IMG/VR virus record: IMGVR_UViG_3300036944_001289
Span: 1 to 64,000 of that record
DNA length: 64,000 nt
Source of the DNA: a virus
Direction: 5' to 3' (one strand)
Shown: positions 1 to 64,000 of the stretch, piece by piece
Layout: each line of letters starts with the position of its first letter
How positions within the stretch are numbered: the first letter of the stretch is position 1
Notes under the pieces: generated by a model
Databases searched by the model: none
Seen by the model: only the letters and a program-made list of their open reading frames with translations
What the model was told of the DNA's origin: nothing
Made by a program: the position numbers and the translations under genes

Positions 1-310
1 ACAGACCCCGGCATAACCAGAGACCCAGGCTTTACCATAGACCTCGGCATTACCACAGACCTTGGCATTACCATAGACCATGGCATTACCAGAGACCCTG
101 GCATTATCACAGACCAAGGCATTACCATAGACCTCGGCATTACCACAGACCTTGGCATTACCATAGACCATGGCATCACCATAGACCTCGGCATCACCGG
201 AGACCCAGGCTTTACCAGAGACCTCGGCATTACCATAGACCATGGCATTACCAGAGACCTTGGCATCACCATAGACCTCGGCATCACCGGAGACCTCGGC
301 ATTATCATAG
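1..310 (-). repeat. 18-bp tandem repeat array inside the hexapeptide gene
   Basis: About 17 consecutive 18-bp units are visible, such as atagacctcggcattacc on the plus strand, each encoding six residues on the minus strand. Units differ mainly at the codons for the variable residues, so the array is protein-driven rather than a non-coding satellite. Confidence 0.9.
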
Positions 311-441
311 ACGAAACAATCTCCTTCTTGGGAGAGGTTGGATTCAGTCTGAATCCAACCTCCGACAAGGTCATCGGAAATGCGCCGGATTTGTTTCAGG
401 CCGTTTTTTTCTTTACCAGTAAATTCGTATTTCTTTTTCAT
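1..441 (-). CDS. Hexapeptide-repeat (GNAxV) protein, 3' end outside window
   Basis: The frame opens with ATG at 441 (overlapping the TGA of the upstream exonuclease gene as ATGA) and stays open to the window edge. After about 40 residues it becomes a run of six-residue repeats of the type GNAEVY, GDAKVS, GNAMVY, written in DNA as 18-bp tandem units over positions 1-310. Repeats of this kind form left-handed beta-helices. In phages they occur in proteins of unknown role and in tail-associated proteins. No catalytic domain is visible in the part present. It is the last visible gene of the 2.5-0.4 kb overlapping cassette. Confidence 0.8.
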   Translation of the reverse strand, partial: MKKKYEFTGKEKNGLKQIRRISDDLVGGWIQTESNLSQEGDCFVYDNAEVSGDAEVYGDAKVSGNAMVYGNAEVSGKAWVSGDAEVYGDAMVYGNAKVCGNAEVYGNALVCDNARVSGNAMVYGNAKVCGNAEVYGKAWVSGYAGVC

Positions 442-1112
442 TGTTTAGCTGGATTAATATCAACACCGCAACCGATCATATGCTCACCTACAAAAGCGGT
501 AATACCTACATCATTTAGTGCATAAGAGATAGCCTTTTGCTTCTGCTCTTCAGTACCATAATACTGTTTAGCAAACTCTGCACCATCACCTGTCTTACCA
601 GTACCACCAAAGAATTCAGATACTTCTCCAAGATTACCACCACACTGATATTGTCCAAGACCCCAGATTGCTCTGAGATCTACAAAGTACTCTGGCCAGT
701 AACGGTTATTACGGAGCTGTATATGAGAGGTATCTAGCTTATGCTTCCATGCACGACGAATAATATAAGGTAGATCGAACTCAAAAATATTCCAACCAAC
801 GATAGTTAGCTCACCATTGTATCCTTGTTTACAAGTATCTACAAAGTCTTTTATTACTTGATAGTCATCACGATTATCACTCTCTTTAACGTAAAGATCT
901 TTATTACGTTCATAGCCAATAACTGCAACATGACTTAACATTGGGTTAAGTGCAGCATTATCAATCCATTTCTGCTTCTTTTCTTCTATAGCAGCTTGAA
1001 TTTTAGAAGCATCTTTATAATTAGATGGAGCCTCAAATTCAGGCATAAGCTTTTCAAGCTTTTCAGTTAGATATGGAGCAGTTTCAATGTCGAAGTAGAT
1101 GCGATTTTTCAT
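438..1112 (-). CDS. DEDD-family 3'-5' exonuclease
   Basis: The 224-residue protein begins with YFDIET (Exo I motif, Asp and Glu), has FEFDLPYI near residue 111 (Exo II) and ends with YALNDV near residue 197 (Exo III of the YxxxD type). This is the layout of the predicted exonucleases related to the proofreading domain of family B DNA polymerases. It probably degrades 3' ends of DNA during replication or repair. No polymerase domain is present, so it is a stand-alone nuclease. Its start overlaps the preceding gene by ATGA and its stop overlaps the next start, so translation is likely coupled. Confidence 0.8.
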   Translation of the reverse strand: MKNRIYFDIETAPYLTEKLEKLMPEFEAPSNYKDASKIQAAIEEKKQKWIDNAALNPMLSHVAVIGYERNKDLYVKESDNRDDYQVIKDFVDTCKQGYNGELTIVGWNIFEFDLPYIIRRAWKHKLDTSHIQLRNNRYWPEYFVDLRAIWGLGQYQCGGNLGEVSEFFGGTGKTGDGAEFAKQYYGTEEQKQKAISYALNDVGITAFVGEHMIGCGVDINPAKQ

Positions 1113-1423
1113 TTGGTTAGTCCGAGAATTATTTTATCTTCTGCAGTTAGCTTACTAAGTGCAGCTTTAATTTTTTTGTTGTGTTCAATATATTCTTGTT
1201 CCCATGTAGTCTGGGATTCTTGAACAGCAGCCCATAGTGCTCGTAACAACCACCCGCTAGATTTTCTAATGCATACTGAACCGTTATGGATTTCTACTTC
1301 CCATTCACTATGTTCAGTGCGTTCGTGATATATATTGACATAATCGAACTGATCTAGTGATCTTACTAACTCCCTAATATCACAGTCTGATAGTGTCGGG
1401 CATTGACTAGGTTCTATTTTCAT
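1109..1423 (-). CDS. Hypothetical protein, 104 aa
   Basis: No family is recognised. The protein has an acidic N-terminus and a tryptophan-containing segment near residue 55 (SSGWLLRALWAA), and it ends in a charged helix-like stretch. It overlaps its neighbours by 4 bp on both sides (ATGA), which supports it as a real gene in the cassette. Confidence 0.7.
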   Translation of the reverse strand: MKIEPSQCPTLSDCDIRELVRSLDQFDYVNIYHERTEHSEWEVEIHNGSVCIRKSSGWLLRALWAAVQESQTTWEQEYIEHNKKIKAALSKLTAEDKIILGLTK

Positions 1424-1650
1424 TTTATTATCTCTTCTGAAATACTTTGAATCACATTCATTTCAAACTTTTCTAAATCTTTTTGATTTAGCTGACCGCT
1501 TTGTATATATGCATCTCTAAACTTTTTATAGACTTGTGATACTATATGAGGTAAAGAGTCTGGTGGTAAAAGAATAGGTGATATATCAACAGATATATCA
1601 CTTTTCTCGTTTATTGTGATAATTGCAATCGGATAGTCTGCATCGTTCAT
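1420..1650 (-). CDS. Hypothetical protein, 76 aa
   Basis: Small acidic protein with no recognised motif. Start and stop both overlap neighbouring genes by 4 bp, so it is most likely translated by coupling in the 2.5-0.4 kb cassette. Confidence 0.65.
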   Translation of the reverse strand: MNDADYPIAIITINEKSDISVDISPILLPPDSLPHIVSQVYKKFRDAYIQSGQLNQKDLEKFEMNVIQSISEEIIK

Positions 1651-2213
1651 ACTATAGTATATTCTTTAGGTTCAATAGGATTATTATTTTTATCTAGCAT
1701 CCATATACCTGTACGCTCATTAATAGTTAAATTTGGTAGCTTTAGCACTTGCTCCTTTATAAAACACCTATATCGATATTTCTTCTTCAAAACTAATTGG
1801 TAAAGTAAATCACTATTATTTGTTTGTTTTCTTTCTTCTACCTTACGGAGATACTTGGGAGAGGTAACGAAATAACAGTTTTTATCAATATATTCTGGTC
1901 GAATAAAAGAGTTAAAATCAAATTCATCAAAACACTTCCATTTATATTTTCTAAAACAAACAGCAGTATCGATGCATTTATCAGTGATATCTATTAGACT
2001 AATTAATCCAACTTCTTTATATATGCGATTACCGCAATCTATAATAATTTTTTCATTAGCTACTTTACTGCGTATGTGATTTTTTATCGTACTTACATTA
2101 CGTATATTAAACGTACTTATTAAAACAGTATCACCTTTACGTGCCTTATCGATAGCAAAATCGATAAGGCGCTCTGTCTTGCCTGATTGTCTTCCCGATA
2201 TTTCAAGATACAT
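1647..2213 (-). CDS. P-loop NTPase, putative
   Basis: The 188-residue protein starts with a Walker A motif (GRQSGKT, residues 7-13) and carries a candidate Walker B (KWKCFDEFDF, near residue 95) with the expected Asp-Glu pair. Spacing and overall length resemble compact phage DNA-dependent ATPases with a RecA/helicase-like core, such as terminase-like or clamp-loader-like proteins. No helicase motifs beyond A and B are clear. It overlaps the thioredoxin stop codon by 11 bp. The substrate is unknown. Confidence 0.65.
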   Translation of the reverse strand: MYLEISGRQSGKTERLIDFAIDKARKGDTVLISTFNIRNVSTIKNHIRSKVANEKIIIDCGNRIYKEVGLISLIDITDKCIDTAVCFRKYKWKCFDEFDFNSFIRPEYIDKNCYFVTSPKYLRKVEERKQTNNSDLLYQLVLKKKYRYRCFIKEQVLKLPNLTINERTGIWMLDKNNNPIEPKEYTIV

Positions 2214-2523
2214 GCTTTGTTATATTATTGCGTAGGTCTTCTTCGGTGATTATACCTGTAATCTTTTCTACCACCTGTCTGTTCTTTAGAACGACTGTAG
2301 TGGGTAGTGAACGAATATTATGTTCACTCATGAAACTAAACTCATCTGTATTGATTTTACCAAAAACTGCTCTTCCAATAAACTCTTTAGCAACCCTATC
2401 AAATATAGGGCTATAGGCTTTACAAGGACCACACCAGTTAGCGTAATAATCAATCACTACTATATTATTATAATTAATAGTATCTGCAAATGTTTGATCT
2501 GTAATTTGTACAACGTTATTCAT
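2203..2523 (-). CDS. Thioredoxin
   Basis: The 106-residue protein has the length and fold pattern of thioredoxin. The catalytic motif WCGPC is near residue 30, the cis-proline segment SLPTTVV near residue 72, and conserved Asp residues precede the active site. It would reduce disulfides in the cytoplasm. In phages such proteins can supply electrons to ribonucleotide reductase or bind a polymerase as a processivity factor, but neither partner is in this window. It is the first gene of the cassette running to position 1, below a strong hairpin at 2548-2581. Confidence 0.9.
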   Translation of the reverse strand: MNNVVQITDQTFADTINYNNIVVIDYYANWCGPCKAYSPIFDRVAKEFIGRAVFGKINTDEFSFMSEHNIRSLPTTVVLKNRQVVEKITGIITEEDLRNNITKHVS

Positions 2524-2547
2524 ATGTCTTCATATTATATGACAGGG

Positions 2548-2581
2548 AAAGAGACTTCAAGATCACTCTTGAAGTCTCTTT
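2548..2581 (-). terminator. Strong hairpin after the SPFH gene
   Basis: A 14-bp perfect stem (AAAGAGACTTCAAG and its complement) with a short loop lies between the stop of the SPFH gene and the thioredoxin start. The run of T after the stem is short, so termination or RNA processing is the likely role. Confidence 0.6.
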
Positions 2582-2596
2582 CTAACTACCTTAAAC

Positions 2597-3865
2597 TTAT
2601 TTAATAATACCCATACTCTTTAGCAGGGTCAGATTCATTAAGTTCTCATTCACGCTGGCTCCATCATTACCATTAGCTCCAGCACCACCAGTAATAACTG
2701 TACTTGGTACTGCAACTTTAGCAAGCGCCGCAGCAACATCTACGTCACGTCGTGCAGCAATCTCAGCTAGTACCTTCTTCTCTTCTGTGAGAGCACCACC
2801 CAACGCAATGCGTTCCTTTTCAGCTTTCGCAAGTTCAATAACTTGTTTAGCCGTTTCTTCAGCAGCCTGACGTTCAAGTCGTGCCACTTCAAGCTGTTTC
2901 ATGGCCGCAGTCTCAGCAGTTTCTTTATCAAGCTTTGCTACTGATAGGAGCTTTGCAGCTTCAGTTTCAGCAACCTGTTTTTCTTTCTCAGCACGAATAA
3001 CAGCCTCAGCCTTTTCACGATTTGACTTAGCTTCGGTCTCAGCCTTCTCACGAAGACCCTTCTCGATAATCATCAAACGCTGCTGAACCTCACCTTCACG
3101 TTGCGCTTTTGCAGATTCTGCCTGTAAAAATGCTTCCTTCTTTTGTGCAAATTGCTTTCGAGTCTGCTCATCGTATTCAGTCTCAGTAATAGAAAACTGG
3201 GTTACATGAATACCGAGGTGTTTGAGTGGTGAGGTTTGTGAAACGATAGGTTTACCATTCTTATCAACTACTACTTCAGTCGCAAGAACTTTAATTGGGT
3301 TACCCTTTTCGTCAATCTGATCTAGAGTTCGTTCAATACGTCGCATCTCATACAAACCTGCATTCATCTGTTCATATGCAACATTATTAAATTCAGACTT
3401 ACGAGCAGCCTGATTCTCAGATGCACTCATCAGAGGTCCAGAGGCCTTAAGAACGTTTGAAAGATGTCCCCAAACTGAGTTCTTAATAGCATCGTGATTA
3501 CCACCGAAACGGCGATGGAATTCACGCTTATTGTCAACTGTAGGGGGTGATGCAAATGAAATCATAGCATCAACATCTGCGGTACCACCGTCATTAAACG
3601 TTACACGAGTCGACTCATCTGTAGGAGACTCATTCGTGATCTCCCTCGTAAACTCAAACTGCCAGTTACGAGGGTATGTCCAGACAGTGCCGTACCATTT
3701 ACCATACCATCCAGGATTATCAATAATTCGAACCGTTCCATTAGGGTATTGCAGCACCTGCCAATCTTGGTCGTCATTATGACCGACAGCACCACTAAAT
3801 ACAAGGATACCACCAATAACGACAGCACCGACGCTTGCGAGTTTAATTATATTTTTTAGTTCCAT
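2597..3865 (-). CDS. SPFH/prohibitin (band 7) domain membrane protein
   Basis: The 422-residue protein has an N-terminal membrane segment (residues 8-28), a beta-rich SPFH-type region to about residue 225 and a long Ala/Glu/Lys-rich coiled coil (about 235-385) typical of stomatin/prohibitin/flotillin proteins. It ends with a Gly/Asn-rich linker and a short hydrophobic tail. Such proteins form large membrane-bound rings. Phage members are known, but their role is not settled; interference with host membrane proteases or superinfection is plausible. It has its own GGAA-type motif 40 nt upstream and a hairpin downstream, so it looks like a single-gene unit. Confidence 0.8.
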   Translation of the reverse strand: MELKNIIKLASVGAVVIGGILVFSGAVGHNDDQDWQVLQYPNGTVRIIDNPGWYGKWYGTVWTYPRNWQFEFTREITNESPTDESTRVTFNDGGTADVDAMISFASPPTVDNKREFHRRFGGNHDAIKNSVWGHLSNVLKASGPLMSASENQAARKSEFNNVAYEQMNAGLYEMRRIERTLDQIDEKGNPIKVLATEVVVDKNGKPIVSQTSPLKHLGIHVTQFSITETEYDEQTRKQFAQKKEAFLQAESAKAQREGEVQQRLMIIEKGLREKAETEAKSNREKAEAVIRAEKEKQVAETEAAKLLSVAKLDKETAETAAMKQLEVARLERQAAEETAKQVIELAKAEKERIALGGALTEEKKVLAEIAARRDVDVAAALAKVAVPSTVITGGAGANGNDGASVNENLMNLTLLKSMGIIK

Positions 3866-3885
3866 AATTTATTATATTTAACAAT

Positions 3886-3905
3886 TAAAATTTTACAAAA
3901 TTTCC
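3886..3905 (-). promoter_or_regulatory. GGAA-type promoter-like motif
   Basis: Reads GGAAATTTTGTAAAATTTTA and begins 40 nt before the SPFH start codon. Confidence 0.45.
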
Positions 3906-3909
3906 TTGA

Positions 3910-4149
3910 TTACTTTTTAATATTTGATACTCTATGTTTTTCAGCATTGATCTTTTGCTGTGTTTTATCTAACGTGCTATTATAGTTATTAGCACGTTTA
4001 TTGGCAATATCAAATTCGCTTTGAATTGTAGAAGCATCAGTTTTCTTTGAAAGATTGCTAAGAAAACGGTCAAATGCCGCGCTAGTAAAGATCTTCCAGA
4101 TTGCTACCCCGGTAAGACCTAAAAATAAGAAGAGTAATATGTATCTCAT
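3910..4149 (-). CDS. Small membrane-anchored protein, 79 aa
   Basis: An N-terminal hydrophobic stretch (residues 3-20) is followed by a soluble, Lys/Asn-rich helical tail with coiled-coil character (about 35-75). This would place the protein in the inner membrane with the tail on one side. It lies directly upstream of the SPFH gene, itself a membrane coiled-coil protein, so a shared membrane role is possible. No family is recognised. Confidence 0.65.
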   Translation of the reverse strand: MRYILLFLFLGLTGVAIWKIFTSAAFDRFLSNLSKKTDASTIQSEFDIANKRANNYNSTLDKTQQKINAEKHRVSNIKK

Positions 4150-4153
4150 ACAC

Positions 4154-4173
4154 CCTTATATTATAGAATTTCC
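4154..4173 (-). promoter_or_regulatory. GGAA-type promoter-like motif
   Basis: Reads GGAAATTCTATAATATAAGG, with a good TATAAT, beginning 24 nt before the start at 4149. Confidence 0.5.
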
Positions 4174-4178
4174 TAGGA

Positions 4179-4409
4179 TTACTTTCTAGGTATTCTTCTT
4201 AAGAATAAAGCATATGTTAGAGATATACCTAACATAATCATACCATATGAATCAGGTTCAGGTACAGGGGGTCTAGGTTTACCTCCAGGCCCCCAACCAT
4301 TACCATTATTATCAAAATACACGATATCTGACCAGTCAGCAGGTATCATATCCTGTGAGTATGTAGTATATGATATACAAAGCAATATACTAAAGAGCAA
4401 TCTCTTCAC
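4179..4409 (-). CDS. Secreted PEP-CTERM sorting-signal protein
   Basis: From a GTG start at 4409 the 76-residue product has a classical signal peptide (KRLLFSILLCISYTTYS, then Gln). A short Gly/Pro-rich mature region follows, and the C-terminus has VPEP, a hydrophobic helix and RRIPRK. The last part matches the PEP-CTERM sorting signal recognised by exosortases: a PEP motif, a transmembrane helix and a basic cluster. GTG is preferred over the TTG at 4442 because it gives a clean signal peptide and starts just after the upstream stop. A phage gene of this type implies that the host has an exosortase system. The mature part is very short, so it may be a decoy, a surface modifier or an acquired host gene. 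Confidence 0.75.
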   Translation of the reverse strand: MKRLLFSILLCISYTTYSQDMIPADWSDIVYFDNNGNGWGPGGKPRPPVPEPDSYGMIMLGISLTYALFLRRIPRK

Positions 4410-4417
4410 ATTATTAT

Positions 4418-4999
4418 TTACATTCCTAGACTTATACCACAAGGTACATCATCTTCACCTGCCATACCTAAGTAATCTGACTTAGTTGTGCCGTCAGAAT
4501 ACTCTGTAACACGTGATCTACCACCCATAAAGTCTGAGTAATAAGTTCGGACCGGGGTCGGTTCTGTTATACTATCTTCATACATCTCATCATCGATAGA
4601 TCTACTCCAATTTCTTTTAAAGGTTCTGGGTTGTTCAGTTACTGAGCAATTGGTTTGTGATCGATGAAAAAGGCACTCACCATCTTCATTTCGTTTCATA
4701 TATCTTTCACCTTTGCGTACATACCTACCAGCAACTTTCCAGTCCATATATGTCTGAAACTCATTCTCAATCTTAGACTTTTTAGGCTTACTAGGTTGTA
4801 CCTTCTTACTCTCTCTCAATCTACCTGGAAGTATAACTCTAAGCTCGTTTGGGTTAAAGCAAACATTACACTTACAATTATATGGTCGTACATAGATATT
4901 ATTTGGAGCAATATCTACTACAACACCATCACGTACGTTCTCAGGAAACTCACTACGGGGTGCTTTTTGTGTATAAACTACTATATCTCCTATTTTCAT
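4418..4999 (-). CDS. Hypothetical protein, 193 aa
   Basis: No family is recognised with confidence. The first 60 residues resemble a small beta-barrel (KIGDIVVYTQ, then VRDGVVVDI) with a CKCNVC cysteine pair. The middle is Lys/Arg-rich and the C-terminal half is low in structure. A nucleic-acid-binding barrel is possible. It lies immediately upstream of the PEP-CTERM gene. Confidence 0.6.
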   Translation of the reverse strand: MKIGDIVVYTQKAPRSEFPENVRDGVVVDIAPNNIYVRPYNCKCNVCFNPNELRVILPGRLRESKKVQPSKPKKSKIENEFQTYMDWKVAGRYVRKGERYMKRNEDGECLFHRSQTNCSVTEQPRTFKRNWSRSIDDEMYEDSITEPTPVRTYYSDFMGGRSRVTEYSDGTTKSDYLGMAGEDDVPCGISLGM

Positions 5000-5000
5000 A

Positions 5001-5357
5001 TTAAAATGGTGGTTTAAGAATATCTGCTAAATTTGCATATTTATACTTAGGTACTGGATTGGATAATATATCCGCAATTGATGTAGATGCAAAATTATCT
5101 AATATAGGTGACTTATGTTGAAACTTATTACTATAATGGTTTAAATAATCGTCAAGTAAAAAAATAGGTATGTTTTTATCTTCAGTACCATACCTATTTT
5201 TCATTACACTAAAAAAAGTATCATGTAACTCAATAATAAGTCCAGCGTGTAGATATGTATTAGTATCATACGCAATTGCATGATCAGATGTTTTAATCTG
5301 TGTACCATCTAATATTAAAGCATATAGTACACCATTTTCAAATTCTTTTATAAGCAT
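5001..5357 (-). CDS. Hypothetical protein, 118 aa
   Basis: No recognised domain. The N-terminal half is predicted mainly beta (VLYALILDGTQIKTSDHAIA) and the C-terminal half helical. It overlaps the next upstream gene by 10 bp. Confidence 0.6.
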   Translation of the reverse strand: MLIKEFENGVLYALILDGTQIKTSDHAIAYDTNTYLHAGLIIELHDTFFSVMKNRYGTEDKNIPIFLLDDYLNHYSNKFQHKSPILDNFASTSIADILSNPVPKYKYANLADILKPPF

Positions 5358-5533
5358 ATTTTAGTCAAAAAAGCATCAAGCCTCTTCTCAAATTCATCAT
5401 CTTCCATATTGAACATCTTATCCTCTGATCCAAAGATAATAACACATAGCTGACCGAATCTCAAGTCAGGCATAGCTGTCCAGATCTTTTGAAACTTCTC
5501 AATAAGAATTGGTATGCGGTTTGGGTTTCTCAT
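5348..5533 (-). CDS. Small conserved-type phage protein, 61 aa
   Basis: The start MRNPNRIPILIEKFQKIW and the segment PDLRFGQLCVIIFG resemble a widespread family of small phage and bacterial proteins of unknown function built as a short helical bundle. The assignment is from memory of the pattern. It overlaps the downstream gene by 10 bp and follows the ligase closely. Confidence 0.6.
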   Translation of the reverse strand: MRNPNRIPILIEKFQKIWTAMPDLRFGQLCVIIFGSEDKMFNMEDDEFEKRLDAFLTKICL

Positions 5534-5537
5534 AAAA

Positions 5538-6710
5538 TTAATCTACTCCTACTCCATCTCTAATACCGATAACGTATGGAAATCTTGGCGCACCTTCAGC
5601 ACCAATACCAAAATACTTTACCTTAGCATACTTACCTTTAAATGTTTGTTTATTATCTAGTAGTTCCTTTAGATATTCATGAGAGCCTTTTACATTTGAG
5701 TTAAACTTATTATCGATATCACTATGGTTGTATCCGTAATTCTTAACAGCGTAGTTAATATCATCGATATCTTTTAGCAAGATAAATCGACCACACATAC
5801 CTGTTTTATTACCTTCACCTTCTTCAATATCAATAATATAATACTCTTTCTCATCGAAATCTTTTCGTTTTAGAAGATTAGAAGAGCGTTTATTTTCATA
5901 TGGCTTATTAAGGCGAATAATCTGCCCTTCATATCCAAGCTCCATAAACTGTTCATAATAGCGATTTACTTCATCTTCATTATTACAGTGATAAGAAGGA
6001 GCAATACAAATTACATTATTAATTATACCAGGCTGCAAACACTCAGATAGAATACTATTAAGCTTTTCTAAACGCTGTGAATAATTAAGTACAGTATCAA
6101 TAATGTCATAGATATGATACTGAATAGTATTAGCAGATTCTTCAATATCAGCTACAGTAGGCTTAGTCTTCTTAATAAGACTCATTATCTTTTCGAAGTT
6201 ATTATTGAGCTTATGACAATAAAGCTCTCCATCGAAAATGATATCAGGATACTTATCAAACACTGGCTGAAGTGCTTTTGAGATATGTTGTGCAGTCTTC
6301 CAAGGCTTGCCGTTTCTCGAAAACGGGCCAGTAATGCCATGTACAGAACGAGCACCATCGTACTTCATATTTACCCATACTGGATACATTACCTTATCTT
6401 TTCTATCAGCCCAATTCTTAGCAAGCATAGGCTCTACAAAATGAACCTTATCGATATCATCGATATTTAGCCAATAGCCAGATTCAAGCTTGCGTTTAAA
6501 GATTGCTTGTGCTTCAAACTCTGCTTGCTCTTCTGCATTACGAGCATTAGCTCTACCTTCATTGGTAGTGTATGTATTATACCATTCTGTGGTTTGAATA
6601 GCACCTCCAAGCTGTCCGTAAACGGTACGGTATTTTGCACCTTCTGTTTCTATATACCAGGTCTGAATAGCACCTGTTGAGGTACGACTATAAAGTGTAG
6701 AGTATTTCAT
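5538..6710 (-). CDS. ATP-dependent DNA ligase with N-terminal WGR-like domain
   Basis: The 390-residue protein begins with a WGR-like segment (residues 1-60) and continues with an adenylyltransferase core. The nucleotidyl lysine lies in motif I (KYDGAR, Lys116), motif III is FDGELY near 156, motif IV EGQIIRL near 275 and motif V LLKRKDF near 290. The C-terminal OB-fold region follows to the end. It should seal nicks in phage DNA using ATP. The length fits the compact phage and viral ligases. A GGAA-type motif lies 22 nt upstream. Confidence 0.9.
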   Translation of the reverse strand: MKYSTLYSRTSTGAIQTWYIETEGAKYRTVYGQLGGAIQTTEWYNTYTTNEGRANARNAEEQAEFEAQAIFKRKLESGYWLNIDDIDKVHFVEPMLAKNWADRKDKVMYPVWVNMKYDGARSVHGITGPFSRNGKPWKTAQHISKALQPVFDKYPDIIFDGELYCHKLNNNFEKIMSLIKKTKPTVADIEESANTIQYHIYDIIDTVLNYSQRLEKLNSILSECLQPGIINNVICIAPSYHCNNEDEVNRYYEQFMELGYEGQIIRLNKPYENKRSSNLLKRKDFDEKEYYIIDIEEGEGNKTGMCGRFILLKDIDDINYAVKNYGYNHSDIDNKFNSNVKGSHEYLKELLDNKQTFKGKYAKVKYFGIGAEGAPRFPYVIGIRDGVGVD

Positions 6711-6712
6711 AA

Positions 6713-6732
6713 TAAGATTATATTAAATTTCC
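6713..6732 (-). promoter_or_regulatory. GGAA-type promoter-like motif
   Basis: Reads GGAAATTTAATATAATCTTA, with TATAAT 6 nt before the ATG, 22 nt upstream of the ligase start. Confidence 0.5.
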
Positions 6733-6740
6733 TAGATAGT

Positions 6741-7001
6741 TTATTTGCATACTCCATATTCATCAAATGGAGCAAATTTCGATACCCATCCACAAGTATC
6801 TCCAAAACAAGCCGATCCGGTCCACGCGTAAACTGGAACGATTTCGTGGTCAATCTCCCATTGAAACACTACTTTACCATGTAACATGAGTTGCCGGTAA
6901 AGTTTCTGTTCACACCAAGTATCGTCACATCTACCATACCTGTCTTTTCTTATCGTAATATGATGCCGTGTTACCTTTTTTCTTGAAGTAAATAGTTTCA
7001 T
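6741..7001 (-). CDS. Hypothetical Cys-rich small protein, 86 aa
   Basis: The start at 7001 is chosen because it overlaps the upstream stop as ATGA. The product has a basic N-terminus (SRKKVTRHHITIRKDRYGR) and two cysteine pairs (CDDTWC, CFGDTC) that could bind a metal. No family is recognised. Confidence 0.6.
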   Translation of the reverse strand: MKLFTSRKKVTRHHITIRKDRYGRCDDTWCEQKLYRQLMLHGKVVFQWEIDHEIVPVYAWTGSACFGDTCGWVSKFAPFDEYGVCK

Positions 7002-7342
7002 AGTCCAAACCAAAGCTTTCTTTTTCTTTTGATATTTTCCGGTAACAAGTTTATAACAAAGCACATTAGTTTAGCCCAATGTTTAGGTATGAGAATTGTT
7101 CTAGGTTTACCTGGTTGGTCGTAAAATACAACTTTAGTAACGAATACCGCTTTTTTTCCGTTTTGGGTTTTATAGTAGCGATTCCAACGAATCAGTTCTT
7201 TAATCCAATTATCATTTTCATCTATATCAAAGAAATCAAACTTTTCGGCATGGTAGGTAATACCCTTTGCATTATACCTTTCATAATAACCGTTACCATG
7301 CCAGTAACCGCTTTCGTGATATACTCTTAAAGTCTTTTTCAT
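6998..7342 (-). CDS. Hypothetical protein, 114 aa
   Basis: Rich in aromatic residues, with a beta-rich first half (YHESGYWHGNGYYERY) and a basic C-terminus. It overlaps both neighbours by 4 bp, so it is translated in a coupled run with the genes at 6.7-8.0 kb. Confidence 0.6.
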   Translation of the reverse strand: MKKTLRVYHESGYWHGNGYYERYNAKGITYHAEKFDFFDIDENDNWIKELIRWNRYYKTQNGKKAVFVTKVVFYDQPGKPRTILIPKHWAKLMCFVINLLPENIKRKRKLWFGL

Positions 7343-7710
7343 CCTTGTATTTCGTAATAGATAAGATTGCGTTTTAGTTCTTCGGCTCGATCAATGAGTT
7401 CTCTAATATTTCGAGTTAGAATATCCTCGGCAAATTTCTTTGCGGCTTCTAGGTTTGTGAAATATCCATTACGTTCTACATAACAATCATATTTCTCGTC
7501 TTTGTCAAATGGAAATCCATCCCAAGACTGTTCGACTTCACAAACAATGTTAAAGCTATCCTCATCAATCTTTTCCGTGGCGAGATATCTATTGAATGAA
7601 TTAGGTGTGATAAGTTTTTCAACCTCTAGTTTTCTAATACAATTAAGATAACCAGATGGAGCAAAACAGACTTCGTAGCAATAAGTTTTCATGGGAATTT
7701 CAGTTTTCAT
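7339..7710 (-). CDS. Hypothetical protein, 123 aa
   Basis: Mixed alpha/beta protein with a C-terminal charged helix (residues 90-115). No known motif is seen. Starts by an ATGA overlap with the upstream gene. Confidence 0.6.
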   Translation of the reverse strand: MKTEIPMKTYCYEVCFAPSGYLNCIRKLEVEKLITPNSFNRYLATEKIDEDSFNIVCEVEQSWDGFPFDKDEKYDCYVERNGYFTNLEAAKKFAEDILTRNIRELIDRAEELKRNLIYYEIQG

Positions 7711-8018
7711 TGTCTAAATCTTTTAATATAAATCGCGTCATAACCTAAATCTCCGTCTAAATGACAATGATATAACCAATCTTCGGCATCATGTCTAGTT
7801 CCATTTTCAATAATGAAAAATTTATCACTGTCAACAATAAATTCAGCAGAGTTATTCTGCATAAACCAGTCGTTATCTTCAACTTTACCGCTACGTTGAA
7901 AATTTATACCGTCCAGATGTTTTAATTCAATTTCTTCAACCTCAACTCCATCCGTTCCATATAAACGACACCTCCATCCACTTATTAGTTTTTTATTTAA
8001 TTTCATATTTGAATACAC
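7707..8018 (-). CDS. Hypothetical protein, 103 aa
   Basis: No domain recognised. Acidic, beta-rich small protein (GWRCRLYGTDGVEVEEIELK). It is the first gene of the coupled run 8018-6741. Confidence 0.55.
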   Translation of the reverse strand: MYSNMKLNKKLISGWRCRLYGTDGVEVEEIELKHLDGINFQRSGKVEDNDWFMQNNSAEFIVDSDKFFIIENGTRHDAEDWLYHCHLDGDLGYDAIYIKRFRQ

Positions 8019-8023
8019 GATTA

Positions 8024-8218
8024 TTAATCACCATCAAGCGCTCCAGCACCGTATGCAATCCAAAGAATTATTCCTATAATTGCATGACTAACAAAAACAG
8101 CTTTTAATCCGATTTGTAATTCATACAATGGCAACCACCAGCATACACATAAATATAGAAAAATAGCAAAGATTACCAATCCACCATATTTAGCAAACCA
8201 TTTGAGATGTTTTTTCAT
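8024..8218 (-). CDS. Small integral membrane protein, 64 aa
   Basis: From the ATG at 8218 the protein has a short basic N-terminus (KKHLKWFAKYGG) and two hydrophobic helices (about residues 13-30 and 40-58), so it should span the membrane twice. The longer frame from 8290 lies inside the upstream gene and is less likely. Function unknown. Confidence 0.65.
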   Translation of the reverse strand: MKKHLKWFAKYGGLVIFAIFLYLCVCWWLPLYELQIGLKAVFVSHAIIGIILWIAYGAGALDGD

Positions 8219-8222
8219 CTTG

Positions 8223-8789
8223 TTATCCTCCGTAATAACTACCCTTACCTTCAACCCAAAAAGCTCGAACATTCTCTTCAAGCCAATCAAATTTTAGGAG
8301 TGGAGATTCGTCTTTAAAGTCTTCTAAATAAACATGATTTATAAATAGACCATCGTACTTATTACCATCTTCAACACAAGTTACACATGGAAAAGATTTT
8401 GGAAAATCCTCGTTACGCTTTAACGTATTTAAATCAACATCCAAATCAGAAGCAATATATGTAACACCATCACCATCTTCGTCTGGATTGTAAACCAATC
8501 CCAAACTATAAAGAAGTGTTTCAGCAGAATAGCCCTCAAATATACCTCTCCAATAAAACATATCTTCTCCGTATTCTTTCTCTGCCTTTTCATAAACTTC
8601 AAAACATTTCTTCCACTCTTGGAAGTTTTCTTCTCTGAACTCCTTATCATCTACCTTAGAGATAAACGGCATATCTTCTTTTTTCCATACATGTGCTGCC
8701 GCATTATATGCACGCAAATGAGTAAAGATGCAAGCAGTTCTTACAAATTTAATATAATCATGTTCAGTTTGAAATGTTAGTTTGATCAT
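8223..8789 (-). CDS. Hypothetical protein, 188 aa
   Basis: Acidic soluble protein with no recognised family. It contains a stretch DEDGDGV near residue 103 that could bind a divalent metal, but a single loop is weak evidence. It overlaps the phosphoesterase stop by 4 bp. Confidence 0.55.
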   Translation of the reverse strand: MIKLTFQTEHDYIKFVRTACIFTHLRAYNAAAHVWKKEDMPFISKVDDKEFREENFQEWKKCFEVYEKAEKEYGEDMFYWRGIFEGYSAETLLYSLGLVYNPDEDGDGVTYIASDLDVDLNTLKRNEDFPKSFPCVTCVEDGNKYDGLFINHVYLEDFKDESPLLKFDWLEENVRAFWVEGKGSYYGG

Positions 8790-9535
8790 AGTACTTTCTT
8801 ATCGTTGTTGTAGTCTTTATAAGGTGAGTCTTCGGGTCCGTTCATAAACTCAGAAGTAAATCCTTCTCTTTTACCGTGATGATCTACAAGACCATGTGGT
8901 CTATTTTTGAGATGAGCTTTTACTTCAGTTAAACTAATGGGCTTTCCAAATGATTCTATACCAACGTCAAGTTGTCTACCGTTACCAGTATTCTTATTTG
9001 ATATAGGGTAATTACCATGACAATGACCAGAAAGATGAATAGAGCCTTTATTTTGACAATTCCAAGAGCCAATAGGGTAATGACTCAATACCATATGCGT
9101 ATCTTTATTTATCCTTAGTTCAATATAGTTTGGTATATATATTACTCTACGTCCTTCAAACTCAGTAACCAATGGAAAGATATCCACTTCAGGTGCAATA
9201 TATGGGTAAAGCTTAAGCTTATTAGTTTTATACATCTGCCTCCAACCTGATGTATGGTTACCAGGTAGAAGAAAAAGAGTATGAAATTTTAGACGTCTAA
9301 ATAGATTTTGAATCTTCTTACCATCTGGATCACCAAATACAAAGTCTCCAAGATGAAAAGCTATAGAGTCATAAGTACATGTTTCATTCCATTTACCGAT
9401 TATACCTTCAAGTGCGTCATTACAAGAAGTATAACCTCTTGGTTTATATACAAAGTCTTTATCATGATGAAAGTGGCAATCACTTACAAAGAATATATCA
9501 TTTTCAGGGTGTGTAATAGTATAGATATCACTCAT
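8786..9535 (-). CDS. Calcineurin-like metallophosphoesterase
   Basis: The 249-residue protein shows the metal-binding signature in order: DCHFHHD (near 19), LGDFVFGD (near 62), LLPGNHTSG (near 93), LSHYP (near 148) and LSGHCHGN (near 168). This is the phage phosphoesterase type that hydrolyses phosphomonoesters, phosphodiesters or nucleotide second messengers in the cytoplasm with two metal ions. The substrate cannot be read from sequence. The last 40 residues are variable and basic. Confidence 0.85.
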   Translation of the reverse strand: MSDIYTITHPENDIFFVSDCHFHHDKDFVYKPRGYTSCNDALEGIIGKWNETCTYDSIAFHLGDFVFGDPDGKKIQNLFRRLKFHTLFLLPGNHTSGWRQMYKTNKLKLYPYIAPEVDIFPLVTEFEGRRVIYIPNYIELRINKDTHMVLSHYPIGSWNCQNKGSIHLSGHCHGNYPISNKNTGNGRQLDVGIESFGKPISLTEVKAHLKNRPHGLVDHHGKREGFTSEFMNGPEDSPYKDYNNDKKVL

Positions 9536-9782
9536 TGATCATACTTTCTAATTTTGTGTATGCAATATCAAAGTCAATTTTACCTTTAGAATCTAATACT
9601 TCAATACTACATGTATAGCTTTTCGTTATGTTATTAAAATCACTCATCATTATACCTACATACGTTTCAAGTACTTGAATATAAATTATTTTAAAGTTAG
9701 CGTATATAGAGAATACTAGCGCATTCTCTCTGTTAGCCAGATAGTCTAATATCAAGGCTCGCTCAAATTCTTGTTTTGTCAT
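9528..9782 (-). CDS. Hypothetical protein, 84 aa
   Basis: Helical N-terminus followed by beta strands. No recognised motif. Overlaps the phosphoesterase start by 8 bp. Confidence 0.55.
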   Translation of the reverse strand: MTKQEFERALILDYLANRENALVFSIYANFKIIYIQVLETYVGIMMSDFNNITKSYTCSIEVLDSKGKIDFDIAYTKLESMINE

Positions 9783-9783
9783 A

Positions 9784-10182
9784 TTAGCTTCCTATTACAA
9801 ATTCATAATATTGTAATCCAAATTTATCTTTTCTAACGTTAATATTCTCTAGAAAGATACCACAACCATCGCCTTGCTTCATAATATTATCTAACTCTAT
9901 TATAATATCTTTCCAAGTAGGGTTTTCTAAAGTAAAGTATATAGGCCGCTCAGATATTCTCCAGTAATCAACACAAAATCTACATTCACCTTTGAATACA
10001 GGTTGACTTGAAGTAATATCTGGATATATAATTATCCATTCTTGACCCGCGCCATCACCGTATGATACTGTATCAAAGATACTAAATTGAATGTTTTTAC
10101 ATCCAAAAGACTTTACAGTATCATTCAATGTTTTATAGTTACCAGTTACTACTGGAGTATTAAATCGATCGAGGTTATTCAA
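9784..10182 (-). CDS. Hypothetical protein, 132 aa
   Basis: Soluble protein with an aromatic-rich central segment (RFCVDYWRISERPIYFTL). No family recognised. Overlaps the membrane protein gene upstream by 8 bp. Confidence 0.55.
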   Translation of the reverse strand: MNNLDRFNTPVVTGNYKTLNDTVKSFGCKNIQFSIFDTVSYGDGAGQEWIIIYPDITSSQPVFKGECRFCVDYWRISERPIYFTLENPTWKDIIIELDNIMKQGDGCGIFLENINVRKDKFGLQYYEFVIGS

Positions 10183-10381
10183 GGTATTGTCCTTTAGTTG
10201 CTATGTCAATAACAAGGCAGATAATAAGTAGTACCCATGCAACAGGGCCGCATGCGATAAATACAGCTAAAAACTGTAAAGTGTTTGTAGGGAATGGTTT
10301 TGTATTAGACAGATGCTTTAGTATACAAACTCCAACTATACTCCATATAAGAAGAAATAAAATAGATAGAAATATTAACAT
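10175..10381 (-). CDS. Small membrane protein, 68 aa
   Basis: Two hydrophobic segments (about residues 1-20 and 36-58) separated by a short polar stretch suggest a two-pass inner-membrane protein. First gene of the coupled group 10381-8223, with a GGAAC motif 21 nt upstream. Confidence 0.6.
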   Translation of the reverse strand: MLIFLSILFLLIWSIVGVCILKHLSNTKPFPTNTLQFLAVFIACGPVAWVLLIICLVIDIATKGQYLE

Positions 10382-10382
10382 A

Positions 10383-10402
10383 CAGAATGATATTTTAGTT
10401 CC
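10383..10402 (-). promoter_or_regulatory. GGAAC promoter-like motif
   Basis: Reads GGAACTAAAATATCATTCTG, 21 nt before the start at 10381, directly behind the NAMPT terminator. Confidence 0.45.
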
Positions 10403-10438
10403 AAAAAAAAAGGCTCAGACCTTTTATGATCTGAGCCT
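10402..10438 (-). terminator. Rho-independent terminator of the NAMPT gene
   Basis: Nine-bp stem AGGCTCAGA/TCTGAGCCT followed on the minus strand by a run of T, 7 nt past the NAMPT stop. Confidence 0.85.
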
Positions 10439-10444
10439 ATATAA

Positions 10445-12031
10445 TCAGAGAGCTTTATTAATGCTCTCATTTACTCGCGCTCGAATATCGGCTAGAGTAT
10501 AATCAATCAACAGCTTACCATCTCGGAAGACCTCTTTAAGATCGCAGTTATCAGCAACGACCTTGGTAACTTCGTCGTGGAGGACATAATCACCTTTGTC
10601 GTTCTTAAACACTGCAAGATAACCCTTAGCAGACTTCTTCATACCACCATCAGTCTTAGGATCCTTAAAGATCGCACGCTCTTCACCATTTACGGTTACC
10701 GATGTTGCCTTCATTGCAAATCCAAGAGTATCACGAGTACAATACTGATAGGTATAAGAACCAACACCGAGAACGACGTTAGTACTTGCGAACCCTTTCT
10801 TCATCAACCCTTCCATGATTTGATAGGCGCGCTCGAGTGTAATCGAGTCACCATAAATCAAACCAATGTGAGAGTCAAGAACTTTGAATCCTTTCTCAGT
10901 TACAGTACCACCGAACGTGTCCCAAAGGCACTGGATAGCTCCTTTGAATTCAGCTTCGGTGATCTCTTTTCCTGGTATCGCTTTAATCAGTGATGTGTTA
11001 TCGTCAAGGAAAATCTTACTGTCCTTTCGAATGACTTCGTCTTCATTGTAACCACAGATGATTCGAATAGGATCGCCAGAGTCAGGTCGGATTACAACCT
11101 TATCTCCAACAGGTCCACCTTTACGAGCGAGAATCTCGTTCTTAAGAGCAGGTAAGAATACTGTGATAACCTGCCAGAAGTCCCAAGTGTCGGATACAAT
11201 TGAGACAATACCTTGTGGATATAACTCAGTAATAAGACGTTTAAAGGTATAGAGTTCATCACCTTGACCACCAGCACACATTACAGAGTGTTCAGTCGCA
11301 GGTACCGAACAACCGACTAGCTCCTTATCAGAGTTAGCATTATAGTAATCTTCGAGTAGATCGATCGCAGGGATCGTATCGGTACCGAGATTACCAGCTG
11401 CAAGGTGAGCAGCACCAGACATTACCGCGTCCTGAGGGCTAGACATACCACGGAAGCTAAAATCGTGAGCTTGGAAGTCAACGAAATTAACATCAGCACC
11501 GGTAAGCTTTGCATATCTCTTAAGAAGAATACGATACTTACGAGCGGTTGTAGCACTGGTACAAGGCTTCCAAATCATATTACTCAAGATAGTCTCGAGA
11601 TAATTAGTAAGCCAAAAAGCACCTGAGGTGGTATTTTCGATAACAAACACCGGAATCTTCTCATCAACTACAGCACCCTCAGGTAGGGCACTAATAGAGA
11701 TTGGAAGATAACCGATGTCGTGTAACTGTTCGATATGATCAATAGGTACAGCTCCAGTACCTAGGTAGTTATCAAGACGGCGCTTATACTTCTTTATAAC
11801 CTTTTCTTTAGGCTGATTGAAGAACTCCTGATTAAAGGTATCAATAAGCAACCACTTTAGAAGATATTGAAGGCCAAAGAATACTACTTTATTATCAACT
11901 CCTTTTACTTTTGCAGCGTGTCTAGTAGAACGCGGGGTAAAGTTAGAGTAAACCAACTCAGTACCTACTGGATATTGACGACGATGGTCGGCTTTATAGC
12001 CATCGATTAGATTTAGCGGATTAGTTTTCAT
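10445..12031 (-). CDS. nadV: Nicotinamide phosphoribosyltransferase-like enzyme (NAMPT/NadV or Namat)
   Basis: The 528-residue protein matches NAMPT along its length. It has the N-terminal YPVGTELVYSNFTPR region, the nicotinamide-binding HDFSFRGMSS (near 185), the catalytic-loop histidine in VPATEHSVM (near 243) and the phosphate-binding VIRPDSGDP (near 312). A glycine-rich FGGTVTEKG segment follows, then GVGSYTYQ and TRDTLGFAMKAT. It normally joins nicotinamide to PRPP to give NMN. Phage homologues called Namat instead join nicotinamide to ADP-ribose pyrophosphate and give NAD+ directly (NARP1 pathway). A PRPP-synthetase-like gene lies 2 kb upstream in the same direction, and no NMN adenylyltransferase is visible here, which leaves the NARP1 reading open. 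It has its own terminator and a structured leader. Confidence 0.92.
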   Translation of the reverse strand: MKTNPLNLIDGYKADHRRQYPVGTELVYSNFTPRSTRHAAKVKGVDNKVVFFGLQYLLKWLLIDTFNQEFFNQPKEKVIKKYKRRLDNYLGTGAVPIDHIEQLHDIGYLPISISALPEGAVVDEKIPVFVIENTTSGAFWLTNYLETILSNMIWKPCTSATTARKYRILLKRYAKLTGADVNFVDFQAHDFSFRGMSSPQDAVMSGAAHLAAGNLGTDTIPAIDLLEDYYNANSDKELVGCSVPATEHSVMCAGGQGDELYTFKRLITELYPQGIVSIVSDTWDFWQVITVFLPALKNEILARKGGPVGDKVVIRPDSGDPIRIICGYNEDEVIRKDSKIFLDDNTSLIKAIPGKEITEAEFKGAIQCLWDTFGGTVTEKGFKVLDSHIGLIYGDSITLERAYQIMEGLMKKGFASTNVVLGVGSYTYQYCTRDTLGFAMKATSVTVNGEERAIFKDPKTDGGMKKSAKGYLAVFKNDKGDYVLHDEVTKVVADNCDLKEVFRDGKLLIDYTLADIRARVNESINKAL

Positions 12032-12034
12032 ATG

Positions 12035-12126
12035 TTTGTGTTGAGTCTCGATGCTTTTACAGAATCAAATCACTTGAATGATTCATATATACGCATCGAT
12101 CTAACAAAATTATTTTATTAAAGTTC
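12035..12126 (-). promoter_or_regulatory. Leader of the NAMPT gene with promoter-like box and hairpin
   Basis: The 123-nt gap upstream of NAMPT holds a GAACTTTAATAAAATAATTT box (12107-12126) that runs into TAATTTTG, close to a Bacteroidota -7 element. A hairpin closed by TCGATGC/GCATCGA (about 12035-12097) with an inner GAATCA/TGATTC stem follows. A leader-based control of NAMPT is possible. I do not recognise a known riboswitch. Confidence 0.35.
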
Positions 12127-12154
12127 ATTTGGAATCAACTACCCAAGCGTGACT

Positions 12155-13207
12155 TTATAGATGTCTATAGAAGTCAATCTGATTGCCGTTATCACGCGTC
12201 ATGGTAAACGTCATATCATCTAGTTTATATATAAAAATACCTTTTTCGGTATCAACATTGATAATATTATCTTCACCAACTTCAACACGGCGGTCAGGTT
12301 TTTTGTCAGCTTTACTATAAACTGTAAAATGGTGGGTCTTACCAAGCGGTAGACCTTCGATAATATTCGGATAAATTGCGTTTTTATCTTGAATTTTACC
12401 TTTAACAGCAAACGTAATACTAAAGTTAGCTTCACTATCACTACCAGGTTTAGCATTGAGCATCTCAAGAGCTTTGATAGGGTCTTCTTTATATCGATTC
12501 ATCTCTTCGACAAGTGCTTTAAGAATATCGAAGTTGAATGAATCAAACAACCCAGAGATACGACAGATAAGCTGAATGTGTTTCTTCTCATTAAGCATCG
12601 CATTACAATACTCGACGATGAAGTTTTGATCAAGTCCACGATAATCGAGCATATAATACAAACGACCAGGGCGATTGCGCATATGCTGGTTAATACGCCA
12701 TTTATCATTACAAGTAATTACAAAAAGCTTCTTCGTAGGGTATACCCCATCAAGAAGCGTCAATACTTGCTCTTGTTTTTCGTCATCGTATATCTTCTCA
12801 AACTCATCAAACATTACAACTGCAGGTTCATCAATATTCTGAATAAGCTGATTAAACTCATCACCGCACCAATCGTTATTAATGATTATGGTAGGATAAC
12901 CAAGTTTAGCACACTCAATCGAAAGACTCTTAGCAAGAAGAGTTTTACCACTGCCTTTTTCTCCAGCGAGTAAAACTCCTGTGCTGCATTCGCGGTCAAG
13001 AAACGTATTGATAATACGTTTAGAACGATCAGGAGTATTGCCAAAAATGTGGCTTGGCATTTTAAATCGATCAACTATTTCAAGGTAAAGCCCGGTCTGA
13101 GGGTGTTCCTTTACGGCATAGTTTCCGACAGGAAGTTTCTTTTCAATCGAAAGAGCAGCTTCGTTTTTGACTGAAACACTGGAACCGGTGATAATATAAT
13201 GGCTCAT
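12155..13207 (-). CDS. AAA+ ATPase
   Basis: The 350-residue protein has Walker A GEKGSGKT near residue 82, Walker B VVMFDEF near 132, a sensor-1-like VITCND near 157 and NRPGRLYY with candidate arginine fingers near 172. About 80 residues precede the ATPase core and a 110-residue beta-rich C-terminal region follows. The core resembles BCS1/FtsH-type AAA modules that remodel proteins. It starts 8 nt after the stop of the HAD fusion gene, in a row with PRPP synthetase, but nothing ties it directly to NAD metabolism. Confidence 0.8.
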   Translation of the reverse strand: MSHYIITGSSVSVKNEAALSIEKKLPVGNYAVKEHPQTGLYLEIVDRFKMPSHIFGNTPDRSKRIINTFLDRECSTGVLLAGEKGSGKTLLAKSLSIECAKLGYPTIIINNDWCGDEFNQLIQNIDEPAVVMFDEFEKIYDDEKQEQVLTLLDGVYPTKKLFVITCNDKWRINQHMRNRPGRLYYMLDYRGLDQNFIVEYCNAMLNEKKHIQLICRISGLFDSFNFDILKALVEEMNRYKEDPIKALEMLNAKPGSDSEANFSITFAVKGKIQDKNAIYPNIIEGLPLGKTHHFTVYSKADKKPDRRVEVGEDNIINVDTEKGIFIYKLDDMTFTMTRDNGNQIDFYRHL

Positions 13208-13214
13208 AATTGTA

Positions 13215-14102
13215 TTATAATTTTAATTTATTTCCTGGTAGTACATCTTTGGATGCAATAACAGCATCTAACATTTCATTAAGATCGTAGAATATCTTCG
13301 CATCTGGGTTTCTGAGTTTGGTTTGAATTTCTACATCACGTTTACGTTTAAATTCTGGGTGTATGCCAATAAAGTGTGCTTTATATCCAAACAATCCAAG
13401 TCCATATAAAGAAATCGGTGCTAGTGTTTCATTACTAAACCAGAATATTACTTGCTTGGCTGCAACTAAATGTTCGAACTCCCATTTAATTTGTTCTTCT
13501 TCCATCGTGCTATCAAGTACGTTAAAGTCATATCGACGAGGATTAAATACATCGAAATGAGGAGTAAGTTTATCAGCAGCAATTTGTTGCCAATCGACTG
13601 CATTAGATATAGAACCAGCTAAGAAAATAGAATCGAGATCAGAGAGATGACCATTATAGATATCTGTAGGTTTAAGATAAACCTTTTCGCGTCTCTCTTT
13701 TTCGATTCGAGTAACAACCTGCTCTAGTATATAATAGCTAGAGCGAAGACCGGCACGGTCACAAAGGAAGATGTTATAATATATCTTACCTTCGTTTCCA
13801 TATGGGAGAGCGATAGGATTCTTATTGATAGAGTCTATCTCGATACCCTTTTCAGCACAATAAACTCTGATCGATGTATGTCTCTCTACTTTACTAGCAG
13901 TAAATATCACTACGTAAAATCCAAGAGCTTTGCATCTCTTCATGAGATCAATTACAAACTCATGTGTCGTGCCTTTACCGTGCCAATCATATAAGGTATC
14001 ATCATAATCAACTGCTATGATGAGTCTATTATGCTTTTGATATTCTTTGTATAGACGTTCTATACAAAGTTCATTAGAAAGATATGGGTCGCTTTTGGTC
14101 AT
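13215..14102 (-). CDS. HAD phosphatase / nucleoside 2-deoxyribosyltransferase-like fusion
   Basis: Residues 25-135 form a HAD-like domain with motif I DYDDTLYDW (Asp nucleophile), motif II IFTAS and a later FLCDRAGLR acidic motif. Residues about 155-280 match the nucleoside 2-deoxyribosyltransferase-like family: IFLAGSISNAVDWQ, NPRRYDF and QIKWEFEHL. In relatives the segment PIxLxELG carries a glutamate; here it reads PISLYGLG, so a key acidic residue may be missing. The two domains suggest action on nucleotides: dephosphorylation plus cleavage or exchange of the glycosidic bond. The gene sits between PRPP synthetase and the NAMPT side of the cluster. Confidence 0.75.
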   Translation of the reverse strand: MTKSDPYLSNELCIERLYKEYQKHNRLIIAVDYDDTLYDWHGKGTTHEFVIDLMKRCKALGFYVVIFTASKVERHTSIRVYCAEKGIEIDSINKNPIALPYGNEGKIYYNIFLCDRAGLRSSYYILEQVVTRIEKERREKVYLKPTDIYNGHLSDLDSIFLAGSISNAVDWQQIAADKLTPHFDVFNPRRYDFNVLDSTMEEEQIKWEFEHLVAAKQVIFWFSNETLAPISLYGLGLFGYKAHFIGIHPEFKRKRDVEIQTKLRNPDAKIFYDLNEMLDAVIASKDVLPGNKLKL

Positions 14103-14166
14103 AAATTTTGTGTAATTTTACGTCTAACATCTATATCAAAGAATATAAATTTATCAGTTATTTTCA

Positions 14167-15033
14167 TTAAAATGTAAGATTATGGATATATAACTTATTT
14201 TTATTCTTCTCTTCGATATTTAAATCGGTACTGTAGCTATTAGTTGTATAAATCTCATCTATACCATTTGCAAATAGAGTATCAACACCTTGACTAAAAA
14301 TACCATGAGTAACGTATAGAATCACATTACCTGCATTCTTTTTCTTAAGAGATTTAGCGAGTTCGATAAAGGTGCGACCACCATCGCAAATATCATCTGC
14401 AATTACTATATCAGCACCATTAAGATCATCCGCAAATATAGAGGTTTCAATAATTTTACCTGTTGCAAGGTCACGAAGTTTATCAGCACGAATAAATCGA
14501 ATATGGTCAAAATACTTAGCAACATTTGCAGTCTTTTTATTTGCACCTGCATCTGGACTTACAAATAGTACACCCTGTAATACACGTTTACAAAACGCTG
14601 TAAAATCATTAATTATTTGTACCTGGTCGATAATTTTAACTCGATCGATTAATGCACCAGTAACATCGCTATGAGGATCACATACGATTACACGATCAAA
14701 ATTCAAATTATTAATAAATTTAGCAAATACCTTTAGGCTATGTGGTTCACCTTTACAGCATGTACGATCTTGTCGGGCATATGGTACATAAGGTATAATA
14801 AGCTCAATACTCGATTTATCACCATAAGTTATCTGTTCATTCTCGATAGCATCCTTAATGAGAGCAAGGGCAAATAAGTCATCGCTATTACGAATACGCG
14901 CTTCAATACGAATTGTATCTTGCGTATTAAAAAACCCAAAGTTTGGTTGAGTTTGTATAAGAACCTCACCACCTGGGAAGGTAGCTTGCTTAATCACAAG
15001 TTCATGTGTTCCTTTATATGTTCGAAAGTTCAT
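14167..15033 (-). CDS. prs: Ribose-phosphate pyrophosphokinase-like (PRPP synthetase or Adps)
   Basis: The 288-residue protein has the PRPP-synthetase signatures: YARQDR (catalytic loop), CDPHSDVTG, a flexible loop with SPDAGANKKT, and the PRPP-binding loop VIADDICDGGRTF. The usual DDxxDTGGT is altered to DDICDGGRT, and the protein is about 20 residues shorter than cellular enzymes. Cellular enzymes transfer pyrophosphate from ATP to ribose-5-phosphate. The phage Adps branch acts on ADP-ribose, giving the substrate for Namat. With the NAMPT-like gene downstream this forms a likely NAD+ rebuilding pair. A GGAAC motif lies 23 nt upstream. Confidence 0.88.
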   Translation of the reverse strand: MNFRTYKGTHELVIKQATFPGGEVLIQTQPNFGFFNTQDTIRIEARIRNSDDLFALALIKDAIENEQITYGDKSSIELIIPYVPYARQDRTCCKGEPHSLKVFAKFINNLNFDRVIVCDPHSDVTGALIDRVKIIDQVQIINDFTAFCKRVLQGVLFVSPDAGANKKTANVAKYFDHIRFIRADKLRDLATGKIIETSIFADDLNGADIVIADDICDGGRTFIELAKSLKKKNAGNVILYVTHGIFSQGVDTLFANGIDEIYTTNSYSTDLNIEEKNKNKLYIHNLTF

Positions 15034-15036
15034 GTA

Positions 15037-15056
15037 AGATATTGTAATATTGTTCC
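15037..15056 (-). promoter_or_regulatory. GGAAC promoter-like motif
   Basis: Reads GGAACAATATTACAATATCT, 23 nt before the PRPP synthetase start. Confidence 0.5.
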
Positions 15057-15096
15057 CTTGGATTAGTTAAAACTAACACAGAGTAAGCTGAATTAT

Positions 15097-15138
15097 AAAA
15101 AAAGGTGGCAGGGCCCGCTACCTCGCGAATGCCCTGCC
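15097..15138 (-). terminator. Terminator of the permuted tRNA-like RNA
   Basis: Stem GGCAGGGC/GCCCTGCC with a 16-nt loop, followed on the minus strand by CACC and seven T. It ends the RNA that begins behind the gene at 15452. Confidence 0.85.
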
Positions 15139-15451
15139 TGTTGTCATATTTTCATAATATGTGACAAAGAGCGTTTTTTAGCTCTGTTCTTTAAAATGCT
15201 TTGTGTTTTTAGCTTAATACCAGCACTCTACCACTAAGTTACCTGACCATATATACTAACCGGAAATTGGGGGTCAGGAGCTGATTTGAACAGCCGCATC
15301 TGGTTTAAATAGACACTATCTTTTAAAGAACCTTCTTAGTCGGGTTTTGAGCCTCGAGTGAATAGCCTTAGTTTGAACTTGAGCATGACCGGTTTAGACC
15401 CGGATTTCACTTTGAGCCTGGATACTCCCGAAGGAGCCACCCGAAATTGTT
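15139..15451 (-). ncRNA. Circularly permuted tRNA-like RNA with structured flanks
   Basis: On the minus strand a tRNA 3' half comes first: anticodon-stem strand ACCAG (15300-15304), T-arm (15279-15295), acceptor CCTGACC (15272-15278), then C and CCA. A 19-nt spacer follows, then the 5' half: acceptor GGTCAGG (15242-15248), D-arm ACTT-AGTGGTA-GAGT, and CTGGT (15219-15223). Acceptor (7 bp) and anticodon (5 bp) stems pair perfectly across the halves, and an 11-bp helix (15321-15331 with 15186-15196) extends the anticodon arm. The upstream 100 nt fold further (TCGGGT/ACCCGA, CTCC-TTCG-GGAG, CCGG/CCGG). Gene order matches two-piece tmRNA, but there is no G3-U70 pair and no tag frame. A true one-piece tmRNA lies at 41.1 kb. 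Confidence 0.75.
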
Positions 15452-16192
15452 TTAGTTGAAGATATAGCTAATCAACTTAGCACCGATCTTCTTATTCTTA
15501 TCGACCTCGGTATCGTTAGCACGAGAACGGGCCTGCTTAACTGCACGAGTCAAAGTATCAACTCGACTAAGATACTCAGACTTTTGCGCAGGAGTAATAA
15601 GACCAGACCACTCTTGCTCTTGAATATTACCGATAACCTTGTCTTCATCAACAAGCTGAGTCTGGGCAGGGTGCTTGTCGGTCGCAGGATATAGAACGAT
15701 TACTGACTTTTCCTTCTTCGTACGAGTCTTATTAATTGTACGGGCTTGATAGATACCACCACCACGAGCAGCATCATGTGTAAATCCTTTAGCAGGGTCG
15801 AGAGTAGGAATAGAAAGGATTAAAGAATTAATCTCAATTAGACGCTTCTCAAGTTCAAGAAGAGCGGTAGCAGGTACATCCTTAGCAATTACAGTGCCAT
15901 CTTCAAGAGTAATATCACCGCGAGCTGCAGTATTAGTTTCAGCAACCTGATACGAAGCATCGAGAGCCTTGGTAATAAACCCAGCAATAAGCTTCAATTC
16001 CTTATCAACAGTGGTCTGAATATCAAGCTGAGACTCGACCGTTGACTGACCTTCACCGGAAGGTGTAAATACAATCTTCTTCTCTTCGAAGAGATGACGC
16101 TTCTTTTCAAAGGTCGTGGCGAGTTCGTTACGTACCTTGTTTGTCTGATTTTCGAGAGAATTCTCGACTGCGAGTAGTTCGTGTAGCTTCAT
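15452..16192 (-). CDS. Conserved-type protein of unknown function, 246 aa
   Basis: The start MKLHELLAVENSLENQ, the central ARGGGIYQARTINKTRTKK and the segment VLYPATDKHPAQTQLVDED match a family I recall as widespread in phages and bacteria without known function. The N-terminal 50 residues and the C-terminal 60 are helical and probably coiled. The RNA gene at 15.1-15.4 kb follows its stop directly and is probably in the same transcript. A GGAAC motif lies 41 nt upstream. Confidence 0.75.
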   Translation of the reverse strand: MKLHELLAVENSLENQTNKVRNELATTFEKKRHLFEEKKIVFTPSGEGQSTVESQLDIQTTVDKELKLIAGFITKALDASYQVAETNTAARGDITLEDGTVIAKDVPATALLELEKRLIEINSLILSIPTLDPAKGFTHDAARGGGIYQARTINKTRTKKEKSVIVLYPATDKHPAQTQLVDEDKVIGNIQEQEWSGLITPAQKSEYLSRVDTLTRAVKQARSRANDTEVDKNKKIGAKLISYIFN

Positions 16193-16213
16193 AATGATAA
16201 TAATTTGTTACAT

Positions 16214-16233
16214 TTTAATTTTATTAAAGTTCC
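16214..16233 (-). promoter_or_regulatory. GGAAC promoter-like motif
   Basis: Reads GGAACTTTAATAAAATTAAA, 41 nt upstream of 16192. It could serve both the 15.5 kb gene and the permuted RNA behind it. Confidence 0.5.
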
Positions 16234-16252
16234 TTAGATTTAATTGTATATC

Positions 16253-16615
16253 TTATGATAAGTTTGCATAGCTCTCAAATTTTAAACTCATTAAACCTTC
16301 TTCTTCTATCATTTTAGTAACGTACTCAATCATGCTGTGGTTAAGAAAATCGTTTAGAATAGCTGCTACTTTCTTATTAAGTTTACCGTTTGTTCTGAGT
16401 GGTATTGCTGCAATTTGTGATTTAAGGTAATAAAGATCTGCTGTTGGCAAACCAATCTTAACAACCTCTTTAAAAACAGGCATAAACTCTTCGAGATGTT
16501 TCTTTTTAGCACCATCTGGTGTTTTGCTACCACAAATCATAAATTGAAATTTAACGCCTTCACCTGTAGCGGCCCACTGATGAAATGTAAAATAGAGTTT
16601 GTAATTATTTGGCAT
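16253..16615 (-). CDS. Hypothetical protein, 120 aa
   Basis: The start at 16615 (MPNNYKLYFTFHQW) is preferred because it begins just after the upstream stop. The first half is beta-rich and the second helical. No domain is recognised. It follows peptidyl-tRNA hydrolase in the same transcript. Confidence 0.6.
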   Translation of the reverse strand: MPNNYKLYFTFHQWAATGEGVKFQFMICGSKTPDGAKKKHLEEFMPVFKEVVKIGLPTADLYYLKSQIAAIPLRTNGKLNKKVAAILNDFLNHSMIEYVTKMIEEEGLMSLKFESYANLS

Positions 16616-16616
16616 T

Positions 16617-17021
16617 TTAATATAATGGTAATGTTCCAGTAATCTTATCAATTTCTTCAGGCCACCAAGGCCCAATTGCTAATGCAGTTTTAGTTTTAAC
16701 TCCATTAAATTCTGTAATACCGTTATCCTCAATTAGACAGCAAGGTATTTTAGCTTCTTTAGCTTTAATTTCAAGATCAATAAGTTCTTGCTCGGTTTGA
16801 ACTGTTACAACTACTTTTGCAAATGAACCTTCTAACCAGGCTCTCATCGCTCTATCTATATCACAAATCATGTAGTGACAAGATGTGTTAAAAGGATCTT
16901 CCTGAAAATTAGCTCGTTTGGTAAAAACACCCATAGAAGCATGTGCACCCTGAGATATTTCTTTACCTCTACGCATTTTGAGGTCTTTTCTAATGATAAT
17001 TACTTGTTTGGTTTTACTCAT
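16617..17021 (-). CDS. pth2: Peptidyl-tRNA hydrolase 2 (PTH2 family)
   Basis: The 134-residue protein shows the PTH2 pattern: an N-terminal strand followed by RKDLKMRRGKEISQGAHASMG, KVVVTVQTEQEL, and the C-terminal LIEDNGITEF and TALAIGPWW segments. It should free peptides from peptidyl-tRNAs released by stalled or aborted translation. It fits with the phage tRNA array and tmRNA. It overlaps the small gene upstream by 4 bp. Confidence 0.88.
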   Translation of the reverse strand: MSKTKQVIIIRKDLKMRRGKEISQGAHASMGVFTKRANFQEDPFNTSCHYMICDIDRAMRAWLEGSFAKVVVTVQTEQELIDLEIKAKEAKIPCCLIEDNGITEFNGVKTKTALAIGPWWPEEIDKITGTLPLY

Positions 17022-17197
17022 ACTACCTTTAATAATGTCCAGGGCTCACCATGCGTAGATCGATCAAATAGATAATTTTTACCATTAAAGTAAGCTTTTA
17101 CTTTAGTAATAGGTCGATCTGGTGTGGATGGAGGTGCAAAATATCTATGTGGTACCGTTTCACCGACATTAATAGAAGCATGTAGAGGTGTATTCAT
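17018..17197 (-). CDS. Hypothetical small protein, 59 aa
   Basis: ATG at 17197 overlaps the upstream stop (TAATG) and the TGA overlaps the PTH2 start (ATGA). The product contains RPITKVKAYFNGKNYLFDR and has no recognised family. The two overlaps support it as real. Confidence 0.65.
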   Translation of the reverse strand: MNTPLHASINVGETVPHRYFAPPSTPDRPITKVKAYFNGKNYLFDRSTHGEPWTLLKVV

Positions 17198-17397
17198 TAT
17201 ACAAAAAAGAAGCTAAACGACTCTTTGATTATAGTAATATTCACATCTTGACAAATAAGCCACTTAGCCCAAGCAATTGGACTGAGGAGAAAGTCCATAC
17301 ACGCCCAAAATAATGGAAATGATGAGTTTAGATGCACATTGACATTATATCCAATAATACCTGTCAATACACAAAATATAAAGTATATAGATTTCAT
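17197..17397 (-). CDS. Hypothetical membrane or exported protein, 66 aa
   Basis: Hydrophobic N-terminus (residues 4-20, KSIYFIFCVLTGIIGY) and a second apolar stretch (about 28-48). It is probably membrane-inserted. First gene of the run leading to PTH2, with a GGAAC motif 21 nt upstream. Confidence 0.55.
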   Translation of the reverse strand: MKSIYFIFCVLTGIIGYNVNVHLNSSFPLFWACMDFLLSPIAWAKWLICQDVNITIIKESFSFFFV

Positions 17398-17398
17398 A

Positions 17399-17418
17399 AA
17401 AAAATTTAAATTTGTTCC
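17399..17418 (-). promoter_or_regulatory. GGAAC promoter-like motif
   Basis: Reads GGAACAAATTTAAATTTTTT, 21 nt before 17397. Likely promoter of the PTH2 run. Confidence 0.45.
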
Positions 17419-17631
17419 TTATTTGATTTCAAATATAATCCGTACATCCGAAATAGTCATGTAAATAGTATCATCACCAGACTCTTCGGTAAGAATACAC
17501 ATAAGGGTTAATGTTTTAGCCAACTTATGTGTATTAGAATGATAGAATTTAGGTTTAGATTGTAATATCTCTTTACATCTTTTGTTTACTTTAGTTGTAC
17601 TTATTCTAATAAATGATTCAGCAGCCATCAT
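17419..17631 (-). CDS. Hypothetical protein, 70 aa
   Basis: Small basic-to-neutral protein with no motif. Overlaps the upstream gene by 14 bp. Confidence 0.5.
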   Translation of the reverse strand: MMAAESFIRISTTKVNKRCKEILQSKPKFYHSNTHKLAKTLTLMCILTEESGDDTIYMTISDVRIIFEIK

Positions 17632-17980
17632 ATTTTGAAATTTCGTCTTTAGTTTCTTCTCTTAACTGTTTTAACCAACTCTTCTTTTCCTCTTCAGTCA
17701 TGCTAATAAATTTAAGAATAGCTAAAGAATGCACACCATATGGGTTATACCTATTGATCGAGATATTCCATAGTCTAATAAATTCAGCTAACCTATCACT
17801 ATGTTGTGCAAGATCAGCAAAAGGAAACACCGAAGACAACTCACCTATCTTCATTATACATTGCTGAGAGTGCACTCCAGGTTTAGTTTGAACAACCCAA
17901 ACACCATCAGATAGAAACCGAGGTGTTTCATGCCTTTTATGATATTTACCTTTTTCGTCTTTGTAGTAAAATTCGCTCAT
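17618..17980 (-). CDS. Hypothetical protein, 120 aa
   Basis: Soluble, helical C-terminal half (TEEEKKSWLKQLREETKDEI). No family recognised. Lies 14 nt below the AAA ATPase gene and is probably co-transcribed with it. Confidence 0.6.
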   Translation of the reverse strand: MSEFYYKDEKGKYHKRHETPRFLSDGVWVVQTKPGVHSQQCIMKIGELSSVFPFADLAQHSDRLAEFIRLWNISINRYNPYGVHSLAILKFISMTEEEKKSWLKQLREETKDEISKYDGC

Positions 17981-17994
17981 ATGTTTATATAAAA

Positions 17995-19050
17995 TTAAAC
18001 ACCGAATCCAATCTTACGAACTTGCTTCTCTTTGTATCCAGTATCATCACCGAGATTATACACTTCAGCAAGAGTCATTTCTTTATCAAAGACTACATCT
18101 CTACCAAGCGACTTTGCAAGTTTAGTTGCAGTAGCAGCATCGAGTTTACCAAAAGTATGGTCGATTGCAAGACGTCCTGGGCGAAGAAGTGCTTTATCAA
18201 CCTTATCTTTATCACCGTTATACGTAGCAACAATTTTAATATTGAGCATCGATCCAAGAATACCATCAGAGATATTAAGCAAAGTAGATACAGTGCTTAC
18301 ATTATGATCATCTTGTTCACGACTCTGCACAACCTTCTCTGAATCTTCAAGAATAAGTACCGAATCTTTATGTTCGAGTAGAAGAGACATAAAGTCTGGA
18401 GAGCTCAATTCACCTGCAAATGCTACTGGAATAAAAATAAACTCTTTATCAACAGCATTGGTCAGATACTTGATATATGAGCTTTTACCGCATCCTGGAG
18501 GTCCATGGAAGAACATAATAGAAGACTGCGGCTTATTAAGCTTTGAGACTACATTCTCATGAATCTTATTAAAGTTAGGACCATAGTTGATATTAATATC
18601 TTCTACTTTAATCGGATCAACTTTGATAGAGCGTGCTTCGAGTCCATACGCACCTTTAATTAGAATCGAAACTCTAGATGAGTTATCAGTAATCTTAAAC
18701 TTATCAAATTCGGTTATATCTGGTATAACATCTGTTGCGAAAAATAAGTTTATAGTAATTTCATCATTTGCACCTACGTAGATGATATAGTTTTTATAGT
18801 GAAAGTAGTATGAGTTATCTCTTCCATCTTGTTCATATACACGATATCTAATAAGCTTAGCTCGCTCACAAAGATAATCTAATAGTTTAACCTTATACTT
18901 TGTATCTGGCTTATAAGAACTTGCAAACTTATTTGTTAAACTAGAAATTAAGAATAAAGCAGGAAACTCATGACTGTCAATTTTAGCGGCATCGATAGGT
19001 AACAGAGTAGGGAAGTCTGTAAAAACTTCAGGTTGTTCGTTGAAGATCAT
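17995..19050 (-). CDS. AAA+ ATPase, BCS1-like core
   Basis: The 351-residue protein has Walker A FHGPPGCGKSS near residue 184, Walker B SVLILEDSE near 235, sensor 1 KIVATYNGD near 275 and an LLRPGRLAIDH arginine-finger motif near 290. About 170 residues without a known domain precede the core. AAA modules with this LRPGR motif (BCS1/CDC48 type) thread or remodel proteins. It is a second AAA protein distinct from the one at 12.2 kb. A GGAAC motif lies 22 nt upstream. Confidence 0.82.
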   Translation of the reverse strand: MIFNEQPEVFTDFPTLLPIDAAKIDSHEFPALFLISSLTNKFASSYKPDTKYKVKLLDYLCERAKLIRYRVYEQDGRDNSYYFHYKNYIIYVGANDEITINLFFATDVIPDITEFDKFKITDNSSRVSILIKGAYGLEARSIKVDPIKVEDININYGPNFNKIHENVVSKLNKPQSSIMFFHGPPGCGKSSYIKYLTNAVDKEFIFIPVAFAGELSSPDFMSLLLEHKDSVLILEDSEKVVQSREQDDHNVSTVSTLLNISDGILGSMLNIKIVATYNGDKDKVDKALLRPGRLAIDHTFGKLDAATATKLAKSLGRDVVFDKEMTLAEVYNLGDDTGYKEKQVRKIGFGV

Positions 19051-19052
19051 GT

Positions 19053-19072
19053 GTATATGTTAATTAAGTTCC
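19053..19072 (-). promoter_or_regulatory. GGAAC promoter-like motif
   Basis: Reads GGAACTTAATTAACATATAC, 22 nt upstream of the AAA gene at 19050. Confidence 0.5.
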
Positions 19073-19084
19073 GTTGAGTACTTT

Positions 19085-19621
19085 TTAGTTCAAGTACCAT
19101 TCAGGCGTTGTAGTATTTGTCCAGGTAGCAAATTCTTTATCGTGTTTAATGTATAGGCGATATCTTTGCTGAGTATTAGAATCTTTAAAGGTAGGTAATG
19201 ATGTGCATTTAGAATTTTTAGTAAATGCTTCAGCGAAAGGAGTCAACCCTTTGTCAGATAATTTTGTTGATGTATTATTACATAAGCACCAATCTATAAA
19301 ATCTTCTGTAAAGTGCTTTTTACTATTGGGAAATCTATTACGCCTCTCATCACACATAGCTTTTGCATGTAAGCAAAGCCATACATAATTTGTTACCGAC
19401 TCTCTAACCCATTTAGAACATGGATGGTTATAATATCCTCCTCCACTTTTTCTTACACTACCTGCAAGAGTTCTTGGGCATGAAGAGGATGCAAGCGTTT
19501 CATTAGAAAAACAATGCTGTAACATTATAGCAGATTCAATAATCATTTTTGATTTGATATACTGATCTGGTAATTCGTATGCTGACTTAGCAGCCTCTTC
19601 GTGTATACAAAAGATGTTCAT
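19085..19621 (-). CDS. Phage-type conserved protein, 178 aa
   Basis: The pattern of an N-terminal MNIFCIHEEAAKSAYELPD, a central helical SKMIIESAIMLQHC, then NHPCSKWVRESVTNYVWL and a C-terminal basic region resembles a family common in phages whose members start with MNIF. Its function is not known to me. It is Cys- and His-rich (at least seven Cys). It overlaps the next upstream gene by 4 bp. Confidence 0.65.
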   Translation of the reverse strand: MNIFCIHEEAAKSAYELPDQYIKSKMIIESAIMLQHCFSNETLASSSCPRTLAGSVRKSGGGYYNHPCSKWVRESVTNYVWLCLHAKAMCDERRNRFPNSKKHFTEDFIDWCLCNNTSTKLSDKGLTPFAEAFTKNSKCTSLPTFKDSNTQQRYRLYIKHDKEFATWTNTTTPEWYLN

Positions 19622-20031
19622 TCGCTATACTTCATTTTCAGCCAATATTTAACCACATCTAATAAAATAGGGTGCATATAATGTGCGCAATTCTTCTTTA
19701 TTGCACGTAGATGTGCTCTTTTAAACGTAAAGATAGGTTTCCAAGCTAGAGGTTGTTTACCATCTTTACCACGAGTACCCCAAAGTGCCATAGTACGTAT
19801 TTCATCTAGATTGTTAAAATCACTATCAGTACACCAGTTCATAACTATACCTTCTTTATATAGTTCCAAGTTACCACCAACACGGATATAATCACTACCA
19901 CCATCTATAAATATATATCTACCATCATCGTGTGTATATGTTATAAAGTCATGCCGATGATAAGAAACTAAGAATAAGTTCTTATGTGGTATATGAATAG
20001 CGTTCTGTTTAAATCTTACTTTTGTTTGCAT
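19618..20031 (-). CDS. Hypothetical protein, 137 aa
   Basis: Beta-rich N-terminal two-thirds, basic C-terminal helix. No recognised domain. It overlaps the upstream gene by 23 bp, and a GGAAC motif lies 22 nt before its start within that gene. Confidence 0.55.
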   Translation of the reverse strand: MQTKVRFKQNAIHIPHKNLFLVSYHRHDFITYTHDDGRYIFIDGGSDYIRVGGNLELYKEGIVMNWCTDSDFNNLDEIRTMALWGTRGKDGKQPLAWKPIFTFKRAHLRAIKKNCAHYMHPILLDVVKYWLKMKYSE

Positions 20032-20392
20032 AGTTGTATGTTAATTCTGTTCCTTTACTGTCCTTTATTGTTTCAAAACCATATTCGTCTGGATGCTGGA
20101 TAAACATACTAGACGAATCTGTTAACTTACCCTCATACATATGTGTAACAGGATAACCGATTATAAAATAATCTTCTTCAAGAATATTAAATTCATCTGA
20201 ACTATCTATATATTTACCAATCACATCATCTGTAATAGTACCTTCTACATCGGTATGCTCTTTAAACCATATACCGGTATACCTCTTAAAGAAATATAAG
20301 ATATCAGTGCAATCAAACTCACCGAGATATTCACAGTGACTATTATGTACGATTTTACGAATGCGAATTTTAGGTATCGATATACGACTCAT
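20009..20392 (-). CDS. Hypothetical protein, 127 aa
   Basis: The N-terminus is basic (SRISIPKIRIRKIVHNSHC) and the remainder acidic. No recognised family. It overlaps both neighbours by 23 bp. Confidence 0.55.
   Translation of the reverse strand: MSRISIPKIRIRKIVHNSHCEYLGEFDCTDILYFFKRYTGIWFKEHTDVEGTITDDVIGKYIDSSDEFNILEEDYFIIGYPVTHMYEGKLTDSSSMFIQHPDEYGFETIKDSKGTELTYNYANKSKI
20034..20053 (-). promoter_or_regulatory. GGAAC promoter-like motif
   Basis: Reads GGAACAGAATTAACATACAA, 22 nt before 20031, inside the upstream coding sequence. Confidence 0.4.
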
Positions 20393-20549
20393 ATATGTTT
20401 ATATTTGTACCATCTGCATGTTTACGTATAATATGTCTGCGTTTTTCAGGTACTGCAGATAAAGAAGGTACTGAGGCTGCCTTTGATTGAGCAGCCTCAT
20501 AATCCTTTTCTTTTTTAGATTTGTAATAGCTTTTCTTTTGTTTAGCCAT
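20370..20549 (-). CDS. Small basic protein, 59 aa
   Basis: ATG at 20549 overlaps the previous stop and the TAA lies inside the next gene. The N-terminus is very basic (AKQKKSYYKSKKEKDYE), followed by an Ala/Ser-rich and another basic segment, suggesting nucleic-acid binding. No family recognised. Confidence 0.55.
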   Translation of the reverse strand: MAKQKKSYYKSKKEKDYEAAQSKAASVPSLSAVPEKRRHIIRKHADGTNINIYESYIDT

Positions 20550-21024
20550 TAACTATTTGTAGGTCTTCGTGATTTAATACATAACCACCAGAATCACCTT
20601 GTTTGTATTTTTCTTCTTCACGTACTGTATATTCACCAGTATTTTCTTTAAACGAAGTAATGATGCATTTTTTACCCTTAACACTACTATACGGTCTGGT
20701 AACGACTACCTTTGTACCAACAGTATATGGTTGTATAGGGTTATTAATAAACCATTGTTCGAGCGCTTGTTTATAATGTTTGTCTAAAATAGACCAACCA
20801 TTGTCAAGTGCCTCGCATAATGGAAAATCTACAATCCAACCATCGTAATCTAATGCCTTGGCAAAATCATATGCATCTTGATGGTAAGATTTAATTAGTG
20901 AGTCAATAGCTTCATCTTCTTCTCCAAAGTCATCGAGTTTTGCTAGATGCTTTGTATAGAGCTCTTTCATTGCAGGCTCTAAAATCTCTTTATCAAGCTT
21001 AGTTGGTCTTTTGGTCATTTTCAA
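20542..21024 (-). CDS. Hypothetical protein, 160 aa
   Basis: Helical N-terminal 100 residues, then a small beta-barrel-like C-terminus (YTVGTKVVVTRPYSSVKGKK), as in KOW/SH3-like folds. Function unknown. Overlaps both neighbouring genes. Confidence 0.55.
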   Translation of the reverse strand: MKMTKRPTKLDKEILEPAMKELYTKHLAKLDDFGEEDEAIDSLIKSYHQDAYDFAKALDYDGWIVDFPLCEALDNGWSILDKHYKQALEQWFINNPIQPYTVGTKVVVTRPYSSVKGKKCIITSFKENTGEYTVREEEKYKQGDSGGYVLNHEDLQIVNG

Positions 21025-21454
21025 TTACCTTTTCGGTTTCAAGTACAATTACCCGTACAGGTTCTTTTGTTTTAATTTTTACGTTTACTTCTTGCTCTTT
21101 AGTAGTCTTTGACTTAATATAAGCAAATACATCTCTCCAAAGCTCAACAGCCCACTTCTTTTTCTTAAGGTTATTATTGTGTTTTGCTGTAGCAATCTTG
21201 AGTCTATCTACTAAAGTAGAGTCATCTTGCTCTTCTGGTGTCTGTACAATCCAGGCTTGTTGAATAACTTTCGCTACTTCAGCATCACCACGAATTAATA
21301 CAGTAAACTTAGACTTCTGTCTAGGTGCCTTCTCTTTATCTTCTTTTTCTGCATCAGCAGCCTCTTTGATATCTTTAATGATAGCAGAGCGCTTTTCTGG
21401 TTCAATTCCGTTTTGAATTAGTACTTCTTGAATATCGTCGATGTTTATTGCCAT
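20999..21454 (-). CDS. Hypothetical charged protein, 151 aa
   Basis: Acidic/basic mixed helical protein (KDIKEAADAEKEDKEKAPRQ) with a long C-terminal Lys/Val strand. No domain recognised. Overlaps the downstream gene by 26 bp. Confidence 0.55.
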   Translation of the reverse strand: MAINIDDIQEVLIQNGIEPEKRSAIIKDIKEAADAEKEDKEKAPRQKSKFTVLIRGDAEVAKVIQQAWIVQTPEEQDDSTLVDRLKIATAKHNNNLKKKKWAVELWRDVFAYIKSKTTKEQEVNVKIKTKEPVRVIVLETEKVIENDQKTN

Positions 21455-21473
21455 ATTAAAATTTTAAATTAGT

Positions 21474-21869
21474 TTATTTTGAAATCAACATTCTTTCAGG
21501 TGTTTCGAATTTATTACCTATAACTTCGATATTCGAAATACCGTAATCAGTAAACCAATTCCACACTACATTATTTTTACCTACACCAAATGCTGCATTT
21601 TTGCTATCATAAATAACTTCTGCAACTAATGTTTGTATATCTCCATGTTCATGAAGCTTTTCAGTAAATTTTACTATATCACCTTCATATATCTCTATAT
21701 CGTTCTTATCCTTAAATCCAGTATATTGTTGTAGAATATAGTCTTTACCACCTGCCCCGTTTTGTAGGTTATACACAGACCCATTTAGATCTATTGTAAT
21801 ATGGTAATTATCAGTGTATTGATGTGCAGGTACATCCCATACTCTAAACTTAATTTCTCTATTACTCAT
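21474..21869 (-). CDS. YopX-family protein
   Basis: From the ATGA-coupled start at 21869, the product begins MSNREIKFRVWD, continues to QQYTGFKDKNDIEIYEGDIVK and ends with an N-V-I-G-N segment. This is the signature layout of the YopX family, small proteins common in phages and prophages with unknown function. 131 residues, of typical size. Confidence 0.85.
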   Translation of the reverse strand: MSNREIKFRVWDVPAHQYTDNYHITIDLNGSVYNLQNGAGGKDYILQQYTGFKDKNDIEIYEGDIVKFTEKLHEHGDIQTLVAEVIYDSKNAAFGVGKNNVVWNWFTDYGISNIEVIGNKFETPERMLISK

Positions 21870-22900
21870 ATCTTTCTCCATTGAACATCTTTTAAAGCAG
21901 TTAAATCATTACCACCTGCATATGAAATTTGACTTTGAACAGCATCTTTAATTTGATCATATTTTTCTGCATAAGTTAAACTATTACCCTCAAGAACAAT
22001 GCTCTTACCTTCAACGTGTTTTACTTCTTGACCGGTCTTCTTTTTGGATTCAGCAGAAGCTGATCCGTAGTAATTTTTCCATACTCTTCCATTAATAATA
22101 ATATCATCACCAGGAGCATCAATACAAGCAGCAAAGATACTACCAGCCATAATCATCGGAACGTTAAGTGGTTCTCTCCATTGTTTATTACCGCATTTAA
22201 AAGGATTTCCATAAACAGCTTGAAACTGATTGGATAAGAATGCAACAATAGCTTTTGCAATATCTCCATTATGTCTAATACCTCCATCAAGAATTACTGG
22301 TACCTTTGCGTTAACACCAGCTTCAAAAGCAGCACTAAACATTGGTGAACCAAATCCAGTCTCATTAAATGTAGAGCATCCTGCACCGCAACTTAAACCT
22401 ACTTTAATTGCATCTGCTCCTGCGTTTTGTAGAAATTCTATAGACTGTTTATCACCCCATATATTACCAGCGATTACTTTAGTATTGGGTAACTTATTTT
22501 TGATATACCTAACCATCACTGCAACAGACTCTGCAAAACCGTGAGCAATATCAATTGTAATAAAGTCTACTTTATATTTAGTAATCTCAAGCCAATCAAT
22601 TAGCATAGTATCACTAGGTTGTACACCAATAGAAATACTTACGAGAGGCCAACGCTCAAAATTAGAACGACTAATAAAATCACGAGTATCTCCAAAGCGA
22701 TGATAGATATAGAAATGCTTATTAAACGCTAACCATTTAGCATTATTTATGTCGATAACCGATGCCATGTTTGCAGGTACTACTGGTAAGTTAAATATGT
22801 AACCACAAAAATTAATCGTAGTATCACATTGAGAGCGTGAGTTAACTACACACTTATTAGGTATAAGTGTTACTTGATTATAATAAAGTGCTTCTTTCAT
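21866..22900 (-). CDS. guaC: GMP reductase (IMPDH/GMPR family)
   Basis: The 344-residue TIM-barrel protein has VPANMASV near the N-terminus, DFITIDIAHG near 130, a GNIWG phosphate loop, the catalytic-cysteine loop GAGCSTFNETGFG near 176, ILDGGIRHNGDIAKA, an MAGS segment and a YYGSASA flap. There is no CBS domain. The T-G-x-G loop and lack of CBS favour GMP reductase over IMP dehydrogenase. It would convert GMP to IMP with NADPH and so shift purine pools during replication. It is coupled to the YopX gene by ATGA. Confidence 0.85.
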   Translation of the reverse strand: MKEALYYNQVTLIPNKCVVNSRSQCDTTINFCGYIFNLPVVPANMASVIDINNAKWLAFNKHFYIYHRFGDTRDFISRSNFERWPLVSISIGVQPSDTMLIDWLEITKYKVDFITIDIAHGFAESVAVMVRYIKNKLPNTKVIAGNIWGDKQSIEFLQNAGADAIKVGLSCGAGCSTFNETGFGSPMFSAAFEAGVNAKVPVILDGGIRHNGDIAKAIVAFLSNQFQAVYGNPFKCGNKQWREPLNVPMIMAGSIFAACIDAPGDDIIINGRVWKNYYGSASAESKKKTGQEVKHVEGKSIVLEGNSLTYAEKYDQIKDAVQSQISYAGGNDLTALKDVQWRKI

Positions 22901-23229
22901 GCGATTTTATATTCTTTTTTAAGTAATGCAATTACAACAGCTCTACCTACAGTTTCATGTTGATATTCATAAACATTACTATTTTCGTACAGTCTTATTG
23001 TATACAACTTCCCTTGCTTGAAAAACTCATATCTTTCACAGACATTTAACTGCTTCCATAATTCACCACTGATATAGTTATGGCAAAAGCTAGGTGGAGG
23101 AAATTCATATATACATCGAGAGTCTATATCTACCTGCTCAGTATACTCGTAAGGTATATTAGCTACATCTCTACAAAAGCTTTCATCAAGCTCTTTATCA
23201 GTATACTGTTCAATTATTTTACTTTTCAT
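22897..23229 (-). CDS. Hypothetical protein, 110 aa
   Basis: The start at 23229 (MKSKIIEQY) is chosen since the longer frame lies in the upstream gene. It has an acidic N-terminal half and a beta-rich C-terminal half. No domain recognised. Overlaps the GMP reductase start by 4 bp. Confidence 0.55.
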   Translation of the reverse strand: MKSKIIEQYTDKELDESFCRDVANIPYEYTEQVDIDSRCIYEFPPPSFCHNYISGELWKQLNVCERYEFFKQGKLYTIRLYENSNVYEYQHETVGRAVVIALLKKEYKIA

Positions 23230-23401
23230 AGTGCATACCATAATCCATCCCATACTTAGCTAAATCTTCAAACGAAGTCACCTCGTTATCATCAATAAGA
23301 GAAATTAAACAATCAAACTCACGCGAACCTACATCATAGATATAGTCTTTTTTAAACTTGTAGCAGTATTCTATAAGTTGTTCTTTAACTGTTAAACACA
23401 T
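23219..23401 (-). CDS. Hypothetical small protein, 60 aa
   Basis: Acidic helical protein without motif. Overlaps the genes on both sides (11 and 17 bp). Confidence 0.5.
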   Translation of the reverse strand: MCLTVKEQLIEYCYKFKKDYIYDVGSREFDCLISLIDDNEVTSFEDLAKYGMDYGMHYEK

Positions 23402-23609
23402 TTTTATTTGAATCTAAGAATTCCTTAATATCTGATCTGTATTCGAGATAGTCTTTTGATTTATCAGCAGCATGATCTACCAATACTTGATAACCGTATA
23501 TTGTCTTCTGAAGGAGTCTACCAATACGACCTGTATATCTATCAGGGTTAAAGACAATATCTTCTTGTAACTCTATCAATTCTTCATCTGTAACTCTGGC
23601 GATTTTCAT
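23385..23609 (-). CDS. Hypothetical small protein, 74 aa
   Basis: Helical, charged protein (TDEELIELQEDIVFNPDRY). Lies directly below the terminator at 23.63 kb, so it is probably the first gene of the GMP reductase transcript. Confidence 0.55.
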   Translation of the reverse strand: MKIARVTDEELIELQEDIVFNPDRYTGRIGRLLQKTIYGYQVLVDHAADKSKDYLEYRSDIKEFLDSNKNVFNS

Positions 23610-23618
23610 AAAATAAAA

Positions 23619-23645
23619 GAGGAGAGCTATAGTATAGCTCTCCTC
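23619..23645 (-). terminator. Terminator of the Ro60-like gene
   Basis: Perfect 12-bp stem GAGGAGAGCTAT / ATAGCTCTCCTC with a 3-nt loop, followed on the minus strand by TTTTATTTTA, 9 nt after the stop codon. Confidence 0.85.
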
Positions 23646-23653
23646 AAATCTAA

Positions 23654-25183
23654 TTAAGCTTTGATTACTTCATAACGGTCACTACAAACTGTATCGATCA
23701 TCATGTTATAAGGTGTTGTTGATTTGTTAGACAAAACACTCTTCAAGATTGAAGGTGAACAGCCTGATACTAAGCAAGTACCTTTATCGTCATATTTAAC
23801 CGGTACATCACTATAAGAGTTAACATTCCAATATACAATTTGAGGCACGTTGTAACCAGCTGCAGCGTACTTTGCCTTAATAGCAGCATGATTAGTTACT
23901 TCACCGCTATTAAGAGAGTCTGGCCCGGTAGCACAATCAAATTGCATATCTGAGATAATATATACATGGGATGGCATTTCAGATTGCGGCACTTTATTAC
24001 TTACGCCTTTATCAAGTATAAGATCAAATACAGATTGTAGATTAGTATTAGCAACCTCACGTCTACCAAGAACATCAGTTACATTTTGTATTAGACTTGT
24101 ACCTGTAATCTTTAAAAGTTTAGCATTATGGGAGAAGATCATAAAATGATCTTTGAATGCACCTTCGTTTCGTTCAGCAAAATAAATTGCAATTGATACA
24201 GCAACATCAATAGGTGCTATGTTATTACCAATATTAGCATTATAATAGTTACAAGAGTCCATTGAAGCTGAAACGTCAGCTACAACAATACCATTATGCT
24301 TATTACCGGCAAGATAATCTGGTAAGGCCTTCCATTGGGCCTCTAGAGTACGATCTACGGACCGTATATTACGAACTGAACGTACAATATCATATGGGTA
24401 CAATACTGAAGCGTTAATCTTTTCTTCACCTTTCTCGACATTAGTTAAAAACTTTGAGTAACGGTCACCGTCATGTTCTTTGAATGCTTTACGGTAAGTG
24501 CTTGCAGCCTTTGAAGGTACCGCAGGATAATTGATCTTGTCCCATTCACCTACACACATTTTGCGTTCCACTACATCGATCTTTTTACGAAGAGCTGATA
24601 GAAGCTTACGATATTGCTTTGGAGAGTAATCTAAAGTAGTACGTACTTTCTTTGCAAGACGTTTGGTTACAGAAGATGAAGCCTGTTCACTTGGTGCCCA
24701 TTTAGCACATAGTGAAGGATTCTTTTCAGATGCATCTTCAATAAGTTTATCAGCAACAAATTTAAGTGCGATTTTTTCAAGAGATGTACCTTCAAGCGTC
24801 TCAAGTACGTTGTCCCAACGAGTAAACTCAGGGATCTGGATCAAGAGGTTCTTAGCTACTTTCTCATCGTTTTGCGCAAGCCACTTAAAGCAGTTACGGA
24901 AGAGCTTACGCTCACCTTGACCTTCACGTACATCTACTAGATAGAAGAGAATCTTAAGAGCGATAGTCTTATCCTCATTATAAGCGGAGCGGAAAAGTGT
25001 AATAGATGCATCATCTGGTTGTGAACGCATTGAACCACCTTTACCAAAAAAATCGAGCAAAGAAGTACCAGTAGTCGAATGACTTACCGCACCATTATGC
25101 GTCTTGATATCTCCTGTAGTTAAAGCACTGATAAGTGCGTTTTGCTTAGGAGCTGTCTTTTTGATTGTTTTTTTAGTTGCCAT
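23654..25183 (-). CDS. Ro60/TROVE-VWA-like protein (DUF2828-type)
   Basis: The 509-residue protein has an alpha-helical N-terminal domain (about 50-290; FYLVDVREGQGERKLFRN, CAKWAPSEQ) like the HEAT-type TROVE ring. A von Willebrand A domain follows (about 295-480) with a MIDAS motif DVSASM near 305. This is the architecture of Ro60-like RNA-binding proteins and of the DUF2828 family found in large phages. Ro60 binds Y RNAs and misfolded RNAs. The partner could be one of the structured RNAs in this genome, which is inference. It has its own promoter-like motif and terminator. Confidence 0.8.
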   Translation of the reverse strand: MATKKTIKKTAPKQNALISALTTGDIKTHNGAVSHSTTGTSLLDFFGKGGSMRSQPDDASITLFRSAYNEDKTIALKILFYLVDVREGQGERKLFRNCFKWLAQNDEKVAKNLLIQIPEFTRWDNVLETLEGTSLEKIALKFVADKLIEDASEKNPSLCAKWAPSEQASSSVTKRLAKKVRTTLDYSPKQYRKLLSALRKKIDVVERKMCVGEWDKINYPAVPSKAASTYRKAFKEHDGDRYSKFLTNVEKGEEKINASVLYPYDIVRSVRNIRSVDRTLEAQWKALPDYLAGNKHNGIVVADVSASMDSCNYYNANIGNNIAPIDVAVSIAIYFAERNEGAFKDHFMIFSHNAKLLKITGTSLIQNVTDVLGRREVANTNLQSVFDLILDKGVSNKVPQSEMPSHVYIISDMQFDCATGPDSLNSGEVTNHAAIKAKYAAAGYNVPQIVYWNVNSYSDVPVKYDDKGTCLVSGCSPSILKSVLSNKSTTPYNMMIDTVCSDRYEVIKA

Positions 25184-25222
25184 AATTCTAAGTATATTTT
25201 TTGTTTGCTGTCGATACTTCAG

Positions 25223-25242
25223 TTTTATTTTATATATGTTCC
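25223..25242 (-). promoter_or_regulatory. GGAAC promoter-like motif
   Basis: Reads GGAACATATATAAAATAAAA, 59 nt upstream of the Ro60-like gene. Confidence 0.45.
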
Positions 25243-25249
25243 TTATTAA

Positions 25250-25489
25250 TCAAGTGCTTTTGTTGAAGAAATTTTCGTTAATACGTTTACTGTATTCATC
25301 TTGCATAGCTTTAGAATATGCAAATCTCCAGCGGACTAAATAGTCCATCTGTGGCTCGAACATCTTCTTTGTAACTTGATGTTTCCAACCTGGCTTACCA
25401 GGCATATCTTCCACAACATTTTCATACCATACAAGTCGTTCGAACCAATCTGGAATAGGTGGTGCGTGTGTTAGAAATTCAATATTCAT
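25250..25489 (-). CDS. Hypothetical protein, 79 aa
   Basis: Aromatic-rich small protein (PPIPDWFERLVWYENVVEDM). No family recognised. ATGA-type overlap with the gene upstream. Confidence 0.55.
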   Translation of the reverse strand: MNIEFLTHAPPIPDWFERLVWYENVVEDMPGKPGWKHQVTKKMFEPQMDYLVRWRFAYSKAMQDEYSKRINENFFNKST

Positions 25490-25695
25490 TGTTTAATTTT
25501 CTTTCTAAGAACGGATTGTGAGCAATGACCATTAAGATAATCTAATACCCAATCACTATCATATTCATTACTGTTATTAGGATCAATATTGAGTAGTTTA
25601 CATGCTTTATCTTCAATTTCTATAAGAGAATTCAGATGAGCTCTATAATTCTCTTTAAGCGATGTTAATTCTTTACTTTGTTGTTTTTGATTCAT
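25486..25695 (-). CDS. Hypothetical protein, 69 aa
   Basis: Charged helical protein. It sits between the metallopeptidase-VWA gene (2-nt gap) and the 79-aa gene, in one transcript with the MoxR pair. Confidence 0.55.
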   Translation of the reverse strand: MNQKQQSKELTSLKENYRAHLNSLIEIEDKACKLLNIDPNNSNEYDSDWVLDYLNGHCSQSVLRKKIKQ

Positions 25696-25697
25696 AA

Positions 25698-26951
25698 TTA
25701 TTCGTAGTCAGATAACTTAAATATTTTAGACTCTTTTGGTATATAATGTCTATAATTATCAGATAAAAACCAGTACCAACGTTCTGGCTTCTCTGGTTTA
25801 ACTGTATCACCATAACCATCAGTGATTAAAAATACAGCTTTAGGGTATTTAATCTTTTCAGATTTAATAGTATTTTGTATCTTAGATTCTATAATACTAA
25901 AAGAAGTACCTCCACCGCCGTACACTTTATTCTGTTTGATATCAATCTCTACAACAGAGGTATCAAAGCAAAATAAACGAACATTAAACCTATTAGGATT
26001 TAAACTACGTGCAGCAGTAAAGAAGCGATCTTTTAACCCAATACAAGAACCAGATGTATCTAAAAAGAACCATACATCAATCTTATGATTGTCTTTAAAA
26101 TCATCTAAGATCCAATTCTCAGTAGGTAGTGATATATCACTAGATAGTAATTGAGAGTATTTAGGAGTTACTCTCTCCCATCGTTCTAACGTATTGATAG
26201 TATCTTTATTAAACTGACTTTCCCATTTCTTAATAACAGTCTCCCACTTGTACTTCTTTTTTCTTAACGAATTTACAGTAAGCCATGAACCTGTGCCTTT
26301 ACCTGCAGCAGAGTTCTTTAATTTTTGCGTATCAACAGTTGATGGTAGTTTATTGGTAAATGATTCATCTAGTTTATCAAGAATACCAGAAGCATCTATC
26401 AAATCTTTCATCTGTTGTTGCTGTTCGGGAGTTAATACTTTATGAGAGTCTATAGCAAAGTATTTGTTCTCTTTATCTTTAGGTAGTCTATTAAAATAGT
26501 ATTCTGTAGATTGATTAGGTAAGCAATTTTTATCATTTTTGAATACCGTATCCATCCAGCAACCTTTTTCACTTAGATCATTATTCAGTTCAATTCTCTT
26601 AAAACTAAATGAACTTACTAAAGTCTCGTTAATAACTACATCGGCAGCTATATTCATATTACTAAATTCTTGTGTACCTATATACTCAGAGAATCTATAA
26701 CCATGCTCTAATAGAATGTGTAAAATCTCATGACAAACTAAAAAGAGTTTAGTTTCTTCGTTTAGAGAATTCCAAAAATCTTCATTTATCATCAAGTTAA
26801 GATGATTGCCTTGATCATCAAAGGTAATCGCAGCAGTAGGTAAATCATCAAACTTACCTACTATGGGGTTACCTATATCCCAAAAAGCTCTAAAGAAATA
26901 GTGATAACTTTGGAGCTTTTGAGATATTTCTAACCGTTCTTGATAGTTCAT
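25698..26951 (-). CDS. Metallopeptidase-like VWA protein (DUF2201 type)
   Basis: The 417-residue protein has an N-terminal putative metallopeptidase domain with CHEILHILLEHG near residue 74 (HExxH-type zinc site) and a C-terminal VWA-like domain with a MIDAS motif LDTSGSC near 300 and FLITDGYGD near 374. This two-domain layout is the VWA-like partner of MoxR ATPases. Its start overlaps the MoxR stop by 4 bp. The pair probably forms a chaperone that loads metals or remodels a protein complex. Confidence 0.85.
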   Translation of the reverse strand: MNYQERLEISQKLQSYHYFFRAFWDIGNPIVGKFDDLPTAAITFDDQGNHLNLMINEDFWNSLNEETKLFLVCHEILHILLEHGYRFSEYIGTQEFSNMNIAADVVINETLVSSFSFKRIELNNDLSEKGCWMDTVFKNDKNCLPNQSTEYYFNRLPKDKENKYFAIDSHKVLTPEQQQQMKDLIDASGILDKLDESFTNKLPSTVDTQKLKNSAAGKGTGSWLTVNSLRKKKYKWETVIKKWESQFNKDTINTLERWERVTPKYSQLLSSDISLPTENWILDDFKDNHKIDVWFFLDTSGSCIGLKDRFFTAARSLNPNRFNVRLFCFDTSVVEIDIKQNKVYGGGGTSFSIIESKIQNTIKSEKIKYPKAVFLITDGYGDTVKPEKPERWYWFLSDNYRHYIPKESKIFKLSDYE

Positions 26952-28522
26952 TTTATATTAGAAGATAGAGCAACAAGCATACTAGCCTCGTTTACTTTCT
27001 TTTCAAAGTCTTCAGATATAATAACACTCGTTTCATCTGAATCACCCCGTAAATAGTTTATAAATTCGTTATAGTGTGTATCTCCAATCTTAGCCTTATT
27101 AATATGTATCTGGGATCTTATTTGCTTTTGCTCATCTGTATTTAGCTTTTGTTTAGCTAACATACAGCATGTACCAATTAGAGGTAGTAGTTTAGATTTA
27201 TATTTAGTAAATGTGGTGGTTTGAAACGATCCAACCATAGTACATGTAAAGTTAATTACATCATAATGATTGGGTACATTACTCCAAGACTTAACTAAGT
27301 CCTCCATTAGACTTATATAAACGTTAGTACCTAGACTTCTATATACAGTAAAATCTATCTTCTTAGTTTTGCCTGCTACTAATATAGCAGGATTAACTGA
27401 GAATAAATCGTTTGTTGTGACTGAAGGTGGTAAAGATGTAAGTAGGTTGTTGGTAGATTGAGTTGTAATCTCAAACTTACTAATATCGAGATTTTGCGCT
27501 TCTAGTAGCTTAAGAACCTTTAATAAATCATTATTCATAGTTGAATTTGATACCGCTGTAATTGCAGCAGTAAAGGTTACATCCTTCTTTAACCCCTGTA
27601 ATATAGCATAGTTCTTATAAATACCACTATTCTTTATATTAGCACAGATATACTCTTGCTTGAGGTATTTATGGAATTTCCAGAAACGAGGCTCATTCAA
27701 CTTATCCTTATACTTGAGATAGTTCTGATCACCGAGTAAGAATAGCTTCATTACATCTTCTGTAGGATTAGCAAATACACTATGTAACAATGCGTCTTCT
27801 TTCTTGGTAGCAAGTTTAGTTACAAGATCTTTTGTATTAGCTGATACCGGTAGAAGATCATATACATCTCCTCCTTTATTGAAAAACTCTCCAATATAAT
27901 CTAATCTACGAGGACTTAGAATCTTCTTAGCATCATCTGATTGATCTTTCCACCAGTTAATAAGAATATTACCATGATGATCACCATACTTATCTACAAA
28001 GTATTTCTTATCAGGAGCATTTGGAAGCTCAACAATAACATGAAAACGGTCGAGTTGTGCAGGATCAAGTTGCTCTACATCATAGTCTTGTGAGTTAGCA
28101 TCGCTATCAGACTTAGGTGGATTAATAGCAGCCCAAACCATCTTAAGCTTAGGAAACTTACGACCGTTAATTGACTTAAACTGTTGAAGCTCAAGAAGAG
28201 CGTTCTTTACAAGTTTATGAGTTCTATTATATTCGTCAATAAATAATGCTTCAATATCTTCATCAAGGTTAGAAGGTAGAATAAAATCCATCTTCTCTTG
28301 ACCTTCTGCACCTCTTACTTTTGGGATACCAATCAAATGAATCCAAGGATCAAGAGTAGAACCAGAAAAATAAGCAAACTTAAGATTATTGCGTTTAAAT
28401 GCATCTATAACGCGCTGTGTCTTGCCAACACCCTTCTCGCCAATAAGAAGAACATTTACACCAAGTTGAACCCATTGATCGAGTTTAGCAGGGGTAGCAT
28501 TTACTTTATTGAATTGTAGCAT
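26948..28522 (-). CDS. MoxR-type AAA+ ATPase
   Basis: The 524-residue protein has Walker A GEKGVGKT near residue 28, Walker B ALFIDEYNR near 92, sensor 1 WAAINPP near 131 and QLDPAQLDRF near 152, with the short N-terminus typical of MoxR. A 300-residue helical C-terminal extension is unusual for MoxR and may bind the partner. It is coupled to a metallopeptidase-VWA gene, the classical MoxR-VWA gene pair. Confidence 0.85.
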   Translation of the reverse strand: MLQFNKVNATPAKLDQWVQLGVNVLLIGEKGVGKTQRVIDAFKRNNLKFAYFSGSTLDPWIHLIGIPKVRGAEGQEKMDFILPSNLDEDIEALFIDEYNRTHKLVKNALLELQQFKSINGRKFPKLKMVWAAINPPKSDSDANSQDYDVEQLDPAQLDRFHVIVELPNAPDKKYFVDKYGDHHGNILINWWKDQSDDAKKILSPRRLDYIGEFFNKGGDVYDLLPVSANTKDLVTKLATKKEDALLHSVFANPTEDVMKLFLLGDQNYLKYKDKLNEPRFWKFHKYLKQEYICANIKNSGIYKNYAILQGLKKDVTFTAAITAVSNSTMNNDLLKVLKLLEAQNLDISKFEITTQSTNNLLTSLPPSVTTNDLFSVNPAILVAGKTKKIDFTVYRSLGTNVYISLMEDLVKSWSNVPNHYDVINFTCTMVGSFQTTTFTKYKSKLLPLIGTCCMLAKQKLNTDEQKQIRSQIHINKAKIGDTHYNEFINYLRGDSDETSVIISEDFEKKVNEASMLVALSSNIK

Positions 28523-28523
28523 A

Positions 28524-28543
28524 ATGTATAATAATATTGTTCC
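28524..28543 (-). promoter_or_regulatory. GGAAC promoter-like motif
   Basis: Reads GGAACAATATTATTATACAT, 21 nt before the MoxR start. Confidence 0.5.
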
Positions 28544-28554
28544 AGGTTACATTT

Positions 28555-28869
28555 TTAAGCCGTGACTTGAACATAATTTGAGTGTTCAATAATTTCAGCT
28601 TCGGCTTGAGCAAGAGCTTGCTCTAATTTTTCTATTTGACTTCTCAGTTCACTATTTTCTTCATCAAGTTTATCACGTTCATCGGTAACATCACTTAACT
28701 TGCTTTCAAGTCTTCCAGCTTCTACTTCCCATTCACGTCCCCATTCCCGTAATTCTTCATGAATACTTCGTGCCTTTTCTACTTCATGCCTTACTGTATT
28801 AGCTGCTTGTTCAGCTGCACTGATAGCCTCATCGAGATGCGGACAACTATATTTAGGTTCTTTTGTCAT
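28555..28869 (-). CDS. Coiled-coil protein, 104 aa
   Basis: Heptad-like pattern throughout (EAISAAEQAANTVRHEVEKA, later LESKLSDVTDERDKLDEEN), so a long coiled coil is likely. Base composition is visibly more G+C-rich than neighbours, and GGAGG lies 8 nt before the start, unlike most genes here. Confidence 0.65.
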   Translation of the reverse strand: MTKEPKYSCPHLDEAISAAEQAANTVRHEVEKARSIHEELREWGREWEVEAGRLESKLSDVTDERDKLDEENSELRSQIEKLEQALAQAEAEIIEHSNYVQVTA

Positions 28870-29165
28870 TTACCATCCTCCCAAAGATTTAAAGTTTTAA
28901 GAAAAGCCTCGGCGCGTTGGGTGGCGGTGGCAAATATATCTGCACCTGCAAGAACATAAACAAGTTCTGTTCGGTATCGTTCACGTTGCATAGGATCGAG
29001 CACCTTCTCCGCCTCGTGCATGGCATCCAGACTGTTGAAATAATCCGGTGGTTCTTTTAGATAACCTCCGCTACCGGAGTGATACCAACTATAGTCTTCT
29101 CGGTGCTTCAGAAACTTCCACCCGCAGGCGTGAGTGATGGCTAAGTTTTGTTCTTGTTGGTTCAT
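28866..29165 (-). CDS. Hypothetical protein, 99 aa
   Basis: The segment DALHA-like LDAMHEAEKVLDPMQRERY and an N-terminal TRP-containing stretch resemble short phage 'phage ABA sandwich'-type proteins (HACGWKF...GYLKEPPDYFNSLDAM). This family call is tentative. G+C-rich like its neighbour at 28.6 kb, with a 4-bp overlap. Confidence 0.55.
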   Translation of the reverse strand: MNQQEQNLAITHACGWKFLKHREDYSWYHSGSGGYLKEPPDYFNSLDAMHEAEKVLDPMQRERYRTELVYVLAGADIFATATQRAEAFLKTLNLWEDGK

Positions 29166-29168
29166 ACA

Positions 29169-29357
29169 TCAACATTCAAATTCTTGTAGAGCTTGACTTA
29201 AATTATATAGTGCTTGTACAGGTACAGTTATAGTAGCATCATCACTGGATAGATTGACATACTTATTATTATCAGGGTTTGTTGTTATAACATACTCGAT
29301 ATGTTCTGAACCAGTATCTGCGACTAATTTAATTGTTTTAGTTTTTGTAATTTGCAT
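29169..29357 (-). CDS. Hypothetical protein, 62 aa
   Basis: Beta-rich small protein without recognised motif. A GGAA-type motif lies 16 nt upstream. Confidence 0.5.
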   Translation of the reverse strand: MQITKTKTIKLVADTGSEHIEYVITTNPDNNKYVNLSSDDATITVPVQALYNLSQALQEFEC

Positions 29358-29373
29358 ATTATATTGTATTTCC
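29354..29373 (-). promoter_or_regulatory. GGAA-type promoter-like motif
   Basis: Reads GGAAATACAATATAATATGC and runs into the start codon at 29357. Confidence 0.35.
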
Positions 29374-29772
29374 TGTTTCTAAAATTACCTTCCAGAATTC
29401 CTCTGGAAGGATTACATTAATTGGAATACACCACTTTGCAAAAAGCTTTGCAATTTGTTCCACTTTATAACCAGCTAATCCACAGCCTATCTTAGTAACA
29501 ATAAATTCATACTGTCTATTATTGTCAGCGAAATTCAAGAAAGTAAAGATCTCCGCTTCTATATCTACAAGAGATAATGTATTTACTTCAAAGTCTTTTG
29601 TAGGTAAAGCATAAGATTGCCCTTGTAATCCTCTACCTACACCATATCTTGCACCATATTTATTAAGTGCAATTTTAGCAGCACCCTTTCCGTGCCTACC
29701 AGCGAGGTTAGAACCGAATACAAACACCTGATTCGGTTCTAACCTATTAACATTCTCTGGTGTATATTTCAT
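29359..29772 (-). CDS. Macro-domain-like protein
   Basis: The 137-residue protein has VFVFGSNLAGRHGKGAA near residue 16, GQSYALPTKD near 51 and IVTKIGCGLAGYKV near 91. These match the glycine-rich ligand loops of small phage and bacterial proteins with a macro-like fold. Macro domains bind or hydrolyse ADP-ribose derivatives. With PRPP synthetase and NAMPT in the same genome, action on an ADP-ribose species is plausible but not shown. Overlaps the upstream gene by 4 bp. Confidence 0.7.
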   Translation of the reverse strand: MKYTPENVNRLEPNQVFVFGSNLAGRHGKGAAKIALNKYGARYGVGRGLQGQSYALPTKDFEVNTLSLVDIEAEIFTFLNFADNNRQYEFIVTKIGCGLAGYKVEQIAKLFAKWCIPINVILPEEFWKVILETGNTI

Positions 29773-30158
29773 CCGGTTATGATAAGTACTTTTGTACCAG
29801 ATACAAGTTTCCTATTTAAAGATGTGCTCTGAATAAAGATATCGTAATCTACGGTATGTAGTGGTGTTACTCTTGTAGTTTCTTCAGATATACCTAAAAG
29901 GGATCGAGCATATACACCTTGAAACACATCTTTAGTTTTTTTATTTTGAATAAAAATCTGCTTATGTTTTTGTATGATCTCTTGCTTAGTTAACATGTAA
30001 AAAGTGCTACCTTTTACATAAGGGTTACCTGTAACACTTGCAACAAAATCATCGATTCTAGATGTACAATTAACTAGTGTAACTATGTATTCATTAGGAG
30101 GTACAACCGTTAAACAGTCCTTAACTGCATCATCTGTAACTTTTTGCGTAAATCTCAT
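29769..30158 (-). CDS. Hypothetical protein, 129 aa
   Basis: Mixed alpha/beta protein with no recognised domain. 4-bp overlaps on both sides place it in the coupled run 30439-29359 with the macro-like protein. Confidence 0.55.
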   Translation of the reverse strand: MRFTQKVTDDAVKDCLTVVPPNEYIVTLVNCTSRIDDFVASVTGNPYVKGSTFYMLTKQEIIQKHKQIFIQNKKTKDVFQGVYARSLLGISEETTRVTPLHTVDYDIFIQSTSLNRKLVSGTKVLIITG

Positions 30159-30439
30159 TTAGATTTCTTAGTAGCTTTAGTATTTAAAGAATCTATTTTT
30201 TCAAGAACAGCTACCACTCCAGTACTCTCTCGACTCTTAGAATTGCTTGTATCGATTTTAACTGCAAAATATTTTGCAAGATCTCGCATTTCATGAGCTT
30301 TTAACTCATTCTTACGATAGTCTATGTTGTAAACCACCATAGACTCTATCATACGTTTAAGTATGCGTTTAAATCCATGTGAGGCAAATCTTTTTTGTTT
30401 TGCGAAACTATTTTTTTCTTGTGAATTGTCTTTGTTCAT
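30155..30439 (-). CDS. Hypothetical basic protein, 94 aa
   Basis: Strongly basic N-terminal half (KQKRFASHGFKRILKRM) followed by a helical, Ser/Lys-rich end. May bind nucleic acid. Coupled by overlaps at both ends. Confidence 0.55.
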   Translation of the reverse strand: MNKDNSQEKNSFAKQKRFASHGFKRILKRMIESMVVYNIDYRKNELKAHEMRDLAKYFAVKIDTSNSKSRESTGVVAVLEKIDSLNTKATKKSK

Positions 30440-30516
30440 AAATTTGAATAATTATTTAGCAGGCTCATTAATACAAGTAATCCAAAGATTGTATTTTTGT
30501 AATCCAATCTCTCCAT
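30436..30516 (-). CDS. Small hydrophobic peptide, 26 aa
   Basis: ATG at 30516 follows an unusually good Shine-Dalgarno (GAGGAAAA) and the TGA overlaps the next start as ATGA. The peptide has a short hydrophobic stretch (TIFGLLVLMSLL). It may be a real microprotein or a leader peptide for coupling. Confidence 0.45.
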   Translation of the reverse strand: MERLDYKNTIFGLLVLMSLLNNYSNL

Positions 30517-30598
30517 TTTTCCTCTAAACGTGAGATCTATAGGTAGATTTGTTTTTTCTACTTTTAGAGAGACCACATTAAGTATATATCTTTTTTAC

Positions 30599-30760
30599 TC
30601 ATATTGATATTTTATTTTCGTTCCAAAGCATATTTGCGTATTCGCGTGCATCCTGAGATGACCAACCTTCATCTATACATTTCTTCCATGTTTCAAATAC
30701 AAATCTCTTATAATCAGGGTCTAGAAATAGATATGTAGCAGGTTTATTTTCTTTTACCAT
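30599..30760 (-). CDS. Hypothetical small protein, 53 aa
   Basis: Reads KPATYLFLDPDYKRFVFETW then a charged helix. It overlaps the stop of the preceding membrane protein gene by 7 bp. No family recognised. Confidence 0.6.
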   Translation of the reverse strand: MVKENKPATYLFLDPDYKRFVFETWKKCIDEGWSSQDAREYANMLWNENKISI

Positions 30761-30924
30761 AGCTTAAGATTTCTTCCATTATTTGCGATAATAAAAAAGC
30801 ATGTAATAATATGTACTAACCACCAGAACGTTCTGATAATAGCAGCAATATCTGCTTCTCTATCATCTTCGCTTATTTTATTACCCATTGTTTTAACCCA
30901 TATTATCCAAATGCGTTTTATCAT
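30754..30924 (-). CDS. Small membrane protein, 56 aa
   Basis: ATG at 30924 overlaps the DUF932 stop as ATGA. Polar N-terminal half, then a hydrophobic helix (RTFWWLVHIITCFFIIA). Probably single-pass inner membrane. Confidence 0.6.
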   Translation of the reverse strand: MIKRIWIIWVKTMGNKISEDDREADIAAIIRTFWWLVHIITCFFIIANNGRNLKLW

Positions 30925-31910
30925 ACCTTAGAAAGTATATTACTTCCTGAGCTAATATAATCAGCTGTTAGATCTTTGTCGGTGATTACATCCCAGAAGT
31001 TATTCTTGGCAGCGCGTCCAAGACCAAACTCAGATGATACAAACTGTGCACCAACGTTAACACCACTACCGCGTGTTGATTCATGAGTATAATAGTCTGT
31101 TACAGCGCTAAATGCATCAGCACAATTTTCACCACGATTACCAGCACCAGATGAGAATAGTTCAGTAAGACGATTTACCTTGTTCAAGAACTTTGTAGAG
31201 GGTTCTTTTTCAGGTGTTGTACGGTTCAACCAGCCAGTAAATAGATATTTTGCATCACGCTGTGTAAGTGGTTCAGCCATCAATCGTTCAAATTCAAGCT
31301 TGAAATTAGCTTGTGAGCCTAGATGAATATCAATAACCTCTTTAAAGTTTTCAATTCTTACTTCAATGTTACCTTTGTGAGGGATTCTGAGATTGATATC
31401 TCCAGATTTATTATTGAGATTTGCAGAGAATGTGTTATTGCATACCGTGCATATATTTGTATTATTTGCCCAGAGAACAGATGACTGGTCATGACCATTA
31501 CCAAAGTTTAAGTAGTCGTTAAACTCTCTGTTACCGATTTTATAAACTGATGTATCTTTTAGAGAGATAGATACAAATACCCTTCCTCGATTACAAACTG
31601 AACCCACCGATTCAATCTTTGCACCATCGATCTCTTTAAGCACATCTTTGATCATCTTCAAAAACTGCGTATTCGAGATAGGCTTATAAGTTTCTGCAAA
31701 CGGCTTACCGATAACTTTATTATCATCGGTTGCAGTCAGAATATAAAAATCGGTTTCAATACCATCACCAATGAATAGACGAGATGATTTAATCTCCCAT
31801 TCAGATAAAAAGCAATTATCAAGATCGATATGTTCTAATACTTGCGTCAGACCATGCCAAGCTTGCTTGATGCCTTGTTGTTTGTCTCGTTTTGTAATAT
31901 GGTGAGCCAT
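30921..31910 (-). CDS. DUF932-family phage/plasmid-like protein
   Basis: The 329-residue protein fits the DUF932 pattern: an N-terminal AWHGLTQVL, a central GRVFVSISL and DYLNFGNGHDQSSVLWANNT with VCNNTF, and a C-terminal GNRGENCADAFSAVTDYYTH. Members are common in large phages and plasmids; their function is unknown. A GGAAC motif lies 40 nt upstream, and two small genes follow by overlap. Confidence 0.82.
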   Translation of the reverse strand: MAHHITKRDKQQGIKQAWHGLTQVLEHIDLDNCFLSEWEIKSSRLFIGDGIETDFYILTATDDNKVIGKPFAETYKPISNTQFLKMIKDVLKEIDGAKIESVGSVCNRGRVFVSISLKDTSVYKIGNREFNDYLNFGNGHDQSSVLWANNTNICTVCNNTFSANLNNKSGDINLRIPHKGNIEVRIENFKEVIDIHLGSQANFKLEFERLMAEPLTQRDAKYLFTGWLNRTTPEKEPSTKFLNKVNRLTELFSSGAGNRGENCADAFSAVTDYYTHESTRGSGVNVGAQFVSSEFGLGRAAKNNFWDVITDKDLTADYISSGSNILSKV

Positions 31911-31930
31911 AATAATATGTTTGGTTGTAA

Positions 31931-31950
31931 AAACATATTATTAAAGTTCC
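31931..31950 (-). promoter_or_regulatory. GGAAC promoter-like motif
   Basis: Reads GGAACTTTAATAATATGTTT, 40 nt before the DUF932 start. Confidence 0.5.
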
Positions 31951-31965
31951 CGCGATTTAAAAATA

Positions 31966-32211
31966 TTATAGCCAAACCCTACACGGTGTTGCTGGTGTAA
32001 TGGTGTATTGCTGAAATACTTCAGGTAGTTCTGAACCATCTATTATACGTAAATTAACATGCCACCCAACAACACCGTCGATGTTGCCGATAACATCAAA
32101 TGCATATTTATGATTGAAGCTTACACTTCCTACAGTGTCAAGGTTACTAATAGATTGTAATATACCAATAAATGTATCTTCTGAATTAAATTTTAGGCAA
32201 TAATCGTTCAT
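31966..32211 (-). CDS. Hypothetical protein, 81 aa
   Basis: Beta-rich small protein that follows the tail-adhesin gene by a 4-bp overlap. This could make it a chaperone or accessory factor of that adhesin. No family recognised. Confidence 0.55.
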   Translation of the reverse strand: MNDYCLKFNSEDTFIGILQSISNLDTVGSVSFNHKYAFDVIGNIDGVVGWHVNLRIIDGSELPEVFQQYTITPATPCRVWL

Positions 32212-34001
32212 GTTGAGATAATTTGAATGCTAGCGTTGGGTAAGCGGCGGTTGTAAAAACGGATACGAGCAATGGTGCCGCACAAATTGCTGGTGCCGAT
32301 CAAAAGCTCCGTGTTTACGTTTGTCGTCGGCGAAACTGAGCTAGTCGTAGCGGCAGTCGCATTGTATGATTGTGCATGCCCAGACACATCCCACGCAAAG
32401 GCATACGCCATGCTGGACGACTGCGGAACTGCCGCGCTAGATCCGATAAACACGCCACCTCGAAAAACCTGAGTTTGATAATTCAAAGTGCTGCCGCCAT
32501 TGAGTAAGCCCCAGCGTTCGGCGCTAGGGCCAAATCTAAAGACGGACTCAAAACGAGGCGACGAAGGAAACGGAATAGGTGGCGGGGCATAATTAACTGC
32601 TATGGTTCCAGCTGCCTGCTTAAACCATGATGAGAAGTTGGGGCCCGTAATCGTGGCCACGTCGGCGGCGCGGGTGGCTGATGCGGTGGTTGTAGCGATG
32701 TAAGAAGTTACGAACGACCCTGCTTCCGCGCCCGCTCCCCAAATAAAAAGGCCGCTAGTTCCGTCGCCCGTGTAACTGGTATTAGTTCCGGTGTCAACCA
32801 GCTTTAAGTATAGCGTTCCGGTTGCTGTTGCATTTGCTGTTGCGGTTAGAACGCAGCGATAAAACCCATTGGGTAGAGCACTAATGGACGCCGTTGCAGC
32901 CGCCCCCGTTGAAACAACCGTCCCAGCGTCCGCGTCAAAAACAGCAGAAGCCCCCGCTGGGAAGCTAAACGGAAGCTCCATTGAGACGCGTGATCGTTCA
33001 GCCTTCTTTATGAAAATAGAAAACGTGTATGCTTGCCCAGATGTTACATTTATTGCTCGGCTAATTTCATGGCTACCTGTTGACGTGTCCTCAACCAACT
33101 TGTCCGCCGTAACCACCCCGTCTGGTGCTGTTGTAGCATTTGCAGAAATCGACAACCTTGTTTTTGTCCAGTAGGCGTCACTAAACTCTTCGCTTCTGGC
33201 AAAAAGGTTTGTCCGCGCCTCCTCGATAAGCAGGCCTTGAGACGCAAGCGTAACGGGATTATGTGCAAATCGTGGGCCATACACAGCAGAGGTAGTTGTT
33301 ATTATATATGCAGTTGGTGATGTACCCCTTTGAATCTGTGCACCATAAAGTAAAACTCCCGACACCCCATTACCTGTATAAGAAGTGGTATCATTATTAA
33401 CAAGGAGTATGTTTACACTTGAAGCCAAAACAGTGGAAGTCCCGGTAACGGATACCCTCCACCAATCGTTTGAAAACTGCTGCACAGACGCACTACCAAT
33501 AACCGAGCTTAAAGCGCCCGTGCTTAGGTCTACGTTTACTCTTCCAAAGCTGCCATTAGTGGCGTTAAACAACAAAAGTTGGCAGCTAGTCCGCCCCGCA
33601 GCTTTAATAAAGATCGAAAAAGTTTGAACACCTATGGCGGTGTTTAGTGTCTGAAAAATTTGATGATTACCACTCGCGGTGTTTTCTACAAAACTATAGG
33701 CAGCAAGACCGTCGGTAGGATCTAAGACGGTAGTTGGTGTCGCAGTTCCGTTTAATGTAGCCCAAGGCGCGGTATTAAACTCCCCGCTTCGTGTTAGTAG
33801 ATTCTCAGGAGCCCACTCAACCAAACCTGCAGGGCCGATGTTTGTTGCTCCACTTGAGCGTGAGAATGTTACTCTAGGTTCTAACGTTTTTGTTAGAGCA
33901 AAATTTAAATCTAAAGAAAGATAGTCATCGTAACCAATACCACCATCGGTATTGTTAAAGCTTAGACCATTAAATCCCGGTACTGTAGGAAATATTCTCA
34001 T
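32208..34001 (-). CDS. Tail fibre/adhesin with duplicated carbohydrate-binding-like domains
   Basis: The 597-residue protein has a short N-terminal phage-type part, two related beta-sandwich domains and a C-terminal LamG-like region. The domains lie at about 85-240 (ENLLTRSGEFN ... SFSIFIKAAGRTS ... DTTSYTGNGVSG) and 265-445 (TNLFARSEEFS ... FSIFIKKAERSR ... NTSYTGDGTSG). The C-terminal region (450-597) ends in RIRFYNRRL. The duplicated module is typical of phage receptor-binding and depolymerase-associated proteins. DNA for the second domain and C-terminus (about 32.2-33.3 kb) is clearly more G+C-rich than the rest of the window, suggesting transfer from another source. Confidence 0.75.
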   Translation of the reverse strand: MRIFPTVPGFNGLSFNNTDGGIGYDDYLSLDLNFALTKTLEPRVTFSRSSGATNIGPAGLVEWAPENLLTRSGEFNTAPWATLNGTATPTTVLDPTDGLAAYSFVENTASGNHQIFQTLNTAIGVQTFSIFIKAAGRTSCQLLLFNATNGSFGRVNVDLSTGALSSVIGSASVQQFSNDWWRVSVTGTSTVLASSVNILLVNNDTTSYTGNGVSGVLLYGAQIQRGTSPTAYIITTTSAVYGPRFAHNPVTLASQGLLIEEARTNLFARSEEFSDAYWTKTRLSISANATTAPDGVVTADKLVEDTSTGSHEISRAINVTSGQAYTFSIFIKKAERSRVSMELPFSFPAGASAVFDADAGTVVSTGAAATASISALPNGFYRCVLTATANATATGTLYLKLVDTGTNTSYTGDGTSGLFIWGAGAEAGSFVTSYIATTTASATRAADVATITGPNFSSWFKQAAGTIAVNYAPPPIPFPSSPRFESVFRFGPSAERWGLLNGGSTLNYQTQVFRGGVFIGSSAAVPQSSSMAYAFAWDVSGHAQSYNATAATTSSVSPTTNVNTELLIGTSNLCGTIARIRFYNRRLPNASIQIIST

Positions 34002-34294
34002 CTCTGATTTAAATTACTATAATATGCAGTGCGACAATATATTGTACCTGAACCTGCTGTAGTTAATACACTTAATTGATCACTATTAGTAATACCTCTA
34101 AATACTACACCTTCAAGGCTACCTAAAAGAAAGGATCTACTAGCGTCAGTAGTATTAGCATCATATATAATAATATCTTGACCTGTTTTATTAGTTATAA
34201 GGATTTCACTACATTCAAAGCTAGACAGTTTCTTTAATGCTGTTGTTGCTATAAGATTAAATGAATAACAAAGGTTTAGATTTGTAAATGACAT
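33998..34294 (-). CDS. Hypothetical virion-associated protein, 98 aa
   Basis: Beta-rich protein preceding the adhesin, overlapping it by 4 bp, with a late-type box 5 nt before its ATG. Likely a structural or fibre-associated protein. No family recognised. Confidence 0.55.
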   Translation of the reverse strand: MSFTNLNLCYSFNLIATTALKKLSSFECSEILITNKTGQDIIIYDANTTDASRSFLLGSLEGVVFRGITNSDQLSVLTTAGSGTIYCRTAYYSNLNQR

Positions 34295-34299
34295 GTTAA

Positions 34300-34307
34300 T
34301 ATTTATT
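34300..34307 (-). promoter_or_regulatory. Late promoter-like box
   Basis: AATAAATA, 5 nt before the ATG at 34294. Confidence 0.6.
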
Positions 34308-34336
34308 CACTTGTAAGAAAACCCGCAATGTTAACT

Positions 34337-34951
34337 TTAAGTTGATACAGCCCAGGTACCTACACTAGCCGTAGGAGATGACCTAACTACATCATTTGTT
34401 GGTGTAATCTTAAAAGAGCCCACGCCTGCGCTTCCGACTAAGAAGGTTGCGGTATACCCGTAACCTTCAGAATATGTATTGATTGTACCTACGATGCTTT
34501 GTATTCTATTTGTAAAATCACTATCACTTACATCTCCAGGGTCAGCAATGTAATAATCTTCTGCACCTGGTACTGGTTCTATAGCGCCACTACCATCCCA
34601 ACCTAATGAAATTCCCCAAATTACCCCTGGTATACCAATTTCTAAAGTAAAGTATTGTTCAGTCATCCTAGTATCATTTCCAGCCTGAGCAAGTGTTACT
34701 GTGTATGTGTAAGATATAAGACTAGGCGGTGGTATCACTCTCTTATTAGAATCACCAGCGTTTAAATCTCCACCATGTTTTTCTAATAGATCATATTCTG
34801 CTCTTCTTTTTTCAAAAATAGTACGTTGCTCAGCTTCAAATTGTGCAGCAGCATCAAACGCTAACTTTTGTTGCAAACTACGTGGTATTGCTATTGTCTT
34901 TCCAGAAGAATAGTATGGTTGTCTTTGTAATTCTTTTAAATAGTGTTGCAT
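34337..34951 (-). CDS. Putative virion protein, 204 aa
   Basis: Helical N-terminal 70 residues (QRTIFEKRRAEYDLLEKHGG) then a beta-rich C-terminal domain with repeated GYT/GSG turns. The late-type box TATAAATA upstream supports a structural role. No family recognised. Confidence 0.6.
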   Translation of the reverse strand: MQHYLKELQRQPYYSSGKTIAIPRSLQQKLAFDAAAQFEAEQRTIFEKRRAEYDLLEKHGGDLNAGDSNKRVIPPPSLISYTYTVTLAQAGNDTRMTEQYFTLEIGIPGVIWGISLGWDGSGAIEPVPGAEDYYIADPGDVSDSDFTNRIQSIVGTINTYSEGYGYTATFLVGSAGVGSFKITPTNDVVRSSPTASVGTWAVST

Positions 34952-34966
34952 TTGTAATAATAATAA

Positions 34967-34974
34967 TATTTATA
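34967..34974 (-). promoter_or_regulatory. Late promoter-like box
   Basis: Exact T4 late consensus TATAAATA, 15 nt before the ATG at 34951. Confidence 0.7.
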
Positions 34975-35422
34975 GACCCACTCTTGTTATTGTTATTGGC
35001 ATAGGGTAACCACCAGAAGCAAGGAACCATTCATATACGTTCCATACATTTGATTCAGGACTATTTCCGTCCAGTGTCTGAGAATCTATTAAATCCCCTA
35101 TAGTCCAAAAACCTGGTCTCTCTTCTATAGGTGGATCTGGATAGAATCTCCAAAATATAGTTACAGTACCGTCGTTATTTTTATAAAAAGGTTTCTCATT
35201 GGTTAGACCACTTTGTAAGTAATATCTACCACTAAAATCTAGTCCATCATCAATATAAGCTCCTTTTACAAGCAAATAAGGGCGTGTATCTATATCTTTA
35301 TTAAGAGCTATCTTAAATTTTTTTAAACCACCTGGTGGTGTTGTTCTTCCTAGAGGTGGCGGTACACTCGATCCTTGTGTTCTAGGTACTATAGCCAGGC
35401 TCTGATTGTTAAACTTTACCAT
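34970..35422 (-). CDS. Putative virion protein, 150 aa
   Basis: Pro/Gly-rich N-terminus (GSSVPPPLGRTTPPGGLKKF), beta-rich remainder, no recognised domain. Its stop lies within the late box of the next gene. Confidence 0.55.
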   Translation of the reverse strand: MVKFNNQSLAIVPRTQGSSVPPPLGRTTPPGGLKKFKIALNKDIDTRPYLLVKGAYIDDGLDFSGRYYLQSGLTNEKPFYKNNDGTVTIFWRFYPDPPIEERPGFWTIGDLIDSQTLDGNSPESNVWNVYEWFLASGGYPMPITITRVGL

Positions 35423-35437
35423 ATATGTTATTTACTA

Positions 35438-35445
35438 TATTTAGA
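35438..35445 (-). promoter_or_regulatory. Late promoter-like box
   Basis: TCTAAATA, 15 nt before the ATG at 35422. Confidence 0.5.
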
Positions 35446-35986
35446 ACTTTTTCAAATAGATACTTGCCTGTTGTTTTTCTGTTAGTATTATTTGTTTTCC
35501 AGTCTGAGGTTCAAAAAATACTAAACCTTTATTAGTTAATGCAGCAACTATAGCATGATTATATTTTGCTGTTTTTGTTTCCTTTTCTGTAAACCATATT
35601 TCTGCTAAAGCGAGAGCTTGAGGTTTATTATTTCCCCATGTTATTTTAAAATATTCGATCTGTGCTCGAGCAATATAAGATGTTGCAAATTTGTTACAAT
35701 CAAATTTATCATCCCATTTTATAACATTCTGCGCAAATATTTCATCTCTCCATACTTCATAAAATTCAAATAACCAATCATAATTAACAACAGCGTAGTC
35801 TTTATCACCAGTAAAAGGAAATGATCCGCTGTTCTGAACTTTTGATAACAATTTCCATTGTGTATCTATAAAGTACGCAGGTATAGAGTCGTTTGTATAA
35901 GGTAAAGCATTAGTAGATTTCTTTGAGCATGAGCTTAAAGATATAACTAGTATGAGTAGAGTTATAAATGTAAGTAATTTCTTCAT
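35441..35986 (-). CDS. Lipoprotein with papain-like Cys-His pattern
   Basis: The 181-residue product has a signal peptide with lipobox ISLSSC (Cys20), so it should be lipidated and membrane-anchored. The mature part shows DCNKFATSY (Cys near 97), NHAIVAAL (His near 144) and FFEPQTGK near 157, an order seen in NlpC/transglutaminase-like cysteine hydrolases. It could cut peptidoglycan or act in superinfection exclusion; neither is shown. A late-type box lies 5 nt before the ATG, facing the plus-strand gene at 36.05 kb. Confidence 0.65.
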   Translation of the reverse strand: MKKLLTFITLLILVISLSSCSKKSTNALPYTNDSIPAYFIDTQWKLLSKVQNSGSFPFTGDKDYAVVNYDWLFEFYEVWRDEIFAQNVIKWDDKFDCNKFATSYIARAQIEYFKITWGNNKPQALALAEIWFTEKETKTAKYNHAIVAALTNKGLVFFEPQTGKQIILTEKQQASIYLKKF

Positions 35987-35991
35987 ACGTA

Positions 35992-35999
35992 TATTTAGT
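35992..35999 (-). promoter_or_regulatory. Late promoter-like box
   Basis: ACTAAATA, 5 nt before the lipoprotein ATG at 35986. Confidence 0.55.
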
Positions 36000-36019
36000 G
36001 GAACTTTAACCTAATAATA
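36000..36019 (+). promoter_or_regulatory. GGAAC promoter-like motif
   Basis: Reads GGAACTTTAACCTAATAATA, 51 nt before the plus-strand start at 36051. This gene also has a late-type box. Confidence 0.4.
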
Positions 36020-36037
36020 CATATTATTAGTTATTTG

Positions 36038-36045
36038 ATTAAATA
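36038..36045 (+). promoter_or_regulatory. Late promoter-like box
   Basis: ATTAAATA, 5 nt before the ATG at 36051. Confidence 0.55.
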
Positions 36046-36050
36046 ATACT

Positions 36051-37478
36051 ATGGGATCATTTGATTCAAATGTAGTGGTAAATTATCAGACTTTAGAATA
36101 TAATAAGTTTATACAAATAACTAACAATACTCAATTCCCTCCTGTTTCTGTAGTACGATTTAGTTCGCCTGATACAGTAGGGGTACAACCAGTTAGTTCA
36201 ATGGATGTATATTCTAAATACGCTGTTCTGGTTAAAAATGTTGATAACACTACTGCAAATTATACCGGTAACTTGAATATGGCAAGTGATGCGTTTGGTC
36301 GTACAAGAACATCTAGTCCATTAACTCTTTTTGATTCATCATTTAGATATGGTGATAACAGTCTTTGGTCTAATCTTACAGGTGGTACTACATCGACATC
36401 TGCTTCTGCTCAATTTATTCAAGCTCAAGGATTAATAGAGTTAAGAGTCGATGCATTAAGTGGTTCAAAAATATATAGAGAGACAACAAAAGTATTTTCT
36501 TATCAACCGGGTAAGAGTCTTCAAATAATGAATTCATTTAGTTTCAATCAAGCTAAATCTAATTTAAGACAGCGCACTGGTTATTTTGGTAATGATAACG
36601 GTATATATCTAGAATTAGATGATAGTACGCTTTATATGGTTGAACGTAGCATTACAAGCGGTTCAGTTGTATCTAATCGTATATCACAATCACAATGGAA
36701 TGTAGATCGACTTGATGGTACAGGTCCATCAGGTATTATTTTAGATATTACTAAATCACAAATTTTGTTTGTAGATATAGAGTGGCTTGGTTTAGGTACA
36801 GTTAGAACAGGCTTTATTATAAATGGTCAGTTTATACCTTGTCACTATTTTCATCATGCTAACGTAATTGATGTCACTTATATAACTACAGCTTCACTAC
36901 CTCTTAGATATGAGATAGAAAATAAAGCTGCTACAGCAAGTCCTAGTAAATTGAAGCAAGTATGTAGCACAGTAATATCTGAAGGTGGTTACGAATTAAG
37001 AGGTTTACAACAATCTGTTGGTACATTAATAACCGCACCAAAGAGTCTTGTTACAGCAGGCACATACTATCCTGTAATAACCATAAGATTGAGACCAAGT
37101 AGATTAGATGCTATTGTCATTCTAACAGCAATATCGTTAATGGGTGATGGTACAGGTATTTATAGTTGGAAGGTTATTGCTAGTGGTGTTTCAGCAGGTG
37201 GTACCGGTACATGGATAGATGCAGGTGGTAGCTCTTCTGTACAGTATAAACTTGACGCCACTAGTATAACAGGTGGTAGGGTACTAGCATCTGGTTACTT
37301 TAGTTCTAACGCTCAAGGTTCTACAACAATAGATATATTGAAAGAAGCTTTATTTAAGTTCCAACTTGAGAGAAATAGTTTTACCGGTGAATCTTATGAA
37401 CTAACACTTGCTGTAACAGCAAGTACTGATGTTGAGGTTGTTTACGGTTCTGTTGATTGGGAAGAGGTAAGTAGATAA
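36051..37478 (+). CDS. Phage structural protein, 475 aa
   Basis: Segments ASDAFGRTRTSSPLTLFDSS, FSYQPGKSLQ, RQRTGYFGNDNGIYLE and DGTGPSGIILDITKSQ match a beta-rich virion protein family I recall from T4-like and other marine myoviruses. It is probably part of the tail, baseplate or a decoration. The protein is Ser/Thr-rich with no catalytic motif. It is the only plus-strand gene between 0 and 50 kb of substantial size and runs head-on towards the tRNA array. Confidence 0.75.
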   Translation: MGSFDSNVVVNYQTLEYNKFIQITNNTQFPPVSVVRFSSPDTVGVQPVSSMDVYSKYAVLVKNVDNTTANYTGNLNMASDAFGRTRTSSPLTLFDSSFRYGDNSLWSNLTGGTTSTSASAQFIQAQGLIELRVDALSGSKIYRETTKVFSYQPGKSLQIMNSFSFNQAKSNLRQRTGYFGNDNGIYLELDDSTLYMVERSITSGSVVSNRISQSQWNVDRLDGTGPSGIILDITKSQILFVDIEWLGLGTVRTGFIINGQFIPCHYFHHANVIDVTYITTASLPLRYEIENKAATASPSKLKQVCSTVISEGGYELRGLQQSVGTLITAPKSLVTAGTYYPVITIRLRPSRLDAIVILTAISLMGDGTGIYSWKVIASGVSAGGTGTWIDAGGSSSVQYKLDATSITGGRVLASGYFSSNAQGSTTIDILKEALFKFQLERNSFTGESYELTLAVTASTDVEVVYGSVDWEEVSR

Positions 37479-37491
37479 TTTATTCTTTGTT

Positions 37492-37568
37492 TGGTGCTCA
37501 GGGAGGGATTTGAACCCATCACTATTCGGCTTCTAAGACCGACGCCTCTACCGTTGGGCTACCTGAGC
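37492..37568 (-). tRNA. tRNA, anticodon TAG (Leu), short variable arm
   Basis: Acceptor GCTCAGG/CCTGAGC, A73 and encoded CCA. The anticodon loop is CTTAGAA. The variable region is short (class I) although CUA is a leucine codon, and the outer T-stem pairs are mismatched. The identity is therefore uncertain. Confidence 0.7.
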
Positions 37569-37697
37569 ATATCCGTTACTTATCGGGCGAACGGAACGAA
37601 GGCCATATCCGAAGCCATAAGGCTTGGAGGTTACGGTTACAGAAGGCGAACTGCTGGACTTGCCTTGTTGAGTCGAACTCAGCCATTACCGTCAAAT
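37569..37697 (-). other. Inter-tRNA spacer, no clear gene
   Basis: An open frame of about 36 codons (starting MAEFDSTRQV) is present, but there is no promoter or tRNA fold. Probably precursor spacer. Confidence 0.3.
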
Positions 37698-37772
37698 TGG
37701 TCAGGAGCCAGAGAATCAAACTCTGCCACCCAGGTTCACAGCCTAGTATGCTAATCACTACATCATCTCCTG
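37698..37772 (-). tRNA. tRNA-His (GTG)
   Basis: Anticodon loop CTGTGAA, T-arm CAGAG-TTTGATT-CTCTG, CCA encoded. A T at -1 can pair with A73, in place of the usual G-1:C73 of tRNA-His. Confidence 0.8.
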
Positions 37773-37777
37773 ATAAA

Positions 37778-37870
37778 AGCTTTCGGTAAGTTTCTTCCCC
37801 TATACGGCTGAAATTGAAGTCATTCAGTTGTTCCAAGGTTTACACCACCAGCTTCAATTCTGGTCCGAAA
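37778..37870 (-). ncRNA. Stem-closed spacer next to tRNA-Cys
   Basis: Closed by CTTTCGG/CCGAAAG with an inner AATTGAAG/CTTCAATT stem. A similar spacer lies on the other side of the Cys tRNA (37951-38021). Confidence 0.35.
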
Positions 37871-37871
37871 G

Positions 37872-37947
37872 TGGAGCACCAGGTCGGATTTGAACCGACA
37901 TGAATCAGGGTTGCAATCTGAGCCGTAGCCTTTCCGGTCACTGGTGC
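37872..37947 (-). tRNA. tRNA-Cys (GCA)
   Basis: Acceptor GCACCAG/CTGGTGC, T73 (the expected Cys discriminator), CCA, loop TTGCAAC, T-arm GTCGG-TTCAAAT-CCGAC. Confidence 0.85.
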
Positions 37948-38022
37948 ATATTCTTTCGGATTGCAATTCCATCCGCCGAACTCAACGGCAGCATGCCTTG
38001 GTGCCAGATGGCCGAAAGAAAG

Positions 38023-38101
38023 TGGTGGGGGCAACCGGAATGCGAGCCGGCATTTTACCTGTGAGAGAGGTATGTCCTTTACGTTTTTAGACGATGTCCC
38101 C
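38023..38101 (-). tRNA. tRNA-Glu (CTC)
   Basis: Anticodon stem TACCT/AGGTA with loop CTCTCAC, 5' part GGGGACA-TC-GTCTA as in Glu tRNAs, CCA encoded. The T-loop has eight bases and the D-loop lacks GG, so it is somewhat degenerate. Confidence 0.7.
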
Positions 38102-38218
38102 ATAAATTGAGAACTTTTCAGTAGTATCGGTGATTAGACTTTCTGAAAAGAAAGAACAGACTTAAATCTAAAGATATACATCTTGGTTTCACCTACCATT
38201 GTTCTATTCTCAAATTTG

Positions 38219-38297
38219 TAGTTCGACCGACGGGATTCGCACCCGCGGGCAGACACTTTGCCAGCTTCTCTGCCTTACTAAACGGCGTCACGATCGA
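38219..38297 (-). tRNA. tRNA-like gene, identity undetermined
   Basis: Acceptor TCGATCG/CGGTCGA and T-arm GCGGG-TGCGAAT-CCCGT are good, but the D/anticodon region does not fold cleanly. A CTGGCAA loop would read GGC (Ala), yet its stem does not pair; GGCAGA/TCTGCC forms a longer arm instead. The 3' end reads ACTA rather than ACCA. Confidence 0.5.
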
Positions 38298-38329
38298 ACA
38301 TACTCGAAGATAATTAGTCTTCGAGAAAG

Positions 38330-38405
38330 TGGTGTCCCGTGGAAGAGTCGAACTTCCATCGTTCGGTCCGTAGCCGAAGGTTCTGATCCATTGAACTAAC
38401 GAGAC
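38330..38405 (-). tRNA. tRNA-Arg (ACG)
   Basis: Anticodon arm TTCGG-CTACGGA-CCGAA, acceptor GTCTCGT/ACGGGAC, A73, CCA. A34 would need conversion to inosine by the host enzyme. Confidence 0.88.
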
Positions 38406-38411
38406 ATAAAG

Positions 38412-38487
38412 TGGTGGAGAATACCGGCTTTGCTCCGGTCACCTATTGCTTGCAAAGCAATTGCTCTACTGAATGAGCTAACTCCCC
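38412..38487 (-). tRNA. tRNA-Ala (TGC)
   Basis: Acceptor GGGGAGT/ATTCTCC with the G3-U70 alanine identity pair, A73, CCA, anticodon arm ATTGC-TTTGCAA-GCAAT. Confidence 0.92.
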
Positions 38488-38518
38488 AATAAACTCTCCC
38501 TGAATTATGCTTCAATGC

Positions 38519-38554
38519 TATAATGTAAGTAATTGCGCAATTACTTACATTATA
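38519..38554. repeat. 36-bp perfect palindrome
   Basis: TATAATGTAAGTAATTGC followed by its exact complement, with no loop bases and no T run. It lies between tRNA-Ala and the 38.6 kb gene. Confidence 0.85.
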
Positions 38555-38588
38555 TTATGCATGAGAGGCACAGAGAGACTACTAAAAA

Positions 38589-38936
38589 TTATTGCTCTTT
38601 AAGCTTTCTATCAACATACGTTTTAAGATACTCTTTTAATTGAGATTTGTCTTGCCTTTTATCTCTCTCGATTATATTATCTATATATGTAAATAAAAAC
38701 TTTTGAGCTTCTTCTAAGCTACTTGTTGTAAACGTCTCACCATATGGCACGTTACGGAAATCATTAGATCCATTGACCAAAGGTAAGTACGTACCATCAT
38801 CTTTTTTTGTAACAGAGAGACGTCGACATTTATAATCTGGATACACCCAATTGAAAGGTTGTTGTTCTATATCAAGAACAACATGCCATTGATTTGGTTT
38901 ATCGAGTAAAGGACATCTGTATCTAGCTTTTCCCAT
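38589..38936 (-). CDS. Hypothetical protein, 115 aa
   Basis: N-terminal RYRCPLLDKPNQWHVVLDIE and C-terminal basic helix. No family recognised. It is the last gene before the tRNA-Ala end of the array, with a GGAAC motif 21 nt upstream. Confidence 0.6.
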   Translation of the reverse strand: MGKARYRCPLLDKPNQWHVVLDIEQQPFNWVYPDYKCRRLSVTKKDDGTYLPLVNGSNDFRNVPYGETFTTSSLEEAQKFLFTYIDNIIERDKRQDKSQLKEYLKTYVDRKLKEQ

Positions 38937-38937
38937 A

Positions 38938-38957
38938 CCAAATTTTATTTTTGTTCC
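38938..38957 (-). promoter_or_regulatory. GGAAC promoter-like motif
   Basis: Reads GGAACAAAAATAAAATTTGG, 21 nt before 38936. Confidence 0.5.
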
Positions 38958-38959
38958 TT

Positions 38960-39148
38960 CTAACAGTGGTAATTAATAAATCTATTTGCTTGTTTCTTAG
39001 TAAGTGTGTCTCTACTTGAAGTAAAAGATCTTGCTTTAGAACAAGTTATCTTACCTTTACCAAAGCGTTTAGTTACCTTTGCTTTAAATCTTCCAGGATG
39101 TCTAGCTTTATGTATATTGGCTTCAAAAAATAAACTAAACGTGATCAT
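38960..39148 (-). CDS. Small basic protein, 62 aa
   Basis: Highly basic (KARHPGRFKAKVTKRFGKGK) and probably nucleic-acid binding. 4-bp overlap with the gene upstream. Confidence 0.55.
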   Translation of the reverse strand: MITFSLFFEANIHKARHPGRFKAKVTKRFGKGKITCSKARSFTSSRDTLTKKQANRFINYHC

Positions 39149-39543
39149 TTTATTCTTAGACCTTCTGCTCTTAGAAATTTAAAGAAACTGGGTGCATCGT
39201 TTTCATATTTATCGTTAATTTCTATACTCATCTTATCTGTAGTCTTAGGGTTTGTACCTACTAATATCATCGTTATCTCTCTACTATCTTCAAAAGTATC
39301 TATAGCGTAAAATATGTTTAGAGGTTTTTCTTCTAGTTTTTTAATGATTGCTTGCTTTTTATCGTGTCTATTCAAACCGACAATACTTACTGTATCTTCT
39401 AAACTTTTACTAAAAAGACGTTGTATAGTGTTGTCGTAATCATCAGCCATCCAGAACATTATATAATAATCATCTGTTGTATCGTATCTTTTTGTAAACG
39501 CTATTTCAGTTAGATACTTTTCACTTATAATCTTGTCTTCCAT
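39145..39543 (-). CDS. Hypothetical protein, 132 aa
   Basis: The ATG at 39543 (MEDKIISEKYLTEIAF) is chosen because a late-type box ends 5 nt before it; the longer frame runs through that box. Mixed alpha/beta, no recognised domain. Confidence 0.6.
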   Translation of the reverse strand: MEDKIISEKYLTEIAFTKRYDTTDDYYIMFWMADDYDNTIQRLFSKSLEDTVSIVGLNRHDKKQAIIKKLEEKPLNIFYAIDTFEDSREITMILVGTNPKTTDKMSIEINDKYENDAPSFFKFLRAEGLRIK

Positions 39544-39548
39544 ACTAT

Positions 39549-39556
39549 TATTTATT
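39549..39556 (-). promoter_or_regulatory. Late promoter-like box
   Basis: AATAAATA, 5 nt before the ATG at 39543. Confidence 0.55.
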
Positions 39557-39578
39557 AGATACAGTATCAATACAAAAA

Positions 39579-39673
39579 TGGCGGAGGGTGAGGGAATTTA
39601 ACCCTCACCGGCTTTTAAGGTCCGGTTTTGTTTAGCAAACAAATGTAGCAAGAACAATATCTACCTACCCTCC
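39579..39673 (-). tRNA. tRNA-Ser (GCT)
   Basis: Class II tRNA with a long variable arm (ACCGG...CCGGT), anticodon arm TTTGT-TTGCTAA-ACAAA, G73 as expected for Ser, CCA encoded. Confidence 0.92.
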
Positions 39674-39676
39674 AAA

Positions 39677-40009
39677 TTATTTTAGCTTAATAAGGCACTC
39701 ACCGTATGCTTCAAGTTCACCTGTTACTTTTTGAAATTCAGCCTGTGTCATACTCTTCCAACTTCTCAGTTTAGAAAAGCATTGATCTGCTTTAGATTCA
39801 ATAAATTTTGGATTCTCTATATTTTTAATACATTCTTTGTATGGTATTTCTTTTGCTTTAAAGTGTTGAGCTGTAAGCAGTGATGGACCACCTTTTGCTC
39901 TTGCAGATGCTTCTATCTTTTTTGCACCTTTAGATCTAACATTGAAAAATTCTTGATTCTTTGCATCAAGGTTGGATAGAGTCTTTTCTATTAGAAGATC
40001 AAAATTCAT
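39677..40009 (-). CDS. Hypothetical protein, 110 aa
   Basis: Helical, Lys/Ala-rich with three Cys. A late-type box ends 5 nt before its ATG, so it may be virion-associated. No family recognised. Confidence 0.6.
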   Translation of the reverse strand: MNFDLLIEKTLSNLDAKNQEFFNVRSKGAKKIEASARAKGGPSLLTAQHFKAKEIPYKECIKNIENPKFIESKADQCFSKLRSWKSMTQAEFQKVTGELEAYGECLIKLK

Positions 40010-40014
40010 TTAAT

Positions 40015-40022
40015 TATTTATT
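40015..40022 (-). promoter_or_regulatory. Late promoter-like box
   Basis: AATAAATA, 5 nt before the ATG at 40009. It overlaps the stop region of the gene upstream. Confidence 0.55.
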
Positions 40023-40350
40023 AATCTATCTTTTGCAAAGCTATTCTATACATGAAAGATGTTGCACCGCCAGGGTATATATTAAGATGTATTACCTTTA
40101 GTTTCACTCCTTGCTCTTCAGCTAATTTAAGTATATTTTTTGTATATAAATTACCTGCTTTTGCAGCAACTGCATAATGCTTTTTAACTGTCTCTTCTTT
40201 ATTTTTACGTTTAGCTAAACTTCTGATTATATTAGAATCCGGATTATCAGGGTTAATATAAAGATTACTATCAGGTGTTATATAATCTTCATACTTTTTA
40301 AGTACGCTACCTTCGCGTGATAACATACTTTGTATCATGTGTTTACCCAC
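40021..40350 (-). CDS. Hypothetical protein, 109 aa
   Basis: GTG start at 40350, supported by a late-type box 5 nt upstream (an ATG at 40338 is the alternative). Basic helical N-terminal part, then KVIHLNIYPGGATSFMYRIA. No family recognised. Confidence 0.6.
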   Translation of the reverse strand: MGKHMIQSMLSREGSVLKKYEDYITPDSNLYINPDNPDSNIIRSLAKRKNKEETVKKHYAVAAKAGNLYTKNILKLAEEQGVKLKVIHLNIYPGGATSFMYRIALQKID

Positions 40351-40355
40351 TATTA

Positions 40356-40363
40356 TATTTAGT
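40356..40363 (-). promoter_or_regulatory. Late promoter-like box
   Basis: ACTAAATA, 5 nt before the GTG at 40350. Confidence 0.5.
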
Positions 40364-40376
40364 TAAGAAATAAAAA

Positions 40377-40450
40377 CATCCAGCGTAAGAATCGAACTTA
40401 CCGCATTGAGTTTTGGAGACTCTATCGCCTACCTTGGAACATGGCTGGAT
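40377..40450 (-). tRNA. tRNA-Trp (CCA)
   Basis: Loop CTCCAAA, acceptor ATCCAGC/GCTGGAT, G73 as expected for Trp. The CCA tail is not encoded, unlike most tRNAs here. Confidence 0.88.
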
Positions 40451-40453
40451 AAA

Positions 40454-40527
40454 TGGTTGGCCTAGAGGGAATTAAACCCCCATTTCTCGCTAATCAGGCA
40501 AGCACACTATCATTGTGTTATAGGCCA
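40454..40527 (-). tRNA. tRNA-Ile (GAT)
   Basis: Acceptor TGGCCTA/TAGGCCA, A73, CCA, anticodon arm CTTGC-CTGATTA-GCGAG. Confidence 0.9.
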
Positions 40528-40528
40528 G

Positions 40529-40604
40529 TGGCTGGAGCTCTCGGTATCGATCCGAGATCTTCTGCTCTTCATGCAGACGTGAGCACCTGCTTCACCAAAC
40601 TCCA
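40529..40604 (-). tRNA. tRNA-Phe (GAA)
   Basis: Anticodon arm TCTGC-ATGAAGA-GCAGA, T-arm CTCGG-ATCGATA-CCGAG, acceptor TGGAGTT/AGCTCCA, CCA. The discriminator is G rather than the usual A. Confidence 0.85.
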
Positions 40605-40796
40605 ATATGAGTTATTTAATAATCTACAGTGTCAACTCATCCACTGCAATGTCGTTCAATCTCTCCGAACTGTCAAGCCTTCTCTTCGTTGGATCAACGG
40701 CGGCTTTCCCTAAATTATTCCAATATTCAGACTTTTACTGCACTCTTTGATCATCACGACTATTGGAAATCGATGTGTTTTCTTTGTTAACAAAAA
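40605..40796 (-). other. Structured intergenic region
   Basis: No ORF or tRNA. Contains TTCCAATA/TATTGGAA and GAGTT/AACTC stems. Could hold a small RNA or be tRNA precursor spacer. Confidence 0.3.
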
Positions 40797-41087
40797 TTAT
40801 TTAAATTCCGAACTATCATATACATTACATAATAATGTAGCAAGTTCTTCTACTACATCTATTCTTTTTTCGTTTATTGGAGCATAATGACATCCAACAA
40901 ACTCTAAATCATCTATTAATTCACCAAGTAATCTATCCTGACTTTTTTCTCCATTTATAAAAACGGAATATGTTATTGCTCCAAAATTTATAGGATCTCG
41001 TTTTGCAACGAATTCAACATCTTTTATAGATGGATTTTTTTCCTTCATTTTGACTTTAATACGTTCAAGCGTTTCGTTTCTATTCAT
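40797..41087 (-). CDS. Hypothetical protein, 96 aa
   Basis: Begins NRNETLERIKVKMKEKN; mixed alpha/beta. Its ATG lies 5 nt after the tmRNA 3' end, so it is probably cut from the same precursor. No family recognised. Confidence 0.6.
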   Translation of the reverse strand: MNRNETLERIKVKMKEKNPSIKDVEFVAKRDPINFGAITYSVFINGEKSQDRLLGELIDDLEFVGCHYAPINEKRIDVVEELATLLCNVYDSSEFK

Positions 41088-41091
41088 AAAA

Positions 41092-41479
41092 TGGTGGAGG
41101 TGGCGGGAATTGAACCCGCGTGTTTAACCCAAACCTCACTATTATCTACAAGCTTAGTAGTATTTAATAACTATTTTAAGGTATACTACAACCTGTAGAT
41201 AGTGGTATACATTTATATACTAGAGAATCCCAATGTATAACTGACTCTCTAATCTCACTATATAACGAAATTAAATTTTAGTGAGAATCAAATCTAGTTT
41301 CGATCGCTGTTTATTAAGCAGCGAATGCAAGGGCCTCAACAGGAGCAGCGCTCTTGAAGAAGTTCTTGATGTAATTTACAATGTTGCCATTTGTAGTTTT
41401 GATACTAGTTATAGAGATAATATCAATCTCTGCTTGCAAATAGAGCTGTATCGAATTAAGTCGAATCCTGTACACCCCC
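41092..41479 (-). ncRNA. ssrA: One-piece tmRNA
   Basis: The acceptor stem GGGGGTG/CACCTCC contains the G3-U70 alanine pair, with A73 and an encoded CCA. The 5' part has ACAGGATTCGACTT, and the 3' part the T-arm CGCGGG-TTCAATT-CCCGC. A tag frame (about 41317-41397) ends ...VEALAFAA followed by tandem TAA TAA. The tag is about 27 residues, long compared with the usual 8-35, and ends AFAA rather than ALAA. The element would rescue stalled ribosomes and mark products for degradation. It sits inside the tRNA array. Confidence 0.93.
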
Positions 41480-41485
41480 ATAAAT

Positions 41486-41600
41486 TGGTCCCAAGTAAGG
41501 GTCGTCAATCTTACAATCCTACTATTACGTTTGGATGCCCTCTACCAGAGCCCAATCGAAAAGGGTCTAGTTTTTCCGGATTTCTACCGTACAACCTGAG
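41486..41600 (-). ncRNA. CCA-ended tRNA-like structured RNA
   Basis: Ends are acceptor-like (CTCAGGT/ACTTGGG, with GU pairs), followed by A and CCA. The 115-nt interior has several hairpins (ATCC/GGAT, GTAAG/CTTAC, CTCT-GGT-AGAG) but no standard T-arm or clear anticodon arm. Could be a degenerate tRNA with an insert or a novel small RNA. Confidence 0.4.
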
Positions 41601-41604
41601 AAAA

Positions 41605-41682
41605 TGGTAGGAGATAAGGGGCTCGAACCCTTCTGTTAATCGCTATGTAAAAGCGGTGACCAACCCTGCAGTCCCATCTCCT
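41605..41682 (-). tRNA. tRNA-Val (TAC)
   Basis: Acceptor AGGAGAT/ATCTCCT, A73, CCA, loop TTTACAT, T-arm AAGGG-TTCGAGC-CCCTT. Confidence 0.88.
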
Positions 41683-41688
41683 GTAAAT

Positions 41689-41767
41689 TGGTGCATCAGA
41701 TGGGATTTTAACCCATGTAAATCTCGTTAAGAGCGAGGACCGTTAAACGAACTCCGGGCACTGATGC
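41689..41767 (-). tRNA. tRNA-Lys (CTT)
   Basis: Acceptor GCATCAG/CTGATGC, A73, CCA, loop CTCTTAA, T-arm ATGGG-TTAAAAT-CCCAT. Confidence 0.85.
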
Positions 41768-41858
41768 ATAAAGGTAGCAACATTAGGTCTTTGCTTTCCT
41801 ATAATTTCCTTATACCTGACTTAGCGCTGAGTATTATAGGTTAGTTGCTTTCGCAAAA
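41768..41858 (-). ncRNA. Structured spacer RNA
   Basis: Nested stems CCTATAAT/ATTATAGG and ACTTAGC/GCTGAGT, with AGCAAC/GTTGCT outside. Resembles the small stable RNAs found in other phage tRNA arrays. No function known. Confidence 0.4.
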
Positions 41859-41934
41859 TGGAGCATCGTGTGAGATTCGAACTCACGGAATCCTCTTTGG
41901 AAGAGAGGCGCACTAACCACTATGCGAACGATGC
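41859..41934 (-). tRNA. tRNA-Gly (TCC)
   Basis: Anticodon arm CCTCT-CTTCCAA-AGAGG, acceptor GCATCGT/ACGATGC, T73 as expected for Gly, CCA. Confidence 0.93.
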
Positions 41935-41994
41935 ATAAATTACACGTACCCATTATTCACATTGATAACAAGAGGTATAGTACGTATGTTAAAG

Positions 41995-42087
41995 TGGAGG
42001 AGAGTGAGGGATTTGAACCCGTCGGGGCTTTTGAGGACCCTTCTATTTTCAAGATAGATGCCATAAACCGTACTCGGCCAACTCTCC
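41995..42087 (-). tRNA. tRNA-Ser (TGA)
   Basis: Class II with long variable arm, anticodon arm TCTAT-CTTGAAA-ATAGA, acceptor GGAGAGT/ACTCTCC, CCA. Confidence 0.92.
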
Positions 42088-42094
42088 ATAAAAA

Positions 42095-42169
42095 TGGCTG
42101 CCCGCCGTGGTTACGATCCACGCTCACCTGATTAACAGTCAGGGGTACTCGCCAGAATACGAGCAGGCA
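42095..42169 (-). tRNA. tRNA-Asn (GTT)
   Basis: Anticodon arm CCTGA-CTGTTAA-TCAGG, acceptor TGCCTGC/GCGGGCA, G73 as expected for Asn, CCA. Confidence 0.92.
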
Positions 42170-42179
42170 ATAAAAATTT

Positions 42180-42326
42180 ATATCTAATGTTCTACCATGT
42201 TGAACTATCCTCCTTGTTCTATTGGGTAAGAGAGGAGCGGACCTTGAACCCGCATCTTTAGATAAAGAGACTGGGTCTGCATAACAGACCCGAAAGCTCA
42301 CTGTACGCTTGGTACATGAACAAAAA
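42180..42326 (-). ncRNA. Permuted tRNA-like locus (third copy), degenerate
   Basis: On the minus strand the 3' half comes first: TCTAA (42258-42262), T-arm GCGGG-TTCAAGG-TCCGC (42237-42253), acceptor TCCTCTC (42230-42236). The 5' half follows: AGGAGGA (42208-42214), TA, D-arm GTTC-AACATGGTA-GAAC and TTAGA (42183-42187). TTAGA/TCTAA pair perfectly, but the acceptor has one mismatch and no clean CCA. A strong hairpin GGGTCTG/CAGACCC (42273-42291) lies upstream. It may be a decaying copy, or the 3' part could belong to a damaged class II tRNA. Confidence 0.5.
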
Positions 42327-42401
42327 TGGCGCTCCCAGTAGGGCTCGAACCTACATAATACGGCTTAGAAGACCGGTGCCTATCCATTAGACTATAGGAG
42401 C
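42327..42401 (-). tRNA. tRNA-Arg (TCT)
   Basis: Loop CTTCTAA, acceptor GCTCCTA/TGGGAGC, G73, CCA. Confidence 0.88.
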
Positions 42402-42406
42402 AAAAA

Positions 42407-42493
42407 TGGTGCGTCGGGAGGGACTCGAACCCTCGATGGGTTTAAACCGTGAGCTTAAAAGGCTCGACCTTTCGCCGCTAAGGGAACCGACGC
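42407..42493 (-). tRNA. tRNA with class II arm, anticodon TTT by position
   Basis: Acceptor GCGTCGG/CCGACGC, A73, CCA, anticodon stem CGAGC/GCTCA with loop CTTTTAA. The variable region is long (CGGTTTAAACC hairpin), which is not expected for Lys. Identity therefore unsure. Confidence 0.7.
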
Positions 42494-42502
42494 GTAAAAA
42501 AC

Positions 42503-42640
42503 TAAGTATATTTTTTGCGTTTACTGTGCTACCGTTACACTACTCTCCAATAAAGTATAAATTGGGTGGAGAGGTGGGAATTGAACCCACACTAGCATCT
42601 GTATATGATGATTGCGTTTTATTTTTGCTGTATATACTTA
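42503..42640 (-). ncRNA. Permuted tRNA-like RNA enclosed by the CAGCAA element
   Basis: Closed by TAAGTATAT (42632-42640 on the minus strand) and ATATACTTA (42503-42511). The 3' tRNA half comes first: T-arm GTGGG-TTCAATT-CCCAC (42574-42590), acceptor CTCTCCA, C73, CCA (ends 42563). A 13-nt spacer precedes the 5' half: TGGAGAG (42543-42549), TA, D-arm GTGT-AACGGTA-GCAC (42526-42540). The acceptor pairs over all 7 bp. An anticodon-arm-like CATC-ATATACA-GATG precedes the T-arm. Just inside the closing stem is CAGCAA, shared with three small RNAs in the array. Confidence 0.65.
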
Positions 42641-42643
42641 AAG

Positions 42644-42722
42644 TGGTACCCTAGGTGAGATTCGAACTCACACTGAAGAGTGTTTAAGACTCTGGCCATA
42701 CTACCAATTGGGCTACTAGGGC
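42644..42722 (-). tRNA. tRNA-Leu (TAA), short variable arm
   Basis: Anticodon arm AGAGT-CTTAAAC-ACTCT, T-arm GTGAG-TTCGAAT-CTCAC, A73, CCA. The variable loop is only five bases, unusual for Leu. Confidence 0.8.
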
Positions 42723-42731
42723 GTAAAAAAA

Positions 42732-42807
42732 TGGAGTCTCGTATAGGAATTGAACCTATGTAATTTCTTTTGCAGAGAAAAGCCTGTAACCACTCGACCA
42801 ACGAGAC
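42732..42807 (-). tRNA. tRNA-Cys (GCA), second copy
   Basis: Anticodon arm TTTCT-CTGCAAA-AGAAA, acceptor GTCTCGT/ACGAGAC, T73, CCA. Confidence 0.92.
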
Positions 42808-42813
42808 ATAAAA

Positions 42814-42890
42814 TGGTACCGATGAGCGGGATCGAACCGCCAAGCTTCTCCGTGAAAGGGAGGTGTCCTAACCAATTAGACGACATCGGC
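42814..42890 (-). tRNA. tRNA-Glu (TTC)
   Basis: Loop CTTTCAC, acceptor GCCGATG/CATCGGT, A73, CCA. Confidence 0.9.
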
Positions 42891-42902
42891 ATAAAAAATT
42901 TC

Positions 42903-42964
42903 AAAGTCCGTTTTTAGCTTGTATTGATTAATATTCAATTGCTTTTGATTGCTGTGCGGACTTT
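42903..42964 (-). ncRNA. Small structured RNA, CAGCAA family copy 1
   Basis: Closed by AAAGTCCG/CGGACTTT, with CAGCAA two bases inside the 5' strand (GCACAGCAAT). 62 nt, no tRNA features. Confidence 0.6.
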
Positions 42965-42970
42965 TATTAC

Positions 42971-43024
42971 TAAGTTCAGCTTTTTGTTGTATTCAATGAC
43001 ATTTAGTATTGCTGGATGAACTTA
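42971..43024 (-). ncRNA. Small structured RNA, CAGCAA family copy 2
   Basis: Closed by TAAGTTCA/TGAACTTA, with CAGCAA two bases inside. 54 nt, directly next to copy 1. Confidence 0.6.
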
Positions 43025-43027
43025 AAT

Positions 43028-43099
43028 TGGGTGCAGCGCTGGTACTCGAAACCAGAGAAGGTAGCTTATGAGACTCCTTGGGCAACCTGCCTCACTGCA
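43028..43099 (-). tRNA. tRNA-Met-type (CAT) with reduced D-arm
   Basis: Loop CTCATAA, T-arm CTGGT-TTCGAGT-ACCAG, acceptor TGCAGTG/CGCTGCA, C73, CCA. The D-arm is short. CAT could be Met or, if C34 is modified, Ile. Confidence 0.75.
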
Positions 43100-43105
43100 A
43101 TAAAT

Positions 43106-43158
43106 TGGCGATGTAACTAATCTGAAATATTGACTTGTAAGCGTTCTTACCGTTACAT
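43106..43158 (-). ncRNA. Mini-helix RNA ending in CCA
   Basis: ATGTAAC/GTTACAT closing stem, inner hairpin GTAAG-AACG-CTTAC and a 3' CGCCA. Too short for a tRNA: 53 nt and no T-arm. Confidence 0.4.
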
Positions 43159-43167
43159 TATTAAATA

Positions 43168-43243
43168 TGGTGGTAGAGGTGAGACTTGAACTCACAAATA
43201 AGAGCTTATGAAACTCTTGCCTAAACCGTTCGGCCTCTCTACC
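43168..43243 (-). tRNA. tRNA-Met-type (CAT)
   Basis: Anticodon arm AGAGT-TTCATAA-GCTCT, acceptor GGTAGAG/CTCTACC, A73, CCA. Elongator Met or Ile2. Confidence 0.9.
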
Positions 43244-43244
43244 A

Positions 43245-43338
43245 TGGTAGTCAGGGAGGGAATTGAACCCTCGCTCGGCACCAATCTAGTGCTCACGGTT
43301 TATAAGGCCGTCGATGCTTCCAATTACATTACCTGACT
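43245..43338 (-). tRNA. tRNA with class II arm, anticodon TAT by position
   Basis: Acceptor AGTCAGG/CCTGACT, A73, CCA, stem ACGGC/ACCGT with loop CTTATAA and a long variable arm. TAT would read AUA (Ile), but Ile tRNAs are class I, so the identity is unsure. Confidence 0.65.
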
Positions 43339-43344
43339 ATAAAA

Positions 43345-43418
43345 TGGCTGAGATGGCTGGTAACGCTCCAACTTCTTCGGGGTCAAAGTCCGAGGTAATA
43401 CTTTTATACGACATCTCA
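43345..43418 (-). tRNA. tRNA-Gln (TTG)
   Basis: Loop CTTTGAC, acceptor TGAGATG/CATCTCA, G73 as expected for Gln, CCA. The D-loop lacks GG. Confidence 0.85.
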
Positions 43419-43425
43419 ATAAAAT

Positions 43426-43511
43426 TGGTACGGTGTGAAGGAGTTGAACCTTCAAGGCTCATGCAGTCTAAATGCATACTGTCTGCCAAATTCCAGCTTA
43501 ACCAACACCGT
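43426..43511 (-). tRNA. tRNA-Leu (TAG)
   Basis: Anticodon arm ATGCA-TTTAGAC-TGCAT, a Leu-like D-loop (CTGGAATTTGGCAGAC), acceptor ACGGTGT/ACACCGT, A73, CCA. Variable arm about seven bases. Confidence 0.85.
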
Positions 43512-43518
43512 AATAAAA

Positions 43519-43592
43519 TGGTCCTCCACCTCGGTTACGCTCCGAGTCCTTTCCGCCCCAAACGGGAAATGCTACTATAACACCTGTGAAGG
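43519..43592 (-). tRNA. tRNA-Pro (TGG)
   Basis: Loop TTTGGGG, acceptor CCTTCAC/GTGGAGG, A73, CCA, T-arm CTCGG-AGCGTAA-CCGAG. Confidence 0.88.
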
Positions 43593-43599
43593 ATAAAAA

Positions 43600-43675
43600 T
43601 GGCGATGGTACGGGGAAATTGAACCCCGACTTGAACAGTGACAGTGTTCTGTGCAAACCTTTACACTATACCATC
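43600..43675 (-). tRNA. tRNA-Asp (GTC)
   Basis: Anticodon arm GAACA-CTGTCAC-TGTTC, acceptor GATGGTA/TACCATC, G73 as expected for Asp, CCA. Confidence 0.92.
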
Positions 43676-43683
43676 GTAAAAAC

Positions 43684-43737
43684 TAAGTCCATTTATTTAC
43701 CTTATTGTAGTATTTTAATGGTTGCTGTCTGGACTTA
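43684..43737 (-). ncRNA. Small structured RNA, CAGCAA family copy 3
   Basis: Closed by TAAGTCCA/TGGACTTA, with CAGCAA two bases inside. 54 nt, between tRNA-Asp and the HNH gene. Confidence 0.6.
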
Positions 43738-43741
43738 AAAA

Positions 43742-44545
43742 TTATTTGATAGAGAAGTATTTTTTCCATTGTTTATATCTTGGAGATCCACCTTCTCGTT
43801 TATTAGCACCTTTATAAAATTGAGATAGTGAATGGCAGTTTGGACACAACAACTCTAAATTATCTGGAATGTTATTAATGCAATTACCATCTTTATGTTC
43901 TAACTCGATCGGTACTTTACCTGAAAAAGGATTTACTTCGGACCAACCACATTTCATACACCTTGGTCCAAATTTGCGAATTAAGTATCTTCTATATATT
44001 GTGTTATTTGTTTCAATATTTTGAGAAATAACCTTTCCTTCGATTAATAGTGGTTCTAATTCTTTTTCACGCTGGTTTTTTCTGTGTTCAGAAGAGCATA
44101 TTTGTTCACAAAATATTGACGTTTTTGCTACCGGTAAGAAGTCTCGTTCACAATTTAAACACTTTTTGTATTCTTTATATCTTAATGCAGGACCTCTTTT
44201 AAGGAAGCGATTATTGCTAATAAAATTTTCTGTATTTTTATGAACTTTGTTACAAACTCTTGTCTTGTTGATTGTTGTAGCAGCACAACTATTAGAGCAA
44301 AATTTATTTTCGTAACTAAAAAAGGAAATGTTACATGTCAGGCATACTTTTGTATTTTCTTCTATTATTTTTTGCTTTTCTTTTTCTTTACAAGAAGGAC
44401 AATCAAATTTATCTACGTTATGTTTTATATTATGCTTAATATAAATTTTAAGTCTTTTGGTTTCTGTTCCACAATCTTTACACCAGCAAGTAACTGAATC
44501 TTTATTTGTCGCGTTATCGAATTCTTCTTGGTTGAATTTATACAT
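43742..44545 (-). CDS. HNH endonuclease with zinc fingers
   Basis: The 267-residue protein has several CxxC pairs in its N-terminal 170 residues (CWCKDC, CPSCKE, CLTC, CLNC, resembling short zinc ribbons). Its C-terminal HNH nuclease has CMKCG, IELEHKDGN, N-PDNLELLCPNCH. This is the make-up of free-standing HNH homing endonucleases. It interrupts the tRNA array between tRNA-Asp and tRNA-Thr, consistent with a mobile insertion, and carries a late-type box 5 nt before its ATG. Confidence 0.88.
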   Translation of the reverse strand: MYKFNQEEFDNATNKDSVTCWCKDCGTETKRLKIYIKHNIKHNVDKFDCPSCKEKEKQKIIEENTKVCLTCNISFFSYENKFCSNSCAATTINKTRVCNKVHKNTENFISNNRFLKRGPALRYKEYKKCLNCERDFLPVAKTSIFCEQICSSEHRKNQREKELEPLLIEGKVISQNIETNNTIYRRYLIRKFGPRCMKCGWSEVNPFSGKVPIELEHKDGNCINNIPDNLELLCPNCHSLSQFYKGANKREGGSPRYKQWKKYFSIK

Positions 44546-44550
44546 TTAAT

Positions 44551-44558
44551 TATTTATT
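44551..44558 (-). promoter_or_regulatory. Late promoter-like box
   Basis: AATAAATA, 5 nt before the HNH gene ATG at 44545. Confidence 0.55.
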
Positions 44559-44591
44559 CATAAAATGGAGCTTTCAAGAGATAGTAATAAG

Positions 44592-44668
44592 TGGATCCCC
44601 CAGTCAGGTTCGAACTGACAACTTCCCGCTTACAAGGCGGGTACTCTACCAATTAAAGTTATGAGGGA
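44592..44668 (-). tRNA. tRNA-Thr (TGT)
   Basis: Anticodon arm CCCGC-CTTGTAA-GCGGG, acceptor TCCCTCA/TGGGGGA, T73, CCA. Confidence 0.9.
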
Positions 44669-44694
44669 ACAAAAAGGCAAGAAATGAATTTTTG

Positions 44695-44754
44695 AGAGTT
44701 TTATCGACAATATTCGTCGCATATTCAGCTAAAAGCGGTGTAGTCGCTCCCAAA
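44695..44754 (-). ncRNA. Structured spacer RNA
   Basis: About 60 nt closed by GGGAG/CTCTC with an inner CGAC-GAATATT-GTCG hairpin. Lies between tRNA-Thr and tRNA-Leu. Function unknown. Confidence 0.35.
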
Positions 44755-44758
44755 AAAA

Positions 44759-44844
44759 TGGTGCCGCTGGCAGAATTCGAATCTGCAAAAACTCTACGTT
44801 CTCAACGTAGTAACTGTACCAATTTGTATTATTGTCACAGCGGC
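44759..44844 (-). tRNA. tRNA-Leu (GAG)
   Basis: Anticodon arm CTACG-TTGAGAA-CGTAG, acceptor GCCGCTG/CAGCGGC, A73, CCA, Leu-like D-loop with AATTGGTACA. Variable arm about seven bases. Confidence 0.87.
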
Positions 44845-44850
44845 GAAAAA

Positions 44851-44944
44851 TGGTAGGAGTAGCAGGAATTGAACCTGCGATGTTTACCCAGAGGGACTTG
44901 ATTTACAGTCAAGTGCAGCACGACCCAGCAGCTACCTTACTCCT
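44851..44944 (-). tRNA. tRNA-Tyr (GTA)
   Basis: Class II, anticodon arm CTTGA-CTGTAAA-TCAAG, acceptor AGGAGTA/TACTCCT, A73, CCA. First tRNA of the array. Confidence 0.93.
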
Positions 44945-45137
44945 ATAACCCGGCTATTTATAGCGTCCGGGGCCGCTAACGACGTTTAATAATGTCGTCA
45001 AACCAAACAAAGAACTCTACTCTCAACCTCTCTCACTTACCTTTCTCAGGTGTGGTTTAGGATGCTGATGGATTTTCTTCAGCGTTCGTTGATTTACCTT
45101 CGCTCAACTTTAAAGCGTTGTATTAACTAAATTGTAA
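44945..45137 (-). promoter_or_regulatory. Structured leader of the tRNA array
   Basis: No gene. Hairpins ACGAC/GTCGT and CCCGG...CCGGG (with inner GCTAT/ATAGC) precede tRNA-Tyr and are probably processed off the precursor. Confidence 0.4.
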
Positions 45138-45157
45138 AAATATTTTAAGTATGTTCC
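45138..45157 (-). promoter_or_regulatory. GGAAC promoter-like motif of the tRNA array
   Basis: Reads GGAACATACTTAAAATATTT, the only such motif upstream of tRNA-Tyr and directly after the 45.18 kb terminator. Confidence 0.5.
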
Positions 45158-45164
45158 TTGGCTA

Positions 45165-45200
45165 AATAAAAAACCCTAAGCTTTTCTTAGGCTTAGGGTT
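45165..45200 (-). terminator. Terminator before the tRNA array
   Basis: Ten-bp stem AACCCTAAGC/GCTTAGGGTT followed on the minus strand by TTTTTT. Ends the fibre-gene transcript from 47.5-45.2 kb. Confidence 0.85.
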
Positions 45201-45223
45201 ATCATATAGAATATGGAAATTCT

Positions 45224-45322
45224 TTATTCTAACCCTAGGTAATCGCATATAGGTAGATTACCATAAAACGCTTCACTTGGGCGTCTTTGTAATTTACTTG
45301 TAATGGACCATATTGTTGTCAT
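45224..45322 (-). CDS. Small ORF, 32 aa
   Basis: Starts MTTIWSITSKLQRRPSEAFY. It is short, but both a late-type box (9 nt upstream) and a GGAAC motif (60 nt upstream) precede it, and a terminator follows its stop within 25 nt. Confidence 0.45.
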   Translation of the reverse strand: MTTIWSITSKLQRRPSEAFYGNLPICDYLGLE

Positions 45323-45331
45323 ATGTTTAAT

Positions 45332-45339
45332 TATTTATT
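45332..45339 (-). promoter_or_regulatory. Late promoter-like box
   Basis: AATAAATA, 9 nt before the ATG at 45322. Confidence 0.45.
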
Positions 45340-45362
45340 CAAAAGAACTAACTTTCAACACC

Positions 45363-45382
45363 ACTATTTTAAAAAAAGTTCC
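45363..45382 (-). promoter_or_regulatory. GGAAC promoter-like motif
   Basis: Reads GGAACTTTTTTTAAAATAGT, 60 nt before the small ORF at 45322. Confidence 0.35.
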
Positions 45383-45397
45383 TTCTTTGAAAATTTA

Positions 45398-46021
45398 TTA
45401 TTGTATTGGATATGGAGTAACAGTAGGTGCAGGAGAGGCGCCAAATACTGAAGTAAAAGATCTAGTCCATGGGTTGATTATATTATATGGAGAAATCAAT
45501 CCAGACAAATTGTTTTCATATAGTTGTGTAGCTTCAGAAGCTATAATCCATACGCCATTTGCTCCTGAATCAGACTTATAGATACTGTAAAATACGTTTC
45601 CATCCATAACATAAAAAGGAAAATTATTATAGACACCGTCAAAAATGTATATTCCATTTGCCGCGGCTGTTCCTGCTCCAGATACTTGAACAGAATATGC
45701 AACTGATACTTCAACTGGTGGTGGGTTGAATGCATCTAAAGTAGATTGCCATGTAGTATTCAATGGAGTTGTTAAATTTGGTTGTGTGGTTACATACAAT
45801 ATTTCTGTTGATACCTCTATTACCCATTTTGCATCAAATGATCTGTAATAAATTTCATAATTTGATAAATTAGTGTAATAAGGTTTATCATTGCGTGTCC
45901 CAGTAAGAGTATATAAACCATTTCCTAAAGCAACACCAGCACCTGATACCATGATATATGTATATTCCACTGTAGAATCTTGTTGGTTACAACAGAAAAC
46001 ATAAAAGTCTTTAATAGTCAT
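45398..46021 (-). CDS. Virion-associated protein with duplicated domain, 207 aa
   Basis: Two similar repeats of about 80 residues: YIMVSGAGVALGNGLYTL ... KWVIEVSTEILYV and VQVSGAGTAAANGIYIFDG ... GVWIIASEATQLY. Each would form a small beta sheet with an aromatic core. A late-type box and the position behind a fibre gene suggest a fibre tip or fibre-associated protein. No family recognised. Confidence 0.65.
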   Translation of the reverse strand: MTIKDFYVFCCNQQDSTVEYTYIMVSGAGVALGNGLYTLTGTRNDKPYYTNLSNYEIYYRSFDAKWVIEVSTEILYVTTQPNLTTPLNTTWQSTLDAFNPPPVEVSVAYSVQVSGAGTAAANGIYIFDGVYNNFPFYVMDGNVFYSIYKSDSGANGVWIIASEATQLYENNLSGLISPYNIINPWTRSFTSVFGASPAPTVTPYPIQ

Positions 46022-46031
46022 GTGATTAAAA

Positions 46032-46039
46032 TATTTATG
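46032..46039 (-). promoter_or_regulatory. Late promoter-like box
   Basis: CATAAATA, 10 nt before the ATG at 46021. Confidence 0.5.
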
Positions 46040-46113
46040 ATATAGCTGTTAGTATTGTTTTTAATACTTGACCACGACAGATTATAAAAAATTCTTTAGG
46101 TATCATAAAATTC

Positions 46114-47556
46114 TTAATTAAACTTTCCGATACCGTATAGAGCATTATTTGTTTTATATATGTATATACCGCTAAATTGTGTACTATTTTTATTACTTGT
46201 AGCACATAAATTATTTACTTGTGTAGATGATATGTAAACTGTATTTGTACCAATATTTGTTATTCCCACGTTAAATCCGTTTGGCAAGATACCTGGAAAG
46301 ATTGCTGATATTGATCCAGATGCAGTGTTAAAGTTGAATATCTTAGAGTTGTCTGCAGAATAGCTAAATGTTTTAGTGGTTGTTATATTGGTTACGTTTA
46401 CGTCAGATATAACCTCTCGTGCTGTTAATGTATTTATATTTGCATTAGCAGCTGTTATTACACTTACATTTGCATTAGTAGTTGTTAGATTATTGGTATC
46501 TACAGATGAAGCTACTAATCTATTTATATTTGCATCAAATGCTGTCAAACCTTTAGATGAAACACCTATACTATACGTATTACCGTTTACAAAAATAGTA
46601 TATGTTACATCTGTTAGTTCTGATAGTGTTGTGGTATCAAATAATGTTGGTCCATCTATATATATTTGGCCATCTTGAAGATTATATGCATTTGCACTAA
46701 TTTTAGGTGAAAACCTATTATATCCGTTCCATTCTAAATCCCTTCCTACATTTATATTAGTTGCTGTAAGTGTCTGAGCGGATAGACTTTTTACATTTAT
46801 ATTAGTTGCTGTAAGTGTCTGAGCGGATAGACTTTTTACATTTATATTAGTTGCTGTAAGTGTTTGGGTAGATAAATTGTTAGTAATTGTAGTGCCGCTT
46901 AATACAGGATTTAAAATTGGTGCTTTGAGAGCTAATTGCTCTGTTGTTGCTAAAGTACCACTTTCAGTTGGGAGAGTAACTACGACATTACTATTTGCTG
47001 AACCATATAATTCTGTGACATTAAGTCCAAGCCTTATACTTAATATATCAGCCTGTCCATATAGAGATAAAAAATTGGTCAATACTGCCGGTGTGTAAAC
47101 GCTACTTAATGCAATTACTTCACCATCTACTGTAAGGGTTTGAGCAGATAGGCTCCTTACATTTATATTAGTTGCTGTAAGTGTTTGGGTAGATAAATTG
47201 TTAGTAATTGTAGTACCGCTTAATACAGGGTTCAGAATTGGTGCTTTGAGAGCTAATTGATCTGTTGTTACTAAAGTACCACTTTCAGTTGGGAGAGTAA
47301 CTTCAACACTACTGTTTGCTGAACCATATAATTGAGTAGCATTAAGACCTATTTGGGCAGTTAAAAACTGAGCCTGACCGTATATTTGTATAAGCCCGGC
47401 CTGAACAACACCACTTACAACAGCGCTACCTGGTATATAAAGCGTATTAAATGTAACATCATCATTAGCTCCAACCCCAAGGTTAGTGCGCGCTGCAGCT
47501 TTATTAGCTGCTTGCATAAAGTTATCGATATCTTGAGATACAATTACATCGGACAT
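46114..47556 (-). CDS. Repeat-rich tail fibre protein, 480 aa
   Basis: The N-terminus (DIDNFMQAANKAAARTNLGV, then NDDVTFNTLYIPG) is typical of phage fibre attachment regions. The shaft has a duplicated block of about 55 residues (LPTESGTL, LALKAPILNPVLSGTTITNN) followed by 15-residue repeats SAQTLTATNINVKSL. A beta-rich tip follows. The start lies in a 20-bp inverted repeat shared with the opposite strand. Probably a host-recognition fibre. Confidence 0.78.
   Translation of the reverse strand: MSDVIVSQDIDNFMQAANKAAARTNLGVGANDDVTFNTLYIPGSAVVSGVVQAGLIQIYGQAQFLTAQIGLNATQLYGSANSSVEVTLPTESGTLVTTDQLALKAPILNPVLSGTTITNNLSTQTLTATNINVRSLSAQTLTVDGEVIALSSVYTPAVLTNFLSLYGQADILSIRLGLNVTELYGSANSNVVVTLPTESGTLATTEQLALKAPILNPVLSGTTITNNLSTQTLTATNINVKSLSAQTLTATNINVKSLSAQTLTATNINVGRDLEWNGYNRFSPKISANAYNLQDGQIYIDGPTLFDTTTLSELTDVTYTIFVNGNTYSIGVSSKGLTAFDANINRLVASSVDTNNLTTTNANVSVITAANANINTLTAREVISDVNVTNITTTKTFSYSADNSKIFNFNTASGSISAIFPGILPNGFNVGITNIGTNTVYISSTQVNNLCATSNKNSTQFSGIYIYKTNNALYGIGKFN
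46748..46866. repeat. 45-bp tandem repeats in the fibre gene
   Basis: Two complete and one partial copy of a 45-bp unit (15 codons) at 46748, 46793 and 46838. The first two are near-identical, implying recent expansion. Confidence 0.85.
46843..47330. repeat. Long direct repeat in the fibre gene
   Basis: About 165 bp at 46843-47010 recurs with few changes at 47163-47330, including ttgagagctaattg and actttcagttgggagagtaa. Encodes the duplicated shaft block. Confidence 0.75.
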
Positions 47557-47589
47557 ATAATTTATTTATTATATGTCCGATGTAATTGT
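47540..47589. repeat. 21-bp inverted repeats around the fibre gene start
   Basis: Perfect arms 47540-47560 and 47569-47589 with an 8-bp centre. The left arm holds the first codons of the fibre gene, so the same ATG and five codons also occur facing the other way. Confidence 0.9.
47563..47570 (-). promoter_or_regulatory. Late promoter-like box
   Basis: AATAAATA in the centre of the inverted repeat, 6 nt before the fibre ATG at 47556. Confidence 0.55.
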
Positions 47590-47596
47590 GTGGGTA

Positions 47597-48244
47597 TTAT
47601 TCAAGATATAAATAAGGTCGCCACTCTTCTCTTAAGATAGGTGTATTTTGTACTAAAATTGCCTGAGGTGCAATACGTCTAGGTTTTACTTCTTCACCAT
47701 TTACATTAAAAAAGGGGAAAATATTATCCTTTTCGTTATTACATTGCTTACAAGCTAAAACAAGATTAAAATCATCGTTAGTACCACCTTTTGATTTTGG
47801 AAATGCATGATCTTTTGTTGCTGTGTGATATGGTATACGCTCTAAACAATATTGACACACACCTTTATATAAATTGTATAACATTTTTAATGATGTATTA
47901 CCGTTCTTTCTTACGTGAAAACCGAAGTGGTGTGTACATCTCAGTATAGTTGGTATAGCCCAATTAGTATCTTCACCGGTAACGGGATTAGGTGCAGATC
48001 TAAGACAAGGTTGATCTTCAAATAGTTCTACTCTATTACCATACCAAGATAATGTAGCTCTTATAGCACCGTTTTTATCGTGATCAGCACCAGACCATGA
48101 AACTAAGTTACCGGATGCATCGATACCAGAGGCTCTACCAGTTATAAGATGACGTAAGGCAGCCCGAGCATTACAGAATGCAAATGCTTGATAATTCTTA
48201 TTAAGTAATAAGGTTGTCTTTGTTTCTGGTTGTACTACTTTCAT
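47597..48244 (-). CDS. HNH endonuclease
   Basis: The 215-residue protein has a C-terminal HNH domain: CQYCLERIPYHTATKDHAF, then NDDFNLVLACKQCNNEK (two CxxC pairs for zinc, DH and N residues of the betabeta-alpha-metal fold). The N-terminal 110 residues have no recognised domain. It ends 8 bp from the inverted repeat at the fibre gene start. A GGAAC motif lies 23 nt upstream. Confidence 0.88.
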   Translation of the reverse strand: MKVVQPETKTTLLLNKNYQAFAFCNARAALRHLITGRASGIDASGNLVSWSGADHDKNGAIRATLSWYGNRVELFEDQPCLRSAPNPVTGEDTNWAIPTILRCTHHFGFHVRKNGNTSLKMLYNLYKGVCQYCLERIPYHTATKDHAFPKSKGGTNDDFNLVLACKQCNNEKDNIFPFFNVNGEEVKPRRIAPQAILVQNTPILREEWRPYLYLE

Positions 48245-48247
48245 ACA

Positions 48248-48267
48248 GCCAAGTATATATTAGTTCC
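48248..48267 (-). promoter_or_regulatory. GGAAC promoter-like motif
   Basis: Reads GGAACTAATATATACTTGGC, 23 nt before the HNH start at 48244. Confidence 0.45.
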
Positions 48268-48685
48268 TATATTTCTCAAAAACCCTATTATAAAACTGCT
48301 CAAAACTGAGTTCAAGTTGTTTTGCTGTAACTGGTTTACTCTCAATTTTATCTTGATTACTTTGAGTTTTAGGATTATCTTCAACTAACTCATAATTAAA
48401 ATATTTATAAACAACAGATTTAATAATACCAAATTTGTCACGTAAGTTTGGGTTAGCATTAATAAACTTATTTGTTATATATCTATCTAAATATTGTACT
48501 AATTCAGTTTCTTTTTTTGGATCGTAAGCCTTATTTATCTCAATAGGTGTTATGGATAATTTTTTAACAAAATTAATAACGCGTTGACCTAGACTATCTT
48601 GTATAGTTGCAATTGGTTTACCGGTTACTTTATTATTTTTTAAACCAATATCTTCATATCTACGATCTCTAATGCGAATTTTCAC
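48260..48685 (-). CDS. Hypothetical protein, 141 aa
   Basis: GTG start with a late-type box 5 nt upstream. Basic, helical protein; no recognised family. Confidence 0.6.
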   Translation of the reverse strand: MKIRIRDRRYEDIGLKNNKVTGKPIATIQDSLGQRVINFVKKLSITPIEINKAYDPKKETELVQYLDRYITNKFINANPNLRDKFGIIKSVVYKYFNYELVEDNPKTQSNQDKIESKPVTAKQLELSFEQFYNRVFEKYRN

Positions 48686-48690
48686 AAAAA

Positions 48691-48698
48691 TATTTAAT
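48691..48698 (-). promoter_or_regulatory. Late promoter-like box
   Basis: ATTAAATA, 5 nt before the GTG at 48685. Confidence 0.5.
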
Positions 48699-48700
48699 AA

Positions 48701-48732
48701 AAAAAGGCTAGGTTTGCAAACCTAGCCTTTTT
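48701..48732. terminator. Bidirectional terminator
   Basis: Perfect palindrome AAAAAGGCTAGGTTTG and its complement, with T runs on both sides. It ends the minus-strand gene at 48.73 kb. Confidence 0.85.
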
Positions 48733-48733
48733 G

Positions 48734-48958
48734 TTAAAGAGCTGTAATTCTGCTCTTATTTAAGGTTGATGCTAAGTTCCGTGCATCAACCTTAACTACC
48801 TTTGCTTGATGCTGATTTACAGCCTCGAGCATGATTGCTGAGTTTCCTATGATTCTAAATGTACCGTCATCGTTTCTTTCAAATGTTACATTGAAACACT
48901 TTGGCCGGACATTTGGGTTATTTAGGTACTCATTCCATGTTACTTTTGCGTCTTTCAT
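48734..48958 (-). CDS. Hypothetical protein, 74 aa
   Basis: The ATG at 48958 (MKDAKVTWNEYL) is preferred over an upstream TTG. The C-terminal half (SAIMLEAVNQHQAKVVKVDA) looks like a small alpha/beta fold. A terminator follows its stop at once. No family recognised. Confidence 0.6.
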   Translation of the reverse strand: MKDAKVTWNEYLNNPNVRPKCFNVTFERNDDGTFRIIGNSAIMLEAVNQHQAKVVKVDARNLASTLNKSRITAL

Positions 48959-48991
48959 AAACAGGTCTATAGTAAGTGAAGAATACAAAAA

Positions 48992-49225
48992 TCAACTAAT
49001 ATCTTCGTCTAGGTTTATGTTTTTGTATTTTTCACTTGAATGTATATATAGTACTTCTAAATCAAAGTCTTTCTTAGAACTGCAAGTACATTTTACACTC
49101 TTAATACATTGAACAGTTGGGTCTTCAATGTTATTGTTGTCATATACATGTATAAACCCGTATCGATCATATACATATACATAACCATTAACGTTATGTC
49201 TATAAACAATATCTTCCTTATTCAT
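48992..49225 (-). CDS. Hypothetical protein, 77 aa
   Basis: Beta-rich, Tyr-rich small protein with a CTCSSK segment. 8-bp overlap with the metallopeptidase-like gene. Confidence 0.55.
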   Translation of the reverse strand: MNKEDIVYRHNVNGYVYVYDRYGFIHVYDNNNIEDPTVQCIKSVKCTCSSKKDFDLEVLYIHSSEKYKNINLDEDIS

Positions 49226-49703
49226 TATTATCTTTAAAACCTGTAAATAACTTACCAGTTTTTGATGTTAGTAGTTTATCTTTAAATATCTTCATTTTAC
49301 CGTAAAGTTTGCATGAATTAGTCAAGTGATCGTCTAGAAAGTTTTTTACATCTACTTCTAGAGGGCTGTTAATATAATCTTCATAAGTTGCATCATTGTA
49401 TGTAGTATCGTCAAATACTACATGAAATATTTTATCTTGTAAAAAATGTCTAAACTCATGTAAGAAATATTTAATAAAAGAACTATCGTTTTTTAAATTT
49501 GTTACTATTTTAATTGTTAATCTACCTCTCGCACCACGTTGATACTGACACTCGCTTCCCTTAACTCCTTTGACATGAATCGTATAATTTCTTTTATTAG
49601 TCTTATTAGACGTATACAATATATTACATATATGTTCCAGTAGATGAAAATCTACTGTTTTGTATTTTGTTTTAATAAGCTTATCAGGCTTTATATGTAT
49701 CAT
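49218..49703 (-). CDS. Metallopeptidase-like protein (HEFRH)
   Basis: The 161-residue protein has FLHEFRHFLQD near residue 82, a perfect HExxH zinc site, followed about 30 residues later by INSPLEVDV, whose Glu may be the third ligand (gluzincin-like). The size and lack of a helix-turn-helix set it apart from ImmA-type proteases. It might cut a host or virion protein; no substrate is evident. Lies in a coupled run with the 128-aa gene upstream. Confidence 0.65.
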   Translation of the reverse strand: MIHIKPDKLIKTKYKTVDFHLLEHICNILYTSNKTNKRNYTIHVKGVKGSECQYQRGARGRLTIKIVTNLKNDSSFIKYFLHEFRHFLQDKIFHVVFDDTTYNDATYEDYINSPLEVDVKNFLDDHLTNSCKLYGKMKIFKDKLLTSKTGKLFTGFKDNNE

Positions 49704-50070
49704 TTAAGTGATTTAATATGTCTTTATTAAAATGCTTTTCAAAGCGTTCTGAGCAAACAAACTTAGAATATTCATCATTCTTTTTAACTGCATCATTGTA
49801 ACATATAATCAAATAGTATGCATATATGTTCAATTTATATTTATCTTGATTATGTAATTCTTGCTCTTCTTTTTTAGCAGAAGGTGATATAAAAGTATCT
49901 ACAAACAACTTGAAGTTATTTTTATACTTAGTTTCTATTAGTTTGACAAGATTTTTATGGTAATACACAACCTTTTCACCTGAAACTATACATGTAGCAG
50001 TATACGTTGCAGGTATTTTATACTCTCCATCGTCAAAAGTGTAGTTTATGAACTTTTTATCACGTGCCAT
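49684..50070 (-). CDS. Hypothetical protein, 128 aa
   Basis: Basic N-terminus, beta-rich middle (TYTATCIVSGEKVVYYHKNL), helical end. It diverges from the plus-strand gene at 50085 across only 14 bp. No family recognised. Confidence 0.55.
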   Translation of the reverse strand: MARDKKFINYTFDDGEYKIPATYTATCIVSGEKVVYYHKNLVKLIETKYKNNFKLFVDTFISPSAKKEEQELHNQDKYKLNIYAYYLIICYNDAVKKNDEYSKFVCSERFEKHFNKDILNHLNDTYKA

Positions 50071-50071
50071 G

Positions 50072-50079
50072 ATTAAATA
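50072..50079 (+). promoter_or_regulatory. Late promoter-like box
   Basis: ATTAAATA, 5 nt before the ATG at 50085. Confidence 0.55.
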
Positions 50080-50084
50080 ATATT

Positions 50085-50327
50085 ATGGAGAATCTTGTCA
50101 AGATTGTGGATATCGTTAAAGAGTATACTAAAGATGTTCATATCGACTATGATCGGGGTACGGTTCTTCTATTTTTACAAGAAAAGTTTTTACAGGATTT
50201 TCTTGTAAAAATAGATAAGACACCTTATGATATAATGTTTAAGTTACCAATTGACGGTAAGTTAATTTGTATTGTTTTAGGATACGAACCTATACTTGAA
50301 CTTATGGATGAATTTGATGATGATTAA
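50085..50327 (+). CDS. Hypothetical protein, 80 aa
   Basis: Small acidic alpha/beta protein without recognised motif. It carries a late-type box and converges on the minus-strand gene at 50330. Confidence 0.55.
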   Translation: MENLVKIVDIVKEYTKDVHIDYDRGTVLLFLQEKFLQDFLVKIDKTPYDIMFKLPIDGKLICIVLGYEPILELMDEFDDD

Positions 50328-50329
50328 TT

Positions 50330-50539
50330 TCAAGTTCTCCAAGAGTCATCTACGTCTCTATCAAATAATTCAACCGTACCTAGAATAGTACCGCTATGTG
50401 AATTGATTAGAATTCCTGGTTGATATTTTTTATCAGGATGAAAAAACCATATTTCATCCATTCCAATTACCTCACTAACACTAGTGGTAGGCAAATTACC
50501 GTTTCTTACGTTTTTGATTAAAAAGTCACCGACTGTCAT
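50330..50539 (-). CDS. Hypothetical protein, 69 aa
   Basis: Beta-rich small protein (MDEIWFFHPDKKYQPGILIN). No family recognised. A GGAAC motif lies 24 nt upstream. Confidence 0.55.
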   Translation of the reverse strand: MTVGDFLIKNVRNGNLPTTSVSEVIGMDEIWFFHPDKKYQPGILINSHSGTILGTVELFDRDVDDSWRT

Positions 50540-50543
50540 AATT

Positions 50544-50563
50544 AGTTATTATTATCTTGTTCC
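50544..50563 (-). promoter_or_regulatory. GGAAC promoter-like motif
   Basis: Reads GGAACAAGATAATAATAACT, 24 nt before 50539. Confidence 0.5.
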
Positions 50564-50704
50564 TTTGATGATTTTTGTTGATTTAACCAAATACCGAATT
50601 TGCATCAAACCAATTTTTCTTTGTCATCTCAATTATAATAATATATGAAAACATAAAATCAAATTCAAAGTTGATTAAAAATCATTTGAAATTACAATAT
50701 ATAT

Positions 50705-51388
50705 GTGATTAATTTTGATCCTCAAACACATACTTATTCGAATAATAATGGTGAAGTATACCAATCTGTTTCGCAACTTTTAGGTAAATATAAGAAACCG
50801 TTTGATGTTGATTTTTTTAGTAGAATAGTAGCTAAGAAACGAGGTGTATCACAGCAAGTAGTAAAAGAGGAGTGGAAACAAAATACAGAAAACGCTTGTG
50901 CTTTTGGTAAAGATGTTCACTCAGTCGTAGAGAACTACTTAAAGAACGGTACTGTTGACGAACAGAATATTATAAATGAGTTCCAAAAAGTATTCCCATA
51001 TAAAAGAATAGATGTGCGTAGTGAAGTTATGTTGTGGAATGATACATACAAAATAGCGGGAACGTCGGATATTATCGTAGATATTGATGATAAATCTTTT
51101 GATGTCTTAGACCTTAAAACGAATAAGAAGTTTGATTTTTATAACAAATACAATGAAACTTTGTTAAAACCTCTAGAACACCTGCACAACTGTAAGTATA
51201 CTACATACAGCCTTCAATTATCATTATATGCATATATATACTCTATAATGACAGGTAAGAAACCTAGACAGTTAGTGGTTTTATATTGGAATAAGGTTTC
51301 TTTTGAAAGGTACTACACACCGTATATGTTTTGGGATGTAAGTGTATTATTAAAACACTATAGCAAACCACCTAACATAAATAATTAA
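50705..51388 (+). CDS. PD-(D/E)XK nuclease
   Basis: GTG start. The 227-residue protein opens NFDPQTHTYS and has FGKDVHSVVENYL near 76, the active-site pair AGTSDIIVDID and DVLDLKT (D...DxK) near 118-140, and a helical C-terminal QLSLYAYIY. This is the RecB/Cas4-like exonuclease pattern common in phages for DNA processing. The 165 bp upstream has no gene. It leads the plus-strand baseplate run (1-nt gap to the gp6-like gene). Confidence 0.8.
   Translation: MINFDPQTHTYSNNNGEVYQSVSQLLGKYKKPFDVDFFSRIVAKKRGVSQQVVKEEWKQNTENACAFGKDVHSVVENYLKNGTVDEQNIINEFQKVFPYKRIDVRSEVMLWNDTYKIAGTSDIIVDIDDKSFDVLDLKTNKKFDFYNKYNETLLKPLEHLHNCKYTTYSLQLSLYAYIYSIMTGKKPRQLVVLYWNKVSFERYYTPYMFWDVSVLLKHYSKPPNINN
51376..51383 (+). 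promoter_or_regulatory. Late promoter-like box
   Basis: CATAAATA, 6 nt before the gp6-like ATG at 51390, inside the nuclease gene's last codons. Confidence 0.55.
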
Positions 51389-51389
51389 T

Positions 51390-53216
51390 ATGGCTCTGGA
51401 CAATACCGATTTCACGTTACCTAGAAACAGTTACGCTACTTTTGATGCTTTAACCCTCAAGCAGCTTATAAAAGATAGGCTAACAAAAGGAGGCGTTTTT
51501 ACGGATCAAAATTACGAAGGTAGTAATCTCTCTGCAATAATAGACGTTATTGCATATTCTTACCATACTCTTTTATTTTATCTAAACCAAACTTCTTCTG
51601 AATCTACATTTTCAGAAAGCTCTATTTATGAAAATATGAATAGAATTGTTAAGCTTATAGGTTATAAACCTACAGGTTACAAAACAGCGCTATTAAGCTT
51701 TCAAGCAAATGCTAATGCAAACTTAACACAAGGTGTTTACACTATAAAAAGATACTCATTTTTTAATATAAACGGTATTAAATATTCATTCTTAAAAGAT
51801 ATAACATTTGCAAAAAATACCAATGATGCAGAGTATCTTGAAGGTCTATCAACGGATAACATATTATATCAGGGTTCGGTATTTGAATATACACCTCAAA
51901 CTGCAATAGGTGAAGATTTTGAAACAATTACATTAGTAGTTAAAGATACAATAACCAATAAACCCATTAATATAGAAGACAGCAGCATAGGTGTTTTTGT
52001 TAAATTTGGCTCACCAGACGCGGATGGTATTAGTTTTTCAGAAGTTGATTCAATTTTTAATGCTAAAACTACATCATTTTCTTTCGAAAAACGTATAAAT
52101 GAAAATGGATTTTATGAAATAAAATTCGGTAACGGTGTTTATGGTAGAAGATTAAATGCAGGAGATACAGTATATATCTATTATTTAAAAAGCGATGGGT
52201 TAACCGGTATAGTTTCAGCTAATCAATTAAACAATAACTCACTAAATACATACGCAACACCTCAATTTAATGACTTAACTAAGAATACATACAATAACAC
52301 AACATTATTGAACGGTGTTGATGTTACAAATATTATATTTTCAAATAATTCAGGTTCATCTTCATCTGCAGAACCTGAATCAGTCGATAAAATAAGACAA
52401 AATGCACCTAAGATGTTATTTTCTCAAAATAGAATAGTGACATCAGAAGATCTTGAAACATATATAAATAAAAATTACTCCAATATAGTATCAAGTATAA
52501 AGGTTGTTAATAATCTAAGCTATATCGATAATGTAATCAAGTACTATTATAGTTTAGGATTAGATAGACCTAATGATGATTCAAGGGTGTTGTTCAATGA
52601 AGTAAACTTCTCGACATGTGGACAAACCAACAACGTTTATGTCTTTATGGTACCTGGTATAAAGGCTGTAGATGAAAATAACAACCTGTTTTTCTTATCA
52701 CAATCACAGAAGTCTGAAATACTGAACGGTGCAGAGAGTATCAAAATGTTAAACATGGAAATAATACCACAGGACCCTGTTTATACAGCAGTAACTATTG
52801 GACTAACCTTTTTAGGTGATATACCTACACAACAAGACGTTAATGATACAGTATTAGTGGTTGAAAAATCACTCACAAATAAGATTAGTACACAGAAAAT
52901 AATAGAAAATGTTAATAATATATTCGTTGAATACTTTAATAAAACTAACACACAGCTCGGTTTATTAATAGATACAACTGCATTACAAACTAAGATACTA
53001 CAGCTACCAGGTGTTGTAGGTATTAAAACTAGAAAAGTTTCAAATGGCCGTATATTTGAAGTACCATACATAAACTTAATTATATATAACCCAGTTTATC
53101 CGGACGTTGATATAGTATCAACGTCCAACAGCACACAATTACCTTATTTTAAGTATCCATTCTTACTCAACAGTTCAATTTTAAATAAAATAGTAGTGGA
53201 GAACGTAAATGCCTAA
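51390..53216 (+). CDS. T4 gp6-like baseplate wedge protein (baseplate J family)
   Basis: The 608-residue protein begins with the gp6/BppJ-like region LKQLIKDRLTKGGVFTDQNYEGSNLSAIIDVIAYSYHTL followed by FLNQTSSESTFSESSIYENM and KLIGYKPTGYKTA. It has a central beta domain and a C-terminal alpha/beta part. gp6 homologues form the dimeric core of the myovirus baseplate wedge. This is the strongest evidence that the phage has a contractile tail. A late box precedes it, and the next gene overlaps by 8 bp. Confidence 0.85.
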   Translation: MALDNTDFTLPRNSYATFDALTLKQLIKDRLTKGGVFTDQNYEGSNLSAIIDVIAYSYHTLLFYLNQTSSESTFSESSIYENMNRIVKLIGYKPTGYKTALLSFQANANANLTQGVYTIKRYSFFNINGIKYSFLKDITFAKNTNDAEYLEGLSTDNILYQGSVFEYTPQTAIGEDFETITLVVKDTITNKPINIEDSSIGVFVKFGSPDADGISFSEVDSIFNAKTTSFSFEKRINENGFYEIKFGNGVYGRRLNAGDTVYIYYLKSDGLTGIVSANQLNNNSLNTYATPQFNDLTKNTYNNTTLLNGVDVTNIIFSNNSGSSSSAEPESVDKIRQNAPKMLFSQNRIVTSEDLETYINKNYSNIVSSIKVVNNLSYIDNVIKYYYSLGLDRPNDDSRVLFNEVNFSTCGQTNNVYVFMVPGIKAVDENNNLFFLSQSQKSEILNGAESIKMLNMEIIPQDPVYTAVTIGLTFLGDIPTQQDVNDTVLVVEKSLTNKISTQKIIENVNNIFVEYFNKTNTQLGLLIDTTALQTKILQLPGVVGIKTRKVSNGRIFEVPYINLIIYNPVYPDVDIVSTSNSTQLPYFKYPFLLNSSILNKIVVENVNA

Positions 53217-53979
53217 TTTGCAATATAATTTTGTTAATAGTTATGATAATCTATCTGTTGTTACTATACCTTTATGTGTATTAAACTATACTTATCAAAA
53301 CACAACATCATGTTACTGTGGTGATATAGATACAGTTGTGTGTTACCCGATATTTGACAATTTACCGTCTCAGTTGAATTTTATTGAAAATTGGGGGTAT
53401 TATATAGATTTTGGAGATGGTACCATAAGCAATAGCTTAACAGCTACACATAAATATCAGGTTCCAGGTACATATAATATAACACTCGTTGTTGCTGATA
53501 GTGGTGGTAACCTATACAAATCGGCTATAATACCTACTTTAGAAGCATATAATTTAATACCTGATAAACTAACCTTTACGTACTTAAGTGGTAATTCTGC
53601 TTATTCTTCGAGTGCAAGTATACCTCTCCAGATAACACGTATGAATTCATTTCAGACATATACATCTCTGTCTGCTGAAGGTTATAGTGTACGGTTATCA
53701 GTATCAGGAAATAAATCACAACTACAATCTATATCTTCATATGAGACAGATCAATACTCACACTTAAAATTATTTTCGATGTTTACATTAAGTGGTGATT
53801 TATTTCCTATAAGTGAAGTAACAACTACTTGTGATAAAATATATGCACAGCTAAACCCATTAACAAATCAAGTAGTACTATTTAGTAATGAAGCATCTGG
53901 GTTTGCAGGTGTAACTACTGTGTTTGTAGGTACATCAGGAATTGCAAGCATATACTACTATGAAGATTTTAAACCTTAA
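53209..53979 (+). CDS. PKD-domain baseplate/tail protein, 256 aa
   Basis: Contains a PKD-like fold near residues 65-105 (YIDFGDGTISNSLTATHKY then VPGTYNITLVV). The rest is beta-rich without recognised domains. Lies in the baseplate operon between gp6-like and a 465-aa protein, so it is probably a baseplate or tail-fibre connector. Confidence 0.7.
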   Translation: MPNLQYNFVNSYDNLSVVTIPLCVLNYTYQNTTSCYCGDIDTVVCYPIFDNLPSQLNFIENWGYYIDFGDGTISNSLTATHKYQVPGTYNITLVVADSGGNLYKSAIIPTLEAYNLIPDKLTFTYLSGNSAYSSSASIPLQITRMNSFQTYTSLSAEGYSVRLSVSGNKSQLQSISSYETDQYSHLKLFSMFTLSGDLFPISEVTTTCDKIYAQLNPLTNQVVLFSNEASGFAGVTTVFVGTSGIASIYYYEDFKP

Positions 53980-53982
53980 ATA
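53975..53982 (+). promoter_or_regulatory. Late promoter-like box
   Basis: CTTAAATA, 5 nt before the ATG at 53988. Confidence 0.5.
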
Positions 53983-53987
53983 TTAGA

Positions 53988-55385
53988 ATGACCAGCGCTT
54001 ATCCAGTAATAATATTTGCACATCTCAATACATCTAAAATAAAAGATGCTGAATCATATTTTATAAATTACGATAACAGTGAAGTAATAAATCCTACATA
54101 CTACTACACCACATTTAAAATAGTAGAGAACGTTATTTCTGCAGATAGTAAGTTAGTTATAACATCGAACGGTATAGACGGTGTAGGTTATACTGATAAT
54201 ACCTTTAATATTGATATTAATAAGTTTAATAACACAAAAGTATATTTTGTAGTGAGAGTTAAAACTGCTAACGACGTACCTATAAAGAGTATACCTTTAA
54301 TACCACTATCATCTATAGATCTTAAAATTGTAGACAGCAACGGTACTGATTTAAGTGCAACATTTAATAGCAATTTTCAAGATTTATCTTCTGAAGAGTA
54401 TGGTGGTTTCTTTAAGGGTTATTTTGTATCTACTTTAACAGGTAGTGATGTAAAAATACAGGCTATATATAATGACACGTATTCACTTACTGGTTATTCA
54501 AATACATTTAATATATATCCTAGCGCAGGTATATATAATATAAGAATTATAAATGAAGATAATAATCAAAGCGCACAATATGAGTCTCTTGCATTACAGC
54601 AGATATTACAAGACAAAACATCATTTTTTAGAGACTTTTTAGGTCAAATAGTAGGTGATTCTTCTAGCGATCCAAATACGCTAGGAATAGAGATATATGA
54701 AAAGATATCGAATTTTGTACAAAATAATAGCGATGTTGTTTATTCTAACTTGCCTCAGTTTACATCAATGCTAGACAGTATAAAAGACGTTTATACAAAC
54801 TATAACCTACAATACCCACCAAGCCTTCAAAGACTTATCAATATATTTTGCGTACCATTATCATATCAAATAGGTGGTAAAAATCAATATAACTTTAATT
54901 TTGATAATAAAGGTTTTGTAAATAGCACTGTTTACGGTCTAAATAAAGGTAATAAAATAGATTTTCTTACTGGTGTTTTATACAGAAATACGAACCCAAG
55001 TTACTATAAACCTGTAATAGCTCACGAAAAATTTAGCGGTAACTATACATTAGTATCACCTTTAATTCCCGATGCTTTAAATGTGGTTTATATAGACCCG
55101 GTTCTTAAATCTTACGCATTATCTTCATACAACACAGATTGGGGCTGGGGATTAATATTACCTAACGACTTTGAAAACGTAGATATACCTAAGTATTATG
55201 AATTTTATGAGTATATAGATAGAGTTGATAATACTCTTTTACAAAAATACATAGATTTCGACAACCCAAAGAATACATATCTAAATAACTGCAGCTCATA
55301 TAGACAATATGCAGAAGATGGTGGTATTATAGATAATATATTAGTTTATCATCTATACACGAATACAGGTATCATATCTACCTGA
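53988..55385 (+). CDS. Putative baseplate protein, 465 aa
   Basis: An N-terminal beta-rich half (two Ig-like segments, about 1-180) and a helical/alpha-beta second half (LQQILQDKTSFFRDFLGQI). No family recognised. The position in the run after gp6-like suggests a wedge component comparable in place to T4 gp7/gp8. This is inference from order only. Confidence 0.65.
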   Translation: MTSAYPVIIFAHLNTSKIKDAESYFINYDNSEVINPTYYYTTFKIVENVISADSKLVITSNGIDGVGYTDNTFNIDINKFNNTKVYFVVRVKTANDVPIKSIPLIPLSSIDLKIVDSNGTDLSATFNSNFQDLSSEEYGGFFKGYFVSTLTGSDVKIQAIYNDTYSLTGYSNTFNIYPSAGIYNIRIINEDNNQSAQYESLALQQILQDKTSFFRDFLGQIVGDSSSDPNTLGIEIYEKISNFVQNNSDVVYSNLPQFTSMLDSIKDVYTNYNLQYPPSLQRLINIFCVPLSYQIGGKNQYNFNFDNKGFVNSTVYGLNKGNKIDFLTGVLYRNTNPSYYKPVIAHEKFSGNYTLVSPLIPDALNVVYIDPVLKSYALSSYNTDWGWGLILPNDFENVDIPKYYEFYEYIDRVDNTLLQKYIDFDNPKNTYLNNCSSYRQYAEDGGIIDNILVYHLYTNTGIIST

Positions 55386-55391
55386 TAAATA
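55384..55391 (+). promoter_or_regulatory. Late promoter-like box
   Basis: GATAAATA, 8 nt before the ATG at 55400. Confidence 0.5.
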
Positions 55392-55399
55392 TATTTGTA

Positions 55400-57766
55400 A
55401 TGTCATTGACACAAAAAAATATTACTACGTTTGAGGTACTTAATAGTATCACAAATGATATAGATGATCAAAAATATGATTCTGTAAAGCTATTTTCGTT
55501 TATTGAGTTTCTCAATTATGCAAAAGCTGTTACAAATAGTGTAATAAATTTTGATCAATATACTATTTACATTAAAAACTGGAACGAAAAAATAAAGCAA
55601 AATAATGACTCTACATTTTCTGATACACAGAACCAGTTCTTAAATCTTCTAACAGAAATAAAAATAAAATATACTTCTGCTGAAGAAAAGAAATACATAT
55701 CTAATTTAGATGTTAATAACCCAGAAAATCTAGAAATTATTATACCGTTTTTTGCAAGAAAAATAAAAGAAATATGTTTATATTTTGCAAATAAAAAGAA
55801 AACTTTTAATAAAAATTTAAGTTTTGTATCTCAAAAAGGCAACGTACAGAGTATAGAAGAGGTTATAAAAGATACTGTAATTTCTTTATTCTCAACTGAT
55901 GATAACTCATTAAATCTAACAACTACTCAATCCCTATCTTCAATAATACGAGATTTAGTAATAGAAGTAGAGAGACAATATGACGTTTTTAATGATTACT
56001 ATGATTTAGATCCCAATAAAACACCAGACTTTTATAATGCTACAGGCAAACGTAAGCAATACTTTACGTCAAATACAAATAATATCGTTTCTGAGTATTT
56101 TTTTGATATAGATACTGCTATAAGAAAGTTAATATCTAGTAAAGTAATAACCTTAAAAGAATTGACTAGTTTAGCAGTAAATATAAATTCTACAGAATTA
56201 TCATACTTAGATATTACAGATACTATTGATTATACCCAACCAACTAGAACTAACTTAAAATACAACATTGATGTCGAATTAGTAAAAAATTATATTGGTA
56301 CAGATTTTTACTACGTATCATCCAACTCACTAGGTGAGGTATTGTCAGGTAAACTCTTTAGTAATGGCAAGTATCATCGTAACCTCTTAAACATTTTTAA
56401 TCCCTCAACTTTAACAGTAGATAATGATGAAATATTAACAGAGAGACAAATTGGATTATTTTTTAAACCAACGTATCAAGGTATAATTAAGATGGATTCG
56501 CATTTTGATTATTTTATAGATAAGTCTCAAATAGAATCAAATAAGATCTATGTATTCCCTGACCCATCGAAGTATGGTAATATAAGTAATACATCAAAAA
56601 CACAAAACTATATACCACTAACGTTTATATTAGATGATGCTAGCGTTGCTAGAAATATATCTACCTCTTTTGGTTCTAATTTACCTAAAACATATGTAGG
56701 TACTCAACAGTTTACTTCTTATACAGCCTTAGAAAATAAAAACTTTATTCCTGACTATAGTGGTAATTTTAATAGTATAGAACAATTTACAGATAAAGGT
56801 GATATATATAGTAAAGATACGGATATTTTTGGTAATATCTTTATTAGTTTTGCACAGGACTCTTATTTTAAACAAGACGTTGAAGGTAGCTTTATAGGTG
56901 GTACACCCTCTAATTTAAACTTTAATAACACAACTACACAGTTTACAACCGAAACACCTGATGGTAAAGAAACACTGTCTTTTAAACAGTTATCTACTAA
57001 AAACTATTTTATTATCGACATAACTACTGAAAATGTAACACCTTTATCAGGTGGTTTTGAAAATGTCTTTAAAAAATACGTAGGTAACTCAGTATTGTAT
57101 GAGCAGTTGAATAATTCTGTCTTAGACTTAGCAATGTTCGGTAATGTATATTTTATTAAGACGTTGAATTATGTTGTCATAGATAGATTTACATATGATA
57201 CAAAATTAAAAGCAACAGGTGATATACCTGTAATATTAGAATACAACAGACAACCAAGTGTCGGTGCCGATATAACTGCTATTACCAACCCATATAGAGT
57301 AGGTGATGATATATATTATATTAAATTAGAAACAAAAAATAACGTAAACACCAAATATGTTATTCATTCTATATACAAATATAATCTAAAGACGGCTACA
57401 AGGTTTACAATACTGGATAACAGAACAACAAATGAAAGTACTTTTGCTGAAATATTTACGTTTGATAGTATGACTACGAATATTGTAAAGATAAGACAGT
57501 CAAAGTTAATATTTAACACAAAAACTAATGCGTTTTGTTTGGTTACAAATTACGTGGATCTTAATTTCATGCCTCTAATACATGTGCTGATATTTAGAAT
57601 AAAGAATAGCGAGCTTAGTATATTTACTAACCGATATTTCAGCCCTTTAAACCACAATGTTACGGAAAACTTTTACACTGAAAATGTATTATCTAGTGAT
57701 TTTGCAACCCAAACAATAGTATCTACACCAACTCAAACTTTTACAGATGGAACAATTAACTTCTAA
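55400..57766 (+). CDS. Large putative tail/baseplate protein, 788 aa
   Basis: The N-terminal 300 residues are helical and Lys/Asp/Asn-rich. The C-terminal 450 are beta-rich, with propeller-like stretches (NPYRVGDDIYYIKLETKNN). No family recognised. The length and operon position fit a large wedge or fibre-attachment protein. It overlaps the next gene by 20 bp. Confidence 0.65.
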   Translation: MSLTQKNITTFEVLNSITNDIDDQKYDSVKLFSFIEFLNYAKAVTNSVINFDQYTIYIKNWNEKIKQNNDSTFSDTQNQFLNLLTEIKIKYTSAEEKKYISNLDVNNPENLEIIIPFFARKIKEICLYFANKKKTFNKNLSFVSQKGNVQSIEEVIKDTVISLFSTDDNSLNLTTTQSLSSIIRDLVIEVERQYDVFNDYYDLDPNKTPDFYNATGKRKQYFTSNTNNIVSEYFFDIDTAIRKLISSKVITLKELTSLAVNINSTELSYLDITDTIDYTQPTRTNLKYNIDVELVKNYIGTDFYYVSSNSLGEVLSGKLFSNGKYHRNLLNIFNPSTLTVDNDEILTERQIGLFFKPTYQGIIKMDSHFDYFIDKSQIESNKIYVFPDPSKYGNISNTSKTQNYIPLTFILDDASVARNISTSFGSNLPKTYVGTQQFTSYTALENKNFIPDYSGNFNSIEQFTDKGDIYSKDTDIFGNIFISFAQDSYFKQDVEGSFIGGTPSNLNFNNTTTQFTTETPDGKETLSFKQLSTKNYFIIDITTENVTPLSGGFENVFKKYVGNSVLYEQLNNSVLDLAMFGNVYFIKTLNYVVIDRFTYDTKLKATGDIPVILEYNRQPSVGADITAITNPYRVGDDIYYIKLETKNNVNTKYVIHSIYKYNLKTATRFTILDNRTTNESTFAEIFTFDSMTTNIVKIRQSKLIFNTKTNAFCLVTNYVDLNFMPLIHVLIFRIKNSELSIFTNRYFSPLNHNVTENFYTENVLSSDFATQTIVSTPTQTFTDGTINF

Positions 57767-58376
57767 ACCAACATATACCATATACATATCAGGATATGAA
57801 CCTGTATCTATGTCGTATACTCTCTACCAAACACACAGTATACAGGGTAGTACAAATTTAATATTCAATCTTACTGGTATTGATATAGGCACATACGGTG
57901 TATATAGAGTAAAATGTACTACACCTGAATTAAATATTTTTGATATTACAACATCTATTTCTGGTAATACGGTTTTCATATCTAATCCTATAATAAACTA
58001 TACATATTATCCTAAAAATAAAAACGATTATATCACTGTAGATGTTTTATACAGAAACGGATATAAAACTACATTTGGTATTACTCTATGCACAGTTGCA
58101 GAGAATATACTAGACAAGGACTTAACGTTACTAAACACGCAAATGCTTTATTATAGCGGTGTTTATATACCATTCTTTAATTTTGAAAGTAATGAAAATA
58201 TCATATACCCTGTTGCATACTCAACAGTACTAGTACAACAGCAAACATCATCGGCAGTTATTTATTTAAAGACAGACCCTGAAATAGACACATCTGTATC
58301 AGAAACAACATTTTATGGTCTCAGTGCATCCAACTTTATTAATACTGAAAATTCAGAGCGTATTGTAGGAGTATAA
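57747..58376 (+). CDS. Putative virion protein, 209 aa
   Basis: Beta-rich throughout, with Ig-like spacing of Tyr/Thr strands. No recognised domain. The collar-fibre gene follows behind a TATAAATA box overlapping its end. Confidence 0.6.
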   Translation: MEQLTSKPTYTIYISGYEPVSMSYTLYQTHSIQGSTNLIFNLTGIDIGTYGVYRVKCTTPELNIFDITTSISGNTVFISNPIINYTYYPKNKNDYITVDVLYRNGYKTTFGITLCTVAENILDKDLTLLNTQMLYYSGVYIPFFNFESNENIIYPVAYSTVLVQQQTSSAVIYLKTDPEIDTSVSETTFYGLSASNFINTENSERIVGV

Positions 58377-58379
58377 ATA
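58372..58379 (+). promoter_or_regulatory. Late promoter-like box
   Basis: Exact TATAAATA, 5 nt before the collar-fibre ATG at 58385. Confidence 0.7.
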
Positions 58380-58384
58380 TTCTT

Positions 58385-61009
58385 ATGTCAACAGATATCA
58401 AGATTTCAGAACTTAACGAGATTAGTGTTAATAAAACTATTAATCAGTTGATTGTTAATGATAGGGCTAATAGTTCAGATCCTGGAATAACAAGAAAGAT
58501 TTCAATCAGTAATCTGTTACCTACCTATAACGCAGCTGATTCAAGTAGAAGGGCAATAGTAGGTAATGAACAGTTAATATCAACACAACAGTCTCCGGGT
58601 TCTGAAGCTGTAAATACTAATGTTATAAGAGATAGCGCAATAACAGAGTCGAAAATTGCAAGTCAATCTGTTACAGGTTCTAAAATAGCTAACAGTACTA
58701 TAACAAATACAAACATAGCTGATGGTACATTATTAGGTTCAAAAATATCTACAACAACAAGTATTACTGTTAACTCTCTAAACGCAACAACATTACAAGG
58801 TAGTACACTAAATGTTACAGGTAATACAACGTTTAATACAAAACAGTATACATGGCCAAGTTCTTATACGGGTGATAGATATTTAAGAGTTGATGGTGCA
58901 GGTAATCTTTCATGGTCTCAACCTATACAGGGGTCTGGAACATCACTAGTGTTTGCTGATGCTATACCGATTGGTGCTATAATGCCATGGGCTTCTGCAT
59001 CTACTCCTTCAAACTATCTTCTATGTAATGGTGGTACTTTTAATGGTACTCAATATCCAGGGTTATCATCAATTTTAGGTGAAACATATGGTCCAAAAGT
59101 TGGTGATCTTTATAAACTACCTGATTTAAGAGGTAAAATAGCGGTAGGTTCTGGTACTAATGTACGTGACGTATCCGGAAATACAGCCACATTTACATTA
59201 GGCACTTCAGGTGGTGAATACGTTCATACACTAACTATTGCAGAGATACCACCCCACAAACACGATTTAACAATTAGGACTACTGGTTCTCAAGGAGATA
59301 GTACGGTACCTTGGGGTCTTAATAATTCTGGTACTACAGGTAATGCAGATTCATCAATAACTATGGGATTAACAGGTGGTGGTGAATCACATACAAATAC
59401 TCAGCCATATTTAGTAACAAACTACATTATAAAAGCACTACCAGATCCAAAAGTAAACTTTAATTTAATTGTAGGACCTGGTTTATCTGCTAATACAGCC
59501 ACAGGTAATATAGATCTTTCAGGTGGTACATTACAAGTACGTGTTGATAATACATCAATAGGTTTTGATGGTCTAAATAGACTAACTTTAGTAAATCAAC
59601 CGGTACCGCAAATTGTAAGACAATTTCCTGAAAATTCTAACAATCGCAGATTTGTAGGTGATGGTTTTGCTTTTGTTGATTACGAAGGTAATGCTAGAGT
59701 GATAGGTGAAAATTCTGCTTATAATAGATTTGGTACACTAAATGTATATGCACCAGGTGCTATAGTCCCACTACCAAATAACGTAAAAGTTAGTAAATTA
59801 TTTACAACTGACGATAAAACATTTATTTTAACAACAGCTGGAAATGTTTATGCTATGGGTAGAAACGATTACGGTCAGTTGGGTGTAGGAGGTACAACCA
59901 GTACTATATCATACCCTACGCAATGTAATCTCTCTAATATTACAAAAATGATATTATCTTACGATGACCGAAATCTATCAACCATGGCATTAGATTCAAA
60001 TGGACGCCTTTATAGCTTTGGCCATAATGGTTTTGGCCAACTAGGTAATGGAACAACAACAAATACTGGTATAGGTAATCCAGGTTTAGTGCTTGGGTCA
60101 GTTATACCGGTTGTTGATGTAGTTGCTGCGGGTGGTTATAATCTTAGTACTGTACCTGAAACATACTGCGCATTGCTTGCGAATAGTCAAGTACGCATGG
60201 TAGGTTATGGTGGTTACGGTCAAATGGGTAACAATACAACAACCAGTACAAATACAACCTGGTTATCTGTCGTTAATCCTCTAGCGACTACACAACCATT
60301 ATCAGGTATAGTAGCTGTTTATGCAGGAGGTTATGATGCATCCACTGCATTCTATGCATTAAGCGCTGGTAATAACCTTTCACTTAGTGGTGGTAGATTA
60401 TATGGCTGGGGGCGCGGTGAATGGGGTAACTTTGGTAACAATTCTGTCACCGAAACAAATAGTATACCTGTACTAGTAACAACAAATGTACTAAGTGCAT
60501 GGGTGGGTGGTGGTAATGGTCAACCTCCTTTTTTAATTGTTAAGAGACGTGAGGCTAACGGTAGTACTCGTATTTATGGTTGTGGTGAGAATAGCAGTGG
60601 CCAGTTAGGTACAGGTGTTACTACAAATGCAAGACAACTATCAGCTATAACATCTTTAGATGGTATAGATATTGAGCAAATATATATCTCCGGGGTAAAT
60701 AGTCCAGAACCACATGTATTTGCTAAAGAAAAAAATACTAATAGAATATTTGCTACAGGTTACAACGCTCAAGGTCAGCTAGGTCTTGGAGATTACGTTC
60801 AGCGTAATTCATTTACACCGGTAAACTTCAATATAACATCATCAATCGTTGATATATATTGCAACTTTACTGATGCAATAGGTGGTACAACAACTATCTT
60901 AACAGCGGATGGTCAGACATACATTACAGGTAAATGTAGATGGGGTGCAGGTACAATAACAGATACTAACAGAGTATTTTTTGCACGAAACACACAGCTA
61001 TTGTGTTAA
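58385..61009 (+). CDS. Tail collar fibre fused to an RCC1-like seven-bladed propeller
   Basis: The 874-residue protein has an N-terminal shaft (1-185), a phage tail collar domain (about 190-360; GAIMPWASASTPSNYLLCNG, PDLRGKIAVG, EIPPHKHDL, HTNTQPYLVTNYIIKA) and a C-terminal propeller (about 420-870). The propeller has seven RCC1-type repeats: VYAMGRNDYGQLG, LYSFGHNGFGQLG, VRMVGYGGYGQMG, LYGWGRGEWGNFG, IYGCGENSSGQLG, IFATGYNAQGQLG, TYITGKCRWG. Seven blades would close a complete ring, probably presented at the fibre tip for receptor binding. The position resembles that of T4 gp10-gp12. Confidence 0.85.
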   Translation: MSTDIKISELNEISVNKTINQLIVNDRANSSDPGITRKISISNLLPTYNAADSSRRAIVGNEQLISTQQSPGSEAVNTNVIRDSAITESKIASQSVTGSKIANSTITNTNIADGTLLGSKISTTTSITVNSLNATTLQGSTLNVTGNTTFNTKQYTWPSSYTGDRYLRVDGAGNLSWSQPIQGSGTSLVFADAIPIGAIMPWASASTPSNYLLCNGGTFNGTQYPGLSSILGETYGPKVGDLYKLPDLRGKIAVGSGTNVRDVSGNTATFTLGTSGGEYVHTLTIAEIPPHKHDLTIRTTGSQGDSTVPWGLNNSGTTGNADSSITMGLTGGGESHTNTQPYLVTNYIIKALPDPKVNFNLIVGPGLSANTATGNIDLSGGTLQVRVDNTSIGFDGLNRLTLVNQPVPQIVRQFPENSNNRRFVGDGFAFVDYEGNARVIGENSAYNRFGTLNVYAPGAIVPLPNNVKVSKLFTTDDKTFILTTAGNVYAMGRNDYGQLGVGGTTSTISYPTQCNLSNITKMILSYDDRNLSTMALDSNGRLYSFGHNGFGQLGNGTTTNTGIGNPGLVLGSVIPVVDVVAAGGYNLSTVPETYCALLANSQVRMVGYGGYGQMGNNTTTSTNTTWLSVVNPLATTQPLSGIVAVYAGGYDASTAFYALSAGNNLSLSGGRLYGWGRGEWGNFGNNSVTETNSIPVLVTTNVLSAWVGGGNGQPPFLIVKRREANGSTRIYGCGENSSGQLGTGVTTNARQLSAITSLDGIDIEQIYISGVNSPEPHVFAKEKNTNRIFATGYNAQGQLGLGDYVQRNSFTPVNFNITSSIVDIYCNFTDAIGGTTTILTADGQTYITGKCRWGAGTITDTNRVFFARNTQLLC

Positions 61010-61686
61010 GCAACACGGCGCCAAATATACAGACCAAAATATGGTGGTATATTATTGTGCGGTACTGCGGGTGTTAATCCACCTATAGCACTTAACCCAG
61101 TTATAGTAATAGTAGAGTAGCTTATGTTACGATTAGCAGTAAGTACTCTACTACCACTTGCAGCATCATCACTAGTTACACGTTCTGTAGCTTGTATTGC
61201 GTGGTTGTGTGGTGGTAGTTCACTAGCGGATAATCCGTGAGTATATTCACCTACGGTATCACTACCTGCACATACACTGACGCTAAATGTATTCCCATTT
61301 TTATCAGTACCAGTACCTACACCTGCTATAAATCTACCTTGAGAAATTTGAACCCATGTAAACCCCAAAAAGCTAGCAAAACTTGAGTTAGAAGTAGTAA
61401 AGTATACACTATTTATAGGATATATAGTATTTAATATCGACTGAAACGCACCGGATGACGTGGGTATATCAAAATTACTGGCAGAGATAGTACCAACCAC
61501 GTTAAAGGGACCTGTAACTCTAGCACCGTTATTTATCGTACTTATAGAAAAAGAACTTTCATTACCCATACCATCGGTTATAACTGAAAGCTTCGATGTT
61601 AATGTGTTATTAGGTGCTGCTTCAGTACCGATATTTAAAACAGATTTGTATGTTTGTTCGATTGTTTTGGTCGATAAATTACTCAT
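61006..61686 (-). CDS. Tail collar-domain protein, 226 aa
   Basis: An N-terminal fibre-like part (residues 1-85) and a collar domain resembling the collar fibre's (IYPINSVYF, GRFIAGVGTG, LPPHNHAI, NIPPYFGLYIWRRV). Probably a short fibre or fibre tip. It converges with the collar-propeller gene with a 4-bp overlap of the ends. Confidence 0.82.
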   Translation of the reverse strand: MSNLSTKTIEQTYKSVLNIGTEAAPNNTLTSKLSVITDGMGNESSFSISTINNGARVTGPFNVVGTISASNFDIPTSSGAFQSILNTIYPINSVYFTTSNSSFASFLGFTWVQISQGRFIAGVGTGTDKNGNTFSVSVCAGSDTVGEYTHGLSASELPPHNHAIQATERVTSDDAASGSRVLTANRNISYSTITITGLSAIGGLTPAVPHNNIPPYFGLYIWRRVA

Positions 61687-61691
61687 AATAT

Positions 61692-61699
61692 TATTTAAT
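61692..61699 (-). promoter_or_regulatory. Late promoter-like box
   Basis: ATTAAATA, 5 nt before the ATG at 61686. Confidence 0.5.
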
Positions 61700-63398
61700 T
61701 AAATGGTATAACTTGTGTTGTTGAATACTTGGTATTAATAATTGTTGGTTCAATAATACTTAATATTGTATGTTGATAATCAAGTATTTTCTTAAAAACA
61801 CGATTTACAACTTGGGGTGATATATTTTCATTTACACCTACAAAATAATCGAGTGTCTTTTCTTTTCTTATATTAGATACATCGTCTACAGATAGTACAG
61901 AAACGCTATCGAGTAGTAGATCATAATTTGTATAATTATATGATAACTTAGACTGAATAAAAGATACAAATATATCATGATTGTATAGCAACTTATATAA
62001 CATTCTATTAAACGTTATGTTATTAACGTAATCTTTTTGTAGTAAAATATTACTCTCATTGTATATACTAAAATGGTTCTTTTGTAATGTACTTGTTAGA
62101 TCATTTTGCTCTTGAAACAGCATAAATCTATTGGTATCATATATCATGATATAATCGTAATTATTATCTGTAATTATACTAGAAAATGAAAGGCTTGATA
62201 CAGAAGATATGGTGGTATTACCCCATATAAATTTGCCTATTTTATTCTGTAATTTGTTTAAGAATAGCTTATATACATTTTTAGTTGTACTAACATATAC
62301 AATGTTACTATCATTATATGATATTTTGATTTTATTACAATATTCGCCTATATCAAGAATGATATTCGTACTAACAACCTCTGCTGTAGTATCTAATAAA
62401 GGTGACGATTTTACAATTACACCTGTTTTGGTCAGTATATATAAGTTTCCATTTACATCTTTCTCTATATAACAGGGTTCGTTTGTTTGAAATACTTTAC
62501 TATTAACGTATTTTGTAGTAAACGTCATCTTTGAGTTGTATATGTATACTGTAAAAGAAGATCTATCATAGACGTATAATAAATCGTCAATATAACGTAC
62601 AACAGATGGTTCAATCAAACCACCTATTATGTGCACTAATTTCGGGTTATTTAAAGAAACTCTACTATTATTGAGTGTTGAGTTAATACTAATCTTATAA
62701 ACCTGTTTATTATCCTTATCTGCAATATATAAGTTACCGTTGCTATCTGCATCTATTGAAGATATATTTAAGAAGTTTATTTTTGAAGTTGCGTCTACCG
62801 CAGTTGCAGATGCAACTGCTCTAAATGTATTAAATTGATTATTAAAATTAAATATGAAATATGCGCTTGGTGTCTGTGTTACTACGTTTAGATTATCACC
62901 GTAAAAATTCTTTACTAATAATATATCACTTATTGCAGTTAGTTGCGGGTTTACAGACTGTATACCATATGCACCGGAGTTAGCTGATGATTTCCAGTTT
63001 AATAAGGTGCCTCCGTTTGAAGTAACAGACGCATAGGCGGTATAACCATTCGGTAAGTTATTAGTTAATGCAGAGCATCGTCTGTATAAATCGAAAAAAT
63101 TACTAATGATTTTACCAATTTTTAAATTAATCGAATTCGAATTTACGATTTCATTACTGCTAAAGGTTATATCCTGTTCGTTATACGGTAACGATGTATC
63201 TGTGAGCGGGGTATAGTTAAAATATCCTTCGTTGATAATAAAATCATTTAAAATGTTAGATTGGTTCTGTAATTGTGCGGAAGTATTTGTATAATATCTA
63301 TTAACATATGCAATATTGTCTTTCAGGTTATAAAAACCTGTATATGCAGACCCGTTATAGGTAAACGTATCACCTTCTGTGTAATTATAAATGTTCAT
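61695..63398 (-). CDS. Beta-propeller-like virion protein, 567 aa
   Basis: Residues about 190-420 contain NHL-type blade motifs (DADSNGNLYIADKDNKQVYK, KDVNGNLYILTKTG, SNIVYVSTTKNVY), suggesting a propeller. The N-terminal 130 and C-terminal 130 residues are mixed. It follows the LamG-like gene by a 4-bp overlap. No enzyme motif is seen, and a receptor-binding or structural role is likely. Confidence 0.65.
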   Translation of the reverse strand: MNIYNYTEGDTFTYNGSAYTGFYNLKDNIAYVNRYYTNTSAQLQNQSNILNDFIINEGYFNYTPLTDTSLPYNEQDITFSSNEIVNSNSINLKIGKIISNFFDLYRRCSALTNNLPNGYTAYASVTSNGGTLLNWKSSANSGAYGIQSVNPQLTAISDILLVKNFYGDNLNVVTQTPSAYFIFNFNNQFNTFRAVASATAVDATSKINFLNISSIDADSNGNLYIADKDNKQVYKISINSTLNNSRVSLNNPKLVHIIGGLIEPSVVRYIDDLLYVYDRSSFTVYIYNSKMTFTTKYVNSKVFQTNEPCYIEKDVNGNLYILTKTGVIVKSSPLLDTTAEVVSTNIILDIGEYCNKIKISYNDSNIVYVSTTKNVYKLFLNKLQNKIGKFIWGNTTISSVSSLSFSSIITDNNYDYIMIYDTNRFMLFQEQNDLTSTLQKNHFSIYNESNILLQKDYVNNITFNRMLYKLLYNHDIFVSFIQSKLSYNYTNYDLLLDSVSVLSVDDVSNIRKEKTLDYFVGVNENISPQVVNRVFKKILDYQHTILSIIEPTIINTKYSTTQVIPFN

Positions 63399-64000
63399 CG
63401 TATGTCAAGATTGTATGTAATATCGCTTATATTTGAAGGTAGTATAGATCTAACTCTATCATTAACTACACTTGTCAAAGAGCTTGCGGTTGTACTATCA
63501 ACGTCTAATCCTTTAATATAAACTAATACTTTATTAGATAATCTACCAGGTATGTTATACTTGAAGATATTATCTACGGTTTCTATAGAATTTCTATCAT
63601 CACAAGTGAAGTCGATGTTTATATTGTCTATAGTTATACCTCTCATATAGAGATACTTAATAAAGTCATCTGATAAGGATATGTTGTATATATTAAAATC
63701 TGATACATCGAAACCTGTTGCAATTATTTTTTGATTTGTTATGTAGTCTGTTATTGACTTGTCACTATAATTCTGATTACCTAAGTATAGAATATTTTTA
63801 ACTATAGTGTCAATAGATAATAAATTAGTAGGTGTACTAATGGAATTAGTTAGTACACCATTAACGTAAACATTAATTACACCGTCGAGTAAATTAAAGT
63901 CCATATCAATATGGTTATCTAGGTATTGTAATGGTATTACGTCAATAATTGAATTATCGTTCAGTACATTAACTGAAGAGTAATTAAACGCCCAATACGA
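63395..64000 (-). CDS. LamG-like virion protein, 5' end outside window
   Basis: The frame is open to the window edge with no stop. The first visible residues (FNYSSVNVLNDNSIIDVIP) continue into IDMDFNLLDGVINVYVNGVL, typical of a concanavalin/LamG-like jelly roll. A second part (about residue 90 on) is alpha/beta. An ATG at 63904 exists but is probably internal. Confidence 0.7.
   Translation of the reverse strand, partial: SYWAFNYSSVNVLNDNSIIDVIPLQYLDNHIDMDFNLLDGVINVYVNGVLTNSISTPTNLLSIDTIVKNILYLGNQNYSDKSITDYITNQKIIATGFDVSDFNIYNISLSDDFIKYLYMRGITIDNINIDFTCDDRNSIETVDNIFKYNIPGRLSNKVLVYIKGLDVDSTTASSLTSVVNDRVRSILPSNISDITYNLDIR

What the first reader, a model, noticed from the sequence alone, without database searches (positions are those of the whole stretch)
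15139..15451. Circularly permuted tRNA-like RNA gene with its own terminator
A tRNA 3' half with CCA lies upstream of the matching 5' half. Acceptor (7 bp) and anticodon (5 bp) stems pair perfectly across the permutation, an 11-bp helix extends the anticodon arm, and a rho-independent terminator follows. The order resembles two-piece tmRNA, but G3-U70 and a tag frame are absent and a normal tmRNA exists elsewhere in the window. Permuted tRNAs are known from a few algae and archaea (established knowledge). A phage version would be new to me.
Basis: partly seen in the sequence, partly recalled or inferred. Interest (0 to 1): 0.88.

Follow-up and report, generated by a model that had tools for sequence, protein, structure and literature searches.

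The report
Permuted tRNA-mimic RNA beside DUF7873
Next to a gene of unknown function, this phage carries an RNA that folds like the top half of a tRNA with its two halves in swapped order, and the same gene-RNA pair recurs in 32 of 33 loci checked, in distantly related phages and some soil bacteria, so it looks like a widespread, undescribed RNA-protein partnership rather than an odd tRNA gene.

Summary
The permuted tRNA-like RNA is real. It lies on the minus strand: 3' half with CCA (15304-15268), 19-nt linker, 5' half (15248-15219), rho-independent terminator (15138-15097). It is not an isolated oddity. It sits directly downstream of a DUF7873 gene (15452-16192). One or two such permuted modules follow DUF7873 in 26 of 27 loci first examined (Rhizobium, Vibrio, Arthrobacter, Gordonia, Rhodococcus, Klebsiella and Pseudanabaena phages, uncultured phages), and in 6 of 6 loci added later as a test, four of them actinobacterial replicons. 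RNAalifold on 16 homologues returns exactly the permuted core: 20 pairs, 19 with compensatory changes. N-CCA is kept in 23 of 26 modules. It is probably not a permuted tRNA gene: the anticodon stem is 4 bp (fifth pair random), and the place of the anticodon holds a conserved track of UNA triplets every six bases, repeated in the 5' domain (z=16; held-out z=7). It is not tmRNA: G3-U70 in 1 of 26, full D-stem, no conserved frame. Its closest kin is YrlA, the Ro60-bound Y RNA that is also a permuted tRNA mimic, but the Ro-type motif of phage Y-RNA arrays is absent. Function is inferred, not shown.

The parts
15452..16192 (-). DUF7873 gene (246 aa), invariant upstream neighbour and proposed protein partner
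   Evidence: Pfam PF25283, E 8.7e-68; AF2 pLDDT 86.5 but no significant fold match
15354..15444 (-). 5' domain closed by helix TCGGGTGG (15444-15437) / TCACTCGA (15361-15354), containing hairpin CTCC-TTCG-GGAG and a UNA hexamer track
   Evidence: Own-partner helix mean 7.19 bp versus 5.95 (max 6.94) with partners swapped among homologues
15365..15388 (-). UNA-NNN hexamer track (TCATGCTCAAGTTCAAACTAAGGC)
   Evidence: UNA at spacing 6: 97 pairs versus 21.0 +/- 4.7 in shuffles over 26 loci; held-out loci z 7.3
15321..15331 (-). 5' strand of the 11-bp helix GTTCTTTAAAA, pairs with 15196-15186
   Evidence: Present in the sequence; not recovered by the consensus fold
15300..15304 (-). 3' strand of the anticodon-like stem (ACCAG)
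   Evidence: Pairs 1-4 kept in 26, 26, 25, 23 of 26 modules with many pair types; pair 5 random
15279..15295 (-). T-arm GGCTG-TTCAAAT-CAGCT
15268..15278 (-). Acceptor 3' strand CCTGACC + C73 + CCA
   Evidence: N-CCA in 23 of 26 modules
15249..15267 (-). Linker between CCA and the 5' half (19 nt); expected to be cut out by RNase P and 3' processing (inferred)
   Evidence: Variable in length and sequence among homologues
15219..15248 (-). tRNA 5' half: acceptor GGTCAGG, TA, D-arm, G26, stem strand CTGGT
15209..15217 (-). UNA track TTA-AGC-TAA where the anticodon would be
   Evidence: U33 14/15, A35 15/15, U39 15/15, A41 12/15 in the single-module group
15186..15196 (-). 3' strand of the 11-bp helix TTTTAAAGAAC
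15097..15138 (-). Rho-independent terminator
   Evidence: Stem-loop plus T7 run
42480..42620 (-). Second, separate permuted module (T-arm GTGGG-TTCAATT-CCCAC, acceptor CTCTCCA, C73-CCA, linker, TGGAGAG-TA-D-arm) inside the tRNA cluster
   Evidence: relation to the first module unknown

Best explanation
This is a member of an undescribed family of structured RNAs made as a pair with DUF7873. SHOWN by sequence: the core is a circularly permuted tRNA mimic (T-arm, 7-bp acceptor with CCA, D-arm, 4-bp stub of an anticodon stem); in the single-module group the anticodon is replaced by UNA triplets every six bases, which also fill a helix-closed 5' domain; the gene order DUF7873 -> RNA is kept from phages to actinobacterial replicons. 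INFERRED: the RNA is transcribed from the DUF7873 direction to its terminator; RNase P cuts before the acceptor 5' strand and 3' trimming exposes CCA, leaving two pieces held by the acceptor helix, as in two-piece tmRNA; DUF7873 binds the hexamer track; the resulting RNP presents a tRNA elbow and CCA end without an anticodon. Most likely use: it occupies or redirects a tRNA-handling enzyme during infection, for example as a decoy for host tRNA nucleases or as an adaptor, the role suggested for YrlA's tRNA-like domain. My split: DUF7873-linked tRNA-mimic RNA family 0.9; DUF7873 binds the RNA 0.65; two-piece processing 0.5; decoy/adaptor role 0.3.
For: Permuted modules directly downstream, same strand, in 26 of 27 DUF7873 loci and 6 of 6 held-out loci, none found elsewhere in the held-out loci. 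Covariation of the core from an unconstrained alignment and of the 5' domain helix. UNA period-6. CCA kept. No conserved frame. DUF7873 single-copy in all 20 records searched. YrlA precedent: PMC7790460 reports that its tRNA-like domain is not cut by an anticodon nuclease and may inhibit it. Several carriers also encode long tRNA arrays.
Against: No expression, processing or binding data. The fold searches give no significant match for DUF7873, so RNA binding rests on synteny and the repeats. C73, common here, is an unusual discriminator base. Some modules lack CCA (both Pseudanabaena phages). The Microcoleus phage locus (L033, partial genome) shows no permuted module. The UNA pattern was first seen in the same data, though the held-out set repeats it; it is weak in several loci (L017, L018, L030, L032, L051).
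Confidence: 0.6

Rival explanations
1. It is a bacterial Y RNA of the YrlA type, bound by a Ro60 (TROVE) protein of phage or host.
For: YrlA has the same permuted order; sub-threshold YrlA hits to several of these RNAs (32-37 bits). TROVE is encoded in 4 of 19 DUF7873 phage records, 0.5, 1.5 and 6 kb from DUF7873 in three, against 80 of 50,697 phage records by tblastn (a less sensitive search).
Against: No TROVE in the window's record or in 15 of the other 19 records. The motif GYGUAG-N-RUUACUUC of phage TROVE arrays occurs 0 times in 15.6 kb of DUF7873 RNA regions versus 1-5 times in each TROVE array. The window RNA gave no YrlA hit at E<=10. In the G003 and TM30 records separate Ro-type RNAs lie by TROVE.
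Confidence: 0.15
2. A true circularly permuted tRNA gene: the two halves are joined at the anticodon loop (ligase or permuted self-splicing intron) to make a decoding tRNA.
For: CCA, canonical T- and D-arms, perfect acceptor; in the window a 5-bp anticodon stem and U33.
Against: Fifth anticodon pair random, 4-bp stem only, conserved UNA track in place of the loop; no group I intron or other Rfam match; no RtcB in the 209-kb record.
Confidence: 0.06
3. A divergent two-piece tmRNA for ribosome rescue.
For: Same piece order and CCA; two-piece tmRNA is known in phages (PMC9004378).
Against: G3-U70 in 1 of 26, complete D-stem; no reading frame kept open; a normal tmRNA in the window; no tmRNA model hit to the window RNA.
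Confidence: 0.06
4. A cis-acting element: processing or decay signal at the 3' end of the DUF7873 mRNA, or an autoregulatory binding site of DUF7873, rather than a free RNA.
For: Always downstream on the same strand; no promoter-like site between gene and RNA in the window.
Against: In L008, L010, L018 and L020 it is separated from the gene by about 150 to 350 nt; an elaborate tRNA core with CCA exceeds the needs of a 3' UTR signal.
Confidence: 0.13

Closest known systems
YrlA, bacterial Y RNA (Rfam RF02553)
   Same: Circularly permuted tRNA mimic: T-arm, acceptor, D-arm in that order, stem in place of the anticodon arm; linked to a protein partner
   Different: Partner gene is DUF7873 rather than Ro60; acceptor ends in N-CCA with a linker in 23 of 26 modules, while phage TROVE-linked modules mostly lack CCA and are closed by short loops; Ro-type motif absent; UNA hexamer track present; below the YrlA threshold
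Two-piece (permuted) tmRNA (RF04321, RF01849-RF01851)
   Same: Piece order, CCA end on the upstream piece, removable linker
   Different: No G3-U70, full D-stem, no tag frame, no tmRNA model match
Permuted tRNA genes of algae and archaea
   Same: 3' half upstream of 5' half with perfect acceptor pairing
   Different: No anticodon stem-loop to restore; no ligase evidence; conserved non-tRNA track instead

Membership tests
YrlA / bacterial Y RNA | Permuted tRNA-like module (T-arm, acceptor, D-arm) | tested here: met
YrlA / bacterial Y RNA | Rfam covariance score over gathering threshold (69 bits) | tested here: not met
   No hit for the window RNA; best DUF7873-linked relative 37.1 bits
YrlA / bacterial Y RNA | Ro60-binding motif as seen in phage TROVE arrays | tested here: not met
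   0 hits in 15.6 kb; 1-5 per TROVE array
YrlA / bacterial Y RNA | Ro60/TROVE gene in the genome | tested here: not met
   None in the window's record, which may be incomplete; 4 of 19 related records have one
YrlA / bacterial Y RNA | Physical binding to Ro60 | not testable with these tools
   Needs an experiment
tmRNA (one- or two-piece) | G3-U70 alanine identity pair | tested here: not met
   1 of 26 modules
tmRNA (one- or two-piece) | Tag reading frame with stop | tested here: not met
   No frame open in all homologues (2, 5 and 3 of 15 open)
tmRNA (one- or two-piece) | Reduced D-arm without stem | tested here: not met
   D-stem pairs 1-3 in 26 of 26
Permuted tRNA gene | Halves in swapped order with complete acceptor, T- and D-arms | tested here: met
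Permuted tRNA gene | Anticodon stem of 5 bp and 7-nt loop after joining | tested here: not met
   Fifth pair 8 of 26, at chance; UNA track instead
Permuted group I intron-exon gene | Group I intron core around the exons | tested here: inconclusive
   No match at E<=10, but a permuted core could escape the linear model
DUF7873-linked RNA family (proposed here) | DUF7873 directly upstream, permuted core, UNA hexamers | tested here: met

The most novel reading that the evidence does not exclude
DUF7873 and this RNA form a new kind of ribonucleoprotein: a protein that multimerises along a UNA hexamer track and displays an anticodon-less, CCA-ended, two-piece tRNA mimic, unrelated to Ro60-Y RNA and to SmpB-tmRNA, used to capture or redirect a tRNA-handling enzyme in infection.
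Probability: 0.35. Interest if true: 0.92.

Novelty: new variant of a known kind. Interest (0 to 1): 0.8.

Why it matters
It gives a protein family of unknown function a specific candidate RNA partner and adds a second, apparently Ro60-independent class of permuted tRNA mimics, spread from jumbo phages to Streptomyces replicons yet unannotated in the records examined. It makes testable why phages rich in tRNA genes keep tRNA-like RNAs that cannot decode, and whether circular permutation is a general route to a tRNA mimic that keeps the elbow and CCA while losing the anticodon.

Tried and rejected
Group I permuted intron-exon: no match and no restorable anticodon loop. Ordinary tmRNA: features fail. 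RtcB ligase in the record: none. Cas7-like backbone for DUF7873: the first AF2 model's top Foldseek hits were Cascade Cas7 (E 0.02, TM 0.12-0.18), tempting with a 6-nt period, but the second model did not reproduce them, so dropped. Peptide encoded by the hexamer track (alternating K-hydrophobic in one frame): frame not kept among homologues. Whole-RNA consensus structure beyond the core: RNAalifold found none; only the 5' domain helix held up in a separate test. DNA similarity to named phages: no match. Papers on DUF7873: none; papers naming permuted tRNAs and phage together gave nothing on a phage-encoded permuted tRNA in titles or abstracts, and most subscription papers are not held. The genome-contig scan gave one further locus (L051, a Verrucomicrobia bin), which carries the RNA too. 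The Chen 2014 YrlA paper and the Sim 2020 Ro60 review could not be read here.

Full report
OBSERVATION. The feature lies on the minus strand between a 246-aa gene (16192-15452) and a phosphoribosyl pyrophosphate synthetase gene (15033-14167; phrog_619). Reading 5'->3': a structured 5' domain, the tRNA 3' half ending in CCA at 15268, a 19-nt linker, the 5' half starting at 15248, further stem-loops, and a terminator ending in T7 at 15097. The window is part of a 209,282-bp virus record. ARAGORN does not report it, and no Rfam family reaches even E=1 there. The whole interval folds better than shuffles (z -3.8).

RELATIVES. No named phage matches at DNA level, so I went through the neighbouring gene. 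It is DUF7873, PF25283, E 8.7e-68, without a match in PHROGs or NCBIfam and absent from the held literature. Relatives at 50-63% identity in uncultured phages, 73 named phage records (a spread of them fetched), a Verrucomicrobia bin and four actinobacterial replicons were examined downstream of the gene. A permuted module follows in 25 loci by script and in L009 by eye (its T-loop is TGCAATT); the partial Microcoleus record L033 is the one exception. Actinophages, Klebsiella FBKp24 and the Pseudanabaena phages carry two modules in a row. None of the modules is annotated as such in the named records; FBKp24 has a 'suppressor tRNA' call overlapping its second module. A scanner for the permuted order gives about one hit per 266 kb of resampled sequence. 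In six loci fetched afterwards as a test, all six had one or two modules within 900 nt downstream, and none upstream or on the other strand.

STRUCTURE. An unconstrained MAFFT alignment of 16 single-module RNAs gave, in RNAalifold, exactly the permuted core and nothing else: 4 pairs of the anticodon-like stem, 5 of the T-arm, 7 of the acceptor, 4 of the D-arm; 19 of 20 pairs show changes on both sides. Across 26 modules (25 DUF7873 loci plus the second window module) the acceptor pairs fully, but acceptor pairing was part of the search, so the independent evidence there is the anticodon-like stem, kept at pairs 1-4 in 26, 26, 25 and 23 modules against 11-16 in shuffles, while pair 5 is at chance (8 of 26). 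N-CCA follows the acceptor in 23 of 26. A 5' domain helix (CGGGTG/CACCCG in many, TTGGGT/ACCCAA or TCTAGT/ACTAGA in others) is longer with its own partner (mean 7.19) than in any of 200 partner swaps (mean 5.95, max 6.94).

HEXAMER TRACK. In the region before the module, UNA triplets recur every 6 nt: 97 pairs at spacing 6 (shuffles 21.0, sd 4.7) and 65 at 12, other spacings at or near chance. The pattern was seen in these data first; the held-out loci repeat it (15 versus 2.8, sd 1.7). In the single-module group it continues where an anticodon would be: U33 14/15, A35 15/15, U39 15/15, A41 12/15. No reading frame through it is kept open. A repeat of fixed period next to a dedicated gene suggests a protein track; that is inference.

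WHAT IT IS NOT. A decoding permuted tRNA needs an anticodon arm; relatives lack one. A tmRNA needs G3-U70, a reduced D-arm and a tag frame; all three fail. YrlA is the closest architecture. As a positive control I examined phages with a TROVE gene: Xanthomonas Olaya, CcrColossus, Brevundimonas Gurke and Rhizobium TM30 carry arrays of permuted tRNA-like modules near TROVE (crAss001 has related tRNA-like elements in normal order), scoring up to 50 bits with the YrlA model, mostly closed by short loops and accompanied by GYGUAG-N-RUUACUUC. That motif is absent from 15.6 kb of DUF7873 RNA regions. Yet TROVE genes occur in 4 of 19 DUF7873 records, close by in three, so the two systems keep company and may share a pathway.

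PARTNER PROTEIN. AlphaFold2 gives a confident model (pLDDT 86.5 and 84.4 for two members) with helices and a long beta-hairpin; there is no significant structural match in the PDB or viral libraries. An early resemblance to the crRNA-binding Cas7 was not reproduced and was dropped.

MECHANISM. Best guess: the transcript is cut at both sides of the linker by tRNA-processing enzymes, exposing CCA and leaving two pieces held by the acceptor helix; DUF7873 coats the UNA track; the particle presents a tRNA elbow and CCA without an anticodon and so engages tRNA enzymes without decoding. A decoy against tRNA nucleases fits the tRNA-rich carriers and the suggestion made for YrlA (PMC7790460), but nothing here tests it. 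Identity of the family is well supported; function is open.

Noticed in passing
window 42480-42620 (-): A second permuted tRNA-like module with CCA inside the tRNA cluster, between tRNA-Leu(taa) and tRNA-Lys(ttt), without DUF7873 beside it. No third found in the remaining 145 kb of the record.
   Followed up: partly
L057 1780-2490, L058 1400-2475, L059 1460-2475, L052 5300-6510: Phages with a TROVE/Ro60 gene carry unannotated arrays of permuted tRNA-like Y RNAs with a repeated GYGUAG-N-RUUACUUC hairpin, all below the YrlA threshold of Rfam.
   Followed up: partly
L071-L074: DUF7873 with two permuted modules on Nonomuraea and Streptomyces replicons listed as plasmids.
   Followed up: partly
L012, L014, L017, L018 downstream of the permuted module: A second tRNA-like element in normal order, without CCA, with differing anticodons (CAT, TGT, TCT), before the terminator.
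   Followed up: no
L059 5857-6202: A permuted tmRNA over its Rfam threshold (57.7 bits, threshold 47) in Brevundimonas phage Gurke, unannotated in the record.
   Followed up: no
window 3-312 and the far end of the 209-kb record: An 18-bp tandem repeat (AGACCTCGGCATTACCAT) at the contig start and similar repeats at its end; the assembly probably broke in one repeat array.
   Followed up: no
window 46747-46863: A perfect 45-bp tandem repeat, 2.6 copies.
   Followed up: no
terminator hairpins of the DUF7873 RNAs (window 15125-15118 and homologues): Terminator loops look alike in several homologues (CGNGGTAG or CGTGCTAG), more than a terminator needs.
   Followed up: no

Follow-up and report, generated by a model that had tools for sequence, protein, structure and literature searches.

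The window analyzed here is a 64,000-nucleotide stretch from the 209 kb genome of a tailed phage. It includes an array of >20 tRNAs and a tmRNA, every one of which is on the minus strand, and the array adjoins a capsid-region gene whose nearest relatives are cyanophage virion proteins. Within this array, sequence inspection, folding, and a covariance model all delimit an RNA element on the minus strand at 42503–42640 (E4), which consists of a stem-CAGCAA handle and a permuted tRNA-like module. The initial annotation had described this element as a 3' half, CCA, a 13-nt spacer, and a 5' half in that order, and each of these parts can be seen in the minus-strand sequence. The element is closed by a 9-bp stem (TAAGTATAT/ATATACTTA) in which the 5' arm (42640–42632), a candidate Ro60-binding stem, pairs with the 3' arm (42511–42503), and the inner edge of the stem carries CAGCAA (42625–42630, read A-CAGCAA), as had also been reported. 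Enclosed by this stem are a T-arm (GTGGG-TTCAATT-CCCAC, 42574–42590), an acceptor hairpin (42543–42573), and a D-arm (GTGT-AACGGTA-GCAC, 42526–42540). The acceptor strands CTCTCCA (42573–42567) and TGGAGAG (42549–42543) form 7 Watson-Crick pairs and are separated by C73 plus CCA (42566–42563) followed by the 13-nt spacer (42562–42550), while the D-arm forms 4 Watson-Crick pairs. The annotated 7-bp acceptor and perfect D-arm are accordingly both real, and folding agrees with them. Of the features relevant to modification by the tRNA enzymes TruB and DusA, the TTCAA of the T-loop and the GG of the D-loop are both present in the sequence. The thermodynamic centroid contains all four helices simultaneously, with pair probabilities of 0.65–1.0 for the closing stem, 0.85–0.99 for the acceptor, 0.65–0.98 for the T-arm, and ~0.67 for the D-arm; the MFE z-score is modest (-2.2). 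Joining the two halves of E4 creates no anticodon stem or loop, and no 5-bp anticodon stem was found in either the sequence or the fold.

A permuted-core scan (T-arm plus acceptor hairpin plus D-arm) of the entire phage genome (209,282 bases) recovered the E4 T-arm and D-arm and ranked the 42.5 kb locus highest (18.5), followed by loci at 15.2 kb (18.0) and 42.2 kb (17.0), while no core in ten shuffled sequences scored above 15.5. The combination of a CAGCAA stem with a permuted core occurs once in the phage genome and in none of 40 shuffled genomes. We also searched the whole phage genome with a covariance model (R1) built from 29 relatives with the window left out, in which only the pairs of the closing stem and T-arm are modeled. 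This model matched E4 end to end, at exactly 42503–42640 (54.2 bits, E 3.2e-8), and its runner-up is a pair of ordinary tRNAs (E 0.015). Ordinary tRNA T-arms were the sole matches in a blastn search of E4 against phages, and a viral scan for CAGCAA, a T-arm, and CCCAATT yielded 29 stretches, none of which had an E4-like structure.

The other two high-scoring permuted RNAs are also on the minus strand and both lack CAGCAA. They are YrlA-like, scoring 19.3 bits (E 0.08) at 15.2 kb and 28.8 bits (E 3.6e-4 with 551 bases searched, the best YrlA match of the phage) at 42.2 kb against a gathering cutoff of 69 bits for the Rfam YrlA model (RF02553), while E4 itself has no match to this model at E<=10. 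The 15.2 kb RNA (15186–15331) has an 11-bp closing stem (15321–15331/15186–15196) around a permuted core at 15225–15295. Its previously noted 7-bp acceptor, C73, and CCCAATTT were confirmed along with the closing stem, and CAGCAA is absent there. This RNA keeps a 5-bp anticodon-stem remnant (ACCAG/CTGGT) and is distant from the array, being flanked by a phosphoribosyltransferase-like gene and a DUF7873 gene. The 42.2 kb RNA (42181–42264, core 42189–42253) sits between tRNA-Arg and tRNA-Asn and has TACCCAATAG at its junction. A related viral contig has a stronger YrlA match (38.3 bits) adjoining a tRNA. CCCA is common to all three permuted RNAs of the phage and to L174, a relative with the same handle. 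The CCCAATTT junction had been presented as a shared feature of E4 and the 15.2 kb copy, and it does occur in both, but it is not peculiar to them, as an fMet-like tRNA of the array also has CCCAATTT. This tRNA (~43018–43096, minus strand, CAT anticodon) was overlooked by ARAGORN and ends in C73 plus CCA plus ATTT, as in the permuted RNAs.

In total, the phage has five elements with the arrangement stem-CAGCAA-insert-stem, four of which are in the tRNA array, with the fifth preceding the start codon of a Ro60-like gene. Besides E4, those in the array are three short minus-strand elements from the CAGCAA stem search: E3 (42903–42964), which has a weak covariance model match (E 0.13) and an insert resembling an anticodon arm (5 bp/7 nt, ATTGA-ATATTAA-TCAAT), E2 (42971–43024), and E1 (43684–43737), which also has a weak covariance model match (E 0.29). 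As the initial CAGCAA-only stem search barely exceeded shuffles, it should be noted that the family signal described below arose from the stem consensus, strand bias, and position, not from that search.

A predicted Ro60-type ring protein is encoded by the phage

The gene at 23654–25183 (minus strand) encodes a 509-aa protein, the proposed partner of E4, which contains PF11443 (DUF2828) and PF25043 (DUF7788) and belongs to PHROG 850, annotated as 'RNA-binding protein'. A search of the phage genome for the TROVE domain (PF05731) was negative at E<=10, and a profile sequence search of the PDB found no relative of the protein; its likeness to Ro60 was revealed by structure comparison alone. Similarly, a search from the single protein sequence returned no relatives, whereas an alignment-based search succeeded. 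The AF2 model of the protein has a pLDDT of 88 with a 56-sequence alignment and 42 without an alignment. Its predicted fold shows a HEAT-like ring plus a vWA domain, and Ro autoantigen-RNA complexes are the structures that it matches best (1yvp, Z 23.3, 418 residues, rmsd 4.1), with a Foldseek E of 2e-8 to the Ro autoantigen. Further matches include Deinococcus Rsr (2nvo) and the Ro60 of Thermus phage phiLo (9l5y). The MIDAS motif DxSxS (D303, S305, and S307) is invariant in the 56 sequences. From the modeled structure, the 23654–25183 product is predicted to be a Ro60-type ring protein, one that shares the Ro fold and DxSxS with the TROVE proteins Ro60 and Rsr, but differs from them in having no PF05731 match and ~11% identity to the vertebrate structures.

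Ro60-like phage proteins are themselves already known. Mycobacteriophage homologues carry the annotation 'Ro-like RNA binding protein', the structural resemblance of mycobacteriophage proteins to RO60 has been published (PMC12363180), and some jumbo phages were noted to have ROT/TROVE proteins in a 2021 survey (PMC7824862). A MoxR-type ATPase and vWA-metallopeptidase pair (25698–28522, minus strand) immediately precedes the Ro60-like gene, and such a pair has been reported for group 2.2 jumbo phages (PMC7824862).

CAGCAA elements form a family next to Ro60-like genes

In 40 of 80 viral DUF2828 loci, the 400 nt preceding the matched region contain a CAGCAA stem of 7 bp or more, vs. ~1.4 for permuted hexamers, a control mean to which overlapping shifts of CAGCAA contribute. 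When CAGCA elements were counted across these viral loci, 157 were in the sense orientation and 7 were antisense, with permuted motifs giving ~5 per strand. The 80 cellular DUF2828 loci, which are mostly from Clostridia and other gut bacteria and may include prophages, yielded 134 sense elements and a single antisense element (control mean 5.9). Expressed per 100 kb, the element rate was 11.6 in the viral DUF2828 loci (controls 0.67) and 1.96 in comparison viral loci (controls 0.72), where DUF2828 was present in 0 of 39 contigs tested. These numbers are undercounts because perfect stems were required, and they come from loci that are partly kin rather than independent, such that the permuted-motif controls address composition and not shared ancestry. 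Approximately half of the viral elements (76 of 157) have a tRNA gene within 300 nt, with 33 expected. Stem-CAGCAA RNAs are thus a widespread family in phages and bacteria, and the covariance model match makes E4 a member. The enclosure of E4 in a conserved RNA element, as originally proposed, is likewise evident from the recurrence of stem-CAGCAA hundreds of times beside Ro60-like genes. One contig of a Lokiarchaeota MAG (SDNL01000006.1) also combines a DUF2828 gene with a CAGCAA element that encloses a permuted tRNA core (4817–4936); although binned as archaeal, it could be a misbinned viral contig.

Searches of Rfam and the open-access literature yielded no account of the CAGCAA handle, the pairing of DUF2828 proteins with Y RNAs, the anticodon-loop inserts, or the leader element described below, and the stem-CAGCAA RNA family is apparently new to description. 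Phages carrying YrlA are already on record (PMC7765460).

The same handle carries different parts of tRNA

Permuted cores were found within the element in the Bacillus phages PJN02 and BcoS-136 (two each), the Enterococcus phage EFDG1, the Sinorhizobium phage phiN3, and many uncultured viruses. In 12 elements selected blind to acceptor pairing, 63 Watson-Crick and 8 G-U pairs were present among 84 acceptor pairs, compared to 29.6 with partners shuffled. The acceptor thus shows compensatory changes of the kind that the initial annotation had named as a check. A script was used to count covariation in the acceptor, since MAFFT misplaces the acceptor loop (alignment A3). Most relatives close their acceptor hairpin on just 3–10 nt and have no CCA.

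Other inserts are not permuted. Hairpins of 5 bp with a 7-nt U33/R37 loop occur in 38 of 133 viral inserts (3.9 in shuffled sequences) and 58 of 129 cellular inserts (3.3 in shuffled sequences), a count that is partly composed of T-arms, and a loop length of 7 is enriched by itself (viral, 72 vs. 20 shuffled; cellular, 83 vs. 23). Many of these hairpins are recognizable anticodon arms, including CATGA-CTTTTAA-TCATG (Lys), TTTGA-CTGTTAA-TCAAA (Asn), and TCAGA-CTGCTAA-TCTGA (Ser). Eleven inserts have D, anticodon, and T arms in their normal order without a complete acceptor stem. Bacterial elements having a tRNA insert in which the putative Ro60 stem replaces the acceptor were seen at L302:3203, L304:4669, L316:4507, L324:4648, L329:4443, L337:4838, L351:4537, and L358:4635, and their anticodons are varied. 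Many short CAGCAA elements have no recognizable tRNA part. Across these insert classes, the handle is the constant feature of the family and the displayed tRNA part the variable one.

An element at the Ro60 start codon

The fifth element of the phage (25190–25219, minus strand) is located in the 5' UTR of the Ro60-like gene and ends 6 nt before its ATG, where it is a proposed autoregulatory site. It has a stem of just 6 bp and a weak predicted fold. The arrangement recurs in other phages: 34 of the 80 viral loci have an element whose end is no more than 40 nt from the in-frame Ro ATG (controls mean 0.62, maximum 4). In many loci, the element stem abuts a GGAG Shine-Dalgarno (...ATCAACTT-GGAG...ATG), and in the Vibrio phages KVP40 and nt-1, the start codon is inside the 3' arm (AATGTC) with the Shine-Dalgarno inside the loop. 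Upstream elements are also found in phages DLP_6, B23, phiN3, F370, P100, EFDG1, PJN02, and BcoS-136. For 6 of 16 named phages encoding the protein, the 200 nt preceding the gene are free of such elements, although S-CoN_Ph6, one of these 6, carries two just downstream of the gene. In autogenous operators, such as those of ribosomal proteins and T4 RegA/gp32, the leader resembles the RNA ligand of the protein beside the ribosome site. The ro60 leader similarly mimics the proposed RNA ligand of its protein next to the ribosome site, and the simplest inference from this layout is that ro60 would be under autogenous control via the leader element. Ro60 would bind its own mRNA leader once the Y RNAs are saturated, which would block its translation. 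An operator of this kind was not found for any Ro60 in searchable papers.

E4 as a probable Y-type RNA for the phage Ro60

YrlA is a bacterial counterpart against which E4 can be compared: a long stem formed by both RNA ends holds the Ro60-type protein, a separate domain resembles tRNA in its D, T, and acceptor arms, and the RNA links Rsr to a ring-shaped exonuclease as a tether (PMC8394870). E4 has the same permuted T-arm, acceptor hairpin, and D-arm within an end-to-end closing stem, its own genome encodes a protein with a Ro60-type fold match, and it lacks an anticodon arm, the position that the Ro60 stem fills in a Y RNA. E4 differs in its stem motif (CAGCAA vs. AUGC/AAAACUUG of the Rfam consensus), in its retention of CCA, in belonging to a family that also bears anticodon stem-loops and acceptor-less tRNAs, and in having a proposed partner that is DUF2828-type and by sequence not TROVE-type. 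Because E4 gives no match to RF02553 and the other two RNAs score below its cutoff, we describe E4 as working like YrlA rather than assigning it to that family. Overall, we consider E4 to be most probably a Y-type RNA that partners the phage Ro60-like protein and acts in a YrlA-like manner (probability of roughly 0.8). The closing stem and its inner CAGCAA would serve as a handle bound by the phage's own Ro60-like ring, while the permuted T-arm/acceptor/D-arm module would be displayed on the Ro60 particle as an elbow-shaped tRNA mimic. The insert would then be the effector end, engaging some tRNA-recognizing enzyme by analogy with the exonuclease tethering of YrlA. Several observations count against this reading, namely that E4 has no YrlA match, that 6 of 16 named phages have no element ahead of the gene, that the 15.2 kb and 42.2 kb permuted RNAs lack CAGCAA, that the phage keeps a CCA that would be superfluous for a pure decoy, that the leader stem of the phage is short and folds weakly, that many short elements hold no recognizable tRNA part, and that T-arms make up part of the anticodon-type hairpin count.

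The first alternative to weigh is the one suggested by the name under which E4 was originally annotated. Circularly permuted tRNA genes occur in red algae and some archaea, and E4 is like them in having its 3' half upstream of its 5' half with CCA and a spacer between. The topology of a permuted tRNA stands, but the two-piece or re-ligated tRNA gene that the name implied is not supported. If E4 were a genuine gene of this type, with its precursor cut and re-ligated into a CCA-bearing tRNA, the 7-bp acceptor, C73, encoded CCA, and T- and D-arms would all be accounted for, as would an RNA ligase domain (PF09414) encoded at 207773–208297 of the phage. However, the joined halves provide no anticodon stem or anticodon, there is no sign of splicing, and most relatives lack CCA and have the acceptor on short loops. 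The handle is also conserved independently of the insert and bears non-permuted inserts, and together these points make such a gene very improbable. A search of the phage for RtcB did not find it. It is also conceivable, albeit unlikely, that E4 is a Y RNA that becomes nicked and chargeable, with RNase P cleaving the 5' end of the acceptor, after which trimming would bare the CCA for possible aminoacylation. CCCA is kept in all three phage permuted RNAs and L174, and E4 shares its permuted tRNA-like halves and encoded CCA with the permuted two-piece tmRNA (RF04321). Yet the match to this tmRNA is weak, partial, and far under the cutoff (17.5 vs. 47 bits), the phage has a separate one-piece tmRNA, CCA is missing from most relatives, and no amino-acid identity set was recognized in E4.

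A different possibility is that the CAGCAA stem is the site of some other protein or a processing signal of tRNA transcripts and that the Ro60-like gene merely shares the operon. While the excess of elements within 300 nt of tRNA genes (76 of 157) would fit a role in tRNA transcripts, we regard this as quite unlikely given the enrichment right at the Ro start codon (34 of 80), the near-background rate in loci without the gene, and the phages KVP40 and nt-1, in which no annotated tRNA array adjoins the gene. E4 is least probably the debris of a tandem tRNA duplication in which the outer halves decayed, leaving a 3' half beside a 5' half. The dense tRNA array does contain other degenerate tRNA-like RNAs, and such a module could plausibly have originated by tandem duplication. 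Even so, decay is difficult to reconcile with intact pairing in all arms, a conserved closing stem with CAGCAA, a covariance model match of E 3e-8, and recurrence in unrelated phages with compensatory acceptor changes.

Returning to the Y-type RNA reading, its function may be either that of a decoy or a tether. Most probably, the Ro60-Y particles would present tRNA parts in one of these two roles, whether elbows, anticodon stem-loops, or tRNAs lacking the acceptor, with candidate targets being tRNA-cleaving nucleases or an RNA-decay/repair partner. A tether would serve decay or repair, and the phage has the RNA ligase domain noted above. Since phages with large tRNA arrays face tRNA-cleaving nucleases, a decoy role would account for the variety of anticodon loops. 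As a tentative extension, to which we would assign somewhat less than even odds, phages and bacteria with DUF2828-Ro60 may hold modular libraries of decoys or sensors against tRNA-cleaving nucleases in phage-host conflict, built from permuted elbows, anticodon stem-loops for many codons, and tRNAs bearing the Ro60 stem instead of an acceptor stem, with Ro60 gauging its own free level via the handle copy at its start codon. The role of Ro60 and Y RNAs in bacteria and phages is a long-standing question. What had been a curious 'permuted tRNA' becomes a large RNA family open to testing, with the elements of the tractable laboratory phages KVP40, EFDG1, PJN02, and P100 giving exact sequences for this purpose. 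DUF2828 proteins, which are found in hundreds of sequenced phages, gain a likely RNA ligand, a route is proposed for Ro60 self-regulation, and the display of many tRNA parts suggests a reason for the resemblance between Y RNAs and tRNAs.

Additional RNAs and genes of the phage

The one-piece tmRNA (RF00023, 133.9 bits) is located in the tRNA array at 41092–41479 (minus strand). Degenerate tRNA-like RNAs with AATTTATG-type spacers are interspersed among the intact tRNAs at 38120–38320 and 43105–43165 (minus strand), and these may be additional mimics or decayed tRNAs. Inside the array beside E1 is an HNH-like endonuclease gene (43742–44545, minus strand) with a weak match to an IscB model (E 0.0016), and a Group I intron (RF00028, 96.6 bits) is found at another phage location (L004:12737–12941, minus strand).

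What the first reader, a model, noticed from the sequence alone, without database searches (positions are those of the whole stretch)
42503..43737. Family of small RNAs: 8-9-bp closing stem plus CAGCAA
Three 54-62-nt elements (42903-42964, 42971-43024, 43684-43737) share AAGT-type closing stems with compensating changes (GTCCG/CGGAC, GTTCA/TGAAC, GTCCA/TGGAC) and CAGCAA at the same distance inside. The permuted tRNA at 42503-42640 has the same edges. Covarying stems around a fixed motif indicate a conserved RNA, perhaps bound by the Ro60-like protein.
Basis: partly seen in the sequence, partly recalled or inferred. Interest (0 to 1): 0.72.

Follow-up and report, generated by a model that had tools for sequence, protein, structure and literature searches.

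The report
Phage Ro60-like protein's small RNAs
Many phages that carry a relative of the human Ro60 protein also carry a family of short hairpin RNAs with a fixed CAGCAA motif, sometimes wrapped around a tRNA mimic and often placed on the start of the Ro60-like gene itself, which points to a viral version of the Ro60-Y RNA system that regulates itself.

Summary
The four elements are real. All sit on the minus strand and fit one pattern, AAGT-N5-CAGCAA with a covarying closing stem (5 window matches versus 0.17 expected). It is a 30-nt version at 25219-25190, ending 6 nt before the ATG of the Ro60-like gene. The same element (7-bp stem, 2-3 nt, CAGCAA, variable insert, stem, G) occurs beside homologous Ro60-like (DUF2828/phrog_850) genes across phages of many hosts. 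A covariance model hit 14/14 records with the gene (one found blind) and 0/7 without it (E<=0.01). Hits lie on the gene's strand and are absent from 62 bacterial TROVE/Ro60 loci. Eighteen copies hold a YrlA-type permuted-tRNA module. In several lineages one copy abuts the gene's ribosome-binding site, and those copies carry a weakened CAGCAA. Best reading: a phage family of Y-RNA-like ligands for the Ro60-like protein, plus leader operators for translational autorepression. Binding and repression are inferred, not shown. Mycobacteriophage Y RNAs are reported, and Y RNAs were suggested in a Listeria phage. The motif, hairpin-only members and operator copies appear new. It is not in Rfam.

The parts
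43684..43737 (-). hairpin-only element (54 nt): UAAGUCCA-GA-CAGCAA-N30-UGGACUUA, then G
   Evidence: CM R1 48.7 bits; in the training set
42971..43024 (-). hairpin-only element (54 nt): UAAGUUCA-UC-CAGCAA-N30-UGAACUUA, then G
   Evidence: CM 44.4 bits; in the training set
42903..42964 (-). hairpin-only element (62 nt): AAAGUCCG-CA-CAGCAA-N38-CGGACUUU, then G
   Evidence: CM 32.5 bits, not in the training set
42503..42640 (-). element with tRNA-like insert (138 nt): UAAGUAUA-UA-CAGCAA-[T-arm, capped acceptor, D-arm]-UAUACUUA, then G
42574..42590 (-). T-arm of the insert: GUGGG-UUCAAUU-CCCAC
42543..42573 (-). acceptor stem CUCUCCA/UGGAGAG capped by a 17-nt loop (strands 42567-42573 and 42543-42549)
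42526..42540 (-). D-arm GUGU-AACGGUA-GCAC, preceded by UA
25190..25219 (-). fifth copy, probable operator: AAGUAU-CGA-CAGCAA-ACAAAAAAU-AUACUU, then AGAAUU-AUG
   Evidence: too short a loop for the CM
23654..25183 (-). Ro60-like protein, 509 aa (DUF2828 + DUF7788; phrog_850 RNA-binding protein); helical-repeat part plus vWA domain with DVSASM MIDAS
   Evidence: Pfam; PHROGs; AlphaFold2 pLDDT 88; Foldseek best hits all TROVE/Ro60

Best explanation
These are members of a widespread phage RNA family that works like Y RNAs. Each RNA is closed by pairing of its ends (7 bp) and displays NN(N)CAGCAA at a fixed distance from the stem base, a handle bound by the phage's own Ro60-like protein. What lies inside the handle varies: a short A-rich loop, or a tRNA-mimic module that could recruit tRNA-handling factors or nucleases as YrlA does. 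A copy placed on the ribosome-binding site of the Ro60-like gene is an operator: once free protein exceeds the stand-alone RNAs, it binds there and blocks translation. Shown by computation: the family, its covariation, its strand and location, its association with the gene, the tRNA-like modules, the Ro60 fold, and the weaker motif in start-proximal copies. Inferred: binding, repression, and the role in RNA quality control during infection.
For: Window count 5 vs 0.17 expected. Unbiased hexamer test: CAGCAA ranks first of all hexamers 2-3 nt inside a >=7-bp stem in 74 dereplicated leaders (25 leaders, of 28 with any CAGCAA; 0 on the other strand). Swap test, not circular: exact 7-bp partner at the fixed distance for 37/50 CAGCAA sites upstream and 42/72 downstream, vs 1.8 and 2.0 after swapping stems between genomes; gene body 0/41, antisense 1/64. 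All 7 pairs have two-sided changes. CM: 118 hits, every one in the homologue loci on the gene's strand. Gene-positive records 14/14, gene-less 0/7 at E<=0.01, ten of the positives outside the training set, one (Aeromonas 4_4572) discovered blind; IMG/VR 15/15. Start-proximal copies 4-14 nt from ATG in 23 loci, several touching GGAG, with CAGCAA intact in 6/17 vs 74/86 elsewhere, p=3.8e-5. 18 permuted T-acceptor-D modules in 12 records. Ro60 fold. In Listeria phage CKA15 three copies lie in the unannotated gap just before CKA15_055; the authors report three very highly transcribed noncoding regions within 2 kb upstream of that gene and the protein in purified virions (PMC12282133).
Against: No binding, footprinting or RNA-seq datum for this phage. 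A 42-row clade of the protein has no leader copy (copies lie just downstream), and about ten other rows lack a detected leader copy, so autoregulation is not universal. Start-proximal copies with a degenerate hexamer may include chance hairpins. The best mapped CKA15 hot region (26,236-26,727) holds no element. The window phage's genes mostly lack Shine-Dalgarno sequences, so its operator would have to act by occupying the ribosome site. Distant phrog_850 relatives (phage G, crAss001, Lak-B5) lack significant CM hits.
Confidence: 0.8

Rival explanations
1. The elements are Y-RNA-like ligands only; copies near the start codon are stand-alone RNAs that happen to sit there in compact genomes, with no autoregulation.
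For: Many copies lie 60-400 nt upstream or downstream of the gene or in distant tRNA arrays; one large clade has no leader copy.
Against: The upstream distance distribution peaks at the start codon (23 within 20 nt); stem ends abut GGAG in several lineages; start-proximal copies carry a weakened motif (p=3.8e-5), as operators often do; KVP40's copy overlaps the start codon.
Confidence: 0.17
2. They are processing signals or spacers of the polycistronic tRNA transcript (for example RNase III or RNase E sites), unrelated to the Ro60-like protein.
For: The window copies and many others lie between tRNA genes on the tRNA strand.
Against: Phages without the gene, including tRNA-bearing EPA3, lack them; many copies flank the gene without a tRNA next to them; 7-8 bp is short for RNase III; a fixed CAGCAA inside the stem is not explained.
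Confidence: 0.02
3. Chance hairpins, or copies of a small mobile repeat.
For: AT-rich genome; stem bases are alike within one genome.
Against: Shuffles, swaps, antisense and gene-body controls; loops are unrelated between copies; single-strand bias of all 115 hits in homologue loci.
Confidence: 0.01

Closest known systems
YrlA / bacterial Y RNAs bound by Rsr (TROVE Ro60), as in Salmonella and Deinococcus
   Same: End-paired stem bound (here presumed) by a Ro60-fold protein; a tRNA-like module with T-arm, closed acceptor and D-arm; gene near the Ro60 gene (description of YrlA from PMC8394870).
   Different: Partner protein is DUF2828/phrog_850, not TROVE at sequence level. The motif is CAGCAA; 78 bacterial TROVE loci instead carry GGTTATC (55 sense, 1 antisense), and 62 of them searched gave no CM hit. 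Most members are hairpin-only and multi-copy, often in tRNA arrays, and some sit on the protein's own start.
Mycobacteriophage Y RNAs (Chen et al. 2014, cited in PMC12282133; not readable here)
   Same: Krypton555 has a copy with a permuted-tRNA insert just downstream of its Ro-like gene; probably the kind reported.
   Different: It is flanked by two hairpin-only copies with the same handle, and the handle extends to phages of many hosts.
Ribosomal-protein-type autoregulatory leaders (own knowledge)
   Same: mRNA leader mimics the protein's main RNA ligand, in a weaker form, next to the start site.
   Different: Ligand is a Y-RNA-like hairpin rather than rRNA; repression not tested.
Circularly permuted tRNA genes
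   Same: 3' half precedes 5' half in the 42503-42640 insert.
   Different: No convincing anticodon stem; acceptor ends closed by a loop; enclosed in the CAGCAA handle.

Membership tests
Y RNA (function-level class) | 5' and 3' ends pair into a stem | tested here: met
   7 covarying pairs, (transcript ends themselves not mapped)
Y RNA (function-level class) | bound by a Ro60-family protein | not testable with these tools
   Genomic association only; fold match
Bacterial Y RNA / YrlA | tRNA-like module (T-arm, closed acceptor, D-arm) beyond the stem | tested here: met
   Met for 18 copies incl. window 42503-42640; hairpin-only copies lack it
Bacterial Y RNA next to TROVE genes | motif shared with the presumed Y RNAs beside TROVE genes (GGTTATC) | tested here: not met
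   GGTTATC near 9/89 phage genes vs 55/78 TROVE genes; CAGCAA near 66/89 vs 16/78
Any Rfam 15 family | match at gathering score | tested here: not met
   permissive scan
Ro60 / TROVE protein | TROVE sequence profile PF05731 | tested here: not met
Ro60 / TROVE protein | helical-repeat ring plus vWA/MIDAS fold | tested here: met
   Foldseek top 7 hits are TROVE/Ro60, best E 1.1e-7, TM about 0.55
Permuted tRNA gene | re-forms a tRNA with anticodon stem and loop | tested here: inconclusive
   not called by ARAGORN or Rfam tRNA, which do not look for permuted genes; no anticodon helix seen

The most novel reading that the evidence does not exclude
Phages carry a separate Ro60-Y RNA lineage (DUF2828 protein with CAGCAA-handle RNAs) in which weakened handle copies on the protein's own start codon sense when Y RNAs are saturated, giving a titration-controlled, self-contained RNP; in some phages the protein travels in the virion.
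Probability: 0.6. Interest if true: 0.87.

Novelty: new variant of a known kind. Interest (0 to 1): 0.78.

Why it matters
Ro60 and Y RNAs are old, medically important (an autoantigen) and poorly understood. A minimal set of 50-60-nt ligands with one short motif, found in culturable phages such as P100, KVP40, Felix O1 relatives and mycobacteriophages, makes Ro60 recognition, Y RNA function and regulation directly testable. It also annotates a recurrent unknown noncoding RNA of phage tRNA arrays and gives a model (CM R1) to find it.

Tried and rejected
Direct search for close relatives of the protein in IMG/VR with single-sequence patterns found none; the alignment did. DNA similarity of the region finds only tRNAs and one stretch near the gene at 43.7 kb. 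First 70-sequence MAFFT alignment misaligned the 3' stem and was not used. RtcB is absent from the own record, so RNA-repair-operon linkage is not general. No clear promoter or terminator signal above chance around the elements. I expected CKA15's most abundant region to hold elements; it does not. Aeromonas 4_4572 was meant as a gene-less control and proved gene-positive. Chen 2014 and the Sim/Wolin reviews are not held.

Full report
THE OBSERVATION. The window is part of a 209,282-bp virus record. Written 5'-3' they are UAAGUCCA-GA-CAGCAA..UGGACUUA-G, UAAGUUCA-UC-CAGCAA..UGAACUUA-G, AAAGUCCG-CA-CAGCAA..CGGACUUU-G and UAAGUAUA-UA-CAGCAA..UAUACUUA-G. The pattern AAGT-N5-CAGCAA occurs five times in the window against 0.17 expected. 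No other copy exists in the remaining 145 kb.

THE PROTEIN. It matches DUF2828 and DUF7788 and phrog_850 'RNA-binding protein', not the TROVE profile. An AlphaFold2 model from 41 relatives (pLDDT 88) has TROVE/Ro60 structures as its only matches at E<=0.001. 676 phage records encode a relative. So it is a Ro60-fold protein of a separate sequence family.

RELATIVES OF THE ELEMENT. I collected 12 GenBank phages and 80 IMG/VR loci with the gene. In the 400-nt leaders, dereplicated to 74, CAGCAA is the hexamer most often found 2-3 nt inside a stem of at least 7 bp: 25 leaders, of only 28 that contain CAGCAA at all, and 0 on the other strand. To avoid selecting by pairing, I took every CAGCAA near the gene and asked whether the heptamer at fixed distance has an exact partner downstream: 37/50 upstream, 42/72 downstream, against about 2 when heptamers are swapped between genomes; 0/41 inside the gene and 1/64 antisense. 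Composition-matched hexamers have such stems at about 3% against 12.9% for CAGCAA over whole loci. A further conserved feature is a G directly 3' of the stem.

COVARIANCE MODEL. R1 was built from 25 aligned copies. All seven pairs show two-sided changes (these counts lean on selection for pairing, so the swap test is the primary evidence). The eighth pair is not conserved. R1 gave 118 hits in 74 sources; every hit in the homologue loci is on the gene's strand, and 38 and 38 lie within 500 nt upstream and downstream of the gene. It gave none in 62 bacterial TROVE loci, 421 kb. In whole genomes, 13/13 named or own records with the gene hit (E<=0.1, nearly all far below 0.01) and 0/4 without did; four of the 13 were in training. 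A second panel was more telling: Aeromonas phage 4_4572, taken as a supposed negative, gave seven hits and then proved to hold a phrog_850 gene with five elements in its leader, the last ending 14 nt before the ATG. P-SSM2, phage K and HTVC008M, without the gene, have no hit at E<=0.01 (HTVC008M has one at 0.038), nor do phage G, crAss001 and Lak-B5, whose proteins are distant relatives. All 15 IMG/VR records tested hit (some were in training).

TWO KINDS OF CONTENT. Most copies are 47-65 nt with an A-rich loop. Eighteen in 12 records hold T-arm, acceptor stem closed by a loop, UA/UG/UC, and D-arm, in that order. The window's 42503-42640 is one; another is the middle of three copies right after the Ro-like gene of mycobacteriophage Krypton555. 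This is the YrlA layout as described in PMC8394870, not a tRNA gene.

LEADER COPIES. In 23 loci the stem ends 4-14 nt before the ATG, often joined to the Shine-Dalgarno (CAACUUGGAGAAAAUUAUG; UCAAUCUGGAGAUACAUCAUG; UAAUUCUGGAGGUAAACUAUG); in KVP40 the stem includes the start codon. The window copy ends 6 nt before its ATG. Start-proximal copies keep CAGCAA in 6/17 cases against 74/86 for other copies (p=3.8e-5). A weaker copy of the ligand on the start site is what autorepression by excess protein would need. Across the protein tree, leader copies cluster by clade (9 changes against 29 shuffled, quick tree); one 42-row clade instead has copies just downstream of the gene.

EXISTING EXPERIMENTAL HINTS. 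In Listeria phage CKA15 (OR088597) three elements occupy the unannotated gap 25216-25610 before CKA15_055. The CKA15 paper (PMC12282133) reports three very highly transcribed noncoding regions within 2 kb upstream of that gene, mentions two promoters driving unannotated regions near tRNA genes, proposes Y RNAs without identifying them, and detects CKA15_055 in purified virions. That the element gap is one of those unannotated regions is my inference by elimination; the region 26,236-26,727 holds no element.

MECHANISM. Most likely the Ro60-like protein binds the 7-bp stem and the CAGCAA strand. Hairpin-only copies would act as gates or sponges, tRNA-module copies as tethers for partners that recognise tRNA, and leader copies as operators. 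The target process (quality control or protection of phage tRNAs and rRNA) is inferred from Ro60 biology and from the tRNA-array setting.

NOVELTY. Y RNAs in bacteria and mycobacteriophages are known, and TROVE proteins in jumbo phages were noted (PMC7824862). I found no report of the CAGCAA handle, hairpin-only members, its spread over phages of many hosts, or leader operators (the search library is partial), and no Rfam family. I file it as a new variant of the Y RNA kind, not as a member of the TROVE-associated Y RNAs, whose motif it lacks.

Noticed in passing
L102-L179 (bacterial TROVE/rsr loci): GGTTATC lies within 900 nt upstream or 700 nt downstream of the gene in 55 of 78 loci on the sense strand and 1 antisense; one locus (L164:4624-4689) matches a nematode Y-RNA-like Rfam family. 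It looks like the conserved handle of ordinary bacterial Y RNAs.
   Followed up: partly
L185:2737-3228 (CKA15 26,236-26,727): The reported most-transcribed Listeria phage region has no CAGCAA element and no Rfam match; an abundant unidentified RNA.
   Followed up: partly
L102, L103, L105, L106, L113, L167: Several bacterial-MAG contigs with a TROVE gene carry dense tRNA arrays around it, so may be phage or plasmid.
   Followed up: no
L015 (LR597663): GenBank tRNAs are annotated on the strand opposite to the one on which cmscan finds them.
   Followed up: no
window 25698-28522: A DUF2201-type metallopeptidase-like protein and a neighbouring protein that looks like an AAA ATPase by eye (no Pfam hit) sit just upstream of the Ro60-like gene.
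   Followed up: no
window 42178-42318, 43026-43165: Further tRNA-like or tRNA-remnant sequences in the array that neither ARAGORN nor Rfam calls.
   Followed up: no
Felix-, Listeria-, cyano- and mycobacteriophage loci: The outer stem bases are alike within a genome (AAGU, AGACC, UGGAC, UAGAUG) and differ between genomes, which suggests co-evolution with the protein.
   Followed up: no
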